A stretch of 64,000 bases of DNA from Planctomycetota bacterium (GTDB lineage Bacteria > Planctomycetota > Phycisphaerae > UBA1845): the NCBI GenBank assembly GCA_024275565.1, contig JAJRYY010000173.1, positions 16,103 through 80,102 of the forward strand, given 5' to 3'. The notes beneath the pieces are model-generated. The model saw only the letters and a program-made list of their open reading frames with translations, made no database searches and had not been told where the DNA came from. Of this stretch, positions 1 through 64,000 are shown piece after piece; within the stretch, counting starts at the first letter, position 1, and every line of letters begins with the position of its first letter. Made by a program: the position numbers and the translations under genes.

Positions 1-480
1 GGACATCGAGGAGGAGAATGCACCACCGCCGACGCCAGAGAGCGCCGCCAGAATAATCAGTGTTAGAAACGGAACATCGGGATTCTGCAATGCAAACCCC
101 GCACCTATGGCTGGTAGAAGCAACAGCAAGGTCGACATGAATTTGACGTTGCGTCCGCCACAGATCGAAATCATGAACGAATTCGGGATTCGCAGAGTCG
201 CACCAGCGAGACCAGCCACAGCGGGCAGGTTGAACATCAACGCGCGATAATGATCCCCCGAGTACGCCTCACCGTTATTCAAAAAAGTGAAGTTGAACAG
301 GTCAGGGTTTGAAAAATGTAGTTTCTGAATGAACTTCGCCAGCATGCCCCAGTACAACCACACCGAAAACGCACACAGGAGGTTCGGGATGGACACGCAT
401 AAGTTCCGCGTAGCCACTCCCTTTCCAATGCTTTCCCACTCTTGTGGATCATCTGGATTCCATTGGGTTAGTTTACTCAT
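1..480 (-). CDS. narK: NarK-type nitrate/nitrite MFS transporter (3' end cut by window edge)
   Basis: Read by hand on minus strand from ATG at 480: MSKLTQWNPDDPQEWESIGKGVATRNLCVSIPNLLCAFSVWLYWGMLAKF..., E. coli NarK-like N-terminus; open to base 1; downstream of the nar operon. Confidence 0.85.
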   Translation of the reverse strand, partial: MSKLTQWNPDDPQEWESIGKGVATRNLCVSIPNLLCAFSVWLYWGMLAKFIQKLHFSNPDLFNFTFLNNGEAYSGDHYRALMFNLPAVAGLAGATLRIPNSFMISICGGRNVKFMSTLLLLLPAIGAGFALQNPDVPFLTLIILAALSGVGGGAFSSSMS

Positions 481-554
481 AGCGAAGTCAATCCTTATTG
501 CGATTCAACTATCGATGCTCCCATCGCCTGTCCGCGCATTCAAACCCGCCCGAC

Positions 555-2348
555 TCAGAGTATTTCCGGTTCTTTTTCCGCATCGAGACGGAGCAGATGG
601 TCCAGAGAGAAGGGGCCTGAACCCCTCCAGATAAACAATGCAAGCGCGAAGAATACAAACGATGTGAACTGAAAGTCCACGTTTGAACCAAACAGGCTGC
701 CACCAGCGTCAGATGCAGTTGCCAATGTAATCACGACAGCACCAAACAGAATCAGTGAGTTCACCGCCGCACCCACACGCGTGATGAATCCAAGGGCCAG
801 ACTCGCACCCCCCACCACATGTGCAAACACCACCGACCACGCGACCAACGTCTGCCCCTCACCCAGATCAACGCCAACCCTGGCCTCAAGTCCCGCCATG
901 TTGGTGATGAAGTGAATGCCCTTGATAATCAAGGCAATTCCGAGGTAGATGCGCAGCAGGTCCATGGGGCGAATGTGCCTGACGCCCGGTATAAGATCGT
1001 GAATCGGGACGCGGTCCTTCCTCGCCTCTCGTCGATCCGCCATCGCCCGATCGAACTCCACAGCTGCTGAGGCTTCGTCTGCTGGTGAAAATCGAACCAG
1101 GAAAGTGAAGAACGCACAGCATGTGACAAGTCCCCCCAGGATCAACAACGCCTGCGGATAGGAAATATGCTCAGAGCGGACCAAGAAACCCGCACAGACC
1201 GCGCCCATATTTCCACCAGCACCAACAATGCCCGCAACAGATCCGAGCGCCTTTTTGTTGATGAAGGGAACAATCGAATAGGTCGCACCCTCCGACATCT
1301 GCACAAACAGGCTGAACAAAATCATCGCCGGAATAGCAAGAGCGAGCACCCTCATCTGCGAGAAAAAGATCAGTGCAACACCTTCGATCAATAAGGCAAT
1401 GAACAGCCACTTGACGCGCCCGCGCAAACCACCTTTCTCTACAAATTTATCGCTGATAAAACCACCCAGCGTTCTGGCGAAGATGTTCATCAATCCGAAC
1501 AGGCCAGCCACAAGACCCGCAGTCTTAAGACCAAGGTCGAAATAGTCCATGTAATAGATGGCGGCGATGTTGTTAATCGTCAGCTCAATTCCGAAACAGG
1601 ATGCGTACACACAGAACAACGCCCACACACGATAGTCCCTGGCTGCCAGCCAGAACGATCCCGTCTTTTTCTCTTTGACAACATCCAACTGGCCCGAGGC
1701 ACGCAACTCCTTGAAGTTGCCATCAGGCAGGTCGGTCGTGATGAAGAAATAGGCGATTCCAACCAGGAAACATACGGCACCGGCGGCGACCATCGACCAT
1801 CGCCATGCCGACGCATCCACGAAACCCATATAAATAAATGTACCGAAGACAAGCGGCATGACGATCTGAGTGACACCGCCCCCCAGATTGCCCCATCCAG
1901 CGGAAGTCGCGTTCGCTGTCCCCACACAGTTGGCGGCAAACATGACCGACGTGTGATACTGCGTGATGACAAAAGATGCTCCGATAACCCCTATACCAAG
2001 GCGAAAGAGCAGGAACGTTTCATAGGTGTTCGCCAGACCAATCGACATAACCGGAATCGAGCCCAGCATCAGGAGATATGTGTAACTCAGACGCGGACCG
2101 ATCTTGTCGCACAACCAACCAATGAACAGGCGTGCGAGAATGGTAATGGACACCGACGCAATGATGGTGTTACCGATCTGCTGTTTCGTGAGCGACAATT
2201 CCTCGCGGACAACGGCCATGAGCGGCGCGATGCCAAACCACGCGAAGAAGCAGAGGAAAAATGCGAACCATGACATGTGGAACGCACGCATCTGGGGTGT
2301 CTTCAGACTAAAAAGATCAATACCGGTGGCTTTGTTCCGTACTTCCAT
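555..2348 (-). CDS. narK: NarK-type MFS nitrate transporter fused to a C-terminal DoxX-like 4-TM domain
   Basis: 597 aa; N-terminal ~430 aa is MFS NarK-like; C-terminal ~150 aa (RPMDLLRIYLGIALIIKGIHF...GSGPFSLDHLL) has DoxX-like pattern. Confidence 0.85.
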   Translation of the reverse strand: MEVRNKATGIDLFSLKTPQMRAFHMSWFAFFLCFFAWFGIAPLMAVVREELSLTKQQIGNTIIASVSITILARLFIGWLCDKIGPRLSYTYLLMLGSIPVMSIGLANTYETFLLFRLGIGVIGASFVITQYHTSVMFAANCVGTANATSAGWGNLGGGVTQIVMPLVFGTFIYMGFVDASAWRWSMVAAGAVCFLVGIAYFFITTDLPDGNFKELRASGQLDVVKEKKTGSFWLAARDYRVWALFCVYASCFGIELTINNIAAIYYMDYFDLGLKTAGLVAGLFGLMNIFARTLGGFISDKFVEKGGLRGRVKWLFIALLIEGVALIFFSQMRVLALAIPAMILFSLFVQMSEGATYSIVPFINKKALGSVAGIVGAGGNMGAVCAGFLVRSEHISYPQALLILGGLVTCCAFFTFLVRFSPADEASAAVEFDRAMADRREARKDRVPIHDLIPGVRHIRPMDLLRIYLGIALIIKGIHFITNMAGLEARVGVDLGEGQTLVAWSVVFAHVVGGASLALGFITRVGAAVNSLILFGAVVITLATASDAGGSLFGSNVDFQFTSFVFFALALFIWRGSGPFSLDHLLRLDAEKEPEIL

Positions 2349-2449
2349 TGTGCTGTCCTAATCTACGCAACACTGTTCATGTGTTAAAAAGCGCCGACTC
2401 CACGGAAACGGTCTAATCCCTGCTTGACAGTCTAATCCCTGTTTGACGG

Positions 2450-3148
2450 TCAATTCCTCGCTTCCGGCGACCGATTCCAACGCACCACCTGCGGTTTACG
2501 CCAGAGATATGGATTCGGAATCACCAATACATGCACCAGTCGCGTGAACGGGAAAAAACCGATCACAAGACAGGCATTGACAATATGCAGCTTGACTGCG
2601 AATGGCATCGCAATGACGTACGAGATGTCCGGATCCAGCATCACGATCGACCAGAGGTATGGGGTGGCTGACGCGGCAAACCACGACGATCCCCACGAAC
2701 ACGTCACAGCCACATACACGCCACTTACCACCTGAATCAGGAGGAGAACGTGCAGAATGATGTCAGATATGCTGGTCACCGTACGCACCTTGCTATAGGT
2801 CAACCGACGCACAAGCGTACTCATCAGGCCGAGCAGAGTGAGCAGACCGAAAATTAACGCGGATATCTCTAGGATGTAGAGGCGAACCGGGTGGCCATTC
2901 CATGCAAGCACCGTACGAGGAAAAAGAAACGCCACAAAATGTCCGGCAATGACCACGAGTATTCCATAATGCAGCGGCACCATGCCCCAGAAATGTCGTT
3001 CATTTTCGAGAAACTGCGACGACAGGCTTGAATATGTGAATGCCTGGGCACGGTAACGCTGGATGGTCACCAGGAAGAAAAGCGCAAGCGCCAGATATGG
3101 GGCAACGCCAAACAGCAGCTGATCCAGATAATTGTGTGTGTTTCCCAT
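2450..3148 (-). CDS. narI: respiratory nitrate reductase gamma subunit (cytochrome b)
   Basis: 232 aa, 5 TM, NarI-like; directly downstream of narJ. Confidence 0.93.
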   Translation of the reverse strand: MGNTHNYLDQLLFGVAPYLALALFFLVTIQRYRAQAFTYSSLSSQFLENERHFWGMVPLHYGILVVIAGHFVAFLFPRTVLAWNGHPVRLYILEISALIFGLLTLLGLMSTLVRRLTYSKVRTVTSISDIILHVLLLIQVVSGVYVAVTCSWGSSWFAASATPYLWSIVMLDPDISYVIAMPFAVKLHIVNACLVIGFFPFTRLVHVLVIPNPYLWRKPQVVRWNRSPEARN

Positions 3149-3150
3149 GG

Positions 3151-3738
3151 CTACAGATCCTCCGCATGGAGTAATTCTTCGTGTTCGTTAAGTATCGGGA
3201 GGGATCCCGTTTCTTTGATCGACGCACCATGGCGCGACTCCAGCCAATCACATATCGCGTCGATCAGTGTCTCGTAGGGACTGTCCAGACCTTTCAGACC
3301 CTCGCGGATCGTCTCGAGCGATGTCAGCACACAAGCACTGGAAAACTTGTCGGCATCGGCTCCGTCCATGCGACCCAGCACTGGCAGTACATGCCGAATG
3401 TGATCCGGTAGATCCGTCGCTTCTTCCAGCGAAAAGTTCTGCAACTGCCCGCGCATCCAGACCAGAAACGTCCCCCGATCATAGGTCTCGCCGAACAAAT
3501 GCCACCCAATCTCCAGCGTACACCGAGGAGACATATCGAACGCGCGGGTATAAGCTTCTTCACGCGCTTCTGGTGTCATATCACGCATGTGCTCTGCCCA
3601 GCCCGCAACACGATCGCGCGTAGACTTGTCGGCCTCATCCAGCGCGCTGAGGCAATCCGCCAGCTTGGATTCGAATTCCGTATCGGGGTAGGTCATAGCA
3701 GACGCCAGCGCATCGTAGGTGTTCCACGCGTCCTTCAT
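3151..3738 (-). CDS. narJ: nitrate reductase molybdenum cofactor assembly chaperone
   Basis: 195 aa NarJ-like; start overlaps narH stop. Confidence 0.9.
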   Translation of the reverse strand: MKDAWNTYDALASAMTYPDTEFESKLADCLSALDEADKSTRDRVAGWAEHMRDMTPEAREEAYTRAFDMSPRCTLEIGWHLFGETYDRGTFLVWMRGQLQNFSLEEATDLPDHIRHVLPVLGRMDGADADKFSSACVLTSLETIREGLKGLDSPYETLIDAICDWLESRHGASIKETGSLPILNEHEELLHAEDL

Positions 3739-5228
3739 TACAAACCCCTCCGAGGTCCGGACAAGAACCCGAACCCAACGCTCTCGCGGTTTTCGTGTGG
3801 ATCTTCCATCATCTCAATGGCTTCCTCGCGGTGTGCGGGAGGAATGACAAAACGCTCCTCGAATGTACACAGCGACGTCAGACGGTAGATCGCCTCTGCT
3901 TCCTCGAGCGTACAGTCCGCCTCACGCAGCATCTGATCGGCGACATCCTGTGTGACGTCTCCAACCGTGAGCGCACGTCGATACCAGCGCACCGCCATCT
4001 GCTTCTTAAGGGCGTAGACGACCTTGGCCTCGTGACCACCGCCGAAGAGGCTGGCCAGGAATTTCATCGGAACCCGCGCCTGCTCGATATCGTGGAAGAG
4101 ATTGTCACTGATATTGTCCAGCGTCTTCTCGGTTCGCACCGACATCACCGGCGACATGGGCGGCACATAGTACAGCATGGGCATCGTGCGGTACTCGATA
4201 TGCGGAGGCAGCGCGATACGCCAGTCTTTCACAAACTTGTACACAGGAGAGTCCTGAGCAGATTCGATGACCGAATCATGAATACCATTGCGCTGAGCAG
4301 CCGCAATCACATCCGGCTGACGCGGGTCGAGGACCAGCGATCGATGGCCTTCAATCAACTCCTCATCGGGAAGATTTGCAACTTCCTCAATCCTGTCCGC
4401 GTCATACAGCAGCACACCCAGATAGCGGATACGACCGACACACGAGTGGAAACATGCTGGCGCCTGCCCCGTCTCGATACGCGGGAAGCATAGAATGCAC
4501 TTCTCGCTCTTGCCCGTGAACCAGTTAAAATAGGTCTTCTTATAGGGACATGCAGACACGCAGGACCGCCACGCTCGACATTTCTTCTGATCGACAAGAA
4601 CAATCCCATCCTCACCACGTTTATACAACGCACCAGACGGACACGATGCCACGCACGCCGGGTTCAGACAATGGTTGCAGATACGCGGAAAGTAGAACAT
4701 CACCAGTCGCTCAATCGCAAACATCTGCTGACGCTGCTCATCGCTCAATCCGTCAAGATTCGGATCGTTCTCGGCATAAATCGGAGACCCACCAAGATCA
4801 TCGTCCCAGTTCGGACCGGCTTCGATGTCGATATGCTCACCCGTCACCTTGGAGATCGGCATCGCCGTCGGCTGATCAGGGCCCTCGGGTGCGGTGAACA
4901 GGTGCTGATAATCGTAGGTCCACGGTTCGTAGTAATCGTCCATACTGGGCATATGCGGGTTGTGGAAAATATTCGGCACGATCCGCTTTTTATCGGTACA
5001 CCTCAGCTGGATGTAGTCATGCTTCTTTTCCCATCCGCCCTTATACTTCTCCTGATCCTCCCAGCGCGTCGGAAAACCCGTACCTGGCTTGGTCTCGACA
5101 TTGTTCCACCACATATAGTCCGTACCCTTGCGGTCGGTCCAGACGTTCTTGCACGCAACGCTGCATGTATGGCAGCCAATGCACTTGTCGAGATGGAACA
5201 CCATCGATATCTGTGAGCGGACGTTCAT
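3738..5228 (-). CDS. narH: nitrate reductase beta subunit, 4Fe-4S
   Basis: CIGCHTCSVACK and CNHCLNPACVASCPSG cysteine motifs; 496 aa. Confidence 0.96.
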   Translation of the reverse strand: MNVRSQISMVFHLDKCIGCHTCSVACKNVWTDRKGTDYMWWNNVETKPGTGFPTRWEDQEKYKGGWEKKHDYIQLRCTDKKRIVPNIFHNPHMPSMDDYYEPWTYDYQHLFTAPEGPDQPTAMPISKVTGEHIDIEAGPNWDDDLGGSPIYAENDPNLDGLSDEQRQQMFAIERLVMFYFPRICNHCLNPACVASCPSGALYKRGEDGIVLVDQKKCRAWRSCVSACPYKKTYFNWFTGKSEKCILCFPRIETGQAPACFHSCVGRIRYLGVLLYDADRIEEVANLPDEELIEGHRSLVLDPRQPDVIAAAQRNGIHDSVIESAQDSPVYKFVKDWRIALPPHIEYRTMPMLYYVPPMSPVMSVRTEKTLDNISDNLFHDIEQARVPMKFLASLFGGGHEAKVVYALKKQMAVRWYRRALTVGDVTQDVADQMLREADCTLEEAEAIYRLTSLCTFEERFVIPPAHREEAIEMMEDPHENRESVGFGFLSGPRRGL

Positions 5229-5263
5229 TCATTCACTCCATGCATCACAATTAACTCCAACCA

Positions 5264-8200
5264 TCACCATTTCAAATCAGGACACTTGCGCACCAGGATA
5301 TGCGTATCCCGATTCACGCCCGTCGGCCCCCAGTAATTGAAGTGGTAGGTAAATTGTCCGTAACCTCCGACCATCAACGTCGGTTTCAGGCGTGTCCGGA
5401 TCAGACTGTTGTGTCCGCCGGCACGACGATAACCACGCTTCGGAGATTTCGGAACCGAATAGGTCCGCTCCGGCGAGTGGTACTGAATACAGATCCCTCG
5501 CGGCAGTCGTGCGCTCACAACGGCACGCGTCACAACCACACCATGGTCATTGAAAATTTCAACCCAGTCGTTATCGACCACACCGAGACTCTTCGCATCC
5601 TTCTCATTCATCCACAGTGGCTCGACACCACGCGACAGCGTCGACATACGTTCGTTGTCACCATACGTCGAGTGGATATGCCACTTCCCATGCGGCGTCA
5701 GATAATTCAAGGTCATCGTATCGCTGCCGGCTTCGGTGAAGCGCATATCAGCATATTCCGTCGGTAACGGTTTGGGCTTGTACGTCGGAAGATGCTCGCC
5801 AAACGCCAGATAACCCGTGTGATCCAGATAAAAATGCTGCCGTCCCGTAAGCGTTCGCCACGGAACCTGACATTCAATGTTGTAGGTAAACGCAGAATAC
5901 GGACGACCATTCTCCAGAAGACCGGACCACATCGGACTGTTCACGAAACGGAACGGACCCTTTTGCAGACCCTCATAATCCGTCCGGACATTGCGAGAAC
6001 GCTCAGCCAGGTGCGCCAGCGGCAATCCGACCTTGACCTCCATCTCCTTATAGGAACGGTAGGCAAGCTCACCATTCGTCACCGTCGCCAGCTTGAGAAT
6101 GATATTGCAGCAGTCTTTGTCACGCTCGATCGACAGATGCTTATTCCCGCCCCACTCCACCACCGGCAGATGCTCAAGATACTCATCGTGAATGTCCTGA
6201 ATCTGGTAGTGCGTACCATGCGCACCAAGACCATTCTTGCGGGGCAGCGGGCCAAACGAGATGAACTGGTTGTACAGATTCTTATAATCGCGCGTCACAA
6301 TCTTCATACCCGGCATCGTCTTACCGGGAATCGCCTCAATCTCGCCCGTGATCCAGTCCTTGATGTCCGGCTGAGAAATCTCAGCAGGCGTATCGTGCGC
6401 CAACGGAGTCGTCACCAGATCCTGAATCGGTTCAGGGAAATGCTTTTCCGCCAACTCAGAAAACTTCTTCGCCAGTTCACGGAAAATCACCCAGTCGCTC
6501 TTCGACTCCCATGCGGGAGGAACCGCAGGCGTCAGCGGGTGAATGAAGCTATGCATATCCGTCGAATTCAGGTCAGCCTTCTCGTACCACGTCGCAGCCG
6601 GCAGCACGATATCCGAGTACAATGCAGATGTATCCATCCGGAAGTTGAGATCGACCACCAGGTCCATCTTGCCCTGTGGAGCTTCCTTATGCCAGGCGAC
6701 ATCCTCGATGGAATCCTCCGCCATATCCTCAGCAACACTGTTGTGGTGCGTCCCGAGGTAGTGCTTCAGGAAGTACTCATGCCCCTTCGCACTCGACATC
6801 AACGCATTACCACGCCAGATGTACCAGATCCGAGGCCAGTTCTCCGGAGCATCAGGATCCTCAACAGAGAACTTCAGCTTCCGATCCTTAAGCTGCTTCA
6901 CGACATAATCCACAACCTGCGATTCATCTTTCGCGCCAGCAGATTGTGCTTCCTTCACAATATCAATCGAATTCTTTTCAAACTGCGGATAAAACGGCAA
7001 CCACCCATTCCGGACCGCCTGAACCTGCGCATCCATCGTATGACCGCTCGTCAGCGGAGCACCCTCGCTCCGTTTCGGAACGGTATGGTAGTCCGTAAAG
7101 GATTTCTCATAACGCCACTGATCACTATGCACATAGTGCCAACTCGGGGCATTCTGTAGACGGGCGGCTGGAAACCAGTCCTTACCCAGCGCGATAGCAC
7201 CCCAGGGCTCTGCCGGGGCAAGCTTCTCCTGACCCACATAGTGCGCCAGTCCACCACCGTTCACGCCGACACAACCGCAGAACATCAACGCATGAATACC
7301 AGCACGATACATCAGGTTGTTGTGGTACCAGTGATTGATACCCGCACCGATAATGATCGTGCACTTCCCGTTCGTAAGCTCTGCCGTCGTACCCCACTCA
7401 CGGGCAAAACGCGTCACCATCTTACGCCCCATACCCGTATACTTCTCGGACCACGCAGGCGTGTACGGCATGTCCTCGTCATAACTCGCAGGATACGCAC
7501 CACTCAAACCGCGTGGCACCCCATACTGAGCCATCAAAAGATCGTACACCGTCGCAACCAGAACAGTCTTACCATCAACCGTCTTGATCTTCTTGACCGG
7601 AACCCCACGATTCAGCGTGACACCCTCGCCGAAATCATCGAACTCAACAGAAACAACCTCATCGTGATCCTCAAGAAACGTCAGCTCGGGATCGATCTCG
7701 CTGCCATCCTGCGCATCCTTCAGTTCGAGATTCCACTTACCATTCTCACTGCCCCACCGATGCCCCACAGACCCCAACGGCATCTTGGGACGCTTTTCCT
7801 TCGCATCCCACATCAGGAATTTCCAGTCCGGATGCTCAGTATCCTTATAGGCATCAATCCGCGAAGCTCGAAGCAGTTTGCCCGCGTGGTGTACCCCATC
7901 GCCCTTCGAAATCTCAACCAGCATCGGCGAGTCGGTATATTTCTTCGAATAATTCAGGAAATACGGAACCTTCTTCTCGTGATGGAACTCCTTCAGCAAC
8001 ACATGGTTGACCGCCATCCACCAGGCACCATCCTGACCAGCATTGATCGCAACCCACTCGTCAGCATACTTCGCAACCTGATTGAAGTCCGGAGCAAACA
8101 CCCACATCTTCGAACCATTATGACGCGCCTCAGCCGCAAAGTGGCAGTCCGGCGTTCGCGTCATGTTCAGATTCGAACCCATCACCGCAAGCATCTTCGC

Positions 8201-8905
8201 GTTGTACCAGTCAGCAGACTCCTGTACGTCCGTCTGCTCGCCCCATGTCTCAGGCGATGCAGGCGGAAGGTCGCAATACCAGTCATAGAACGACAGCGAC
8301 ACCCCGCCCATAAGCTGCAGCATCCGGGCACCACTCGCATAGCTGATCATCGACATCGCAGGAATCGGCGAAAAACCACTGATCCGGTCAGGACCATACT
8401 TCTTAATCGTGTAGATATTCGCAGCAGCCATCAGCTCAAGAGAAGTATCCCAGTCACTCCGGCGGAACCCACCCTTCCCACGCGCCCGCTGCCAACGCTT
8501 ACGCGATTCAGGATCCTCAACCAGCGACGCCCACGCATCAACAGGATCAACGTGCGCTGCACGCGCCTTCTTCCAGAGATCAAGAAGCGCACCACGCATA
8601 TACGGATACTTCACCCGCAGAGGACTGTAGAGATACCAGGAATACGAAATACCACGCTGACAACCACGTGGCTCATACGGAGGAATCCCCGCCTCAAGCT
8701 TCGGATAGTCAAGCTGCTGCATCTCCCACGTCACGATGCCATTCTTCACATAGATCGACCACGAACACCCGCCCGTACAGTTCACGCCATGCGTGCTCCG
8801 GACGACCTTGTCGTGCTGCCACCGGTTGCGGTAAAACTCTTCCCAACCACGAGTCTTGGGCGCAACTTCATCTTTAATCCAACTCTTCGCTGCTGTATTG
8901 CTCAT
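5264..8905 (-). CDS. narG: nitrate reductase alpha subunit (molybdopterin)
   Basis: 1213 aa; [11 protein letters not shown] Fe-S/Mo-bisMGD signature; no twin-arginine leader seen. Confidence 0.97.
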
Positions 8906-9804
8906 GCGTCAGTCCTCATCTCACCACCCGATACAAGCGGGCGACGTACGGCACGAAATCGGTTCTTCCAAAGAGAATCAAACAAACCAAGTACAAGGAC
9001 CATCCCCGCCAGACCGATCAGGAAAAATGTCAGCGGAGCGACAGAATCGTCATCACCGACACGCTTCGCGGAATCCTCGAAAAATGCAACCAGGCTTAGT
9101 ATTTCCTCAGGTTCAATCGGATGCAGCTTGAACACCGGCTGCATCGTCGTCGTTGCAGGACTCACCAGCCACGCAGAAAGGGGCTTGCGACCACCCACAC
9201 GCTCCGAAACCTTCGTCAAATCAGCCCCCAGCCGACCACCACCAAGCAATCCAAGACCACGAACCGTGTGGCAGGACATACACGCAGGACCACCGTTCGC
9301 CAGCGGCGTCAGACCCTTGAATATCTGCTCACCCTGAAACACATCCTGCGCGGTAAATGGGCGATCGCTGAACTTCACACCCTCAAACTGAGATTTCTCA
9401 AGCGCAGATTCTGCCTCAATCAAATCCAGCAACAGAAACGCCCGTTCACGCGTAAGACCCGCAATCTGAGCCATCACAACGCCACGAGACTCATCAAGGA
9501 TCTGCTTTGCGTAAGGATCACCACGATCGATCATCGCCTGCGGATTCAGCATGAATCGCACCAGCCACTCACGATCCTTGCGTTTGGTCACATTATGCAA
9601 ATCCGGACCCACAAGGCGGCCACCATTGATCGTATGACAGCTATAACAGTTCTGCTTGAAAAATGCAGCTGTCTCTTGACCTCGCGCCGATTCTGGAAAC
9701 ATCACCAGAAGCAACACAAAGGAAGCCCCCAGAATACATGACCACAAGGTTGGAAGCGGCTTCCTCGCCGCGCGACAGGAATCGTTCATTTCATTTTCCC
9801 TCAT
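8902..9804 (-). CDS. membrane-anchored diheme c-type cytochrome, NarC-like
   Basis: two CXXCH motifs (CYSCH, CMSCH), N-terminal signal/TM and C-terminal TM; 4-bp overlaps with narG and the Rrf2 gene. Confidence 0.85.
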
Positions 9805-10232
9805 TCCTCGCCCACGCCGCCTCGATCATGCCCGGCAAATGCAGCAGCATAAACAGACGTCTCCTCGAGAAAGCGAGAGTATTCCTCCCGCACGCGCTTC
9901 CACCCGATATGGGCGGGACATGGATCATCTTCATTGCAAATTCCGCTGCCAAACGGACAGGAACGGCGAATACCCAAGGATTGTTCCAGAGGAGCAAGTA
10001 CGTCGATCAGCATGATTTCATCAGCAGGACGAGCTAGGGAAAATCCCCCACCACGACCAGGGGACGAATCAAGATTCCCAGCACGAACCTGCATACCCAG
10101 GATGGAGAGCAGGTACTTGTGGGAAATACCCGTGTCCTCAGCGATCACACGGCCAGGAACGGGCCATTCGTCCACATGTTTCGCCAAGTAAACCATAGCT
10201 CGCAACGCATACTCGCTTGTTAGTGATACCAT
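9801..10232 (-). CDS. Rrf2-family transcriptional regulator
   Basis: 143 aa winged HTH (SEYALRAMVYLA); C-X6-C-X5-C cluster (SCPFGSGICNEDDPCPAH). Confidence 0.88.
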   Translation of the reverse strand: MVSLTSEYALRAMVYLAKHVDEWPVPGRVIAEDTGISHKYLLSILGMQVRAGNLDSSPGRGGGFSLARPADEIMLIDVLAPLEQSLGIRRSCPFGSGICNEDDPCPAHIGWKRVREEYSRFLEETSVYAAAFAGHDRGGVGEE

Positions 10233-10255
10233 AAATCAAACGCTCATCCAGACGT

Positions 10256-10277
10256 CTATAGGTATATAGCTGTATAG
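10256..10277. promoter_or_regulatory. dyad CTATA-N12-TATAG upstream of the Rrf2 gene (candidate autoregulatory operator)
   Basis: CTATAGGTATATAGCTGTATAG, 24 bp upstream of the Rrf2 start codon. Confidence 0.4.
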
Positions 10278-10510
10278 TACTTCTGTCAAGCGCGGGCATG
10301 AACTTGATTAAAAAATATCGATTGAAAGCCAGAAACGACGTTTTCGGCACTGTAAAGCAGGAAAGTCCGAAAATTCTGACCGCAGATTCATCGCTACTTT
10401 GAAGGTTCATTCCAATATGTAGTGTGGCTGTCAGCCTGTTGTACTGCCAGTTTCAAAGCATGACTTTAATTTTCAGCCCCGCTAATGAAATAAATCGCGC
10501 CTTCACCGCA

Positions 10511-10620
10511 ATTGAAGCAGGGATTTACAGGATACTGTGGAGGGTTTCAGGGAGTTGCAGCCATTTGTAGGGAATTGTAGCAGATTGCAGCGGGTTGTCG
10601 GGGATTGTTGTGCGCTGCTG
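10511..10620. repeat. degenerate 10-bp periodic repeat (about 11 units)
   Basis: attgaagcag ggatttacag gatactgtgg agggtttcag ggagttgcag ccatttgtag ggaattgtag cagattgcag cgggttgtcg gggattgttg tgcgctgctg. Confidence 0.7.
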
Positions 10621-10751
10621 TACGTCCATGGATGCGTATCAGCCCCAGTTGCGTAGCTCTACTGGGTAATATGGACTCAATTGTGCTGGTCCCATGAGTT
10701 CAAAATGCAGGCCGGGGAGCGAACAGGCCCCGTATCGCTCCACCAATGTAT

Positions 10752-10880
10752 GGTCCATCCAACGTATGGGCGTATAGGCCATCCTACGCAAGGTTCATCC
10801 TATGCATAGTTCACCCTATGCATGGTTCACCCTATGCATGGTTCACCCTATGCATGGTTCATCTAATGCATGGGCCATCC
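10752..10880. repeat. 16-bp tandem array (ggttcaccctatgcat), about 8 units
   Basis: consecutive 16-mers, three in the centre near identical, with ATGCAT core. Confidence 0.9.
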
Positions 10881-10910
10881 AAAGGTAGCCAGTCCTCTTC
10901 GGAAGAGGGT

Positions 10911-11267
10911 CTATCCTACCTTGGCCAACGGCTCATCCTCGTCATGCTCCGGGTCCTTGGCGATCGTCGGCGACAGGAAACCCTTCCCATAATAGCGAAG
11001 CCAAGTATGTGATTTGAACGGGTAAAAACCAATATCTGCATGAAACCCGCCTGCACGGAAATAGACGTAGGTCGCCTTCTTGGGACCGGGATCATCTGCC
11101 CAGAAGGCGATGAGACTCCGAAGCCTCAACCGCCCCTGCTTATGGGCTTTGCGGTGACCGTCGATGTGGAGTGTCGCGGAATAATAAAATCGACTGACAC
11201 GCGCAACCACAACGGCTTCATGCTCACCGTTGTCACTGCGAACTGTCGTCACCTTTTCCTTCGTCAT
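10911..11267 (-). CDS. hypothetical protein
   Basis: ORF with plausible internal ATG start (MTKEKVTTVRSDNGEHEAVV...), 118 aa. Confidence 0.5.
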   Translation of the reverse strand: MTKEKVTTVRSDNGEHEAVVVARVSRFYYSATLHIDGHRKAHKQGRLRLRSLIAFWADDPGPKKATYVYFRAGGFHADIGFYPFKSHTWLRYYGKGFLSPTIAKDPEHDEDEPLAKVG

Positions 11268-11509
11268 GCAAGCAGGCCCTTCCCCATCTCCCCCTGAGCA
11301 CCCCGACAGGGAACCATACCGAACATCCCGACAGGGTATCAATTGAACGCCCCGGCAGAGATTCAAACCCTACGCCGACATGGTACTCAAAATGGACTAT
11401 AAATGACAGCCTCTCCCCCATGATGGCCTATAATACACGTCTGGTCCAAAAAAATGTCGCTCCGGGAGAAAAAACTGTTCCCATCCGCCATCCGCCAAGA
11501 TAACTTGAA

Positions 11510-12544
11510 GTGGACCGGTCACCTGAGGTATGCTGGCGGTATCGGGATCATTTAGCGGCATTAACCGGAGTGTCGATCTGTAATTCGCTGTGGGTACGGG
11601 CAACCATGTCATATGACTGGAACATTGTGCGATGGATGAGGCGGCTGTATCCGCTGTCTGTGATCGCGAAGCCCAGGGTGCTTCGCGCATGTGCCGCTGC
11701 GCACCAGACGATGGTTCGCCGCTTCAGCACGATCACCCTGTTCCTCTTCGTCATGGTCGCCCTGTCGCCCTGCCTCCATACCACCGCGCGGGCAGACCTC
11801 TTCACCGATCCAGCCCCCCTGTGGTTCACCACCCGCATCCTCGATATCCGCACCAACGCTACCTCGTCCGGGGTTCCCTACCCCTTGTCATTCGTGGGCG
11901 AACCACCGCCGGGAGAAGAGCTTGATCTGCAACAGACGCAATCCTCTTCCGATGCCTATGGGCATCTCAAGCAACCTATCTACAGCGACGTATTGAACGC
12001 CCTGCAGCATGATCTTGCGATCACCTCGGATGCTGATTCCAAACCTGATCCCTGGGCGCGGGCGGAGAGTTATCCTTCAGGTGGCCTGATTCACCTGGTC
12101 ACGCTCGCCAGGGAGTTGCCACCAGGATCCCATCCTGCACCAACCAGCAGCACGACGTTCGACGATAGCGACGAAGTCACCCTGTCGCTCATCGACGCGC
12201 ACTGGTTGACACTCACCGGACCAGATCAGCGCGTTAAAATAGGTGATGATGATAAAAGGGCCATACACGCGCTTGGCAGTCGTGCGGAGCGAGGTTCTGA
12301 GCACAAAGCTCTGGCTCACGGGGGAGACGTCGGAGGCGGTAAAGCGAACAATCGCTCCGCATCTGCACGAAGTATGCGTCAAAACACAACGCTAACCCTT
12401 GAAGGGCGCTACTTTTTTGACTGGCCCTGGATCGATGGGGAAGGGACCAACATCTTTTTCTGGATCATTGGACCCCCTGCATTCGCTATTCTGTTCGTAC
12501 TGGGACTTGCGACCATTACGGGCTATATTCGCCACGGTGGATGA
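11510..12544 (+). CDS. hypothetical exported protein with C-terminal TM helix; central segment appears frame-shifted; true start probably an internal ATG (MVRRFSTITLFLFVMV)
   Basis: signal-like segment and C-terminal TM (NIFFWIIGPPAFAILFVLGLATITGYIRHGG). Confidence 0.5.
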   Translation: MDRSPEVCWRYRDHLAALTGVSICNSLWVRATMSYDWNIVRWMRRLYPLSVIAKPRVLRACAAAHQTMVRRFSTITLFLFVMVALSPCLHTTARADLFTDPAPLWFTTRILDIRTNATSSGVPYPLSFVGEPPPGEELDLQQTQSSSDAYGHLKQPIYSDVLNALQHDLAITSDADSKPDPWARAESYPSGGLIHLVTLARELPPGSHPAPTSSTTFDDSDEVTLSLIDAHWLTLTGPDQRVKIGDDDKRAIHALGSRAERGSEHKALAHGGDVGGGKANNRSASARSMRQNTTLTLEGRYFFDWPWIDGEGTNIFFWIIGPPAFAILFVLGLATITGYIRHGG

Positions 12545-12626
12545 TGTGGATCGAACGGGAGCATGCCCCCGGATCGAACGATGGTGGGATAAAGGTCCAC
12601 CTGAGTGAGACGCCACACTTGCCAAT

Positions 12627-12660
12627 ATCGACCGCTAACCGATATCGACCGCTAACCGAT
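12627..12660. repeat. 17-bp direct repeat (atcgaccgctaaccgat x2) covering the stop codon of the 12652-13845 gene
   Basis: two identical 17-mers read directly; a third partial copy lies in the gene end. Confidence 0.9.
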
Positions 12661-13845
12661 GTTGGCTGCTCGACGCGCGTAGCGGACCGCCTGCTTGGCT
12701 GACGCCAGCTCGACCTGGCCCATCACGCCGTAGTGATCCAGATTGACACCGCCCACACCCCGGTCCACGAGGAGTTTCATCGCCTGTACCGCCAGCGGCG
12801 GATCGCCAAAGGTCGCTTCTCGCGCGGGAATCTGAGCTTCGCAATGCAGGTCGTCACGACGCCCAGCCACGTCGTGCGCAAACGTCAACGCATCATCCGG
12901 CGACTCTGAGAGCGGAATGTCTGCCTCGGCGTTCAGTCTTGCACACCCTGAAGAGACGCGCGATAACCATTTGGCGTTTCGATCGGCGGCGGCGGAAACG
13001 TGCAACACGAGATCGCAGGAAGCAGCATCCGACAGTCGCCCCACCACCTCGATATGGCGATCGCGCAAGGTCGCGACGTATGCATCCAGCACGCGGTCTG
13101 CTCCCAACAGGTCTTCCAGCGATCCTTCCACCACACGACCACTCTCGATCGCACGGCTTAGCGTCGCACCGGCAGAGCGTGCAGCCGCCTCTGCATCCAC
13201 GCCATCTCTCGTGGCTGACTGGCGACACGATTCGCAGAAACAGACCGAGTACAACGCCTCACCACCAGGTCCCAATGCGTACCGATCGGCGGAGGTCGCG
13301 AGCACGCCGGTTTCAAACGCCCGGTCCATCCCGTACAGTTCGATCGAATCGGGGGCGTAGTTCTGGCACAAATCAGTGACAAGCCCCTGGAGGAATGCTT
13401 CCACATCCAGATTGATCGGGCAGATACAGAGGTCCGACGCGTCGCCGAACGCACTTTTGGCAACCGTGACCGGAAAACGATCAGCCACGCGACCGATCCG
13501 GCGGGTGGGCAGGATGAATCGCAGTTTCATGTCTCGCTTGTGGCAGGCGGCTGCGATGGTTGCGATCGGGTTCCGCGTCTTCAACCACCTGGAGAGGATC
13601 GGTTTGATACGGGTGTTCGCGTAGTGTGAATCGTCGGGTTGAAAAAAGATACCACCACGCGAACGAAAAATCCGAGGCGACGCATCCGGGCGGGCGCGTA
13701 ACTCGCACAGCGGTCCGGAGGCAGCCACCACCGAAATCCCCTGCACACCGATCTCGCCCTGAAGCACATCGAGCACATGCTCAATCCCCTCGTCTTCGAG
13801 ATCCCAAGGATAGGCTATAATCTGTACGCTGAACATAACCGTCAA
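12652..13845 (-). CDS. hypothetical protein, possible TIM-barrel fold
   Basis: 397 aa ORF with protein-like composition. Confidence 0.65.
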   Translation of the reverse strand: MTVMFSVQIIAYPWDLEDEGIEHVLDVLQGEIGVQGISVVAASGPLCELRARPDASPRIFRSRGGIFFQPDDSHYANTRIKPILSRWLKTRNPIATIAAACHKRDMKLRFILPTRRIGRVADRFPVTVAKSAFGDASDLCICPINLDVEAFLQGLVTDLCQNYAPDSIELYGMDRAFETGVLATSADRYALGPGGEALYSVCFCESCRQSATRDGVDAEAAARSAGATLSRAIESGRVVEGSLEDLLGADRVLDAYVATLRDRHIEVVGRLSDAASCDLVLHVSAAADRNAKWLSRVSSGCARLNAEADIPLSESPDDALTFAHDVAGRRDDLHCEAQIPAREATFGDPPLAVQAMKLLVDRGVGGVNLDHYGVMGQVELASAKQAVRYARRAANIG

Positions 13846-13977
13846 GATAACGTATGGGTTCGGTATGGGAAAGTCGAAATTCGGATTCTCTCCCGATCCA
13901 ACCGATCGCCTATCCCCGATCCACGATCCAACCGATCTCCCGAACCCGTCGATTAAGGGCTTTCGTCCTGCCTGCGA

Positions 13978-15189
13978 CTATTCGTATCGCAGTGCTTCCA
14001 CAGGATCGAGCTTGGAAGCACGGATCGCCGGGTATAGACCGCTGACGATGCCGACACCCGCCGCCATCACCAGCGCGTAAACGATCGCTGAAGGTGGCGT
14101 ATACGTCTCAAGGACGCGGGTGATCCGTTCGAGCAGCGCCGATAACCCCACACCAACCAGCACGCCGACAGCTCCGCCGATCATGCTGATGACCGCCGCC
14201 TCAATGAGAAATTGTGTCATTATATCAACCCGCCGAGCGCCAACTGCGATGCGCACGCCAATTTCGCGCGTGCGCTCCGTCACAGATACCAGCATAATGT
14301 TCATAATGCCGATCCCGCCCACGAGCAGGCTGATACCTGCAATGCTGTACAGAACCACCTCGAAAATCTGAGTCACATCCGCGACCTGCTTCTTCGCCTG
14401 CTCCTGCGTGAAGACTGTGAAATCATCGTCCGTACCCGCTCGGATGCTGTGCTGGGACCGCAGTGTGCGTTTGATCTGCGTGATGGCTGCACTGAGATTG
14501 CTCGGATTTTTCGCCTGACAGGTAATCATCGTCACGAAGCGCACGCCATAAAGCCGCTTCATCGCAGTCGATATCGGAACAATGACCTGGTTGTCCACTT
14601 CGCGGAAACCGAGGAACCCTTTTTTCTCCATCACCCCGACGACCGTGAACCCGGTCCCCTTGATTTTCACGCGGTAACCGACGGCAGAAACCTCACCAAA
14701 CAGATCCTTGGCGACCTTGTGGCCGAGGACGCACACTTTTCGCTCACCACGGACATCTTCGCGTCGTATGAAGCGACCTTCCACGGTTTCATATTCATTG
14801 ATCCGGTAATAGGCATCCGTGGTCCCGAGGATCTGGACGCCCTTGTTTTTCTGAAAATACTTGATCTGGGCAGCGTTTTGAATCTCAGGTGCAACCGCCT
14901 TGACCAGATCACACTGATCGAGAATCGCTTCCGCATCCTTAAGTTCCAACGCATTCGTGCGTGTCTGAACACCTCGACGCCCACGACTGGAACCGGAGAC
15001 CACCATCACCTGATCGGCCCCCATCGACTCGAAACGCTTCGTGATGTCCTTCTTCGCACCTTCGAGAATCGACATGGCAGACACAACCGCACAAACGCCG
15101 ATGACCACCCCAAGGGTCGCCAGAAGCGAACGCATCATATTCGTCTGCAGCCCCCGAAGCGCCATCCAGATAACGCGAAATGTAAACAT
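13978..15189 (-). CDS. MacB-like ABC transporter permease
   Basis: 403 aa, N-terminal TM, periplasmic domain, 3 C-terminal TMs, ERTREIGVRIAVGARRVDI motif. Confidence 0.92.
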   Translation of the reverse strand: MFTFRVIWMALRGLQTNMMRSLLATLGVVIGVCAVVSAMSILEGAKKDITKRFESMGADQVMVVSGSSRGRRGVQTRTNALELKDAEAILDQCDLVKAVAPEIQNAAQIKYFQKNKGVQILGTTDAYYRINEYETVEGRFIRREDVRGERKVCVLGHKVAKDLFGEVSAVGYRVKIKGTGFTVVGVMEKKGFLGFREVDNQVIVPISTAMKRLYGVRFVTMITCQAKNPSNLSAAITQIKRTLRSQHSIRAGTDDDFTVFTQEQAKKQVADVTQIFEVVLYSIAGISLLVGGIGIMNIMLVSVTERTREIGVRIAVGARRVDIMTQFLIEAAVISMIGGAVGVLVGVGLSALLERITRVLETYTPPSAIVYALVMAAGVGIVSGLYPAIRASKLDPVEALRYE

Positions 15190-15194
15190 GATAT

Positions 15195-16013
15195 CTAAGA
15201 AACCCCCGGTTCAGCCGCCACAGTCGACCCGGAATCCGTCACACCAGATACCCCGGATTCCGTTCCACCGGACACCCCTGAGTCCGTCAACACCGACGCC
15301 CCGAACATCCCGCTATGAAGCATCTCGTTTCGCAGCGAAGGCGTGATCGGCGTATCCGTATCGACGACGCCATCCACCATGCGTATCAACCGCTTCGCCT
15401 GTGCAGCCACACTCATTTCGTGCGTCACGAGAATAATCGTCGTCCCCTCTTTATGCAGATCGTGAAAAATCCCCATGATCTGTTCGCCAGTCCGCGTATC
15501 AAGATTCCCCGTCGGCTCGTCCGCGAAAATCACCTTCGGATTGTTCACAATCGCCCGCGCAATCGCAACCCGCTGACGCTCACCACCAGACATCTCACTC
15601 GGCTTGTGCTTCGCACGTTTTCCAAGCTGAACACGTTCCAGCGCATCCATCGCCTTCTTATTCGTAAACGTCTCACGACCATACACAAGCGGGACAGCCA
15701 CATTGTCGATCGCGGGTGTCCGGTTGATCAAATTAAACGTCTGAAACACGAACCCGATTTCGCGATTACGAATCCGAGCCAGCTCCTTGTCCGACATCTG
15801 CGTCACATCGCGGTCATTCAGGTGATACGTCCCGGACGTCGGCTTATCCAGACATCCCAGCAGGTGCATAAATGTGCTCTTTCCGCTGCCAGACGCACCC
15901 GTAATGCTCAGAAATTCGCCCGCATCGACATCGAGACTGACACCATCGAGAGCGCGCACAACCTCCGCGCCCATCTGATACACCTTCGACAAGTCCCGAA
16001 CCTGTATCAGCAT
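15195..16013 (-). CDS. MacB/LolD-like ABC transporter ATPase with Ser/Gly/Val repeat tail
   Basis: Walker A GASGSGKST, SGGERQRVAIARA; C-terminal tail TDSGVSGGTESGVSGVTDSGSTVAAEPGVS. Confidence 0.93.
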   Translation of the reverse strand: MLIQVRDLSKVYQMGAEVVRALDGVSLDVDAGEFLSITGASGSGKSTFMHLLGCLDKPTSGTYHLNDRDVTQMSDKELARIRNREIGFVFQTFNLINRTPAIDNVAVPLVYGRETFTNKKAMDALERVQLGKRAKHKPSEMSGGERQRVAIARAIVNNPKVIFADEPTGNLDTRTGEQIMGIFHDLHKEGTTIILVTHEMSVAAQAKRLIRMVDGVVDTDTPITPSLRNEMLHSGMFGASVLTDSGVSGGTESGVSGVTDSGSTVAAEPGVS

Positions 16014-16085
16014 AGCATACTCGCACAAGACGCCCCGACGACATACATCTCAGCACAACACATCAAAGCACGATGCAACCGGATA

Positions 16086-17465
16086 TCAATCGTCATCTTC
16101 GTCCTGTTCGCGCTTAGTCTTTCTCGGCAAAACAGTATAAACAACATCCACCTCAGAAGGACCATCCAGCACCTCGGCATACATCCCGTTGTCCAGACCG
16201 ATCCGGCAGGGAACGAATTTCGGCTCGACATCCTCCGAATTTTCACCTTGTTCAGGAACATACACACCCAGAACATCCACATCATTACGCCGGATTGCCT
16301 CGTGCGGAACCAGAACAACGTCATAAGCAGCCTGAGCGGTAAACTCAACATCAGCCTGCATACCCGCCATCAGCTTACCACGATTCTCACTCGTCAATAC
16401 GATATCTACGCGATATGTCACCACCGAACTGACACGGCTGCTCGGTTCAGGGTGAATCCGCTCGATAACACCCTCAAATTCCTCGTCACGAAAAGCCTCA
16501 ACATGAACCTTCACTGGCGTACCAGTCGCAAGCGCAGCCGATACAAGATCATCAGAACCACCTGAAGACCCGGATCCAGACGCCGACGTTCCACCAGGAC
16601 GCGCAGACTCATCTGCAATATCACGAACCACTCCGATGTCAGCCTCATCCACATGGGCACGAACGTACACCTTCGATACGTTCGCTACAATCGCAAGCAT
16701 CGTACCAGCAGAAAATGTGGTCTTACCGCCCTGAATCACCTCGCCAACCTGCGTATTCATCTCAACGATCATTCCGTCCACTGGCGACACGATGTCCGTC
16801 TCAGCCAACCGCTTCTCAGCATCCTGCAACGCCGTCTCAGCCTGATCGAAAAACGCCTCCGCCTGCGTCACTTCCTGCTCGGCTAGCTCGATCGAAATCT
16901 GCGCATCCGCAAGATCAATCTCAGTCAACCGAAGACGCGCCTGCAGCTCATCATACTGCGTCGTCACACGAAGATGCTCATCCGGTGAACAAAGATCGTC
17001 CTGAATCATTTCGTCGAACTTTTTCTTCTGGAACGCGGCGTATTCAACCTGCGGACGTATCTGCTCGACACGCTGCTTCGCCTGTTCCACACCCACAGTC
17101 TGCAACCGACGCAAACGAGTCTTCGCGGAATCCAGCGTCGCACGCGTCCGATTCACCTCAGCTCTCGCCCGATCGACCGACCGCTGCTCCTCATCCTTGT
17201 TCAACCGAATCAGCAGATCGCCCTTGTGAACCATCTCGCCAGGCTGAAAATAGATTGCGATGATCTCCCCACTGGCTTCGGATTTGATCTGATGACGCGA
17301 CAATGGCTCAATCTCGCCGGTCGCATTGATCGGAATCGTCAGATCACCACGCGCCAGCGTCTGGGTCTCCCCAGCCATCGAGCTGAAATCCAACTTGAAC
17401 GTACTCACCCGATAGGCTCCGTAAGCTAAGATCAAGAGCACCACGAGCATGAGGGCTTTTTTCAT
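16086..17465 (-). CDS. HlyD/MacA-type efflux periplasmic adaptor
   Basis: 459 aa, lipoyl/coiled-coil hairpin/beta-barrel layout; same operon as the ABC subunits. Confidence 0.9.
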   Translation of the reverse strand: MKKALMLVVLLILAYGAYRVSTFKLDFSSMAGETQTLARGDLTIPINATGEIEPLSRHQIKSEASGEIIAIYFQPGEMVHKGDLLIRLNKDEEQRSVDRARAEVNRTRATLDSAKTRLRRLQTVGVEQAKQRVEQIRPQVEYAAFQKKKFDEMIQDDLCSPDEHLRVTTQYDELQARLRLTEIDLADAQISIELAEQEVTQAEAFFDQAETALQDAEKRLAETDIVSPVDGMIVEMNTQVGEVIQGGKTTFSAGTMLAIVANVSKVYVRAHVDEADIGVVRDIADESARPGGTSASGSGSSGGSDDLVSAALATGTPVKVHVEAFRDEEFEGVIERIHPEPSSRVSSVVTYRVDIVLTSENRGKLMAGMQADVEFTAQAAYDVVLVPHEAIRRNDVDVLGVYVPEQGENSEDVEPKFVPCRIGLDNGMYAEVLDGPSEVDVVYTVLPRKTKREQDEDDD

Positions 17466-17857
17466 GAATGATTACCGCCTGACATCTCCAACAGCTCCCA
17501 GAACTACAACTTATACCACGAAAACCAGTAAACAGGGCTTACATTTGGGCGCATCGACATGAATTGCAAGCAGACGCCGCAAAATCTTACAATGTTGTAC
17601 GATATGTTGCACACACATACGTTGCACACACACCTGCATGAAGATCACGCGCAACACCCACGACTGGGCACACATGACACGCCTGAACACGCATCGTACG
17701 ACCTCTGGTGCAGCACCTCACTCAGATGGACGCTAACCCGAGCTATGACCCTGAAAACGACCATTGCGGGAGGTCTGAAGGGAGCGGACCCCGGAAAAAC
17801 GCCCCCTTACGGTCACGTCTCGGGAACAAAAACGTCAGCAATTCCAAGGTATCACGT

Positions 17858-18982
17858 CTAACCACACATCGTTGCCGGCTCGAACGTCATATCAAAACAG
17901 TCCGCAACCGGGCGATTCGTGATCTTCCTGCACTCAATGTTAATTCCGTCCGCAAGACCAGGATTCGCAGCGGCAGCTGCAACATACCCCTTGTCAGCAA
18001 GCTCAAGCACATAAGGCAGCGTAGCGTTCGTCAGCGCAAATGTAGAGGTACGCCCCACCGCTCCGGGCATATTCGCCACACCATAATGCACCACGTCATC
18101 CACCAGAAAGGTCGGATCGTCATGCGTCGTCGGTCGAATCGTCTCGCAACATCCACCCTGATCCACACCGACATCAACAATCACCGCGAATTGCTTCATG
18201 ATCTTCAAATCATCACGCGTAATAAGCTGGGGACAAAGCGCACCTGGTATCAGAACAGCCCCCACCACAAGGTCAGCAGACCTCAGATATTTCCGGATCG
18301 CGTGGCGATCGCTGTAAACAGTCGTCACATTGGCAGCCATCACATCATCAAGATAGCGAAGACGGTCGATGTTCACATCCATGATCGTGACACGGGCACC
18401 CAGACCGGCTGCAACCTTCGCAGCATTCGTACCAACAATCCCACCACCGAGGATCACAACCTCTGCAGGTGCAACGCCAGGCACACCACCCAGCAATATC
18501 CCACGACCACTCATGGGACGTTCGAGATATTTCGCACCCTCCTGAATACTCATCTTGCCGGCGATCTCGCTCATCGGCGTCAGCAGCGGCAACCGACCAT
18601 TGCTGTCCGTAATCGTCTCATACGCGATGGCGATGCAGCCTGTCTCCTGAATCCCCTCCGTCAGCTCCCGATCGGCTGCCAGGTGGAAATAGGTGAACAC
18701 AACCTGACCATCCCGGATGTGCGACCATTCCTCCCGGAGCGGTTCTTTCACCTTCACAACCATCTCAGCTCGGGAAAATACCTCATCGCGGGTTGGAACG
18801 ATGGTGACTCCCACCGCTTCATATTCCTCATCCGTGATACCGTACCCGGCTCCGGCACCCTTCTGGACGATGACATCATGCCCGCGACGTTTCAGCTCTT
18901 CAGCACCGACAGGAAGCAGTGCGACGCGATATTCGTGTACTTTGATCTCTGAAGGAACGCCCACAATCATGGCCAATGTCAC
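17858..18982 (-). CDS. ald: alanine dehydrogenase
   Basis: MIVGVPSEIKVHEYRVAL...GAGAGYGI; 374 aa. Confidence 0.95.
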   Translation of the reverse strand: MTLAMIVGVPSEIKVHEYRVALLPVGAEELKRRGHDVIVQKGAGAGYGITDEEYEAVGVTIVPTRDEVFSRAEMVVKVKEPLREEWSHIRDGQVVFTYFHLAADRELTEGIQETGCIAIAYETITDSNGRLPLLTPMSEIAGKMSIQEGAKYLERPMSGRGILLGGVPGVAPAEVVILGGGIVGTNAAKVAAGLGARVTIMDVNIDRLRYLDDVMAANVTTVYSDRHAIRKYLRSADLVVGAVLIPGALCPQLITRDDLKIMKQFAVIVDVGVDQGGCCETIRPTTHDDPTFLVDDVVHYGVANMPGAVGRTSTFALTNATLPYVLELADKGYVAAAAANPGLADGINIECRKITNRPVADCFDMTFEPATMCG

Positions 18983-19316
18983 CTATACAACATGATGGAA
19001 AATACAAGAAAACACCCGCCCGCGCGGACCCAGGGCGGAATCATACCGACCCAGTCGCGCAGAAGCAATCCGACAGGAATGCATAGCACACCCGCAAACC
19101 CGCGGATACCGAGCAAGCCCAGGAGTACATGGCAGCTATAAACAGAAACCACTGTGGTAATGAAGGACAACTGACACTGTGGAGGACACCTGCTGAAGTA
19201 TGAGAACAGATGTGGAGGATAACTGTGAAGGGTGGCCTACCTCTTCAGAGGTGGGGAAGCCGACGATCAACGCTCAAACCGCAAGAAAACGCGATCCAGC
19301 ACATCAACGCACACAG

Positions 19317-19376
19317 CCAGACCAACTTCAAATCAGCCGAGCCGACTTCAAATCAGCCAGACCAACCTCAAATCGA
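19317..19376. repeat. 20-bp tandem repeat x3 (ccagaccaacttcaaatcag)
   Basis: three contiguous 20-mers. Confidence 0.85.
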
Positions 19377-19492
19377 CACGCCAGCGGTGCGTATCAGCCG
19401 ATCCGGCGGCGAATTCCCCCGCCACATCTGATCGGGCGTGCAAACCGCACCTGGCCGGTCGTGCAAACCACATCCGGGAGGGTGGACAAAAT

Positions 19493-19565
19493 TGACCCCA
19501 ACGGGACTCGAACCCGTGTTACTGGCATGAAAAGCCAGTGTCCTAGGCCACTAGACGATGGGGCC
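19493..19565 (-). tRNA. tRNA-Glu (anticodon TTC)
   Basis: GGCCCCATCGTCTAGTGGCCTAGGACACTGGCTTTTCATGCCAGTAACACGGGTTCGAGTCCCGTTGGGGTCA folds as a cloverleaf; anticodon loop TTTTCAT. Confidence 0.96.
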
Positions 19566-19772
19566 GTGCAGCGGTCGGGGGAAGATATAAGCGATTCCCC
19601 CCCTTGTCCAGTAGGGATCATGCGGGGTCGGCACAGAGTTTGAGAATTTATCGATTTTCGCGATCCTCTGCCATTCGGATCGAACTTTCCGGGTTTTTCG
19701 GGACGAAATACCCGCAAAAGCCCTGGTCAACAAACCCCGAAAGGCTCGCTGGACAGGCACGATTCGCTGGGA

Positions 19773-19820
19773 AATCGATTCACAGGGCGATAGACTCGCA
19801 GGGCAACAGACTCGCGGGGC
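19773..19820. repeat. 16-bp tandem repeat x3 (gatagactcgcagggc)
   Basis: three contiguous 16-mers. Confidence 0.85.
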
Positions 19821-20037
19821 AATCGCCCGATCTCCAGCAATGCCGCCCGATTCTCAGACACCGCAGCTCGATACCCGTAAGCAGCTCGATGCCTGCAAAT
19901 CGTCTTCGCGTGATCCATCCCCATACGCCGACGCCAGGTTGACATGCCAGACCCACCACCACGACGCTGAAGTATTCATCAAAACACCATACCACAGCCG
20001 GCGAGAAAAAATCCCGAACTCACAGCGTCCCCTGCGC

Positions 20038-21495
20038 CTACGACCCTGCCCCTGAGGTCCGTACTGCGGACCCTGTATGCTCGGTTTCTGCTTGTTGCGT
20101 CCCTGCTTCTTGCATCCCAATGGCATCTATCATGCCACGGACCTTGGCCAGCGTTTCGTCATACTCGTCAGTTGCGTCGCTGTCTGCGACGATTGCACCG
20201 CCGCCGTAGATTCTGACGCATCCCGAGGTGTGAACCATGGTGCGGATCGCGATATTCATGCACATCGATCCGTCCAATCCGATCCATCCGATGCTGCCAC
20301 AGTACACGCTTCGCTCGTTGAGTTCCAGGGTGTCTATGATGCGCATGGCTTGTATCTTGGGGCATCCTGTGATGGATCCACCGGGCAGGCCCGCACGCAG
20401 GAGATCGGACCAGTCGCACCCCTCTCGCAGCCTCGACTCTATGGTTCCAACCAGGTGGTATACGGTTGGATGGGCCTCCAGCTCGGCGGGTGATACCACA
20501 TTCACCGTGCCAGGCTTTGACACTCTTCCGATATCATTCCGCATGAGGTCTACAATCATGGTCAGTTCTGCACGGTCCTTCTCGCTGGCGAGCAATTCCA
20601 CCTGTCGGGCTGCGTCCAGAACCGGGTCACCCACACGGGGTCTCGTTCCTTTGATGGGGCGTGTCATGACGTGTCCGTCGCACAGAGATACGAACAATTC
20701 GGGCGATGAGCATAGGATCGTCGCGTCGCCGCAGGGCAGGTAGGCTGAGTATGCGCCCGGGTTGCATCGCCGGAGTCGCTGGTATATCTCGATGGCTGAC
20801 GCGGTTGTTGACGATGTGAACCGTTGCGTGAGATTGACCTGGTAGATGTCACCGGCTGCGATGTGTCGTTTTGCGGCTTCGACTCTATCCTCGTATTGCT
20901 GGCGAGACATGTTTGAGGTGGGTGGTTCTGTGGACGGTGCTTGATGGATCGTCGCGTGGACACCTTCTGTCAGTGCTCTCTCCAGCAGCGTCAGGCGATC
21001 TTCGATACTCAGGCGTGTCGGTCGTGTTCGTACTCGAGATCCTGCGATATCGACCGCTGCCAGCGTCCATGCTTGTTCCTGGTGGTAGAAGATTGCAACC
21101 GTGTCGTATAGAGCGAAGTGGACCTGTGGGATCAGGCATTCGCGGGGTATTGTGGAGACCACACATTCCAGCAATGCACCAGCTTCGTAGGAGACATAAC
21201 CCACCCAGCCGCCGACGAACGGAAGCTCCGGGCAACTTAGAGTCGCGTCCGCCTCTCCGACACAGATTCTGAGGGTGTCAAGCCAATCTGCCTGCGAGGT
21301 GCTCATGCTGAGTGTTCTGGCTGGGTCGAACCCGAGGATCGTGAAGCGTCCACCTGGCTGCTCTGGTGCGGCACTCTCAAGGACGAACGGTTGGCGTTCG
21401 CTGGCGACGCGTTGCACCGCGTCTGCGATGGTTGGTCCTGCTGTCAGCCTTCGCAGATGTACGCCTCCTGATTGTCGGTCCCGATCTCGCTCCAT
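20038..21495 (-). CDS. pabB: aminodeoxychorismate synthase component I
   Basis: chorismate-binding enzyme with PIKGTRPR, DLMRNDIGRV, GGSITGCPK motifs. Confidence 0.9.
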   Translation of the reverse strand: MERDRDRQSGGVHLRRLTAGPTIADAVQRVASERQPFVLESAAPEQPGGRFTILGFDPARTLSMSTSQADWLDTLRICVGEADATLSCPELPFVGGWVGYVSYEAGALLECVVSTIPRECLIPQVHFALYDTVAIFYHQEQAWTLAAVDIAGSRVRTRPTRLSIEDRLTLLERALTEGVHATIHQAPSTEPPTSNMSRQQYEDRVEAAKRHIAAGDIYQVNLTQRFTSSTTASAIEIYQRLRRCNPGAYSAYLPCGDATILCSSPELFVSLCDGHVMTRPIKGTRPRVGDPVLDAARQVELLASEKDRAELTMIVDLMRNDIGRVSKPGTVNVVSPAELEAHPTVYHLVGTIESRLREGCDWSDLLRAGLPGGSITGCPKIQAMRIIDTLELNERSVYCGSIGWIGLDGSMCMNIAIRTMVHTSGCVRIYGGGAIVADSDATDEYDETLAKVRGMIDAIGMQEAGTQQAETEHTGSAVRTSGAGS

Positions 21496-21604
21496 TGTGC
21501 GGGGAGTATATCACACGGGTCATGTACGCCCAGTGGGCGGGCATCGCGTATCGTTGCACATGCTGAAGATCTGGGACACCACGTCTGTGGGTCAGAGGCG
21601 GAGA

Positions 21605-22783
21605 TTACCCTGCCAGAGGTGCTTCCTGTTCTGCGATTCGCGCCTGGAGTGCAGCGAGGGATTCTTCGAGACATTTGTAGCGTGGCGACTGGAAGACGAG
21701 CAGGTCCATCCACTGGCTGAGTTCGTCGGTATCGGTTCGTTCGAGCGTTCTGGAAATACACTCGGCTGCCCTTTTCTGCTGATTTTCTGCCATGCGTCGC
21801 TCGATCGGGCATAATGCGTCGTGGTTCTCTGCGAGCGTCTCGAACCAGGATTCCAGCGAACCATCGTCAAGACGGTTGAGGTTCATCTGTCGCTGGGCGA
21901 TCGAATCCATGGCTGACAGCGATTCGTCGTCGAACCTCTGGTCTGTGAGGTTTAGAACGGTCTGCACGAGGTTGCGTGTGCGACAGTCTGAGACCATTTG
22001 CGTCCATGGCGACTTTTCGTGCTGCGTGACTGACTCATCTTCCCACGATTTTAAGAAGATAATGCGCTGCCCTTTGATGACCCGCTCCATGGGACCGGTA
22101 TCACCCGAGACGAAGTTCAGGCGATATTTTCGCGCCAGAGCGAACCTCAGACCGATGGAAAAGTCGCATTGTACACGCATGGTGACGGGTATTGAGAGGA
22201 ATGTACCCTCAACAACGTCACATCCGCCGGAATCCAGGACTGCTATCATGCAACCCTCGCTGATCGCGCGGTCGATCAGGAATGTGCGACTTGAATCGTC
22301 AACGGCTTCGTAGGATTCGGGGAATTTTGGTTCCAGGCCAAGTGATGGGTCGCCAGCGTTTGCATTCAGCATGATCGTATCGAGCGTCTGCGTGTTTTTT
22401 GGTGGAATCGCCTGAAAATCGAGACGTTCTCCGGCGGATCGAAGGATTGCGAACGGATTTGCACCTGCATGTTCAAAATCGGTTGGATCGAGGATGAGGA
22501 CGTTGGTGAGAACGCGTTTTCCACCTCGACCACTCTCTTCATTTCCGGAGTGGCAGGTGTATGAGACGCACACACGTCCTGTCGACAATCGGTAGAACGA
22601 CGTGCCCGAGGCGTTTTCCGATTTGTCGCAGAGTGCTTCGTGCGATGGCGAATGCTTCGTGATTTCACGCTTCTCGACCGATGTCAACCCGGCGGAGGCT
22701 GCTACGATTCGATATCCCTGCGCCATCAGGGACGATGCGGACGTAAAGATAGCGCGATCTGCCTGCATGGTTCTTCCGCTCAC
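21605..22783 (-). CDS. GTPase-associated protein, GAP1-N2-like
   Basis: QADRAIFTSASSLMAQGYRIVAASAGLTSVEKREI...GGKRVLTNVLIL resembles the GAP1 N-terminal domain family as remembered; immediately downstream of a GTPase. Confidence 0.65.
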   Translation of the reverse strand: MSGRTMQADRAIFTSASSLMAQGYRIVAASAGLTSVEKREITKHSPSHEALCDKSENASGTSFYRLSTGRVCVSYTCHSGNEESGRGGKRVLTNVLILDPTDFEHAGANPFAILRSAGERLDFQAIPPKNTQTLDTIMLNANAGDPSLGLEPKFPESYEAVDDSSRTFLIDRAISEGCMIAVLDSGGCDVVEGTFLSIPVTMRVQCDFSIGLRFALARKYRLNFVSGDTGPMERVIKGQRIIFLKSWEDESVTQHEKSPWTQMVSDCRTRNLVQTVLNLTDQRFDDESLSAMDSIAQRQMNLNRLDDGSLESWFETLAENHDALCPIERRMAENQQKRAAECISRTLERTDTDELSQWMDLLVFQSPRYKCLEESLAALQARIAEQEAPLAG

Positions 22784-22810
22784 TCTCTTCAGAAACTGGT
22801 CCGCATTAAT

Positions 22811-23680
22811 CTACAACCCGGTCAGCAACCACTCGAAGGGTTCGAGAATGCCACGCGGGGCGGAGTGCAGCGGAACGGAGACGATATTATCCGCACCATC
22901 ACTTCCAAACCCGATGGACCCGATCACACTGGCTGCGAAAAACGCGATGTTCTCGAAGCGTGAGTCGCACAAGTTCCACAATCGGTTGAGATTCGTTTTC
23001 GTGAAGGTAAGCGGGTTGTCGAACGCTTGTGGGCAGTAGTCGCTCTTGCAGAGGATGACCGAAATGGGGGTCTGGACCTTATGCCCAGTGCGAAGCCCAG
23101 AGAGCTGATCGATGTAGCTGAGCAGCTTGTATGCGAAGAAGTCTGCCTGGACATTTCCCATCGCGGCGACGGATGCATCGACGAGCAACATGATGGCTGC
23201 TGACTGTTGCAGGAGTCCGCGTATGGCGGTGTAGGTATAGGGCGCGTCGACTTCCGCCGCCAGCGATTCACCTGCCATATCGGGCATGACGAGATCGTAC
23301 CATTTTTCCCCCTCGCGTCGGTCCGCCACCTGCGAGTAGACCCAGTTCCACTGATCGACCTCGTTGGGTGTTTTGGGCGGAAAGATTCTGGCTGCAATAT
23401 GGCTCATCACGGTCTGCTGAATGTTGATAGAATAAGGCCCCTTTGGAACGGCCTCGTAGTCTCCTGCGCGGCGACTGAGCATATCCAGGAGGTACCCGAG
23501 ATAGACCGTTTTCCCGACATTGCTATCACCGATGACGGTAATGACGCAGGGTTTTCGGGCCTGTACGACGGACTCGTATGTGAGCGCCATTGGCGCCGAG
23601 CAATTGGCGCAAAAGACCACATCTTCCTCGTTGTCACAATGACAAATTAAACACCGTGTGATGCTGGCTGTCGCAGCCAT
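22811..23680 (-). CDS. zinc-ribbon P-loop GTPase
   Basis: CLIC...FCANC zinc ribbon; P-loop GDSNVGKT; DMAGE G3-like; CKSD G4-like; start at 23680 set by AAGGGGAG SD (ORF track start 23767). Confidence 0.8.
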   Translation of the reverse strand: MAATASITRCLICHCDNEEDVVFCANCSAPMALTYESVVQARKPCVITVIGDSNVGKTVYLGYLLDMLSRRAGDYEAVPKGPYSINIQQTVMSHIAARIFPPKTPNEVDQWNWVYSQVADRREGEKWYDLVMPDMAGESLAAEVDAPYTYTAIRGLLQQSAAIMLLVDASVAAMGNVQADFFAYKLLSYIDQLSGLRTGHKVQTPISVILCKSDYCPQAFDNPLTFTKTNLNRLWNLCDSRFENIAFFAASVIGSIGFGSDGADNIVSVPLHSAPRGILEPFEWLLTGL

Positions 23681-23741
23681 GGTTAAGCTCCCCTTGCGTA
23701 TATTCCGTTCCCTGGCTTCTACCCGTTTGCTGCGTGCGTTA

Positions 23742-24782
23742 TCAATCTTCGATGGACGGTACTGCATCTAAATCGAGCGCACAGCGCACCCCGACATTGT
23801 GTGTCCGCCCCAGTGCAATCTGCCCGGTGCGAAACGTGCTGGTCGCCTGGGACTCGAAGTAGGTATCAAACGCCCCCCCGCGCACGCCCATCATCGGCAT
23901 CTCGCCCACGATGGGTGTCCGGTCCTCGGACATGATATGAAACTCTGTACTCACCCATTCCCAGATGTTACCGATAAGCTGCTGCGTGCAGTTTGGTGCA
24001 GCACCGCCTACATAATCGTCCACAGGCGCTGTCGTCGCGATCCCGGTACCCCAGACGTTGCAACGCGTGCAATCCATCGCGTCACCCCAAGGAAAACGTC
24101 GGAAGACGTCGGCTGAACTCTTGATCCGCCAGCTCGCCGCCATCTGCCACTCCGCCTCCGTAGGAAGACGCAGACCCGCCCAGGCAGCATAGGCAGTCGC
24201 CTCATACCAACTGATGCCAATCACGGGGTGTCGCGAACGACGTGCGTCATGACGCCCCTCTCGCCAGAATCTTGGTCCGAGCGTTCCGGAAAGATCCTGA
24301 AACTCGATCATGTGTGGCCAGATTTCTTCAGGCCAGAGATCAAGAGCATCGTACGCACCATCATCCACAAACGCCTGATAATCTTCATTGGTGACAGGGT
24401 GAATGGCGATGAAATACGGTTCTACATCAATGTCCATGTGCGCCTCGTCCGACTGCTCGTCGAGGGTCTGCGACAGGGTCGCCGCACCAGAGGGTACAAG
24501 CGCGAACCGATCTTCGAGAAGACCACACGCCTGCCTCCAGATGGCGTCCCCTTCCGGGTGGGAGGCCCACTTCTCCCGGTTACGCGCGACAATGCCATAG
24601 CGCATCTGCTGGAGCAAACGCTTCAGAGGATCATTTTCGTGCTTCAAAGGTTGCGACGCAACGAAATCCGCAAGGAGCGAATCCGGTCCGGGTGGAGGCG
24701 GTTCCACTTTTTTGGGCGCGCGAACACTGACATCGCCTTCCTGCAAACCATCCTTTTTTCGACCAAACAATGTCAATGCCAT
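23742..24782 (-). CDS. FGE-sulfatase (SUMF1) fold protein, catalytic Cys pair absent
   Basis: [67 protein letters not shown] motifs. Confidence 0.85.
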
Positions 24783-24903
24783 CGTGTTCCCCAGTCTCCG
24801 GTTGAATCCCCGTCTTGGTTCTCATAAGTCCCAACGCCAGTGTGAAGCCGCTTTATGGGACTCACGCCGATTCCAATTTATGGGACTCACGCCGTTTCCT
24901 AAC

Positions 24904-25821
24904 CTATACCAGCCCTTTCATACGCCGCTTCGCATCTCTGCGGAGCTTGCGGAACTGATCTGCAACGCCCGTCGGACGGACGCCTTCTCCGTTATTATCA
25001 ACCTGCTGCGCGGGTTTCGGCTTGGGCGATGCGATGTCGATATCCGGCATCTCAAAAGAATGCTCCTCACGCACTTCCTGCCCCACGCCCACCCCGTCAA
25101 CCATGTTCGGCGAGGATGCCACAGCTGATTCCATCGCAGCCTCCCCACCAGCTTCAGATCCGGACCCTCCTGGCGTTGCGCTGAAGCGCGACACCAGTTC
25201 ACTACGCTGCTTGACCAGCTCTCCCCGATCTCGTTCGAGTTGACTTGAGAGTACGGTCATATTTTCACGCATCGCCTCAATCTCGCTCACCTGCTGACGC
25301 AAACGAGATTCCTGCTCGCCGATTTCACGATCTCTTACAATGAACTCCTCTTCACGCTCCAGCATCCGGGAATGAAGCTCCTGAACCTCAACCTTGCTCT
25401 TGCTCAGGGATGCCTGCTCCGTCTCCAACTTGGAAATCTGCTCAGCAAACAGGACACGCTCCGCATCAAGTGCCTCACGCGATTCCCGGACCTTCGAGAA
25501 TTCTTCCGTCAACGCCAGATCACGCTCTTCTATCGCCTGACCCCGTACATCAAAATCGTTCATCCGCTGGGTCATCTGTAATTCGCGTTCTTCCAAAGAT
25601 GCGATCCGCCGATCCAGTTCCACCGTCCGTTTCTCTATGCGCAACCGTTGACACGCAATTTCTTCGTGGCAGGCAAACAATTGGTCGGCACGCGTCCGGA
25701 TAAGATGTAAAGCACGCGCAAAATCCGCCAATGCTTCATCGGCCAATCTTCGTATCGGTTCGACCACCGGAGGTGCCGGCAGCGACTCCCATGCGTAATC
25801 TGCGTATTCTGCCTGTGTCAT
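24904..25821 (-). CDS. coiled-coil protein with C-terminal QFRKLRR motif
   Basis: 305 aa, long E/R/L/Q heptad regions. Confidence 0.75.
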   Translation of the reverse strand: MTQAEYADYAWESLPAPPVVEPIRRLADEALADFARALHLIRTRADQLFACHEEIACQRLRIEKRTVELDRRIASLEERELQMTQRMNDFDVRGQAIEERDLALTEEFSKVRESREALDAERVLFAEQISKLETEQASLSKSKVEVQELHSRMLEREEEFIVRDREIGEQESRLRQQVSEIEAMRENMTVLSSQLERDRGELVKQRSELVSRFSATPGGSGSEAGGEAAMESAVASSPNMVDGVGVGQEVREEHSFEMPDIDIASPKPKPAQQVDNNGEGVRPTGVADQFRKLRRDAKRRMKGLV

Positions 25822-26121
25822 CCCATCTTCCCCTACCAGGTCATCCCATCATTCCATCAGCCTTCATCTGCGATGGTATATTCGGACCTTGCTCCGCTCC
25901 ATCCAAGCTTGCCGCAGCTTGTTGCGGTTCGCGGTACGCTTCACCCTCGAAATGTACGATACAAATGTGGGGAAAAGCACACGATATCGGTGACATGGTG
26001 GCATCGATACCACAGACATTGTGTCGGACCACAAGCAAGGTGTCATAATAAACCGACCATTCCGTGCTGGACTGGGAAATGACCACCGGGCGCGACCCAT
26101 AACAACACCTGCGTAAGAATC

Positions 26122-29100
26122 ATGACAAATGAATCACAATCGCAATCGGACGCTGTGAACGATGTGGATGTCGCAAGCCTTATAGACATCGACGATCTGC
26201 AGACAGAGTTCTCGAACCTGATTACTTCGATCGAAGCTCGAACGTCCGAAGTAGACAATGCATTCTCCGGAGCGTGGCGCGATCTGGACGCCTGGCAGAC
26301 CGGTCTCAAGCAGTTCTCAAACGCGCTTCAGGAGCGCGAATCCACACTGAAGCAACGTCATGGCGAAACGGAAGCATCCCGGAACCAGCTCGAAGAGGAA
26401 TTACGCGCTCTACAGGAACGCGAAACGCAGCTTCGAGACGTAGAATCTCAAATCGCCGCCCAGCGCGCACAGATAGAAACGAAACAAGGCGAGATCACGG
26501 TCCAAAACTCCGCATTGAACGATCTTGTTGAGGTCCTCGAATCACGACAGGCGGAACTGGAAGCGCGGCAACAAGCCATCGTAGAACGTGAACAGGTCAT
26601 CGCCGACCGCGAAGATCAAATCTCCCACCGCGAACACGTCGTCTCAGAGCAGACGCAAACCCTCGAGGCTGCCCGGAAATCCGCATCCTCACAAACGGAA
26701 GACATAGATGCGCAGCGAAACGAGCTTCTGGAACAACGCGCACAACTCCAGACACAGCAAACCGCGCTTGAAACGCAGCAAGCATCGCTCGAATCCCAGA
26801 GTTCAGAGCTGAAATCACAACGTGATCAGATTGAATCGCAGCGTGCGGAACTGGAATCTCAACGTGCAGAAATTGAGGCTGCTCAATCTGAACTGAAATC
26901 CGCCAGTGACGAGCTGGCAGCCACCAAAGCGGAGCTTGCGAAACAGTCTGAATCCATCGCAAGAGCGAAATCTGAAGTCGGTGAGCAAGCACAGACGGTC
27001 GAAGAACAGACCCGTGAGTTTCAGGAACAGACACAGATCTTCGAGCAGCAGAAGGTTGAGCTTGCCGAGCAGCGTGAAGAGGTCGCCACGCTGAAGCAAC
27101 AGCTAAGCACCAGTGAACAAGCCCTGCACAAAGCAAATGTAGAAATCGAACGCCAGCAGCAAGCGCTGAATACGCAACAGTCAGACCTGTCCCAGGTGCA
27201 GGCTCGCCTGGAATCCGAACAGGAACGCATTGCAGAAGAATGGGAACGCATCCGAACAACGCAGTCGGAAATTCTGAGTGCAGAAACCGCCACCGAAGCA
27301 TCACAAGCCGAACTTGTCGCCCTGCAAAAGCAACTCGAAGCCGAACGCATGAAGATCGAATCCGAACGAGCGGCGATCGATCAGGAGCGGGAAAGCGTCG
27401 AGGAACTTGCCGGTAAAATCCGCAACGAATCCACCGGACTCGTCTCTGCCCGGGGTGAGATGGAGAGTGTACACGCTGAAATCGCCGACGAAAAACGCCG
27501 CATCGAGGCTGATTCCGCAAAACTCAACAAGCAACGCGAATCCCTGCAGGCTGCCCAGGAAAAACTGGAAGCACAGCATCGCAAGCTGCACGAGGAACAC
27601 GCAAATCTCGAAACAGAAAGAAGAGCGTGGCAATCCCGGACGACCCAGCTCGAAACCGATCAAAAGGAACTGGAAGTCCGCCGCAACCATCTGGAATCGG
27701 AGGCTGCCCGACTCAACACCGAGCGTCAGGAAGTAGCCCAGTTACGCCAGCAGATCGAAACCGAACATGAAGAGTACGCATCGAAGCGTCAGCATCTCGA
27801 TGGCGACCTCAAGGCTTTGGAGCAGACGCAACAGTCTCTCAACACCGAACGTAAATCACTCGAGGTCGAACGCACTTCATTGCTCGACGAGCAGACAAAG
27901 CTCAAAGAGCAGCTCGACAATCTTGCAAAACACCGCATGCAGCTCACCAAGGATCAGGGTACATTTGAGCACGAGCGTCAACAATTCCGTGAGCAGAAGC
28001 AGACATTTAAAGCCGAAAAAAGCAGTATCGCTGCAGACCGCACAGAAGCAAACGCAGCCATTGCGGAGTTAGCGGAGCTCGAACAGCGATTACACATCGA
28101 GCGTAAAACCCTGGAAAACGATCGCAAGACCATCGAGCAGGAGCGTACCCAGCTCACTGAAAACATCGCTCATTTCGAAGAGAGACAAGACCAGTTTGAC
28201 ACACAGCAAACGCTCTTTGACGCCGAGTTCCAGCAGCTCAAGGAAGTACGCTCCGACCTCGAAGGCAAGGAACAGCAGCTCGCTGACGAACGAAACTCGC
28301 TCAAAATAAAGCGCAAAGAACTCAGTGCAGCAGAGGAGGCGTTTCGAACACGAGAGAACGAAATCGCAGCCGAACGCGAGCGCATCGCAGACGAACGTGG
28401 GCGACTCACTGCCCAACAGTCCGATCTCGCAGAGGGACGCAAAAAGCTGGATCAGGATCGACAGGAAACCCAGTCTCAAAAGCAGGAGCAAGAGGAATCG
28501 CGATCAGCGCTCCGCGAGGAGCAACGTCGATTCCAGAGCGACAGAAAGCTTCTGGAAGAGCAGCTTGCGCAACTCAAAGCGAAACAAACGCACATCGATA
28601 CCGAACGCGACAGCCTGGCTGCTGACCGCAAGGATTTCGACGAAGCACGCCGCGCTTTCTTCGAGGAACAGGAACGCATCTCGGGCGAAGGAGATCGCCT
28701 GGGCGACGAGCGTCAACAGATTCACGGTGCTCGCGAAAAACTCGACTCCGAACGTGACAGGCTGGCCACTGAAAGGGACGTCCTTGAAGCTGCAAGGCGC
28801 GAATCCGAGCAAGCCCGACAGGAGCTTGAATCTGAACGCAACCAGCTTGCACAAAAACGCGCAGACCTCGAACAGCAGCAGCAAGCACTCCTGGCAGAAC
28901 GCGACGACCTGGAAGCAAGGTCAGCCTCCGCCAAAACCCAGATGGAGGAATCGCAATCAGCACAGGCTCAACTAGGTGCTCAGCAAACCGGCATCGAAGA
29001 ACAACGCCGCGAACTGGAGGAGAAGACCACCGCACTCACCGCTCAACAGGCTGAGGTAGACCGTGCAAACGAATCAATTGCCAAGCTGCAGGCAGAGCTT

Positions 29101-29877
29101 GAGGAGCGAGAGGCCGATGCAAAGCGGGTCAGTGAAGAAATGGCAACTGAGCGGAAAGCACTCGACGAATGGAGGGAAAATCTCGAGCAATACCGCAACT
29201 CCCTTGAAGCAAACATGAGTGCTGATGCATCGGTACAAAACAGAGAGTCGCCCCAGTCCGACGCTGCAGTGGAAGCATCCGAAGCAGCAAAGGAAGCGTC
29301 CCAGGTCGAACTCCGTGCCAACAAGGCAGCCGACGCTCTGCGACAAAAATTCATCGACAAAGCAAACGAAGTCGCAGATGTCGATATTGAAAAAGCCAAA
29401 GAACAGGCAGAAGCACAAGTCCACGCCTCAACCCACGATGCAACCAGACCCGGCAGCAAAACCCGGTCCAAATCCGACCAGCATCAAACCTCGGAAAACG
29501 TCACACCTGACGGCAATAAAACGCCTGATAACAATGAGACACCCGAAGACCAGGCTTCGTCCGATAAGACGCCAACGGCAGAAAAAACCGTCGCTGCCGG
29601 TTCAAACGACGCCACGGGTTCAAACAACGCCACCGGTCCAAAAGACGACCCACGCACCACAAACGACACCTCAAGCAACACGGGCGGAGGGATCCCACCC
29701 GAAATCGAAAAACTACTCGAAGGCGACGACGACGCCCTCCAGAAATTCCGGATGCTCCGACGCCTGAAGAGTGCGTCAGTCACCAACGATCAGATTCTCG
29801 AAATGGTCAAACAACAACAGCAAGCCGGTTCAAAACAAAGCTCGTCCGGTGCAAAACAGTGGTGGAAACGCTGGTAA
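26122..29877 (+). CDS. giant coiled-coil protein with disordered tail, C-terminal KFRMLRR motif and WWKRW terminus
   Basis: 1251 aa; heptad repeats such as SQRDQIE/SQRAELE/SQRAEIE. Confidence 0.85.
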   Translation: MTNESQSQSDAVNDVDVASLIDIDDLQTEFSNLITSIEARTSEVDNAFSGAWRDLDAWQTGLKQFSNALQERESTLKQRHGETEASRNQLEEELRALQERETQLRDVESQIAAQRAQIETKQGEITVQNSALNDLVEVLESRQAELEARQQAIVEREQVIADREDQISHREHVVSEQTQTLEAARKSASSQTEDIDAQRNELLEQRAQLQTQQTALETQQASLESQSSELKSQRDQIESQRAELESQRAEIEAAQSELKSASDELAATKAELAKQSESIARAKSEVGEQAQTVEEQTREFQEQTQIFEQQKVELAEQREEVATLKQQLSTSEQALHKANVEIERQQQALNTQQSDLSQVQARLESEQERIAEEWERIRTTQSEILSAETATEASQAELVALQKQLEAERMKIESERAAIDQERESVEELAGKIRNESTGLVSARGEMESVHAEIADEKRRIEADSAKLNKQRESLQAAQEKLEAQHRKLHEEHANLETERRAWQSRTTQLETDQKELEVRRNHLESEAARLNTERQEVAQLRQQIETEHEEYASKRQHLDGDLKALEQTQQSLNTERKSLEVERTSLLDEQTKLKEQLDNLAKHRMQLTKDQGTFEHERQQFREQKQTFKAEKSSIAADRTEANAAIAELAELEQRLHIERKTLENDRKTIEQERTQLTENIAHFEERQDQFDTQQTLFDAEFQQLKEVRSDLEGKEQQLADERNSLKIKRKELSAAEEAFRTRENEIAAERERIADERGRLTAQQSDLAEGRKKLDQDRQETQSQKQEQEESRSALREEQRRFQSDRKLLEEQLAQLKAKQTHIDTERDSLAADRKDFDEARRAFFEEQERISGEGDRLGDERQQIHGAREKLDSERDRLATERDVLEAARRESEQARQELESERNQLAQKRADLEQQQQALLAERDDLEARSASAKTQMEESQSAQAQLGAQQTGIEEQRRELEEKTTALTAQQAEVDRANESIAKLQAELEEREADAKRVSEEMATERKALDEWRENLEQYRNSLEANMSADASVQNRESPQSDAAVEASEAAKEASQVELRANKAADALRQKFIDKANEVADVDIEKAKEQAEAQVHASTHDATRPGSKTRSKSDQHQTSENVTPDGNKTPDNNETPEDQASSDKTPTAEKTVAAGSNDATGSNNATGPKDDPRTTNDTSSNTGGGIPPEIEKLLEGDDDALQKFRMLRRLKSASVTNDQILEMVKQQQQAGSKQSSSGAKQWWKRW

Positions 29878-29890
29878 GACCCAGATCAGC

Positions 29891-31426
29891 TCAATCCTGA
29901 CCAGCCAGCGCACTCGCACCAGCCTCCACCGCCTCAACCGACGACTTCGGATCCTCCAATAATCCATTGACCGACAGAAACTCGGACACAGCATCCGCGA
30001 CCACAACATGCCCAGGAGGCGTCCAATGCTGATCGTAGGTATAATAGACCTGCGTCCCACCGGCAGCCGCTTCCTGCAACACCCCCGTCAAGCTCAAAAA
30101 TGGTACACCATGCTCACTGCTCCACGCCCCGACAACCGTCTCAACCGACGAAATATTCTTCAGCAGCGCAACCATGAAATCTTCACCATCCGGCAAACCC
30201 TCAGCACGCAACGCCGCAAAATCTCGTACCTTCTCCGCCGGAAGTCGATCCCAGACCAGCGGCAGAACAACATGCACCTTCGTCGGAGCAAACACAATGA
30301 CCAGCCTCGCACCAGCAGAATCGCACATCTCCTTCATCTCTGCCAACACGCCCGACACCACCTTCCAGGGAGGGTTGATCCGAAACAGTTCTGCACTTTC
30401 CTTATTCTGCAATATCTGCTTCGGCGCAAATGAGTAATACTTCGCATCAGGACCGTCCGGTAAACCCACCGGCAGCCAGGACATCACATCCAGACCGGCA
30501 ACATCACGATCCGCCCATATCGGACCAAACGCACCGATCAGCAATCCATCAAGCCCCTCAATGATCGGAGACTGCTTCACATAACGCTTCAATCGCTTCG
30601 AAAACCCCTCACCACCATCCCCCACAGACCCTACAGTTTCACCAGATCTCCCCGTTCCCCCTGCTTCCGCAGCTTCCGCAACTTTCCCAACTCCTGCAGC
30701 TTCCACGCTCCCGGGTTTCAGACGAAAATCATTGCCCTCATACAACATGCAAAGCACGACCTTCGCCGACATCCCCATCCCATGCTCAGAAAGCGACGCC
30801 CGATAATGCAGTGGCGAATATCCCGACATTCCCAGATTGTAGACCGCCACCCCAGATTGTCTCCCCACCAGCTCAGGCCAGACCTCACCATCCGACACAC
30901 GCGACCCCTCAGCAAACGAGTCACCCAGCACCACCACGTCAAAAGCATCTCCAGCATCACGGTTCCGATAACCACGCGCATCAGACCGATATTCGCACGC
31001 CACATCCGCAAACCCACCGCGGGCGTTCGGCAGGGTACGAGACGCTTCAGGTCGATCCTTATACGACACGGTAAATGTCTCGCTCGGAGGACGGTGATAA
31101 GCAACGGAATCCCGGACATAATGCTCCTGATCCGGCGAACGGACCATAAAATCAACCAGCGCAATCGTCGGAACTCCGAAAATCAGCACCGCAATCAGCT
31201 GAAACCACCTCCGCTTATACTTGGCAGCCGGCGCCTGATCGATATACAGACCAATCACCGAGATGATCGCAAGACCGAAAAGCAACCCGAAATGGTCCCG
31301 GGAATAACGCCCCAGAAGCACATGCTTATCACGCGCAACCAGCTCCACAACATCGCTCGGCAGTATCCACGCAACCGCATTGCCAACCACCACAATCGCC
31401 AGAAATATCTTCTGCCGCAGATTCAT
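29891..31426 (-). CDS. membrane-anchored SGNH/GDSL-family hydrolase-like protein
   Basis: VVVLGDSFAEGSRVSDGEVWPE GDS block; N-terminal TMs. Confidence 0.75.
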   Translation of the reverse strand: MNLRQKIFLAIVVVGNAVAWILPSDVVELVARDKHVLLGRYSRDHFGLLFGLAIISVIGLYIDQAPAAKYKRRWFQLIAVLIFGVPTIALVDFMVRSPDQEHYVRDSVAYHRPPSETFTVSYKDRPEASRTLPNARGGFADVACEYRSDARGYRNRDAGDAFDVVVLGDSFAEGSRVSDGEVWPELVGRQSGVAVYNLGMSGYSPLHYRASLSEHGMGMSAKVVLCMLYEGNDFRLKPGSVEAAGVGKVAEAAEAGGTGRSGETVGSVGDGGEGFSKRLKRYVKQSPIIEGLDGLLIGAFGPIWADRDVAGLDVMSWLPVGLPDGPDAKYYSFAPKQILQNKESAELFRINPPWKVVSGVLAEMKEMCDSAGARLVIVFAPTKVHVVLPLVWDRLPAEKVRDFAALRAEGLPDGEDFMVALLKNISSVETVVGAWSSEHGVPFLSLTGVLQEAAAGGTQVYYTYDQHWTPPGHVVVADAVSEFLSVNGLLEDPKSSVEAVEAGASALAGQD

Positions 31427-31587
31427 AACGAAGTTCCAGTTCCAAAGTACATCACAATTCTAATACCACATTCACCCGATACACGGACCAGAATAACGCA
31501 AACGCCGCCCCAAAAAACGCCTCAACCGTGTCATTATAGGTCAAACCAGTCGCAGCAAAAACGGACCCCTGGACACAGTACACCTTT

Positions 31588-33270
31588 TTGCTAAGGAAAA
31601 CACCCCAATTGCCGATATACCTCGCACGGGAAATCGATCGGATATCCGGCATCGACAGGGCATCCAGCATCGACAGGATATCCGGCATCGACAAGACATC
31701 AACGATGCACGAAACAACCATGGACCCCAATATATCTGACACCGGAGGGGAAATCGTCACCATGCTTCAAACCAAAACGACAAATATCCACAAGCTGCCA
31801 AGATTGCTCAGCGTAGGCAACGATCGTACCGCCACCGCCTTGGCGAAAGATGACAACACACTCTTCGAAACACACACCGCCCACAACTGCCTCCAGGCCA
31901 TCGAAATACTGGAAGACCAGGCGCCGTTCGACGTCATACTCATCGATTCCTACCCCAGCCACACTGCACAAGACCACGCTACACAAAAGCACACCACACA
32001 AAAACACAATGCACAAGAGCGCAATGCACGACAGAGCAAGACACAAGTCTGTCAGAATGAAACCCAGACTCTGGCAGATGGTTCGCTGGATGAGTACCAG
32101 GCCAGTCTGATCGAAAAAGCAAAACGCCTCAACCCATACACAACAATCCTGCTTCCTCCCCCATCAAATGACCCCCCAATCGACCTCGTCATCCTGGCTG
32201 TTCAGCGCAGCATCCTCTCAGACCAGGCAGCGACCAGGCACGAAGAAGGTGAATACTGCGAACTCAGAAGTGCGATTGATCCAGACACAGATAACTACAC
32301 ACAGAAGCAAATCGTTCTCGTGGTCGACGACGACCCCTCTGCCCTCAATTACGCGGAACGCATACTGAAAAACAGCGGCTACACAGTCATCACCGCCACC
32401 AACGGCAAAGAAGCCATCAACATCATTCGAGACTGCGAGGTGCAGTTCGTTGTCACCGACTGGTGCATGCCCGAGTTGGACGGCCTTGAACTCTGCATCT
32501 GGATCCGTGGCAACGAACATATCGGCTTGGTATACGTCATGCTCATCACTGCCCATTACGACCGGCAGCGACTCCTGCAAGCCTTCGGTGCAGGCGCAGA
32601 CGACTTCCTGAAAAAACCCTACGACCCGCAGGAACTCGTCATCCGGATGCAGTCAGCAGGCCGCGTCATGCGCCTTGAATCCGACCTCGCCCGCCACAAC
32701 CTCGAAAATCAAAAACAAGCCGCCGAAATGGCCATTCTAAATAGTAAACTCCACGAACTCGCCACCACCGATGAACTCACTCAGCTGCTCAACAGACGAC
32801 AGGGCATCAACAGGTTGCAGGACCAGTGGGAAAACGCCGCACGATACAAGCTGCCGCTCTCGGTCATTCTATTCGACATTGACCACTTCAAAAAATTCAA
32901 CGACACCCACGGACACGCCGCAGGCGATGCCGTACTGGTATCGACCGCAAAACGCGTCAAAGAACTCATCAGAACCGCAGATTTTGCAGTGCGCATCGGG
33001 GGTGAAGAATTTCTGATCGTCTGCCCAAACACACCATGTGAAGGCGCCATGGTCCTCGCCGAACGACTTAGAGAGGCGATTGCGGAAGCATTTGTATCAA
33101 TCGATGGTAACAACCTGTCAGCAGCCATAAGCCTCGGCGTCGCGGAACGGGACGAATCGATGGACCTCGTAGACGACCTCGTCAAAGCTGCCGACGTCGC
33201 CCTCTACGAAGCAAAAAATACCGGTCGCAACCGCACCTGTTTACACAACCCCGTCGCTGCCAAAGTCTGA
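31588..33270 (+). CDS. response regulator diguanylate cyclase (degenerate REC - REC - GGDEF)
   Basis: REC VVDDDPSALNYAERIL...VVTDWCMPELDG, GGEEF active site; true start may be a downstream Met such as 31762. Confidence 0.9.
   Translation: MLRKTPQLPIYLAREIDRISGIDRASSIDRISGIDKTSTMHETTMDPNISDTGGEIVTMLQTKTTNIHKLPRLLSVGNDRTATALAKDDNTLFETHTAHNCLQAIEILEDQAPFDVILIDSYPSHTAQDHATQKHTTQKHNAQERNARQSKTQVCQNETQTLADGSLDEYQASLIEKAKRLNPYTTILLPPPSNDPPIDLVILAVQRSILSDQAATRHEEGEYCELRSAIDPDTDNYTQKQIVLVVDDDPSALNYAERILKNSGYTVITATNGKEAINIIRDCEVQFVVTDWCMPELDGLELCIWIRGNEHIGLVYVMLITAHYDRQRLLQAFGAGADDFLKKPYDPQELVIRMQSAGRVMRLESDLARHNLENQKQAAEMAILNSKLHELATTDELTQLLNRRQGINRLQDQWENAARYKLPLSVILFDIDHFKKFNDTHGHAAGDAVLVSTAKRVKELIRTADFAVRIGGEEFLIVCPNTPCEGAMVLAERLREAIAEAFVSIDGNNLSAAISLGVAERDESMDLVDDLVKAADVALYEAKNTGRNRTCLHNPVAAKV
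31633..31704. repeat. 18-bp tandem repeat x4 (atcgacaggatatccggc)
   Basis: four contiguous 18-mers at the 5' end of the ORF (IDRISG/IDRASS/IDRISG/IDKTST if translated). Confidence 0.9.
31960..32049. repeat. 15-bp in-frame repeat x6 inside the degenerate REC domain
   Basis: HTAQD/HATQK/HTTQK/HNAQE/RNARQ/SKTQV. Confidence 0.8.
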
Positions 33271-33321
33271 TCCGCGACACAGAGATCTCCGACCACACGC
33301 TACACTCGGATAGAGCTTGCC

Positions 33322-34491
33322 CTAAGACCGATCGCTTAACGCTTCTGCAGCGTGTACGTCCGCATATAAATCCGAAATAATCGAATCAGCCACCAACCGA
33401 CCAGCGTCCGTCAATCGCACCACGTCTTCCAGGACATCCACAAGCCCCCGCCCACGCAGCATCTCCAACCGCGATCCGCACACCTGCTGAAGGTCGATCC
33501 CGGTACGCGATGCAAAAAGCCCCAGCGCAATCCCCTCATTCAACCGAAGCTGCATCATCAGCGTCTCACCCGCCAACGCCGCACCCGTCACCCGCTCCTT
33601 CTGCAACACAGCATGGCCCACCGAATCGATCATCTGAACATAACGCCCGACATCCGACACATTCTTATACCGAACCCCATCAACATAACCCGCCGCCGAG
33701 GGTCCTGCCCCGATGTACATATCATTCCGCCAGTAAATCAGATTGTGCAAACACGCCTGACCCGGGCGGGCAAAATTGCTGATTTCATATTGCGCATAAC
33801 CATCGCCCCGCAACATCTCAACGGCGAGCTCGAACATATCCGCTTCCAGATTCTCATCGCACGGTGTCAATACCCCCGCACGCAGCTGCGAAGTCAAGCG
33901 CGTCCCTGCCTCATACGTCAACCCATAACAGGCGATATGGTCCACGCCAAGATCGATCGTTTTCCGCAGCGACTCTGCCCAGGTTTCCAGCGTTTGACCC
34001 GGAATACCAAAGATAAGGTCAAGATTGATCCGCCCGATCCCAAATCGCCGGGCAAGCGCAACACCAGGGGCGATGTCAGACGGACTGTGCAGACGCTCCA
34101 GCGTCTCCAGCTCAGATGGATGCCAGGACTGCCCCCCCATGGATATGCGATCCACACCGGCTGATGCGAGAATCTCCATTTTGACCTCATCGAGGGTGGC
34201 AGGGTTCGCTTCGACCGAAAATTCACGCGGCTTGTGCGTACCCGCCACATCCCCCAGCGCCGAAAACAACGCCCGAAAATCGGAAATCGGCAGCACAGTG
34301 GGCGTCCCCCCACCGATGAACATCGTCACGATATCCCCTGAATACTCCCCAGCCCGCCCCTCGATATCGGTGACAAGTCGCGCTACCAGCGGGCTTGTGG
34401 GTCGATCCATCAGCGGAACCGAGTAAAAATCACAGTACCCACACTTCGTCTCACAAAAAGGCACATGCACATAAAATCCACATTCGCTCAT
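33322..34491 (-). CDS. hemW: radical SAM HemW-like protein
   Basis: GFYVHVPFCETKCGYCDFYS, GGGTPT; start chosen at internal Met. Confidence 0.93.
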   Translation of the reverse strand: MSECGFYVHVPFCETKCGYCDFYSVPLMDRPTSPLVARLVTDIEGRAGEYSGDIVTMFIGGGTPTVLPISDFRALFSALGDVAGTHKPREFSVEANPATLDEVKMEILASAGVDRISMGGQSWHPSELETLERLHSPSDIAPGVALARRFGIGRINLDLIFGIPGQTLETWAESLRKTIDLGVDHIACYGLTYEAGTRLTSQLRAGVLTPCDENLEADMFELAVEMLRGDGYAQYEISNFARPGQACLHNLIYWRNDMYIGAGPSAAGYVDGVRYKNVSDVGRYVQMIDSVGHAVLQKERVTGAALAGETLMMQLRLNEGIALGLFASRTGIDLQQVCGSRLEMLRGRGLVDVLEDVVRLTDAGRLVADSIISDLYADVHAAEALSDRS

Positions 34492-34808
34492 AACCTCATT
34501 AGACAACACCCCATCCCACACCGTCAAACAATCTCGGATACAGCAAGGCTTCAATCACGCAACTGGTCACCCGAAAGCGCAACGGGTCACCCGATATGGA
34601 CTGTGGGGCCCTGAAACAGGAAAAGGGAGGGGTACATGCCCCCATCCCCCCGAATCGTCCTCAATCGTCCTCCATCCACGAATCGTCCCGGATCGCTGCC
34701 CCTCGACCAGCATGGCACCCGCCATTCCACCCTTCTTGCACTATTTCGTAAGTAGTTGTCAATAAATCGCTTACCTGAGATTCTGGGCTGCGTTTCGTCC
34801 GAAAACCG

Positions 34809-34837
34809 TTGAACGAATCGCGAGAAGGTTGTATACT
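34809..34837 (+). promoter_or_regulatory. sigma70-like promoter TTGAAC-N17-TATACT upstream of the FHA gene
   Basis: near-consensus -35 and -10 with exact 17-bp spacer. Confidence 0.55.
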
Positions 34838-34849
34838 GGACGCCCGCCC

Positions 34850-34891
34850 GCGGGATACTGAGATCCCGCCTGGGGTTAATCGCCCCGGCGG
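34850..34891 (+). promoter_or_regulatory. 5' leader with two mutually exclusive hairpins
   Basis: GCGGGAT-ACTGAG-ATCCCGC (34850-34869) shares bases with CCGCC(T)GGGG-TTAATCG-CCCCGGCGG (34866-34891). Confidence 0.5.
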
Positions 34892-34936
34892 AAGTTGCAG
34901 TGGCAATGGATATTTGGTTGCATATCGAGGGACGCT

Positions 34937-35434
34937 ATGAATATCAACTTGGTCATGTTTCAGGAATCCGGCGAACGGCGAGACTTCCCACTGTCGAGAC
35001 CCGTCACCACCGTAGGACGCAAGGAAGATTGCGACATCCGCATCCCGCTCGCCGAAATCTCACGCCATCATGCGAAATTCACCCTCGACGACGCCATTCT
35101 CAAAATTCTCGACCTCGGAAGTGCAAACGGTACATTCGTCAACAACAAGCGGGTCAAGGAATCCAGGCTCTCTGCCGGCGATCATGTCGTCGTGGGACCG
35201 GTCGTATTCACCGTCCAGCTCGACGGAAAACCCAACGACGTCCGGGCTGTCAAAACGAAATTACGAACACTCTCAAATGCCAGCCCTCCAAGCAACAGTC
35301 CGCAGGCAGCTCCCCCTGTCGAGGAAGACCTGGACCCAATCAGTGCGCTGGAAGCATTGGCCTCAAGTGCAGATCAGACAGCGATCGACGCTTTCGATGA
35401 CGATGACGGAATCCTCAACGACAGCGTCCTGTAG
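34937..35434 (+). CDS. FHA-domain protein
   Basis: TTVGRKEDCDIRIPLAEISRHHAKF...LGSANGTFVNNKRV. Confidence 0.92.
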   Translation: MNINLVMFQESGERRDFPLSRPVTTVGRKEDCDIRIPLAEISRHHAKFTLDDAILKILDLGSANGTFVNNKRVKESRLSAGDHVVVGPVVFTVQLDGKPNDVRAVKTKLRTLSNASPPSNSPQAAPPVEEDLDPISALEALASSADQTAIDAFDDDDGILNDSVL

Positions 35435-35473
35435 TAAGCTGGGAATAAGCAAGCTGGGATAAGTAAGCTGGGA
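35430..35473. repeat. 14-15-bp tandem repeat x3 beginning at the FHA gene stop codon
   Basis: tgtagtaagctggga / ataagcaagctggga / taagtaagctggga. Confidence 0.85.
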
Positions 35474-35641
35474 TATTCGTGGTGGTCGTAACAGGTTGAA
35501 AACCGGTATTGTCATCATCGGGCAGCGATGTTTGTGCTTGCATGACAACCTGATCTCAAGCTTCTCGAATCACACCAATGGTAATCTCCGCGCCTGCCGA
35601 TAAAATGATATAGTGACCACACATGCCAACAGAGCAACTTC

Positions 35642-36163
35642 ATGGAACAGCGACAATCAGCACACCCGCACCCCAAAAAAGCCTCCAAACCGCTTCCCGG
35701 TGGGGTGGTGACTGACCGTTCGCGGCGTGCAAGGTCAAATCTGGGCCGAAAACTCATCCCGCTGACAACAGTGGCCATGCTCCTGTGTGCAGTGGTGGTC
35801 TGGCAGCGCGATTCCACCGCCATAGAGGCAGAGCAGTCAAGAATGGCCGTACACGCCGTTCCCATCGAGAAATTCCTGCGTCTGCACGGTTCACTTCCGC
35901 CGCATTTCCCGCGACCTTTCTCGCCAGACGCCGAGAATCCACACCAGAAATTCCACTATCTCGATAGCAAAATGATCGCCTGGGCACAAACCGCCGACAT
36001 CCCAGCCATCATCGGATACCGACAGGGATACAGCCTCATCATAAAACCCAACGGCCACGCGGTCCTCATCTACGATAAAGGCAACCTGCGCACAGAATGG
36101 ATGTCGAGCAGAGAGTTCGGTCATGCCATGGACGAGCAACGCAAGGCCGCCAGCAATAAATAA
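35642..36163 (+). CDS. hypothetical single-TM protein
   Basis: 173 aa with one TM (LIPLTTVAMLLCAVVVW). Confidence 0.6.
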   Translation: MEQRQSAHPHPKKASKPLPGGVVTDRSRRARSNLGRKLIPLTTVAMLLCAVVVWQRDSTAIEAEQSRMAVHAVPIEKFLRLHGSLPPHFPRPFSPDAENPHQKFHYLDSKMIAWAQTADIPAIIGYRQGYSLIIKPNGHAVLIYDKGNLRTEWMSSREFGHAMDEQRKAASNK

Positions 36164-36313
36164 ACCGCCAGTTCACTATAATCACTCTAACTTCACCAAA
36201 GGGGGTTAAAATGCTCCTGATGGGCTGAAATCAGCATCTCCTGCCACTTGCGTTTATCAACGGCCTCTGTAGAATTCGTGGCTCGATAGATTTTCATAAG
36301 GTGACGAATACAT

Positions 36314-36508
36314 ATGCCAAAACAAAAAACACATAAAGGACTCGCAAAGCGCGTCCGTATCACTGCCAAGGGAAAAGTGCGATATAAAAGTTCCTTCGCA
36401 GGACACCTTATGAGCACCAAGAGCGGAAATCGCTGTCGCAAGTTGCGCAAACCGTCGTTCATCAGCGGTGCAGTTGCGAGCAGAATCAAGCGCATGCTGG
36501 GTGTCTAG
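36314..36508 (+). CDS. rpmI: 50S ribosomal protein L35
   Basis: MPKQKTHKGLAKRVRITAKGKVRYKSSFAGHL. Confidence 0.97.
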   Translation: MPKQKTHKGLAKRVRITAKGKVRYKSSFAGHLMSTKSGNRCRKLRKPSFISGAVASRIKRMLGV

Positions 36509-36542
36509 TGTTCTGTCGCAGCTTGTTGCCTTTCGCAGCTTC

Positions 36543-36612
36543 AGCTTGTGACTCTCGCAGCTTGTGACTCTCGCAGCTTGTGACTCTCGTAGCTTGTGAC
36601 TCTCGTAGCTTG
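36543..36612. repeat. 16-bp tandem repeat x4+ (agcttgtgactctcgc)
   Basis: four contiguous 16-mers at 36543, 36559, 36575, 36591 plus partial. Confidence 0.92.
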
Positions 36613-36782
36613 CAAGTTGCCTGGCACAGCTTGTAATCTGTCACAGTCTGCTATCCGGCACGGTCTGGATGACGGGTGCGGGCGCGTCAATGCTGACAGA
36701 ATGGTCAATGCTGACAGAGTACCCGTAGTCGGCGTGGCTGGTGGTCGGATGCACGTTGCTGATAAAACAGGGCGGACAGGCA

Positions 36783-36857
36783 GATTCGTGATCGCTGAAT
36801 TCGTGGCCACTGAGTTCGTGGCCGCTGAGTTCGTGGCCGCTGGACTCGTAGACGGTG
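36783..36857. repeat. 15-bp tandem repeat x5 (gagttcgtggccgct)
   Basis: five contiguous degenerate 15-mers. Confidence 0.85.
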
Positions 36858-36859
36858 AA

Positions 36860-36912
36860 GTTGATAATCAGACAAGTTGATAATCAGATAATTTGATAAT
36901 CAGTGGGTTGAT
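36860..36912. repeat. 16-bp tandem repeat x3 (gttgataatcagacaa)
   Basis: three contiguous 16-mers plus partial. Confidence 0.88.
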
Positions 36913-36936
36913 AGCACGCAGCAGGAGTTTTCAGTA

Positions 36937-37302
36937 ATGCCCAGAGCAAAGTACGGAGCAGCGCGTCACCGCAAGAAGCACCGCGTATTGAAGGAAGCAC
37001 GCGGATACCGCGGTGGACGCAGCAAGCTCTATCGAACAGCCAAGGAAGCGATCACCCGCGCAGGCGTCTTTGCATATCGCGATCGTCGTGCGCGCAAGCG
37101 AGATTTCAGAAGCTTGTGGATTGTACGGCTCAGCGCTGCCTGTCGCGAACGTGGAATCGCCTACAGCCGTTTCATCTTCGGCCTCAAAGCCAATTCCATC
37201 ACGATCAATCGAAAGATGCTCAGCGAGGTCGCCATTCACGATGCCGAAGCATTCGACGCAATCGTGGAACTGGCGAAGACCAGCCAGCCCAAGGCTGCGT
37301 AG
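36937..37302 (+). CDS. rplT: 50S ribosomal protein L20
   Basis: MPRAKYGAARHRKKHRVLKEARGYRGGRSKLYRTAKEA. Confidence 0.97.
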   Translation: MPRAKYGAARHRKKHRVLKEARGYRGGRSKLYRTAKEAITRAGVFAYRDRRARKRDFRSLWIVRLSAACRERGIAYSRFIFGLKANSITINRKMLSEVAIHDAEAFDAIVELAKTSQPKAA

Positions 37303-37512
37303 TTTCTTTTTCCTCGCGGTTTTCCTGGCTGCCTGTTGACTCCCGGCTGCCTGTTGACAGGCGGTTGACACGGTCGGTAGCGAGATTCCATCGCACCCGA
37401 TCTTCCCCGATATAAAACACACGTGGAACGACCCTGAACGGGTCAGTTCTGCGCAGCGAGCGGGGAGGCCGTGTCAGTGTTGGCGGAGATGTGAACGTAA
37501 GCACGCATGTAG

Positions 37513-37532
37513 CACAGCCGCCCCCGGCTGTG
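37513..37532. repeat. perfect 8-bp stem hairpin CACAGCCG-CCCC-CGGCTGTG
   Basis: inverted repeat read directly; degenerate partial second copy follows. Confidence 0.7.
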
Positions 37533-37654
37533 GCCGTTCAACGCACCACAACCGCCCCCGACTGTAACCGTTCCACCCCCGCCAAAACTCTCACGCACCC
37601 GCGTGCGGAGGTCCGGATGAATCCGCGTTGTGATATTGCTCAGCCTCGATTATC

Positions 37655-38935
37655 TTGCCCCCTGGTAAATGCCTACCGGACGCAAAGTGTCAGCGACAGA
37701 TATGGGATAATCGTGTTGGTATGAGTAATGTAGTGAACAACAGAGCAGAATTGGACGGCAGCTCGGGCCTGGATCATTCGCAGCGGGATGCAGGATCGCA
37801 CACCGGTGGCGTCGTACCCGATGCACAGGATGCTGCCGGGTTAAGCGAAGCTTCTGACAGCGGGAACAATGGACTGCGTGATGAGAGTCCAGCCGCCTTC
37901 TGCCAGCGGATGCTCGTAGGAACTTCGCGCACCTTTGCGCTATCGATTCCCGAGTTACCCACCCCAGTAGATGCCCATGTCCAGTGCGCCTACCTCGTCT
38001 GCCGGATGATCGACACACTTGAAGATCGCCCCGGTGTGAGTGAGGAGATTCGCCAGAGATTATTCACTGAATTTGCAGATCGACTTGGACCACCGGTCCG
38101 CGTGGGCGACCTTTCCACAGTATTCAGCATGTACAACGAGCAGGCGAACCTCGCGGCAGGACGCCCGTTTGAAGACCCCTGTGCAGAGCTGATGGCCCGT
38201 GGAGATCTCGTCATCCAGGAGTTGACATCATTCCCCGAACCAGCCATAGCAGCCATCCGCGATTGTGCTGTAGAGATGACGGCTGGTTTGCGTCTGACCC
38301 CGCTGACCCCGCCAAATTCACCGCAGTTCTTATTCACGCGCTGGCGAGAACTGGAGCGATACTGTCACTACGCAGCAGGCGTGGTCGGAGTCATGCTCGC
38401 ACGGTTGTTCGTAGCCTGCGAAGGACGCGACCCGCGAACGCTCAACAGACACGAAATACATCGAGCGAAGCGGTATGGCCGAGGACTCCAGCTCACGAAC
38501 ATCATCAAGGACCACCCGTCTGATTTGACGGACGGGCGATGCTTCATGCCCAGAGAACTGGCTGCACAATTTGACCTGAAGGAGAAAGATTTGCTGTCAC
38601 CAGGGCTGGACATTCGGGTCAGAACCTGGGTGGTGCGACGGGCGATGGGACACCTGGATGCGGGGTTGAACTTCTGCCTCGGCATGCCAACCAATCCGGT
38701 CGGAATGCGGGTATTTTGCGTTCAGCCAATGATGATGGCTGTCCTCACCCTGGAGCGGGTATTGTTGCACCACGATCCAACCCCGCACGATCGCCCCAAG
38801 ATCACGCGTGAGCAGGTGCGCTATGTCATGGAGACAAGTCGCGAGGTCTCGACAGACGACAAGAAACTGGTCGACTGGTACTGGGAAGTCCGAGCCTCAC
38901 TCGATCGGGCATTGGAGACGGTCGAAGGATCGTAA
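37655..38935 (+). CDS. squalene/phytoene synthase family, eukaryote-type squalene synthase-like (true start may be internal Met)
   Basis: YLVCRMIDTLEDRPG, YCHYAAGVVGVMLARLF, LTNIIKDHPSDLTDGRCFMP. Confidence 0.85.
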   Translation: MPPGKCLPDAKCQRQIWDNRVGMSNVVNNRAELDGSSGLDHSQRDAGSHTGGVVPDAQDAAGLSEASDSGNNGLRDESPAAFCQRMLVGTSRTFALSIPELPTPVDAHVQCAYLVCRMIDTLEDRPGVSEEIRQRLFTEFADRLGPPVRVGDLSTVFSMYNEQANLAAGRPFEDPCAELMARGDLVIQELTSFPEPAIAAIRDCAVEMTAGLRLTPLTPPNSPQFLFTRWRELERYCHYAAGVVGVMLARLFVACEGRDPRTLNRHEIHRAKRYGRGLQLTNIIKDHPSDLTDGRCFMPRELAAQFDLKEKDLLSPGLDIRVRTWVVRRAMGHLDAGLNFCLGMPTNPVGMRVFCVQPMMMAVLTLERVLLHHDPTPHDRPKITREQVRYVMETSREVSTDDKKLVDWYWEVRASLDRALETVEGS

Positions 38936-38972
38936 GGAAAGATAAAGCGGCTGTGCTGGTGCCCTTGAAGCA

Positions 38973-39140
38973 CTACTTTGCCGGTGCTTTGGGCTTCTTT
39001 GGGGTAGCACCAGGCGCACCGCTGGGAACGATGAAGCACAACCCGCATCGACCGCAGCGGATTTTCTTGCCTCGGGCATTATCCGGAACCTGCAACACGG
39101 AACGGCAGGTCAGATTCGGGCACAGTAGCGTGATGGCCAT
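38973..39140 (-). CDS. small zinc-ribbon protein (55 aa), absent from the ORF track
   Basis: MAITLLCPNLTCRSVLQVPDNARGKKIRCGRCGLCFIVPSGAPGATPKKPKAPAK* read on minus strand. Confidence 0.7.
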   Translation of the reverse strand: MAITLLCPNLTCRSVLQVPDNARGKKIRCGRCGLCFIVPSGAPGATPKKPKAPAK

Positions 39141-39397
39141 TCGTTCACTTTATCTCCCGGACGGGCGTGCCAACTCACTGGCACCATTGTCTGTCGTCCC
39201 CAATTTCCATTCGTCACAATTTCCATTCGTCGGCAAATTGCCAGCCGTCCACAATTGCCAGTCCACGCCGCAGACACCCGTGACAGAGGGGTATATCGGT
39301 CCGCAAGACCTGCGGGTTTACCATTGAATCCCGGGGGATACCACTGAATCCTGAGGGGGTTACCACTGAATAATGTTTGATTCGGAGGCTTAGCCAG

Positions 39398-39463
39398 ACG
39401 GCAGTTATCCGGACCCTCGGCAGCAGTTATCCGAACCCCCGGCAACCGTTATGCGGACTCACG
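39398..39463. repeat. 22-bp tandem repeat x3 starting inside the 3' end of clpX
   Basis: rc: CGTGAGTCCGCATAACGGTTGC / CGGGGGTTCGGATAACTGCTGC / CGAGGGTCCGGATAACTGCCGT. Confidence 0.9.
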
Positions 39464-40738
39464 GCGACGTTTTGGCTTGGTGGCGAAGAGCTTTTCCTTC
39501 TTATCGACAATGGCTTCGCTGACGACATATTTTCCGGATTTGGGGTGTTCCGGGAGGTCGAACATGGCATCGATCATGAAATTCTCCATGACCGCACGAA
39601 GCGCCCTGGCGCCGGTTTCGCGTTTGATCGCTTTTTGAGCGATGTTCTTGAGCGCACCCTTGGAAAATTCCAACTGGCAACCTTCGAACTCGAAGAATTT
39701 CTGATATTGACGCACAATCGCGTTTTTGGGTTCCGTGAGGATTTTTATCATCACTTTCTCGTTCAGCGGCGACAGCGCGGTGATGATGGGTAGACGCCCC
39801 ACAAACTCGGGAATAAGCCCGTATTCGATCAAGTCTTCGGGGATGATCTGAGACAGAAGCTCGGCAGTCTCTTCCGCTCTTGTGGCGTCGTCCATGCTTT
39901 CCGAGGCACAACCAATGCTGCTCCTGCCAACGCGACGCTTTATAATATCAACCACGCCTGTAAACGTTCCGCCGCAGATGAAGAGGATGTTCGTGGTGTC
40001 GAGCTGAATGTACTGCTGCTCGGGGTGCTTTCGACCACCCTGCGGGGGTACGTTGGAGAAGGTGCCTTCCAGCATTTTCAGCAGCGCCTGCTGCACGCCC
40101 TCACCGGAGACATCCCGCGTGATGCTGACATTCTGGGTCGTTCGTCCGATTTTGTCGATTTCGTCGATATAAATAATGCCCCGCTGAGCGAGTTCCAGGT
40201 CATACTCGGCAGCCTGGAGGAGTCTCAGAAGGACATTTTCGACGTCCTCCCCGACGTATCCGGCTTCTGTGAGGGTCGTTGCATCTGCGATCGCGAAGGG
40301 GACGTTCAGGATTCTGGCGAGCGTCTTGGCCACCAGCGTCTTGCCGGAACCTGTCGGACCGACCATGAGAACGTTCGATTTATCCAGTTCGACGTCATCA
40401 CCGCCCTGATCGGTGTGAGTGAGTCGCTTATAATGGTTGTGGACCGCGACGGAGATGGCGTGCTTGGCTTCTTCCTGTCCGATCACATACTGGTCGAGGA
40501 ATTCGTTGATCTGACGGGGTGTGGGCGTCTGCCCGACGACGGCGCGGGCGGTGGAGGATTTTCGCAGTTCCTGCCGGATGATGTTGTGGCAAAGCTCGAC
40601 GCAGCTCTTACAAATATACACATCTCGCGGACCTTCAACCATCGGGCCTGCTTCGCGCTGGCTTTTTCCACAAAAGCTACAGGAATTGTTCCGGCGTTCG
40701 CGACCGCCATTGCCACCTTTGGTACCAGACATGTTCAT
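39449..40738 (-). CDS. clpX: ATP-dependent Clp protease ATP-binding subunit
   Basis: N-terminal C4 zinc finger [16 protein letters not shown], ClpX-type length. Confidence 0.97.
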
Positions 40739-40751
40739 TCAGATCCTCTTG

Positions 40752-40851
40752 CACGCCTTACAGAAACTTGTCACGCCCTACAGAAACGCTACACGCCGCA
40801 CAGAAACGCCGCACGTCGTACAGAAACGCTACACGCCTCACAAATCCACTG
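40752..40851. repeat. 20-bp tandem repeat x5 upstream of clpX
   Basis: cacgccctacagaaacgcta; five contiguous 20-mers. Confidence 0.93.
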
Positions 40852-41026
40852 ACTTGCTCAAGAAGAAAAACCATCCACCTTGCGCAAGAAAACCATCCAC
40901 GGTGCTACGAGCTTCCTATCGTCACTACCGGTATGGGTGCTACAATTCATCATACCTTATTTCCGCCCTGATGTCTGTCACAAACTACCAAAATAGTGAT
41001 TTCATGCACACTGGCTGGTGATTAAG

Positions 41027-41344
41027 TTACCGCGTCGATTTGCCATCAGACGGACGGTCGCGTTTCACTCCGAGTCCACGGAGCAATTGTGCCCGCAGTT
41101 TCTGGTACTCTTCCTCAGTCACTTCGCCGGATTCCCGCAATTCTGCCAGTTTGCCCAGATCCCACACATGTCCCGATAAATCGTCCTCATCGAACAGTCT
41201 TTTTTTGTAACGGGCGGTGATGATGGCGAGGACCACAACGACGACGAACAGCCCCCCGGACCATAGGATGGTCTCGGACCAGTCGATCTGCGGTGGTGAT
41301 GCCTGTACGAGCAGTGATGTCTGTGCGAGCAGTGCGTGCATCAT
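41027..41344 (-). CDS. single-TM protein with SHOCT-like C-terminal motif
   Basis: LAELRESGEVTEEEYQKLRAQLL. Confidence 0.75.
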   Translation of the reverse strand: MMHALLAQTSLLVQASPPQIDWSETILWSGGLFVVVVVLAIITARYKKRLFDEDDLSGHVWDLGKLAELRESGEVTEEEYQKLRAQLLRGLGVKRDRPSDGKSTR

Positions 41345-41504
41345 GGTCAGCGGTTCCGGACAGGTTTCAGGGTCGCCAGATGATGGTAGTCGCCAGAAAG
41401 TGCAGGATCAACGTCCAGCGCGGGAGTTTTCGGAAGGACGAGATTCCGTTACATATTCACTATCGCATTGCGGACAATCGGTGACGAACAAGGAGGATCA
41501 TATC

Positions 41505-41999
41505 GTGCTGGTAGGACTCATGTCGGACAGCCACGGCGAACATATCATGGTGCGGCGGGCGATGGCGATCTTCGATCAGGTCGGTGTGGAACATGTGATT
41601 CACTGTGGTGACGTCTGCGGGCGACAGGTGTTTGAGGAGATGGTCGGACGCCCCTGCCATTTTGTCTGGGGCAATTGCGACGTTCCGGACGGGGGTACGC
41701 TCGGATTCCTCGACTCGGTCGGAATCGCGGTCCCGGATTCCGTACCGTTGCGATTCGAGCTGGATGGCAAACGGTTCGCGGTGTATCACGGTCATGAGCG
41801 TGAGGCGCTGAGCATGGAGCTGCTGGAAGACGTCGATTATGTGATGCATGGTCATACGCACGAGCGACGTGATGAGCAGATCGGCTCCATACGCATCATC
41901 AATCCGGGCGCTCTGCACCGGGCTTTTCCCAAAACGGTGGCGACCCTCGATACACAAACCGACAGACTCAACTATCACATCGTCGATGATGGTCGTTAA
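41505..41999 (+). CDS. YfcE/MJ0936-type metallophosphoesterase
   Basis: GLMSDSHGEH, HCGDVCG, GNCD, HGHTHE; GTG start after AGGAGG SD at 41491. Confidence 0.88.
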   Translation: MLVGLMSDSHGEHIMVRRAMAIFDQVGVEHVIHCGDVCGRQVFEEMVGRPCHFVWGNCDVPDGGTLGFLDSVGIAVPDSVPLRFELDGKRFAVYHGHEREALSMELLEDVDYVMHGHTHERRDEQIGSIRIINPGALHRAFPKTVATLDTQTDRLNYHIVDDGR

Positions 42000-42035
42000 G
42001 CGTCATAGCGCCTGTCCCTGGAGCATGCACCGGTC

Positions 42036-42839
42036 ATGAACTGTCGTCTCTCCACCATCTGGGTTGTGTCCGTGCTGTCCTTGTCGTCAGCCATTGTCTA
42101 CACCTACTGGACGCGCAGCAGTCAACCTGATCTGTCACGCGATGTTGCATCGAAGGATGGTGCCATTCGCGTTTTGTGCTGGGCATTGGATCCAGAGATA
42201 GAGACTGCGACGATTTCGAAACTTCTCAACGAGATGCTCCGCCGATTCGATCCGGACGTGATTCTGCTCTCCGGACTCAACTCATCCGATGAAGCGGATC
42301 GTGTACTTGCGGACACCGAAGGAGACTGGCGCTCCACAGCCAGCCCCCCATTCCGTAGTGCGCAGTCCCGACTTGCCATCCTCATCCACGCGGATCTCGG
42401 TCCATCAAAACAGGTGCTTATTCAATCCAACAACGCGCGTGCGCTGGCGTACCTATTTGAGGACGAGCATGGACCTGGCGGTGCGGTGGTTTGCGTGGAT
42501 GATTCGTTACTTCCAGGCCAGTAAGCGCACGACCTCATGGAGCGGGTGATGGAATGGCGTCGGGTGGTGGGCGATGACCCGGTGATTGTCGGTGGCAGAA
42601 TATCACCGGAGACCACATTGAAACTGACACAACCGAACAGGGGACAGATGACGCGAAAACCGCCAGTTTCCGCCAGGTTTATCGATTGTGTTGGCGCACC
42701 CGATGCATTATCCACTCCGCCCCCTTCACGGCTGTTTGCATCTCCAGATACCATACTGGTTAATCGTTCGATGGTGGTGATGGCACCGACGCTTTCCGCT
42801 TTCAGGAACGCGCCGGTACTTGTGGATCTTCGTCCTTGA
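42036..42839 (+). pseudogene. decayed endonuclease/exonuclease/phosphatase (EEP)-like gene interrupted by an in-frame TAA at 42522-42524
   Basis: the ORFs 42036-42524 and 42537-42839 are in the same frame, separated only by one stop and AHDL; EEP-like architecture with catalytic motifs missing. Confidence 0.5.
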
Positions 42840-43326
42840 GCAGGACCAGTGTGGCTGCATCTTCGCAGGCCTGCTCCTGCACAGGAGGGACGTCAATGGG
42901 CTGACCGAAGATCGCCTGGCAGAGTGAGTCCAGATCGTCCTGGGATGGTATACGCCTGATGCTCGACGACTCGAGTTTGGCGCACCAGCGATCCACATGG
43001 GAGCGGAACAGGCCTGGACCCAGCAGTACGATCGCGGGGTGCGTCAGCCTTAAATCAGAGGTCATTCGCCGCAACGTGTCGCGATGGACGACACCAAGAT
43101 TCTTCCTTTTCAACAGGGTATGGAACAGCTTCCGCGGATCGTTGATGACAGCGCTCGGCTGGCGTCGCGTCTGTAATCGCTGCAACATGGACAACGCAAG
43201 CAGCACAGCCGCCATCAGTAGAATCACCACCAGCACACCGACAAACGATCCGCCCTCGGTGAACCTTTTCTGGATGGAGTGGAGTGCGTCCTGGATCAGA
43301 AGAAGTTGTGATGTCATGGCGTGCAA
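42802..43326 (-). CDS. hypothetical TM protein
   Basis: 174 aa, one strong TM; overlaps the end of the HEAT-repeat gene. Confidence 0.6.
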   Translation of the reverse strand: MHAMTSQLLLIQDALHSIQKRFTEGGSFVGVLVVILLMAAVLLALSMLQRLQTRRQPSAVINDPRKLFHTLLKRKNLGVVHRDTLRRMTSDLRLTHPAIVLLGPGLFRSHVDRWCAKLESSSIRRIPSQDDLDSLCQAIFGQPIDVPPVQEQACEDAATLVLLKDEDPQVPARS

Positions 43327-45194
43327 TCGTCCTCAACGTACTGATGATCTGCATGTCCCATGGTTGAAAGCAACTTGGCCGCCTTCGCCCGCACGACGTC
43401 GTCGGGATCCTCAGCCGCCAGATCAATGACACGCTGGAGCAGCGTTTGCAAACCCAGCTCCTCGATCACCCAGAGGGCGGAGAGCCGATGCTCACGCTGG
43501 TCATCCTGGATCATATGGATCAATGCTTCTGCAGCGTCTCGTGCGCGGAGCGGCAGGAGTGCTTTGACTGCGTTGGCTTTCACGCGATTGTTATCTGCCT
43601 CAAGCTTGGGCGCAAGGAGCTTGAAACGCTGATCGGAATCTGCAGATTCCAGGGCTTCGACCGCGTTGGCCTGAACACGTTGATCGTAATCATGAAGCGC
43701 CATCTGCATGATGCGATCCGCAGTTGCACCCTTCATTTTCGACATCAAACCGACTGCGATGCTCCTCGATTTCTCATCGGAAGCATGACCGGCTGCGTAG
43801 ATCTCCAGGGCGAACGGAGCGATTCTATCTGATCGGCCGATCATGATGAGCGCACGGATGCGTTCCTCAGCCTCATCGCTCCGAAGACGCGCCTTGAGGA
43901 TGCTGTCGAATCGGTCGTCGGACTGGAGGAGGTGATCGATTTCGGATTTACGCTCCTCTTCAGTCATCACATCAAAACGCAACCATGCCCGCTCGAACTG
44001 CTCTTCCACCGTCACGGGCGTTTCGTCGGATTGTGCAACCTGCTCGACCAGTTCGTCAGGTCGATACCCTGTTGGGTTTCTGCGGAATAACTCACGAGCG
44101 GCGATCGGAGAAAGAAGACTGTCTCGCCACCCGACAACACGCTGAAGAAGCCTGTCCGTCCTGGGGGATACCATGCGCGTGATATGCCACAACGCCGCCT
44201 CACGCACAGGATTGTGGTGATGGCCTAACATCTCGTGGAAGACGGTGTATTTCTGGTCGACCGGCAGGGTCGTCAAACTGACAAAACGCATCGCCCCGAT
44301 CGCCTGATCCGTCGTCAACTCCTTCCAGCGATCCTTGTTCTCAAGGAGCGGAGCAAAGTTGCGTAACCAGCCACACGCACGCGCCATTTCAGGATCATAT
44401 GTGATCCATGCTTCGTCGAGCAGGCGGAGCAGGAAATCCCAATCCGTGCAGGTCCCAATGCGATGAGCGGCTGCGTTGCGAAGGTCCGGATATTGCAAAG
44501 CTCGTATCGCATAGGAAGCCATCATTGGCGAAAAATGGTTCCCGAGCGATTCATTCAAAGCTCGAACGAGGTGCGTCCGGGTGATCCCTGCCTGCTTGAA
44601 TAACTCTGCTTCCGTATAGGCGCCCAACCACATTGCTGCCCGCAGAATTTCGCCCCGGAAATGAGACTGCCATGACTCGATGGCTTCGTTGATCGCCTCT
44701 GCAAGATGCGCGACGATCCTGGCCATCTCACGGCGCTGAACCTGCCCCGTCGCGCTGTGCGATCTTTCAACCACATCATGGGTCATCTGCTCCAGTACGC
44801 GGGCGGCGGCGGTGGATGTTCTGGGGCATCGACGAGGCAACGCACAGGCAAGGAGATAGGCGTACTGTGTGTTTTCAGAAACACGGATGATTTCGACAGC
44901 TCCGAGTCGAGCGTCGTCTGATTCTGACGAAATCGCCTTGCGAAGTGTCGACGCCAGACCGTCCATGTTTGCAAGGAGTTGCTGTTGAAGCTCCGGGTCG
45001 AATCCACTGAAACGTCCGATAAGTGGTACAAGCTGGGTCGCATTCCCGCGCTCCAGCAGAACCCTGACTGCCACGCCCCGTATCAGCGGTTCGAGATCGG
45101 GCAACGCTTCGACCAGAACACTGTCCACTGCGAGATTCCCATCCTGGGACAACGCATCGTAGGTGGATTGAAGTCGAGGGTGAATCGCATCCAT
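43314..45194 (-). CDS. HEAT-repeat protein
   Basis: 626 aa, repeated helical units (DYDQRVQANAVEALE, DNNRVKANAVKALL, DPDDVVRAKAAKLLS). Confidence 0.85.
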   Translation of the reverse strand: MDAIHPRLQSTYDALSQDGNLAVDSVLVEALPDLEPLIRGVAVRVLLERGNATQLVPLIGRFSGFDPELQQQLLANMDGLASTLRKAISSESDDARLGAVEIIRVSENTQYAYLLACALPRRCPRTSTAAARVLEQMTHDVVERSHSATGQVQRREMARIVAHLAEAINEAIESWQSHFRGEILRAAMWLGAYTEAELFKQAGITRTHLVRALNESLGNHFSPMMASYAIRALQYPDLRNAAAHRIGTCTDWDFLLRLLDEAWITYDPEMARACGWLRNFAPLLENKDRWKELTTDQAIGAMRFVSLTTLPVDQKYTVFHEMLGHHHNPVREAALWHITRMVSPRTDRLLQRVVGWRDSLLSPIAARELFRRNPTGYRPDELVEQVAQSDETPVTVEEQFERAWLRFDVMTEEERKSEIDHLLQSDDRFDSILKARLRSDEAEERIRALIMIGRSDRIAPFALEIYAAGHASDEKSRSIAVGLMSKMKGATADRIMQMALHDYDQRVQANAVEALESADSDQRFKLLAPKLEADNNRVKANAVKALLPLRARDAAEALIHMIQDDQREHRLSALWVIEELGLQTLLQRVIDLAAEDPDDVVRAKAAKLLSTMGHADHQYVEDDCTP

Positions 45195-45315
45195 GATGGA
45201 TGTATATCGGACGCTGAAGGCCTGAAAGCGCGGGTGAAATGTCGCGCCAGATGAGAGAATCCACCCACAGCCCGCAATTCACTCAGACAACAATCCACAA
45301 CGACCTCAGCTTCGC

Positions 45316-45385
45316 CGTCAGTCTACACCCCTCAGTCTCAGCCCGTCAGTCTCAACGCGTCAGTCCCAGCCCGTCAGTCCATGTC
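45316..45385. repeat. 14-bp tandem repeat x5 beginning at the GNAT gene stop codon
   Basis: rc: ACATGGACTGACGG / GCTGGGACTGACGC / GTTGAGACTGACGG / GCTGAGACTGAGGG / GTGTAGACTGACGG. Confidence 0.9.
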
Positions 45386-45832
45386 CTGGAGATTTTTCTC
45401 GAAAATGACCAGATTCGACTGATTTCGAGCATCCCAGCGGATTCCGACGATATCGTAGTCCTGCCGGATGGCGACCATCAGCATGGGGCGGGCGATGTTG
45501 CTGCATTCGAATCGCATCATTTCGTACCCATTTTCCCGAGCCAGCGCTTGTTCGGCTGCCAACAACTGGCTGGCGACGCCAAGACGACGCGCGTCGTGAA
45601 CCACGCCACACAACCAGGCATAATAGGTGGTAGGCCTGAGGTCGTACCCACAGGTGAAACCCACGGGACGCTTGTCGAGGTGTGCCACGAGGATCAGCAC
45701 GCCTTTTCGCTCCTCAAAGCGTCGCTGGAAAAATTCCACTGGCTTTGAAGGCGTGAACATCTGATTGTAAAGATCGCAGATCAGGTCTATTTCACCGATT
45801 CCAACTCGCTCGATTTCTGCATTGGCCATCAT
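45374..45832 (-). CDS. GNAT-family N-acetyltransferase
   Basis: RRLGVASQLLAAEQALARENGYEMMRFE; start trimmed from ORF track because upstream codons overlap the next gene. Confidence 0.75.
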   Translation of the reverse strand: MMANAEIERVGIGEIDLICDLYNQMFTPSKPVEFFQRRFEERKGVLILVAHLDKRPVGFTCGYDLRPTTYYAWLCGVVHDARRLGVASQLLAAEQALARENGYEMMRFECSNIARPMLMVAIRQDYDIVGIRWDARNQSNLVIFEKNLQDMD

Positions 45833-45882
45833 GGTACTCCCTGTGTTCATTTTGTTAGATGCGACGGAACTGATGTTCGGGA

Positions 45883-48753
45883 TTACGGTGTTCCGATCTT
45901 CGAAGCGTTCGGTGCCGGGCGGACGAATACTTCGCCGGTGACGGTGCGTTCTCCCTGGGTTACCTTGATTGTGTAGGTTCCGGACGGGACGAATTTGAGT
46001 TGTCCCAGCCAGACGTCCGGATTTGGAAACCGGTCCTTTTCGTCCGGTAAGAGATCCCACATCACACGGTTCAGCCCCCTCTCGTTGGTGCCTGTCAGCT
46101 TGCGGATTTCTCGCCCGTCGGCGTTTGAAATCGTGATCGAGACCGAATCGCGATCGTAATCTCGAAGCCAATAGGTGATACCAGCACCGCTGGGCGGATT
46201 GTCGGCTGTGAACATGCGATCGCCCCAGAATCCCCACGCGTCGAGGTAGAGGATTGGTTTCGCGTCGCGGATGGCGAAGAGGTGCAGGGGTGAATCCATC
46301 ACAGATTGTGTGAGCTGCGAGAGTGGGGATGCATCGTCAAGGATGTATACACTGCGTCCGTGCGTTCCGGCGATGAGGTCATTTTCGCGCGGCTGCTGGG
46401 CGAGGTCGTCTACGGATACTGTGGGCAGCGTGTCGCCATTGAGTTTCACCCAGTGCTTGCCGCGATCGATTGATACATGGATTGCGTGTTCGGACCCTGC
46501 GTAGAGGACATTCGCATTGTGGACATCTTCGCGGATGACTTTGACGGGTGCATCTTCCGGCAGGTTTCCGGTGATGTTCTGCCAGGAAGTTCCGCCGTCG
46601 GTCGTCATGAGAACGAGCGGGGTCATCCGGTCGCTGCGGTGACCGTCGATGGCGGCGTAGGCTGTTTCTGCGTCGTGATGGGATGGTTCAATTTTGGAGA
46701 CGTAGTACCCTGAAACCTGGGGTGGCGTCATGTTACGCCAGGATGCACCGCCATCGTTTGTGATGTGGATGAGGCCATCGTCTGTTCCGGCGAATATGAG
46801 TCCTTTTTGCAGTCTAGACTCAGCCAGCGACACGACGGTTCCATGGGTCTCCGCCTCTGAACCGATGGTGAGGATTTCGTCGATGTCGCGGTCGGAAAGA
46901 TCGGGGCTGATGATCTTCCAGTACTCGCCGCGCCCGGTGAGTTTGAAGACGTGGTTTCCGCCGAGGTATAGCACGGTGTGGTCGTGCGGGGAGATGAAGA
47001 AGGGTGCGTTCCAGTTGAATCTGAATCCCGGTTGACCTTCCTTGGCTGAGGGGTAAATGCTCTTTCGGACGCCGGTATCGAGGTGGATGCGGGCGAGGTG
47101 GCCTCCCTGGGATTCTGCGTAGACGATGTTGGGATCGACCGGATCGAATGCGACGCCGAATCCATCGCCACCATGGATAAACGTCCAGTCGCTATTGCTG
47201 ATCCCGGCGTTGGATTCTCCTGGTGAGAATGTGCGAATGCGCGTTTTTGTGCGGCTGGGACCGATCCACGAACCATTGTCCTGCAATCCGCCGCCGACGC
47301 GGTATGGGTCGGAGTTGTCTACGGCGATGTTGTAGAACTGGCCGGCTGCTATGTGGTTGATGAAATCCCAGGTTTTTCCGCGATCGTATGACGTGTAAAT
47401 GCCTCCGTCGGAACCGAGCAGAAGGTGGTCGCTGTCGTCTGGATCGATGACCATGGCGTGCATATCGACGTGGGGTTTGGATGCTCCTCCTGCCCGGAAA
47501 TGCCTTCCACCGTCATCGGAAACCGCCAGTCCCCAGCCAAGCTGATAGATGCGCTGGTCGTCGCCGGGATCGATGCGAATTTTCGAAAAGTAGAAAGGCC
47601 GCATCGCCATTTCGTTGATCCGTGTCCAGGTTTCGCCCCGATCGTCTGTGCGGAATACGCCGCCACTTTTGCTGCGGTTGTCGTAGGGATTCACGCCCCA
47701 CCCGCCCTCGTTGGATTCTATCACTGCGAATAGAACGCTCGAATCTTTTGCGTAGATGTCCAACCCGATGCGACCGGTAGACCCGGGAAGCCCGCCACTG
47801 AGTTTCTTCCATGAATCGCCCGCGTCGTCGGAACGATAGAGACCCCCCTCCGCCCCACCGCTCTGGAAGCTGTAGGCTGTGCGTTGACGCATGTACATGG
47901 CGGCGTAGATGGTGTCAGGGTTCGAGGGGTCGAGCAGCACATCGCAGGCGCCAGTGTTCTCGTCGATCTGCAAGACTGGCGTCCAGGATGCCCCGCGATC
48001 CGTCGTCTTAAAGACACCGCGCATCTTGTTTGGTCCCCAGAGATGTCCAAGGGCAGCCACATAGCAGACGTCCGGGTTCTTCGGATGGACAGCCAATCTC
48101 GGAATATCGTGCGAATCGGCTAGTCCGACGTGCTCGAAGGTCGATCCACCGTCCGTCGAAACATACACGCCATTGCCCCAGGATGAACTGTTTCGATTGT
48201 TTCCCTCGCCGGTACCGACCCAGACGATTTTTGCCTTACCCTTTTTGATCAGCTCATCGCGATCGGTCGTGTCGAATGCGTCGCTCAGCTCGCTGCGCCA
48301 TCCGGACCAGTCGGCTGGTGCATCCGCCACCGCGACCGAACCGATGCAGGATGTCGCTTCCTTATCAAAGACTGGAGAAAATGTGGTACCGCCGTTTGTG
48401 GTTTTGAATAATCCGCCGGTTGCAAATGCAACAAAGAACGTTCTCATGTTGCCGGGGGCGATAGCGATGTCTGCCACCCTTCCGGACATGTTGGCTGGTC
48501 CGATGGATCGCCATTTGAGTGCTTTTAGATCATCGACGTCAAGGATGCGAGCCGATGCACGTTGCACGGTATTCGCTGTGGAGGTCGTCTGTACCCCTGC
48601 CTTCACGCCCTCTTGCTGGGCGGTCGCTTTTCCCGGTCCTGCGCATCCTGTCAGCAGAAGCGTTAATGCCATCATGAGTCGACAACCATATCTATTATTC
48701 ATCAAACCTGCTCCCCATGGAATGCTCGCGGAATCGATGCCGGATGTTAGCAA
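45883..48753 (-). CDS. sortilin/VPS10-type BNR-repeat beta-propeller lipoprotein
   Basis: 956 aa, repeated YVSTDGGSTFEHV / FKTTDRGASWTPV Asp-box motifs; LTLLLTGC lipobox. Confidence 0.88.
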   Translation of the reverse strand: MLTSGIDSASIPWGAGLMNNRYGCRLMMALTLLLTGCAGPGKATAQQEGVKAGVQTTSTANTVQRASARILDVDDLKALKWRSIGPANMSGRVADIAIAPGNMRTFFVAFATGGLFKTTNGGTTFSPVFDKEATSCIGSVAVADAPADWSGWRSELSDAFDTTDRDELIKKGKAKIVWVGTGEGNNRNSSSWGNGVYVSTDGGSTFEHVGLADSHDIPRLAVHPKNPDVCYVAALGHLWGPNKMRGVFKTTDRGASWTPVLQIDENTGACDVLLDPSNPDTIYAAMYMRQRTAYSFQSGGAEGGLYRSDDAGDSWKKLSGGLPGSTGRIGLDIYAKDSSVLFAVIESNEGGWGVNPYDNRSKSGGVFRTDDRGETWTRINEMAMRPFYFSKIRIDPGDDQRIYQLGWGLAVSDDGGRHFRAGGASKPHVDMHAMVIDPDDSDHLLLGSDGGIYTSYDRGKTWDFINHIAAGQFYNIAVDNSDPYRVGGGLQDNGSWIGPSRTKTRIRTFSPGESNAGISNSDWTFIHGGDGFGVAFDPVDPNIVYAESQGGHLARIHLDTGVRKSIYPSAKEGQPGFRFNWNAPFFISPHDHTVLYLGGNHVFKLTGRGEYWKIISPDLSDRDIDEILTIGSEAETHGTVVSLAESRLQKGLIFAGTDDGLIHITNDGGASWRNMTPPQVSGYYVSKIEPSHHDAETAYAAIDGHRSDRMTPLVLMTTDGGTSWQNITGNLPEDAPVKVIREDVHNANVLYAGSEHAIHVSIDRGKHWVKLNGDTLPTVSVDDLAQQPRENDLIAGTHGRSVYILDDASPLSQLTQSVMDSPLHLFAIRDAKPILYLDAWGFWGDRMFTADNPPSGAGITYWLRDYDRDSVSITISNADGREIRKLTGTNERGLNRVMWDLLPDEKDRFPNPDVWLGQLKFVPSGTYTIKVTQGERTVTGEVFVRPAPNASKIGTP

Positions 48754-49056
48754 ATTGTCGATTGGATGTATATGTGAGGTACCCCCGGGGTCGATCTGGA
48801 CTTATACAGTGTCACATGCTGACACTCCATCCATGCATGCTACACGCTGTTCGGAGGACGTCTTGTGCAACACTCCGGGGCTAGCGTGGACGCAGACCTG
48901 CCTCACCAGTCACTGAGAAAGCGGCTTGGATTTCCTGGCAGATACATTGAATTTCGAGATGGGCTTTGACGATACGAAATCCGATGTTATAGTGGTGCAT
49001 TGCGTGGGCAGGGTTCAGGCTCACAGCGACGTAAGTCCATGCGTTGCAACAATTTA

Positions 49057-49129
<73 letters not shown>

Positions 49130-49190
49130 GTGCATTGTGGCGGATTATCAAAATTTTCGCCTGATTTGCGTTCTTTGTCCTGTTTTCGAT

Positions 49191-49290
49191 CAGGTGCAGC
49201 TTTTTTCTACCAGGTGCATCATTTTCCTATCAGATGCATTCTGTTCCTGCCAGATGCACCCTGTTCTCATCAGATGCATTCTGGCTTCGA
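49191..49290. repeat. 20-bp tandem repeat x5 downstream of tRNA-Phe
   Basis: cagatgcattctgttcctgc; five contiguous 20-mers. Confidence 0.93.
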
Positions 49291-49323
49291 CGCAGGCGAT
49301 TCGGCCATGCCACGACTGTTCTC

Positions 49324-49375
49324 AGCACCGTCATCCTGCCGCACCGTCATCTCTCCCGCACCGTCATCCTCCTGC
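49324..49375. repeat. 16-bp tandem repeat x3 (gcaccgtcatcctgcc)
   Basis: three near-contiguous 16-mers, one with a 1-bp insertion. Confidence 0.8.
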
Positions 49376-49599
49376 ACAGAATACCACGCTTGACCTCATG
49401 TCACGTTTGGCCTCCAATTTGACCAGTCTGTATGCAGGCGCTGGAATCGCACGGATGGTCGCATCTGCGTGCCCGGTGATCCTTCGGCGATCGGAAAATT
49501 CTGGGCGATATGTGAAGTGTAGTCATCGGCGAAACACTCGGATACATTGATACCGTCATACCGGACCCTGTTGCCACTGCCGTTATCCGAAGGAGATCA

Positions 49600-51756
49600 T
49601 TGATGAACCGACGTTTTCTGACATTTGCCTTGCTTCTGGTTGTTTCCGGCTGGATGGGGGCCGCTGCCCAGAGTGAAACACATCCCTTTTCCGTTCACGA
49701 TATGCTGAGCATGGACCGTATCAGCGATCCACAGGTTTCACCCGGCAAGTCGCGGATCGTCTTCGTGCGGCGCACCACCGATCTTGAGGCGAACCGTGGT
49801 CGTACCGATCTTTGGCTTGTGAATCTGGACGGACTTGGGATGCGAAGACTCACCTCGCATGAGGCTGGCGACTGGAACCCGCGATGGTCCCCCGATGGGA
49901 AGACGATCTGGTTTCTATCCACCCGCTCTGGCACGTCGCAGGTGTGGCGTATACCAGCCGATGGCGGTGAGGCTGAGCAGTTCACGGATCTTCCGCTCGA
50001 CATTGGCGCCCTGGCGATGTCTCCGACGGGGTCGCACATTGCGATCTCGATGGACGTGTTTCCGGATACGAAATCTCCCGAGGAGACGAAAACCCGCCTG
50101 GATGAGATCGCGTCGAGCAAGACCACCGGTCGCATCTATGATGGTCTGTTCATTCGTCATTGGGACACCTGGAAGGATGGGCGGCGATCGCACATCTTCG
50201 TGATGTCGACCATGGGCAGTGCAAACGGGTTGTATTCCTCACAGATCCAGGTGTCGGGGCGGGTCGGACTCGAGGTCTTGAGCAAGGCAGCCGGTGGGAC
50301 GCTCGTGGATGTCATGCAGGGGATGGACGCGGACTGTCCGACGAAACCGTTCGGGGGCACGGAGGACTTCACCTTCTCACCCGAAGGGCGATCGATCGTG
50401 TTCACCGCGCGCGATGTTGGCAGGGAGGAAGCCTGGTCCACCGATTTCGACCTATACGCAGTCCCGATCGATGCTTCCGAACCGCCTCGCTGCCTGACCG
50501 AAAAAAATCAGGCATGGGATGCTTCACCGGTGTTCTCGCCGGATGGTAAATGGCTTGCATACCTCGCGATGGAACGACCGCGATACGAGTCTGACCGGTT
50601 CCGAATCATCCTGCGTCCGTGGGAGGAGTCGCGTGGAAGCAGGCAGGAGAACCGGAAGACACGCGTCCTGACGCAGAACTGGGATCGCTCGGTGCGGTCC
50701 TTCACCTGGTCGGGGAATGGGCGGACCATCGCAGCCACCGCCTCCCATCTTGGCAACGCATCCCTGTTCGCGATCGACGTTGCGACCGGAGATGTCGCAA
50801 AACCGTTGTCGATGTGGGGCTCGGTTGGTGCGGTGACCACGGATGATGATCGTGTCGTGTACGGATTCGACGACCTTAAGTCGCCCGTCGAGTTTCGCTG
50901 GATCAGCTTCGATGGCGAACAGTCCGGAATCATCACCACCATCAATGCCGATAAAATCAAAGCGACCCGGATGGGAGATTATGAACAGTTCCAGTTCAAG
51001 GGCTGGAACGATGAGACTGTGCATGGATACGTCGTCAAACCGGTCGATTTTGACCCGAAAAAGAAGTACCCGGTAGCCTTCCTTATCCATGGCGGCCCTC
51101 AGGGGTCATTCGGAAATCACTTCCACTATCGCTGGAACCCCCAGACCTACGCCGGTGCGGGCTATGCTGCCATCATGATCGACTTCCACGGTTCGACGGG
51201 TTATGGCCAGGCGTTCTGCGACTCGATTCAGGGCGACTGGGGCGGAAAACCACTCATCGACCTGAAAAAAGGGTTGGCTGCTGCCCTCAAGAAATATGGC
51301 TGGCTTGACGGAGACCGCGTCTCAGCCCTTGGTGCGTCGTTCGGCGGGTATATGATTAACTGGATCGAGGGGAACTGGTCGGACCGCTTCCGCTGTCTGG
51401 TCAATCACGACGGAAACCTCGACGAACGGATGGCCTACTACAACACGGAAGAGCTATGGTTTCCAGAGAGGGACCACATGGGCACGCCCTGGGACAATCC
51501 GGAACACTTCGAGAAGCACAACCCGGTCAATTTTGTGAAAAACTGGAAGACGCCGATGCTGGTGATTCACGGGGCGCTCGACTACCGCGTCGTCGACACG
51601 CAGGGCATTGCGACGTTCAACGCACTGCAACGCCGCAACATCCCGAGCAAGCTGCTCTATTTCCCTGATGAAAACCACTGGGTCCTGAAACCAGCCAACA
51701 GCATCCAATGGCACGAAACGGTCATCGAATGGCTGGACCAATGGACGAAGAACTAA
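49600..51756 (+). CDS. S9-family prolyl oligopeptidase / acylaminoacyl peptidase, secreted
   Basis: 718 aa; signal peptide, propeller, catalytic GASFGGYM. Confidence 0.93.
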   Translation: MMNRRFLTFALLLVVSGWMGAAAQSETHPFSVHDMLSMDRISDPQVSPGKSRIVFVRRTTDLEANRGRTDLWLVNLDGLGMRRLTSHEAGDWNPRWSPDGKTIWFLSTRSGTSQVWRIPADGGEAEQFTDLPLDIGALAMSPTGSHIAISMDVFPDTKSPEETKTRLDEIASSKTTGRIYDGLFIRHWDTWKDGRRSHIFVMSTMGSANGLYSSQIQVSGRVGLEVLSKAAGGTLVDVMQGMDADCPTKPFGGTEDFTFSPEGRSIVFTARDVGREEAWSTDFDLYAVPIDASEPPRCLTEKNQAWDASPVFSPDGKWLAYLAMERPRYESDRFRIILRPWEESRGSRQENRKTRVLTQNWDRSVRSFTWSGNGRTIAATASHLGNASLFAIDVATGDVAKPLSMWGSVGAVTTDDDRVVYGFDDLKSPVEFRWISFDGEQSGIITTINADKIKATRMGDYEQFQFKGWNDETVHGYVVKPVDFDPKKKYPVAFLIHGGPQGSFGNHFHYRWNPQTYAGAGYAAIMIDFHGSTGYGQAFCDSIQGDWGGKPLIDLKKGLAAALKKYGWLDGDRVSALGASFGGYMINWIEGNWSDRFRCLVNHDGNLDERMAYYNTEELWFPERDHMGTPWDNPEHFEKHNPVNFVKNWKTPMLVIHGALDYRVVDTQGIATFNALQRRNIPSKLLYFPDENHWVLKPANSIQWHETVIEWLDQWTKN

Positions 51757-52082
51757 CGAACACAGGTTGATCCACAAAAACTGTCCAGGATTCGTAGCGG
51801 AAACCGGGAGCGACTTCGCAACCTGGGATGCCCCCGGGGTCGTGCATCAAATTCGAGACCGGTCAGCCTACCCGTCCGGATCAACGGGGGTGAATCACTT
51901 TATGACTGATTTGGCATTCTTTGTTCGCCGCTTTCGGTGTATAGATCTCAAGAATGTCTGAGGGTCCGTATCGCAAACGTGCGATAATGATAAAGATGCC
52001 GGTGTCGAGCGCGGTGCCTCAGGTCGTTGGGGCAATTCCGGCAATGTGGGAGTCGAGTTATTTTGTTACAGGGAGTTTTTGT

Positions 52083-53522
52083 ATGACAATTCGTAAGTAT
52101 AGTGGCGTTTCGTGTGCAATTCTGATGGCGTTGCTGCTCGCATTCCAAACAGGATGTCCATCCGTACGGGGTGGTCGCGATGTTGGAGGCGGTAACGGTG
52201 GTGGTGGCGACGTTGGCGGCGGCGACGTTGGAGGCGGTGACGTTGGCGGCGGCGACGTTGGTGGCGGTGACGTTGGTGGCGACGACGGCGGCGGCGACGT
52301 TGGTGGCGACGACGGCGGCGGCGACGTTGGTGGCGACGACGGTGGTGGTGGCGACGTTGGCGGCGACGACGGTTCGCAAGTGACCCTGACACCGGTCAAG
52401 ACGAACATAGACGTCCACAATGGCGGTCGCATCGCTGTCGGTGACGATCTACTCGTGTACGGTTACGGTGGATTCGCTGGTGTCGATTACATCATCCCAT
52501 CCGAAGGAGATACCGAAGGCCGAAACCTGCCCGATGGTGACAGTTTTGTGGCGGGTTCTTTTGCTGTATCCGGAAAGAAGATTGCGCTTGTGAGCAACTT
52601 CCTGGTCACGATCTTCGACACGACGACCGAAACCGCAACAGCCATCGGCGAAAATCAGATCCGTCTCGTCAACACACCCTCAGGGATTTACTCACAGGGT
52701 CACATCATGGCAGATGGTCCGTACATCGCCTGTCGGAACGATTCAGGCAGCAATGATGGTAGCCTGGTTGCTGTCATTGACGTGAGTGGCGATGTGCCAA
52801 TGGTCATTTACTTCACCACCAACCCGGAAAACAATGTCGATCACATTGCGGTGGATGGTTCTGCCGGTCAGGTAGCAGCCTCAGCCGGCAACGTCTTCTA
52901 CATCTACGACATCAATAATCCAACAGCAGCACCTGCCGTGTACGACACAACAGATTCCGGTGGCATTGGCGACAACATCTTCACTCTTGATGGTGGATAT
53001 ATCTTCTACGAAGATGCTGAAGCGTTTGGCAACGCCAGGTTCCTGGACGTCGCTGACGGCAGCATCACCACATTGACACAGAACCCCGCCACTGGCGAAC
53101 AGTGTCACAACGCGGACACCTATGTGTACTTTGTCGATCGCGATTCCGAGGATTCGAACGGTGGCGATGCGCGAAGTGGTGTTGGCGCAGTACCAGCAGC
53201 AGACGCGTCGCTTGCGGGTGATACTCAAATAGACGGATCAACCACAAACAACGGATTCCTCGGTTGGAGTCAAGCCTGCTCAGTGACGCCGGATGGTGCA
53301 TATGCATATATCTCCGGCATGGGATCCATCGGTTCGGGCGAGTTCCTGCAGGTGAGTACCGGCGGTGCATTCTCGCTGATTGCAGACCCAGATGGGTCGA
53401 GCCAGTACGGACTGCCCGGAACGGATGTCGCCACGAGTGCAACGCTTGTCGGTTTCAAAACAGGCGATGGAACGACCGCTGGCAGCTCAACGAAGGTTGG
53501 CTACATCATTCTCGGCAATTGA
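52083..53522 (+). CDS. putative lipoprotein with Gly-Asp repeat linker and propeller-like domain
   Basis: MTIRKYSGVSCAILMALLLAFQTGC then (GGGDVGG/GGDDGGGDV)n. Confidence 0.75.
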   Translation: MTIRKYSGVSCAILMALLLAFQTGCPSVRGGRDVGGGNGGGGDVGGGDVGGGDVGGGDVGGGDVGGDDGGGDVGGDDGGGDVGGDDGGGGDVGGDDGSQVTLTPVKTNIDVHNGGRIAVGDDLLVYGYGGFAGVDYIIPSEGDTEGRNLPDGDSFVAGSFAVSGKKIALVSNFLVTIFDTTTETATAIGENQIRLVNTPSGIYSQGHIMADGPYIACRNDSGSNDGSLVAVIDVSGDVPMVIYFTTNPENNVDHIAVDGSAGQVAASAGNVFYIYDINNPTAAPAVYDTTDSGGIGDNIFTLDGGYIFYEDAEAFGNARFLDVADGSITTLTQNPATGEQCHNADTYVYFVDRDSEDSNGGDARSGVGAVPAADASLAGDTQIDGSTTNNGFLGWSQACSVTPDGAYAYISGMGSIGSGEFLQVSTGGAFSLIADPDGSSQYGLPGTDVATSATLVGFKTGDGTTAGSSTKVGYIILGN

Positions 53523-53652
53523 GCATGACACGATAGGACAGCAGCTGCTCACCCTGTATCATATGGGTTGGCGGTGACCTGCCTCTGGAATACCAGGCGA
53601 CGCAGCGTCGATCAGGCGCTCGTCGCTTGTTTTATTTTCAAGGGAAGGACAA

Positions 53653-54639
53653 GTGGAGGATATTGTGGTGAAACGAACGGGACTGGTGCTGGATGACGCG
53701 TTCCAGGGGCATCTGACCGGTCCAGGACACCCGGAGCGACCTGAGCGGCTGCAACGCATTGCTGAGGTGTTTGAGGCGAAGGGGATCGTTGAGAGATCTC
53801 AGCGGATCACACCAGTCGCAATGACGCCCGAGGCTGTTTGCGGCGGGCATGGGGCTGGATATGTGGAGCGATTGCGAACCGCATGTGCGCAGGGTACACC
53901 ATATATCGACTCGCCTGACAGCGTAATCTGCAGGGAAAGCTTCGATCTCGCGTTGCTGGCAGCCGGGTCAGTGGTCTCAGCCGTGGATCGTGTCATGGCT
54001 GGCGAGATGGCGAATGCGTTTTGCGCGGTGCGACCGCCCGGGCATCACGCGGAGCGGGACGAATCGATGGGGTTCTGCCTCTTCGGGAATATCGCACTGG
54101 CTGTCCACCATTTACGCGAGAAGCATGGTGTCGGGAAGGTGCTGATTCTGGACTGGGATGTGCATCACGGAAACGGGACGCAGCATCTGCTGGAGGACGA
54201 TCCTGAGGCGATGTTCATCAGCATCCACGGACATCCGGAGGTTGTGTATCCGGGAACGGGGTACGCTGAAGAACGCGGGACGGGGGCAGGAATCGGCGCC
54301 ACGCTCAACGTCCCAATGCAACCGCACAGTGGAGACAAAGCGTATCGCGAAGCGTTCGACCGTCACATTCGCGGCGTGCTTGAATCCTTTGAGGCTGACT
54401 TCGTATTGCTCAGCGCCGGGTTCGACGCACATCGACTCGATCCCCTCGCACCGCTGGATCTTGAGACCGAATCCTATGGCTGGATGACGGATTTGCTGCT
54501 CGATGTGGCTGACGAGCATTGCGGAGGAAAACTGGTCAGCGTACTTGAGGGTGGGTACGACCTCGATGCGCTGGGGGACTCGGCTGCACTGCATGTTTCA
54601 CTGCTCATGGATCGGTCAGCCAGGGGCGGGGCGGAGTGA
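53653..54639 (+). CDS. histone deacetylase / acetoin utilization-family protein
   Basis: RPPGHHAERDESMGFCLFGNIALA, DWDVHHGNGTQ, LSAGFDAH. Confidence 0.94.
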   Translation: MEDIVVKRTGLVLDDAFQGHLTGPGHPERPERLQRIAEVFEAKGIVERSQRITPVAMTPEAVCGGHGAGYVERLRTACAQGTPYIDSPDSVICRESFDLALLAAGSVVSAVDRVMAGEMANAFCAVRPPGHHAERDESMGFCLFGNIALAVHHLREKHGVGKVLILDWDVHHGNGTQHLLEDDPEAMFISIHGHPEVVYPGTGYAEERGTGAGIGATLNVPMQPHSGDKAYREAFDRHIRGVLESFEADFVLLSAGFDAHRLDPLAPLDLETESYGWMTDLLLDVADEHCGGKLVSVLEGGYDLDALGDSAALHVSLLMDRSARGGAE

Positions 54640-54659
54640 ATGGGCAGGGGCGGTGTGTG

Positions 54660-54737
54660 GTTGAACACTGGCGGGCAAGCCGCCAGTGGCACGCGGCGGT
54701 TGAACTATGGCGGGCAAGCCACCAGTGGCACGCAGCC
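54660..54737. repeat. 39-bp direct repeat x2 each containing a hairpin CACTGGCGG-GCAAG-CCGCCAGTG
   Basis: two copies; the first has a perfect 9-bp stem (54666-54688); lies between convergent genes. Confidence 0.85.
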
Positions 54738-54777
54738 ACCGGATCATCTGGATTGCACATGGTCCGAACAGCGGCCC

Positions 54778-56097
54778 CTACATCGGTTCTGAGGGGATGG
54801 ATTTTCCGTGTGGATCGTGCTTGGGATCGGTCAGTTGCTCGCGGAGTTCTTCACGCAGCTCGGGGGTGATGTAGTGCTCCATGCGGTTGGCTGGCTCGTG
54901 GAGGTGGTCGCTGGCGAGATGGAAATGCTTCGCCAGGTACGATTCCCAGAGGCGATGCGCCCCGACGAGCTGCGATGCTGCCAGCTTACCGCTGTCTGTG
55001 AGGCGATAGACTACATCGCGACCATCCATCATCCGCACAATTTCGTTCTGTCGCAGGAGCTTCCGGAGGGCGCGGGTCGGCAGTGATCCCCCGCCCACAA
55101 CGGTCAAAACCTCGTCACGCCTCATCGATCGCCCGGACTCACCGTTCATCTCCTCCCAGCGATAGAGCAACCCAAGAACATCCTGCCGAACGATCCGCGA
55201 GGACAGCTTCATGCGGTGATACCACTTGGCAAGCAGGCCTTGCTCGGGCGCGAGGAAAATCGCAACAAACAGGACGAATCCGACGACCACCGCCATCATC
55301 GCGGAAGTATTCGCCACAGCATCGACGCCGACCCATCCCGGACCATAGCACGCAAGCAGATGACCCGTCACTGCGGAAAAACACGCGATCAACTGGCTCA
55401 GCAGGATCATCACGCCGAGACGATCGGTCAGCAGATGAGCAGTGGCAGCCGGGACGATCAGCATGGCGATCACAAGAATCGAACCGACGGATTCAAAATT
55501 GGCAACGGTCGTGACAGCCACCATCACCATCAACGCATAGTGCATCAGCGTCGCATTGATACCGAGCGTCGTTGCGAGATCCGGATCGAAGGAGGAGATT
55601 TTCAGCTCCTTGTAGAATAATCCCACGAACAGGATATTCAACACAAACACACAAGCGAGATTTCGTGCAGCGGGCGGGACATCTTCAAATTGTGCATCGA
55701 GGGCAATTTGTACAATGTTACCATACAACACGCAGCCAGGATCGAGATCAACATGGTCGGCCACCTGTCGAATCAGGACGAGTCCGATCGCGAACAGGAT
55801 GCTGAACACGACGCCCATGGCAGCCCCATGCTCGACCTTGCCATACCGCGTGATGACCTGCGTAAGCAGTGCAGTGATCACGCCGACGATGACCGCACCC
55901 GCAAACATCGGCCACGCTGCCCGACTACTCGTAATGAGAAACGCAATCGCAAGACCCGGCAATACCGCATGTGAAATCGCATCACCCATGAGGCTGAGTC
56001 GGCGGAGGACGAGATAGTTCCCAAGCAGTGCACACGAACAGGCACTGAGCGTACCAACAAACAAAATCCAGCCGTCAATCGCCCAGTCCCATTCCAT
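54778..56097 (-). CDS. metal ABC transporter permease fused to a C-terminal DtxR-like domain
   Basis: ABC-3 permease followed by HTH-like region and HRLWESYLAKHFHLASDHLHEPANRMEHYITPELREEL. Confidence 0.9.
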   Translation of the reverse strand: MEWDWAIDGWILFVGTLSACSCALLGNYLVLRRLSLMGDAISHAVLPGLAIAFLITSSRAAWPMFAGAVIVGVITALLTQVITRYGKVEHGAAMGVVFSILFAIGLVLIRQVADHVDLDPGCVLYGNIVQIALDAQFEDVPPAARNLACVFVLNILFVGLFYKELKISSFDPDLATTLGINATLMHYALMVMVAVTTVANFESVGSILVIAMLIVPAATAHLLTDRLGVMILLSQLIACFSAVTGHLLACYGPGWVGVDAVANTSAMMAVVVGFVLFVAIFLAPEQGLLAKWYHRMKLSSRIVRQDVLGLLYRWEEMNGESGRSMRRDEVLTVVGGGSLPTRALRKLLRQNEIVRMMDGRDVVYRLTDSGKLAASQLVGAHRLWESYLAKHFHLASDHLHEPANRMEHYITPELREELREQLTDPKHDPHGKSIPSEPM

Positions 56098-57605
56098 CAG
56101 GCAGGAACTCCCTTCGAGCGTGATTCATCCGCCTTGTGCGGTGATGGCGGAATGGTGGATTCCTGTTCAAGCTCCCTCTCAAGCTCTTCGACAACATCCC
56201 CCGCAAGCACATGCTCGATCTCATCAGCATCACGATCGACGTGCGACGGAGCAATGTCGGCATATCGGATGAGGTACAGCTCCCATAGACGATGATTTCG
56301 CAAAATACGCCTCGATTCACGCCGACCGGTTTCGGTAAGCTTCAGCGTATTCGGCCCAATCTGCGAGACCAGTCCCAGCCGCGATCCGCGCGCGATGAGT
56401 CGATCGAGATGCCGGCGCGACCAGAACCGTTTCGCATGAACATCCGCGATCGGAATCGCAACCTCAGCCGCAAGATCCTCCTCACACTCAGCAAGGGCAC
56501 GCAGCAGGTTTTGATGTGCGACACGGTGCGACAGCGACCATCGGCGATACACACCCGCCAGTACCCCCCTATGCGGCGAAAATATCATGCTGAATGCAAA
56601 AACGACCCCCGTGGAGATGACGATGATCGCACCGGTTGGCAGTCGCGGCAACAAGGCACTCAGCACAGAACCCATCCATCCGCTGAACGCTCCGATCCCC
56701 CCCGCAATGACCGTCATCAGCAGCAGGCTATCCGTCCAGAATCTCGCAGCAGCCGCAGGTATAATAAGCAGTGCGACGATCATAATCAGACCAACTGCCT
56801 GCAAACCCGTCACTGTCGTCAGAACAACAAGCCCCATCATCAGCACATCGATCCAGAAAACCGGACGCCCCATCGATGACGCAAACGTCTGATCGAAGCA
56901 GACCAGGCGAAATTCCTTGAACATGACCGCACAACACGCGATCACCGCGAAGGCTGTCCCGCCGATCAGCATGGCGTCGCGATGAAGCATCGCAGCCGCC
57001 TTACCATAAATAAAACTCTGCAAACCAGACTCACCACCGGTGTTCATCTGCTGAATGATGCTGAACAGGACCATCCCAATACCAAAGAAAACACTCAACA
57101 CAATTCCAATAGCAGCATCTTCGCGAATACGAGACACCCGCCGCATTCCGATCACCGCCAACACACCCAGCGTCCCGGAAACCGCCGCACCAAAAAGCAG
57201 CCAGCCAAGGTTTTTATGTCCGACGACCATGAACGCAATGGCGATCCCGGGAAGGGTCGCGTGACTCAGCGCATCACCGAGCATGGCGCGTTTGCGGAGG
57301 TAGGCGAACGTACCGATCACTCCGGCAGCCGCACCCAGCAAAGTCGCACCAATCACAACGATCCGCGTATTGTAATCACGCAGCGTCAACGCACGAAATA
57401 TCTTATCCCAACTAGGAAAGCTCACGGAATTGTCAGTGATACCGCCCGAAGCGAGCATACCTGATACGGGCACACCTGAAGCAATCACGCTGCTGAAGCC
57501 GACACGATGCCCATCCGCAGCATCAGCGATCGGCGTACATCCGAGCAGGGCAACCCAGACCGCCGCCCACACCATCCGCAATCGATTCGCACGGCGGTTC
57601 ACCAC
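56097..57605 (-). CDS. metal ABC transporter permease fused to a C-terminal DtxR-like domain
   Basis: ABC-3 permease followed by RLGLVSQIGPNTLKLTETGRRESRRILRNHRLWELYLIRYADIAPSHVDRDADEIEHVL. Confidence 0.9.
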   Translation of the reverse strand: MVNRRANRLRMVWAAVWVALLGCTPIADAADGHRVGFSSVIASGVPVSGMLASGGITDNSVSFPSWDKIFRALTLRDYNTRIVVIGATLLGAAAGVIGTFAYLRKRAMLGDALSHATLPGIAIAFMVVGHKNLGWLLFGAAVSGTLGVLAVIGMRRVSRIREDAAIGIVLSVFFGIGMVLFSIIQQMNTGGESGLQSFIYGKAAAMLHRDAMLIGGTAFAVIACCAVMFKEFRLVCFDQTFASSMGRPVFWIDVLMMGLVVLTTVTGLQAVGLIMIVALLIIPAAAARFWTDSLLLMTVIAGGIGAFSGWMGSVLSALLPRLPTGAIIVISTGVVFAFSMIFSPHRGVLAGVYRRWSLSHRVAHQNLLRALAECEEDLAAEVAIPIADVHAKRFWSRRHLDRLIARGSRLGLVSQIGPNTLKLTETGRRESRRILRNHRLWELYLIRYADIAPSHVDRDADEIEHVLAGDVVEELERELEQESTIPPSPHKADESRSKGVPA

Positions 57606-58420
57606 TATCTCGCTCCCGCACCAGCCACCGCCTGAGCAGCCTTGTCGAGCAGTGTCAGTCGCCCGCCATACGTCTTATGCAGATTCTCGGCGGTGAAGAC
57701 CTTCTCGGTAGGACCAGCCGCCACGATCCGCATATTCAGCAATACAACATCGTCGAAATAATCCGGAACCGTCTGCAAATCATGATGCACCACCAGAACC
57801 GTCCGATTCTTCGCACTCAACGCACGCAGCAGCACAACAATCGCAGCCTCAGTCGCAGCATCAACCCCGGCAAACGGTTCGTCCATGAAGTAAATCTGAG
57901 CATCCTGAGCAAGCGCCCGCGCCAAAAACACACGCTGCTGCTGACCGCCGGAGAGCTTCGATATCTGCCGATGCGCATAATCCGCCATCCCCACCTGATC
58001 CAGACATTCGAGTGCCGCATACTTGTCACGCTTACGCGGCGGCAGACACCACGGAATGCGTCCATACCGCCCCATCGTCACAACATCGAGCGCGGAGGCA
58101 GGAAAGTCCCAGTCCACACTCTCCCGCTGCGGAACATACCCAACGATCCCCCGCTGCTGACGATACGACTTACCATAAAATCGAACACTCCCCGATGCAC
58201 GCGGCACAAGATCGAGACAGGCTTTGATGAGCGTACTCTTGCCAGCTCCGTTCGGACCGACAACTCCAATCAACCGCCCGCCGGTGGCAGTGAAGTCGAT
58301 ATCCCAGAGAACGGGCTTGCGATGATACGCCACCGTCATATCGTGGATCGACAGCGGACTCTCCGCATCGTGATCGTCGTTCCTCGCCTCAATCTTAGAT
58401 CCCGCAAACCGTCCGGACAC
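57605..58420 (-). CDS. metal (Mn/Zn) ABC transporter ATPase
   Basis: GPNGAGKST, LSGGQQQRVFLARAL, MDEPFAGVD. Confidence 0.95.
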   Translation of the reverse strand: MSGRFAGSKIEARNDDHDAESPLSIHDMTVAYHRKPVLWDIDFTATGGRLIGVVGPNGAGKSTLIKACLDLVPRASGSVRFYGKSYRQQRGIVGYVPQRESVDWDFPASALDVVTMGRYGRIPWCLPPRKRDKYAALECLDQVGMADYAHRQISKLSGGQQQRVFLARALAQDAQIYFMDEPFAGVDAATEAAIVVLLRALSAKNRTVLVVHHDLQTVPDYFDDVVLLNMRIVAAGPTEKVFTAENLHKTYGGRLTLLDKAAQAVAGAGAR

Positions 58421-58455
58421 GACAGCATCCTCCTGATATATACCTTGAATATCAC

Positions 58456-59541
58456 CTACCGACGCATCGACAGCTTCCCCGACATACCACGCTCCGGCGC
58501 ATCACCACCCAGCGCCCGGGCGATCACCGTCACATTGTGATCGATCATCCCGATATACGTCCCTTCATAACTCCCAGGCGCACCCATGGCATCGGAAAAG
58601 AGACTCCCACCAATCACGATTTCATGCCCACGAGACCGCGCCCCCTCAATCAGCGACTCCACATTTTTCCGCGATACTGACGTCTCCACAAAGACAGCCT
58701 TCACATCTCTCACCACGATCAAATCCACAATCCCAATCAGATCATCAATCCCCGCCTCAGATTCCGTACTGATCCCCTGAATCCCCTGAACATCCATCCC
58801 ATACGCCCGACCCATATAATTGAACGCATCATGGGCAGTCACCAGCACGCGACTCCGCTCCGGAATACTCGATAGCACGCGGCGAGCATACGCATCCAAT
58901 GCATCAAGCTTCTTCGCATATCGCTGATAATTGCCCCTGTAATAATCACCATTGACCGAATCAAAATCCGCCATCGCCCGCGCGACCGACGCCGCACACT
59001 TCTTCCACAACGACACATCCATCCACAAATGCGGATCAAAATGACCGGCAAATTCCGGCGGCTCCAGCAGCAGCTTCTCATCGATCGATTCCGTCACGGC
59101 ATGAACAGGACGCTTCCGCCCCACCTTGATGAGCGCATCCGAAAGCTTCCCCTCAAGCATCAGACCGCTGTAAAACACAATATCCGCCCGGATCAGCTTC
59201 CCAATATCAGCACGCGTCGCCTGGTACAGATGCGGATCAACGCCAGTCCCCATAATCCCCACCACGTCGCCCTTCTCACCCACAACATGACGCACAATGT
59301 CCGCCACCATCCCCGTCGTACACACCACCTTGAACGCCCGCCCGCCCGCAGAATCCTCCCCAATCGCGCGAGAAGAACCACCAAGGCAACCGGCAATCGC
59401 AACCACCACCACAAAACCTGGAACCCAGCACCGGCATCGCTTGTATTTCAACACATCAGCCCTTTCCGAGTACCGCAATCTATGGACCATGTAATCCACA
59501 GACCCTGTAATCCATGGACCATGCAATCCATATTGTATCAT
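58456..59541 (-). CDS. TroA/ZnuA-family metal-binding lipoprotein (start probably internal)
   Basis: VAIAGC lipobox; VDPHLYQAT, FDPHLWMDV, HDAFNYMGRAYGM. Confidence 0.92.
   Translation of the reverse strand: MIQYGLHGPWITGSVDYMVHRLRYSERADVLKYKRCRCWVPGFVVVVAIAGCLGGSSRAIGEDSAGGRAFKVVCTTGMVADIVRHVVGEKGDVVGIMGTGVDPHLYQATRADIGKLIRADIVFYSGLMLEGKLSDALIKVGRKRPVHAVTESIDEKLLLEPPEFAGHFDPHLWMDVSLWKKCAASVARAMADFDSVNGDYYRGNYQRYAKKLDALDAYARRVLSSIPERSRVLVTAHDAFNYMGRAYGMDVQGIQGISTESEAGIDDLIGIVDLIVVRDVKAVFVETSVSRKNVESLIEGARSRGHEIVIGGSLFSDAMGAPGSYEGTYIGMIDHNVTVIARALGGDAPERGMSGKLSMRR
59469..59532. repeat. 16-bp tandem repeat x3-4 (ggaccatgtaatccac)
   Basis: ggaccatgtaatccac / agaccctgtaatccat / ggaccatgcaatccat, plus a weaker preceding unit. 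Confidence 0.9.
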
Positions 59542-59587
59542 AAGCTACATTTCTTTGCACAGAGTACTTATCGGCAGGATTTTGTCA

Positions 59588-59633
59588 ATGTTTGACACTT
59601 GAACTTCAAAATGTTTGACACCTGAACATCAAA
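59588..59633. promoter_or_regulatory. 23-bp direct repeat x2, each with inverted repeat TTTGA-N10-TCAAA, upstream of the MntR-like gene
   Basis: atgtttgacacttgaacttcaaa / atgtttgacacctgaacatcaaa. Confidence 0.55.
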
Positions 59634-59697
59634 ATGAGCAATCACCCAGCCTAGGGCGTTGCAACGAGGGGCGACACGAGGCTATAGTACCCGCCAC

Positions 59698-60156
59698 ATG
59701 GCAGAAAAAACGCCCAATCAACCCAGACGACAGGCCCGCTCTTCTGCAAGCTCAACGAACGCATTCAAGCGCATCAGAGACGACCACGCGAGGGAGCTGG
59801 CAGAAGATTACGTCGAACTCATCGACGACCTCATCACCCAGACAGGCGAAGCACGCGCAGTCGATATCGCAGCAAAACTCGGCGTAAGTCACGTCACTGT
59901 CGCAAACACCATCCGCCGCCTCAAACGCGACAGCCTCGTCACCGCAGAACCCTACAGGTCAATATTTCTGACCCCCAAAGGCAAACGCCTCGCTACCGCC
60001 GCAAGAGAGCGACATACACTCATACTTGAATTCCTGATCGCCATCGGCGTCCCGCCCAATGACGCAGAAGCAGACGCCGAAGGCATCGAGCACCACCTCT
60101 CCCCCCCCACCCTCAAAGCAATCGTCAGCTTCCTCAAAAAACACCCAAAACCGTGA
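59698..60156 (+). CDS. mntR: MntR/DtxR-family metal-dependent regulator
   Basis: VDIAAKLGVSHVTVANTIRRLKRDSLVTAEPYRSIFLTPKGKRLA...DAEADAEGIEHHLS; divergent to the metal transporter. Confidence 0.85.
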   Translation: MAEKTPNQPRRQARSSASSTNAFKRIRDDHARELAEDYVELIDDLITQTGEARAVDIAAKLGVSHVTVANTIRRLKRDSLVTAEPYRSIFLTPKGKRLATAARERHTLILEFLIAIGVPPNDAEADAEGIEHHLSPPTLKAIVSFLKKHPKP

Positions 60157-60247
60157 TTCAACCAAAAACGCGCAAAAACGGCCAATCCAAACGGAAATCG
60201 CCCGCAAAACCGAACCCCACAGAGACAAATACCCGAACAGCTACAAT

Positions 60248-60757
60248 ATGATGCTGATACGAGAACCCACATCACAGTGGCGACAACGCCACTGCGCATT
60301 TTCACTCGTAGAACTCGTCATTGTCATCGTGATTATCGGAATCATCGCTGCAGTCGCGGTCCCTCGCATCTCCGTCGCTGGAAACAATGCTGGCGATACT
60401 GTCCTCGAAGCCGACCTCCTCGTGCTCAGATCAGCCATCGATATGTACGCCGCTGAGCATGGCGGCACTTATCCAGACAAGAAAGGCAAATTCGCAAAAC
60501 AGATGACGCGGTACACAGACATCGATGGCGATGACAGCACCACCAGAACCGCCACCCATATATTCGGACCCTACATCGCAAGAATGCCCCCGCTACCAGT
60601 TGGCAAGAATCAGGGCAAAACCGCCGCCATCGACGGCAACAAACCCGGTGCAAAGAACAATGGTGGGTGGTGGTACGACGAAGATACCGGCGAAATCCGC
60701 GCCAACCTGAAGAACGGACAAAAAGATACAAATGGCGTACGCTACAACAGATATTGA
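60248..60757 (+). CDS. type IV prepilin-like / pseudopilin protein
   Basis: CAFSLVELVIVIVIIGIIAAVAVPRI. Confidence 0.88.
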   Translation: MMLIREPTSQWRQRHCAFSLVELVIVIVIIGIIAAVAVPRISVAGNNAGDTVLEADLLVLRSAIDMYAAEHGGTYPDKKGKFAKQMTRYTDIDGDDSTTRTATHIFGPYIARMPPLPVGKNQGKTAAIDGNKPGAKNNGGWWYDEDTGEIRANLKNGQKDTNGVRYNRY

Positions 60758-60853
60758 TCCACGCCTGTCAGTCATACCACTACACAATCCCACAACCACT
60801 CCCCCCCATCCGCAGCAGATTAAGCAAAATCAATAGCTGGACCGACACTTGGG

Positions 60854-62455
60854 TTGGGGGGATACTGTGTACATATGAACGCAGAAAAACTCCATTCAAT
60901 CATCCTGGCACCCCAGCCACGCGGCGATGCCCCTCAATCACGAGGCAAGGCCCCTCAACCACAAGGCTATGCATCTCAGCCACGCGGCTGTGCATCTCAG
61001 CCACGCGGCTGTGCATCTCAGCCACGCGGCAAGGCGGATCCTCATCAACGGTCCCAAAACCCCCGTAACAGCCTCAAAAGCGGGTTTTCACTCGTAGAGC
61101 TTGTCGTCTCCATCGCGATCCTCATCGTCATGATGGCATTGGCTGGGCAGATATTCACGCTCTCCATCGAATCCACAAATCAGGCCAGCGCACTCATTGA
61201 CACCTCTCAAGCCATACGAAACCTCGAGTTGACCCTTCGCAACGACCTGGCCGGCATCGATCCACAACGATCCATGCTCATCATCCGCACCCAGCCAGTG
61301 GATGCATACTGGACCCGCGCAGCACAGGAATCAGACACATCCGATAACGGTGGCGACGAAAACCCAATCACGGGATACATCTTCGAGAACGACCCCGAAC
61401 GCTACGACCCCACCACAGAATTACCCGTTCAGCCACGGGCGGACATGCTCCTCTTCTTCACCAGCAACCCTGCACGAAGCTCCCTCGAACCGAAAATTCG
61501 ATCCAACCTCGCCATGGTCGTCTACGGACACGCAAACCTCGGCGACCTTTCAACCGACCCTGCCAATCCATGGGCATCCCCGCCCCTGGAGTTTCCCGAC
61601 CGCAATATCCTCGGGTCTGGCGTTGAGCAATTTTTCCAGATCGATGGCGAGGATGCACCTTTCCACCGCTGGCTGCCGGCTGAGGAATGGCACCTCGCAC
61701 GCCGCGCCATCGCAATCATCGACGCCCCGGGAAATTTCGTCCTCAACCTGTTAGACCCCTTGCTGGCGCTCACAGTGGGCGATCTACCCTCCAGCCCACA
61801 CGAACAAAACGTCAGCGACACTTTAATCACAGGCGAACTCGACTTCATCCGCAACCCTGATGACCAAAACGGCGTCCCCGTACCGTCGTTCTACCAGGAC
61901 AGTGTCCTGAACATGGAGGCAACGAACCAGCAGATTTCAGACTGGCTGAGAAGAAGCCAGCTCGATCCACAGCCCCCCGTATCGCTGAGAACCCGGCTAG
62001 GCCACTACTTCCTCCCGAACTGTGCATCCTTCAAGGTCGAGTGGGCGCTCTCAGACCCATCGCTCAGAGGCCAGAAAGAGATCATCTGGGTCGATCCACT
62101 CATCCCGGTTTTAACGGGTGGTGCAAACATCCCCATCGTGGAGCTTCTCGAGGAATTGGACAACAATTCACAAGGCCAAGGCATCGACATACTACTGGGC
62201 AAGATGCGCAGCCTGTTCGGCCCACCAACAACGGAGCGGGTTGGAAGGCAGGCAGTCCTGGGTCAGCCCCACGTGGTCGACAACCAAACCCACATATTCT
62301 TCCCAAGAGACCCAGCCAACCCGGACGCCATACCCGGCGATCCGGACCCCTTTTTCCCCGTCGCGATTCGCATCACCATCGACCTTTTCGACAGCGCAGG
62401 CACCATGGACAGACCACAACGACACGTCATGATCCTGCCCATAGGCCAAAATTAG
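60854..62455 (+). CDS. prepilin-like protein with a heptapeptide-repeat leader
   Basis: six A[PS]Q[PS][RQ]Gx heptads before SGFSLVELVVSIAILIVMMALAGQ. Confidence 0.8.
   Translation: MGGYCVHMNAEKLHSIILAPQPRGDAPQSRGKAPQPQGYASQPRGCASQPRGCASQPRGKADPHQRSQNPRNSLKSGFSLVELVVSIAILIVMMALAGQIFTLSIESTNQASALIDTSQAIRNLELTLRNDLAGIDPQRSMLIIRTQPVDAYWTRAAQESDTSDNGGDENPITGYIFENDPERYDPTTELPVQPRADMLLFFTSNPARSSLEPKIRSNLAMVVYGHANLGDLSTDPANPWASPPLEFPDRNILGSGVEQFFQIDGEDAPFHRWLPAEEWHLARRAIAIIDAPGNFVLNLLDPLLALTVGDLPSSPHEQNVSDTLITGELDFIRNPDDQNGVPVPSFYQDSVLNMEATNQQISDWLRRSQLDPQPPVSLRTRLGHYFLPNCASFKVEWALSDPSLRGQKEIIWVDPLIPVLTGGANIPIVELLEELDNNSQGQGIDILLGKMRSLFGPPTTERVGRQAVLGQPHVVDNQTHIFFPRDPANPDAIPGDPDPFFPVAIRITIDLFDSAGTMDRPQRHVMILPIGQN
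60908..61033 (+). repeat. 21-bp in-frame tandem repeat x6
   Basis: gcatctcagccacgcggctgt; six contiguous 21-mers. Confidence 0.93.
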
Positions 62456-62705
62456 CTTCCAATTGCTGAAGATGGACATAACATGGACCGATCGGGCCGA
62501 TTTTCCTGATTATGAACACCAAAAACCATGATTTTTAGGTGTTGACGGGCTTTTTGAGTGTTGACTGACACCTTGGTGTGCCCGAACAATAGGGGTGCCA
62601 ACGAAATGGCAGGTCCAGATAACCGGCCTGCTCGCTCGCTCTGATCGCAGGAAGGAAGCTGTTGGAAGCTGATTGGAAGCTGAAAAAGGACATTTGGACA
62701 CCGTG

Positions 62706-64000
62706 ATGCGTAGATATACAGAACAATTGGAGTGGAACCGCTTCCCACTGAGCAACGCGAAGCCGCGTCGCCGGGCGACCGTCCTCGTGATGGTCGTCGC
62801 CCTGCTGGGGATGTTGTTCGTCGTCGGTGCCTCGCTTCTGTCCACGGTGACATTCGAGAGCAAGTCGCTACAAGGTGCAGCCCGCGCCAGTCAGCAGGAG
62901 TTGCTCATCGACCGCCTCATGGGCGAAGTCAACACCGAACTCGTGAAGAACTTCCTCGGAAACGACGGTCTGCCCTACAACAACGACATGACGCAGTCGG
63001 GCGTGGACCCGATCGGCCGCGACACCTATGGCGAGCAGGCTGGCGTCAATCCGCTCATCGCGTCGATCGATCCGTTCGAAGGTCCTGCATTTAATCAGAC
63101 CGCATGGTACTTTTTCGCATCCTCAGATCTGGAGCTTACGCGCAATTCCACACCACGCATCGACGCACTCGGTTCTGGTCTCAACGCGATACAGCTCGTA
63201 CACGTGGACAATCCACTCGGTGATCCCCACGCTCTTAGCGGACTCAATACCATCTTTGGACAGGCAGAGCAGGAAGACGAATTTATCGAGGCCGAAACTC
63301 GATTGACCGGAAGTGACCCTCAAATCATCCGCCGCGATGCAGATGGCGATGGCGTCTGGGACTGCTACACCTACCGCCTCGACCCGAAACGCTACCCGGT
63401 CTCGATGCGTCGCGAGTTGTCTGCCTCCATGCGTGAGGACAACGACAATATCGAGAGCAGCAACGATTTATTCTACGGAATCCGCACGATCCCGCATGGT
63501 GGGATGGTCAATATCAACCAGGCCCACAACACGCTCATCGCTCAGATCATCGATGGGGATCCTGTGACCGGTGAAGGCGACCAACTCGGCGGTCCGTACT
63601 TCGCGGAGGTCGAAGAATCGACCCTGCGTAGAAGGTTTCTGCTGCCGCCGCGTGAACTGCCGATCTCACAGATGCAGAATCGCCCGATAGATGTTGACAG
63701 CGATCTCGAACCAATCGGCGGCGATCTGGCGAAGACTCTTTACGGCTCATTTTTTGATGGCGGCGTCACCGGTGCCGACGCGATCAACTTCCTGGGCGGT
63801 GACGAGGAGTTGTCGCCTAGATGGTGGCCTATCTCGACCGGTAGCAACGGCGACCTGGACGGAATGGGTACAGAACTCACCAACACCTGGATCCCATGGG
63901 TCGATGCAAACGGGATCAACGATCCCACCAATGGCAACTACGACTACCGGCACCTCATGACAACCACAAGCCACGACGACCAGTTCCTCAGAATGGGACG
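62706..64000 (+). CDS. PilX/GspK-like prepilin-associated protein (3' end cut by window edge)
   Basis: MRRYTEQLEWNRFPLSNAKPRRRATVLVMVVALLGMLFVVGASLLSTVTFES...; frame open to the window end, so not in the ORF track. Confidence 0.75.
   Translation, partial: MRRYTEQLEWNRFPLSNAKPRRRATVLVMVVALLGMLFVVGASLLSTVTFESKSLQGAARASQQELLIDRLMGEVNTELVKNFLGNDGLPYNNDMTQSGVDPIGRDTYGEQAGVNPLIASIDPFEGPAFNQTAWYFFASSDLELTRNSTPRIDALGSGLNAIQLVHVDNPLGDPHALSGLNTIFGQAEQEDEFIEAETRLTGSDPQIIRRDADGDGVWDCYTYRLDPKRYPVSMRRELSASMREDNDNIESSNDLFYGIRTIPHGGMVNINQAHNTLIAQIIDGDPVTGEGDQLGGPYFAEVEESTLRRRFLLPPRELPISQMQNRPIDVDSDLEPIGGDLAKTLYGSFFDGGVTGADAINFLGGDEELSPRWWPISTGSNGDLDGMGTELTNTWIPWVDANGINDPTNGNYDYRHLMTTTSHDDQFLRMG

What the first reader, a model, noticed from the sequence alone, without database searches (positions are those of the whole stretch)
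39398..39463. clpX 3' end is the first unit of a 3 x 22-bp array
Minus strand: CGTGAGTCCGCATAACGGTTGC (contains clpX ...R E S A stop) / CGGGGGTTCGGATAACTGCTGC / CGAGGGTCCGGATAACTGCCGT. Each unit keeps an ATAAC at the stop position. Similar behaviour at narI, the GNAT gene, the FHA gene and the 12652 gene suggests a general 3'-end process: reiterated stops in several frames, or termination-linked duplication.
Basis: partly seen in the sequence, partly recalled or inferred. Interest (0 to 1): 0.6.

Follow-up and report, generated by a model that had tools for sequence, protein, structure and literature searches.

The report
Tandem duplications starting at gene ends
The tail of the clpX gene has been copied twice just beyond its own stop codon, and it is one of hundreds of such short tandem duplications in a planctomycete genome that carries far more of them than its relatives and keeps them where they do no harm, above all at the ends of genes.

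Summary
The array is real: 3 x 22 bp, minus strand, window 39401-39465, with the clpX stop in unit 1. Relatives fix the polarity: in 28 of 29 relative loci ClpX ends in ESA-stop (mostly RRRESA), and none has an array over the stop, so unit 1 is the ancestral gene end and units 2-3 are copies in the 3' flank.

The proposed genome-wide test, run on 1.40 Mb (32%) of this Phycisphaerae genome, supports the placement: arrays cover stops 73 times (38.6 expected) and starts 11 times (38.4 expected).

The proposed mechanisms fail or are unneeded. Copied stops are kept no better than other triplets (47 vs 46.4), and clpX's own frame stays open 113 codons past its stop. Duplicating a unit that contains the stop is protein-neutral at any period; that rule, plus avoidance of 20-40 bp before starts, predicts 52-58 stop-covering arrays against 63 seen.

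The larger finding is the mutational load: 1.41 arrays/kb of intergenic DNA versus 0-0.19 in relatives, periods mostly 15-24 bp, 94% multiples of three inside genes, and signs of flanking microhomology. Cause unknown: Pol I flap nuclease, MutS, ExoVII and RecJ are present; Ku, Cas1 and reverse transcriptase were not found.

The parts
39449..40738 (-). clpX (429 aa), ends RRRESA-TAA
   Evidence: ORF; Pfam ClpX zinc finger and AAA_2; C-terminal ESA-stop found in 28 of 29 relative loci
39442..39463 (-). unit 1: clpX codons R-E-S-A-stop plus CGGTTGC; the ancestral copy
   Evidence: sequence; same gene end without an array in relatives
39420..39441 (-). unit 2, copied into the 3' flank
39398..39419 (-). 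unit 3; the two downstream copies are more alike (91%) than the reference copy and the clpX copy (73%), in the tool's register
39314..39371 (.). second, unrelated array (period about 20-22, 2.8 copies) in the same convergent gap
39182..39266 (.). third, unrelated array (period 16-18, 4 or more copies) in the same gap
39110..39445 (-). open frame in phase with clpX beyond its stop; the copied TAAs lie in other frames and give no backup stop
   Evidence: ORF list, starting two codons after the clpX stop in its frame; sequence
2411..2463 (-). narI stop-spanning array, period 19
5231..5271 (-). narG-type (molybdopterin oxidoreductase) stop-spanning array, period 19
12625..12660 (-). stop-spanning array of an unknown gene, period 17, 100% identical copies
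45315..45379 (-). GNAT gene stop-spanning array, period 28 (2 x 14)
35433..35475 (+). array abutting the stop of the FHA-domain gene, period 14

Best explanation
This genome carries, or recently carried, an unusually active process that duplicates stretches of about 14-24 bp head to tail anywhere in the chromosome, probably by slipped or flap-mediated misalignment at short direct repeats during DNA synthesis. Selection then filters the products. Inside genes almost only periods that are multiples of three survive. At starts and just before them most are removed. At gene ends, any unit that includes the whole stop codon is harmless to the protein, because the first copy keeps the stop, so arrays of any period persist with the stop in the first unit. 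The clpX array is one such product: the RESA-stop end was copied, and a copy was copied again. Shown: the burst relative to relatives, the period window, the phase filter, the polarity at clpX, the lack of extra stop retention. Inferred: the slippage or flap mechanism and its genetic cause.
For: Array density is 1.41/kb of intergenic DNA and 0.207/kb of coding DNA here, versus 0-0.19 and 0-0.05 in six sampled relatives of the order; real versus shuffled is 321 versus 0.8. Period is a multiple of 3 in 207 of 220 arrays wholly inside genes but in 113 of 289 wholly intergenic and 29 of 70 with the stop in unit 1. Units are mostly unrelated between loci. Self-match excess over relatives is confined to lags of about 14-24. 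Of 61 clean exact duplications 14 have 3-5 extra matching bases at their edges against about 3 expected, suggesting microhomology. ClpX ends in ESA-stop in 28 of 29 relative loci with no array over the stop. A neutral unit-placement model predicts 52-58 stop-covering arrays, observed 63. Intergenic arrays occur on 38 of 39 sampled contigs of 15 kb or more.
Against: The stop excess is absorbed only when 20-40 bp before starts are excluded and about 3 bp of microhomology is allowed; with neither it is 63 vs 41.7 (z 4.5), and convergent gaps keep 32 vs 23-26. Density in convergent gaps (3.2/kb) exceeds codirectional (1.4) and divergent (1.2). No repair-gene lesion was found. Part of the extra edge matching may be decayed third copies. 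Genes were called by my own simple caller.
Confidence: 0.75

Rival explanations
1. Reiterated stops: copies are kept because they supply backup stop codons in several frames downstream of the gene.
For: Genes with a stop-spanning array have a nearer next in-frame stop (median 11 vs 19 codons, p 0.002); 49 of 69 next copies still hold a stop.
Against: The stop triplet is kept no better than other triplets of the same arrays (47 vs 46.4, sd 3.5); copied stops are spread over period frames 17/19/13; the share of in-frame periods (29 of 70) equals that of intergenic arrays (113 of 289). In clpX the own frame is open for 113 codons past the stop.
Confidence: 0.05
2. Termination-linked duplication: transcription termination, R-loops or ribosome release at gene ends raises the local duplication rate.
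For: Array starts peak in the last 20 nt of genes (7.3/kb convergent, 3.0/kb codirectional), also among the youngest arrays; convergent gaps are densest; a residual excess of 32 vs 23-26 remains in convergent gaps.
Against: Inside genes there is no clear rise toward the 3' end (coverage 0.009-0.024 from 150 to 25 bp before the stop, 0.024-0.031 in the first 150 bp), so the change is close to a step at the stop, as selection predicts. The placement model explains most of the excess.
Confidence: 0.15
3. The arrays are functional 3'-UTR elements (binding sites, terminators or RNA structures) kept by selection.
For: 7.6% of genes carry one at the stop; a few arrays share REP-like palindromic cores.
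Against: Units are mostly unrelated (17 of 380 share a 14-mer with another array); no inverted repeat in the clpX gap, no Rfam hit, no terminator-like site at the array; arrays inside genes are also strongly enriched over relatives.
Confidence: 0.05

Closest known systems
Tandem repeats of archaeal Borg elements (PMC9879509)
   Same: Locally unique units, examples of 18-21 nt, independent origin at each site, units divisible by three in ORFs but mostly not between genes, partial repeats at the edges, and regions whose first unit lies within or partly within gene ends.
   Different: Borg repeats were scored as perfect with at least 3 units and are A-rich, on extrachromosomal elements; here copies are imperfect (median 89% identity), mostly 2-3 units, on a bacterial chromosome.
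Bacterial minisatellites / VNTR loci
   Same: Tandem units of 10-40 bp, intergenic or in-frame within genes, slippage commonly proposed.
   Different: Density: 613 arrays in 1.40 Mb here, against a handful or none per 100 kb in relatives of the same order.
TAACTGA direct repeats of Beggiatoaceae (PMC4679880)
   Different: One fixed 7-bp sequence, mostly upstream of starts and proposed as regulatory; here every locus has its own unit and starts are avoided.
Duplications in flap-nuclease mutants (yeast rad27, bacterial Pol I flap domain; from my own knowledge)
   Same: Short tandem duplications flanked by short direct repeats.
   Different: The Pol I 5'-nuclease domain is present here in an open 937-aa frame.

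Membership tests
Minisatellite / VNTR | Head-to-tail imperfect units of about 10-60 bp at one locus | tested here: met
   TRF 3.0 x 22 bp, 81%
Minisatellite / VNTR | Copy number varies between strains | not testable with these tools
   Among the 40 relatives searched none shares the genus
Borg-type tandem repeats | Perfect units, at least 3 copies | tested here: not met
   Median identity 89%; 202 of 380 intergenic arrays have 2 copies
Borg-type tandem repeats | Period divisible by three in ORFs but not between genes | tested here: met
   207 of 220 vs 113 of 289
REP/BIME-like 3' elements | Shared palindromic sequence dispersed at many gene ends | tested here: not met
   No inverted repeat in the clpX gap; units mostly unrelated
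Reiterated-stop element | Copied stops conserved above the rest of the unit | tested here: not met
   47 of 69 vs 46.4 expected

The most novel reading that the evidence does not exclude
A single bacterial lineage has a specific mutator state that writes 14-24 bp tandem duplications across its chromosome, several-fold to tens-fold above its relatives, with a size window narrow enough to point to one enzyme or replication intermediate and, possibly, a modest extra rate at gene 3' ends: a natural chromosomal counterpart of the Borg repeats.
Probability: 0.4. Interest if true: 0.7.

Novelty: new member of a known kind. Interest (0 to 1): 0.45.

Why it matters
The clpX array itself is ordinary, but it exposes a genome with hundreds of locally unique duplications of different ages whose placement reads like a map of what selection tolerates: in phase inside genes, rare before starts, free at stops. 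That gives a natural data set for the origin of minisatellites, and a lineage contrast (dense here, near zero in relatives) in which a responsible gene could be sought. It also shows that stops in first units need no special mechanism.

Tried and rejected
Loss of a repair gene as the cause: the Pol I 5'-nuclease, MutS (gene apparently cut by the contig end), ExoVII large subunit and RecJ are present; SbcD is not recognisable in most of the group. Ku-dependent end joining: Ku is not found here nor in nearly all relatives. CRISPR-integrase or reverse-transcriptase writing: no Cas1 and no RVT_1 hit in this genome (95% complete, so absence is not final). Longer survival of stop-anchored arrays as the reason for the excess: the excess is also seen in arrays of 94% identity or more. 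A dispersed family for the clpX unit: near-matches are at or only little above shuffled counts. A first exact-duplication count was spoiled by masked N runs and replaced. Papers: no description of this in Phycisphaerae was found.

Full report
Observation. The sequence is as described. On the minus strand, 39463-39398, three 22-bp units follow each other and the clpX stop lies in the first. TRF scores 81 at 81% matches. In shuffled gene-flank DNA of the same genome, arrays of score 50 or more arise 0.8 times per 262 kb and none reaches 80, against 321 and 137 real ones. The same 513-bp convergent gap between clpX and a squalene/phytoene synthase gene holds two further arrays with unrelated units (39314-39371 and 39182-39266).

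Where it comes from. The window is contig C134 of a 4.4-Mb, 236-contig genome, 95% complete. In 28 of 29 relative loci the search found the protein ending in ESA-stop, mostly RRRESA, and the following bases do not repeat that end (one locus, L039, was not matched by the search pattern). None of the loci has a TRF array over the stop. Unit 1 is therefore the old gene end and the other units are copies of it. The two downstream copies are closer to each other (91%) than the reference copy is to the clpX copy (73%), which fits two steps.

The proposed genome-wide test. I fetched 1.397 Mb (32%) of the genome, called 1,009 genes with a simple codon-based caller (tried out on the window) and ran TRF. 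Of 380 arrays that are at least 30% intergenic, 73 cover a stop against 38.6 +- 6.1 under random intergenic placement, and 11 cover a start against 38.4 +- 5.5; well-scored genes give 63 vs 29.2 and 9 vs 30.0. Convergent gaps hold 3.17 arrays per kb, codirectional 1.42, divergent 1.24. The stop is in the first unit in 70 of 78 cases, against 32 for a uniform position. 7.6% of genes carry an array over their stop.

Why this does not need a special 3'-end process. A head-to-tail duplication whose unit holds the whole stop leaves the protein unchanged at any period, because the first copy keeps the stop and the copies fall in the flank. Duplications that disturb a start or leader do not have this freedom. 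I therefore placed units, not whole arrays, at random over the protein-neutral positions of each gap after removing the expansion. With 20-40 bp before starts excluded and 3 bp of microhomology allowed, 52-58 of 211 arrays should cover a stop; 63 do (z 1.0-2.3). A modest excess in convergent gaps (32 vs 23-26) remains unexplained. Inside genes, array coverage does not clearly rise toward the 3' end, so the change at the stop is close to a step, which fits selection better than a gradient of damage at termination.

Reiterated stops. In 69 stop-spanning arrays the stop triplet is identical in the next copy 47 times; the other triplets of the same arrays predict 46.4. Retained stops occur with periods of all three phases (17, 19, 13), and the share of periods divisible by three (29 of 70) equals that of intergenic arrays (113 of 289). 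Such genes do have a nearer next in-frame stop (median 11 vs 19 codons), which passive copying would give. In clpX the copies are out of frame and its own frame stays open for 113 codons.

The larger finding. Density of intergenic arrays is 1.41/kb here, against 0.18, 0.03, 0, 0, 0.19 and 0 in six relatives of the order, 0.14 in other Phycisphaerae and 0.05 in Bacillota; inside genes 0.207/kb against at most 0.075. Intergenic arrays are on 38 of 39 sampled contigs of 15 kb or more, so they are not from a contaminant. By simple proportion the genome would hold about 1,900 arrays (extrapolation). The self-match excess over relatives lies at lags of about 14-24, most periods are 15-24, and identity runs from 77% (10th percentile) to 100% (90th), so the process has run for some time and probably recently. 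Inside genes 207 of 220 periods are multiples of three. Edge matches exceed chance: of 61 clean cases 14 have no extra match against 33 expected, and 14 have 3-5 extra against about 3. This suggests short direct repeats at the ends of the duplicated stretch, as slippage or flap misplacement would leave, though decayed third copies could add to it.

Cause. Not found. Pol I 5' nuclease, MutS, ExoVII and RecJ are present. Ku, Cas1 and reverse transcriptase gave no hit. None of the relatives searched is of the same genus, so the onset cannot be placed.

Known parallels. Borg tandem repeats (PMC9879509; [quoted passage not shown] They differ in being perfect and extrachromosomal. I found no report of such a burst in Phycisphaerae.

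Limits. The gene caller is my own; stop positions are robust but short genes may be missed, which leaves a weak 3-base signal in 'intergenic' DNA. Relatives were sampled at 80-173 kb each. Statements on age and mechanism are indirect.

Noticed in passing
own-genome contigs C136:11877, C16:7458, C160:15297, C22:1672, C8:21643, C8:36303: A dispersed REP-like palindromic element with core CACAGCCG...CGGCTGTG recurs, sometimes inside arrays of 34-60 bp period.
   Followed up: no
own-genome contigs C142:2931, C37:17385, C7:21356, C160:2033 and 10788: A second shared motif, AGGTGGGCCAC / AGGTGGCCCACCT, recurs in several otherwise different arrays.
   Followed up: no
own-genome contigs C149:1-69 and C4:1-69: Two contigs begin inside the same 17-bp array on opposite strands, so arrays probably break the assembly.
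   Followed up: no
window 39449-39466 and relatives L026-L054: The extreme C-terminus ESA-stop of ClpX is conserved across the order although the preceding linker varies.
   Followed up: partly
window 52177-52371: A 13-copy, 15-bp array near the start of the gene at 52125-53522 gives a repetitive N-terminal segment.
   Followed up: no
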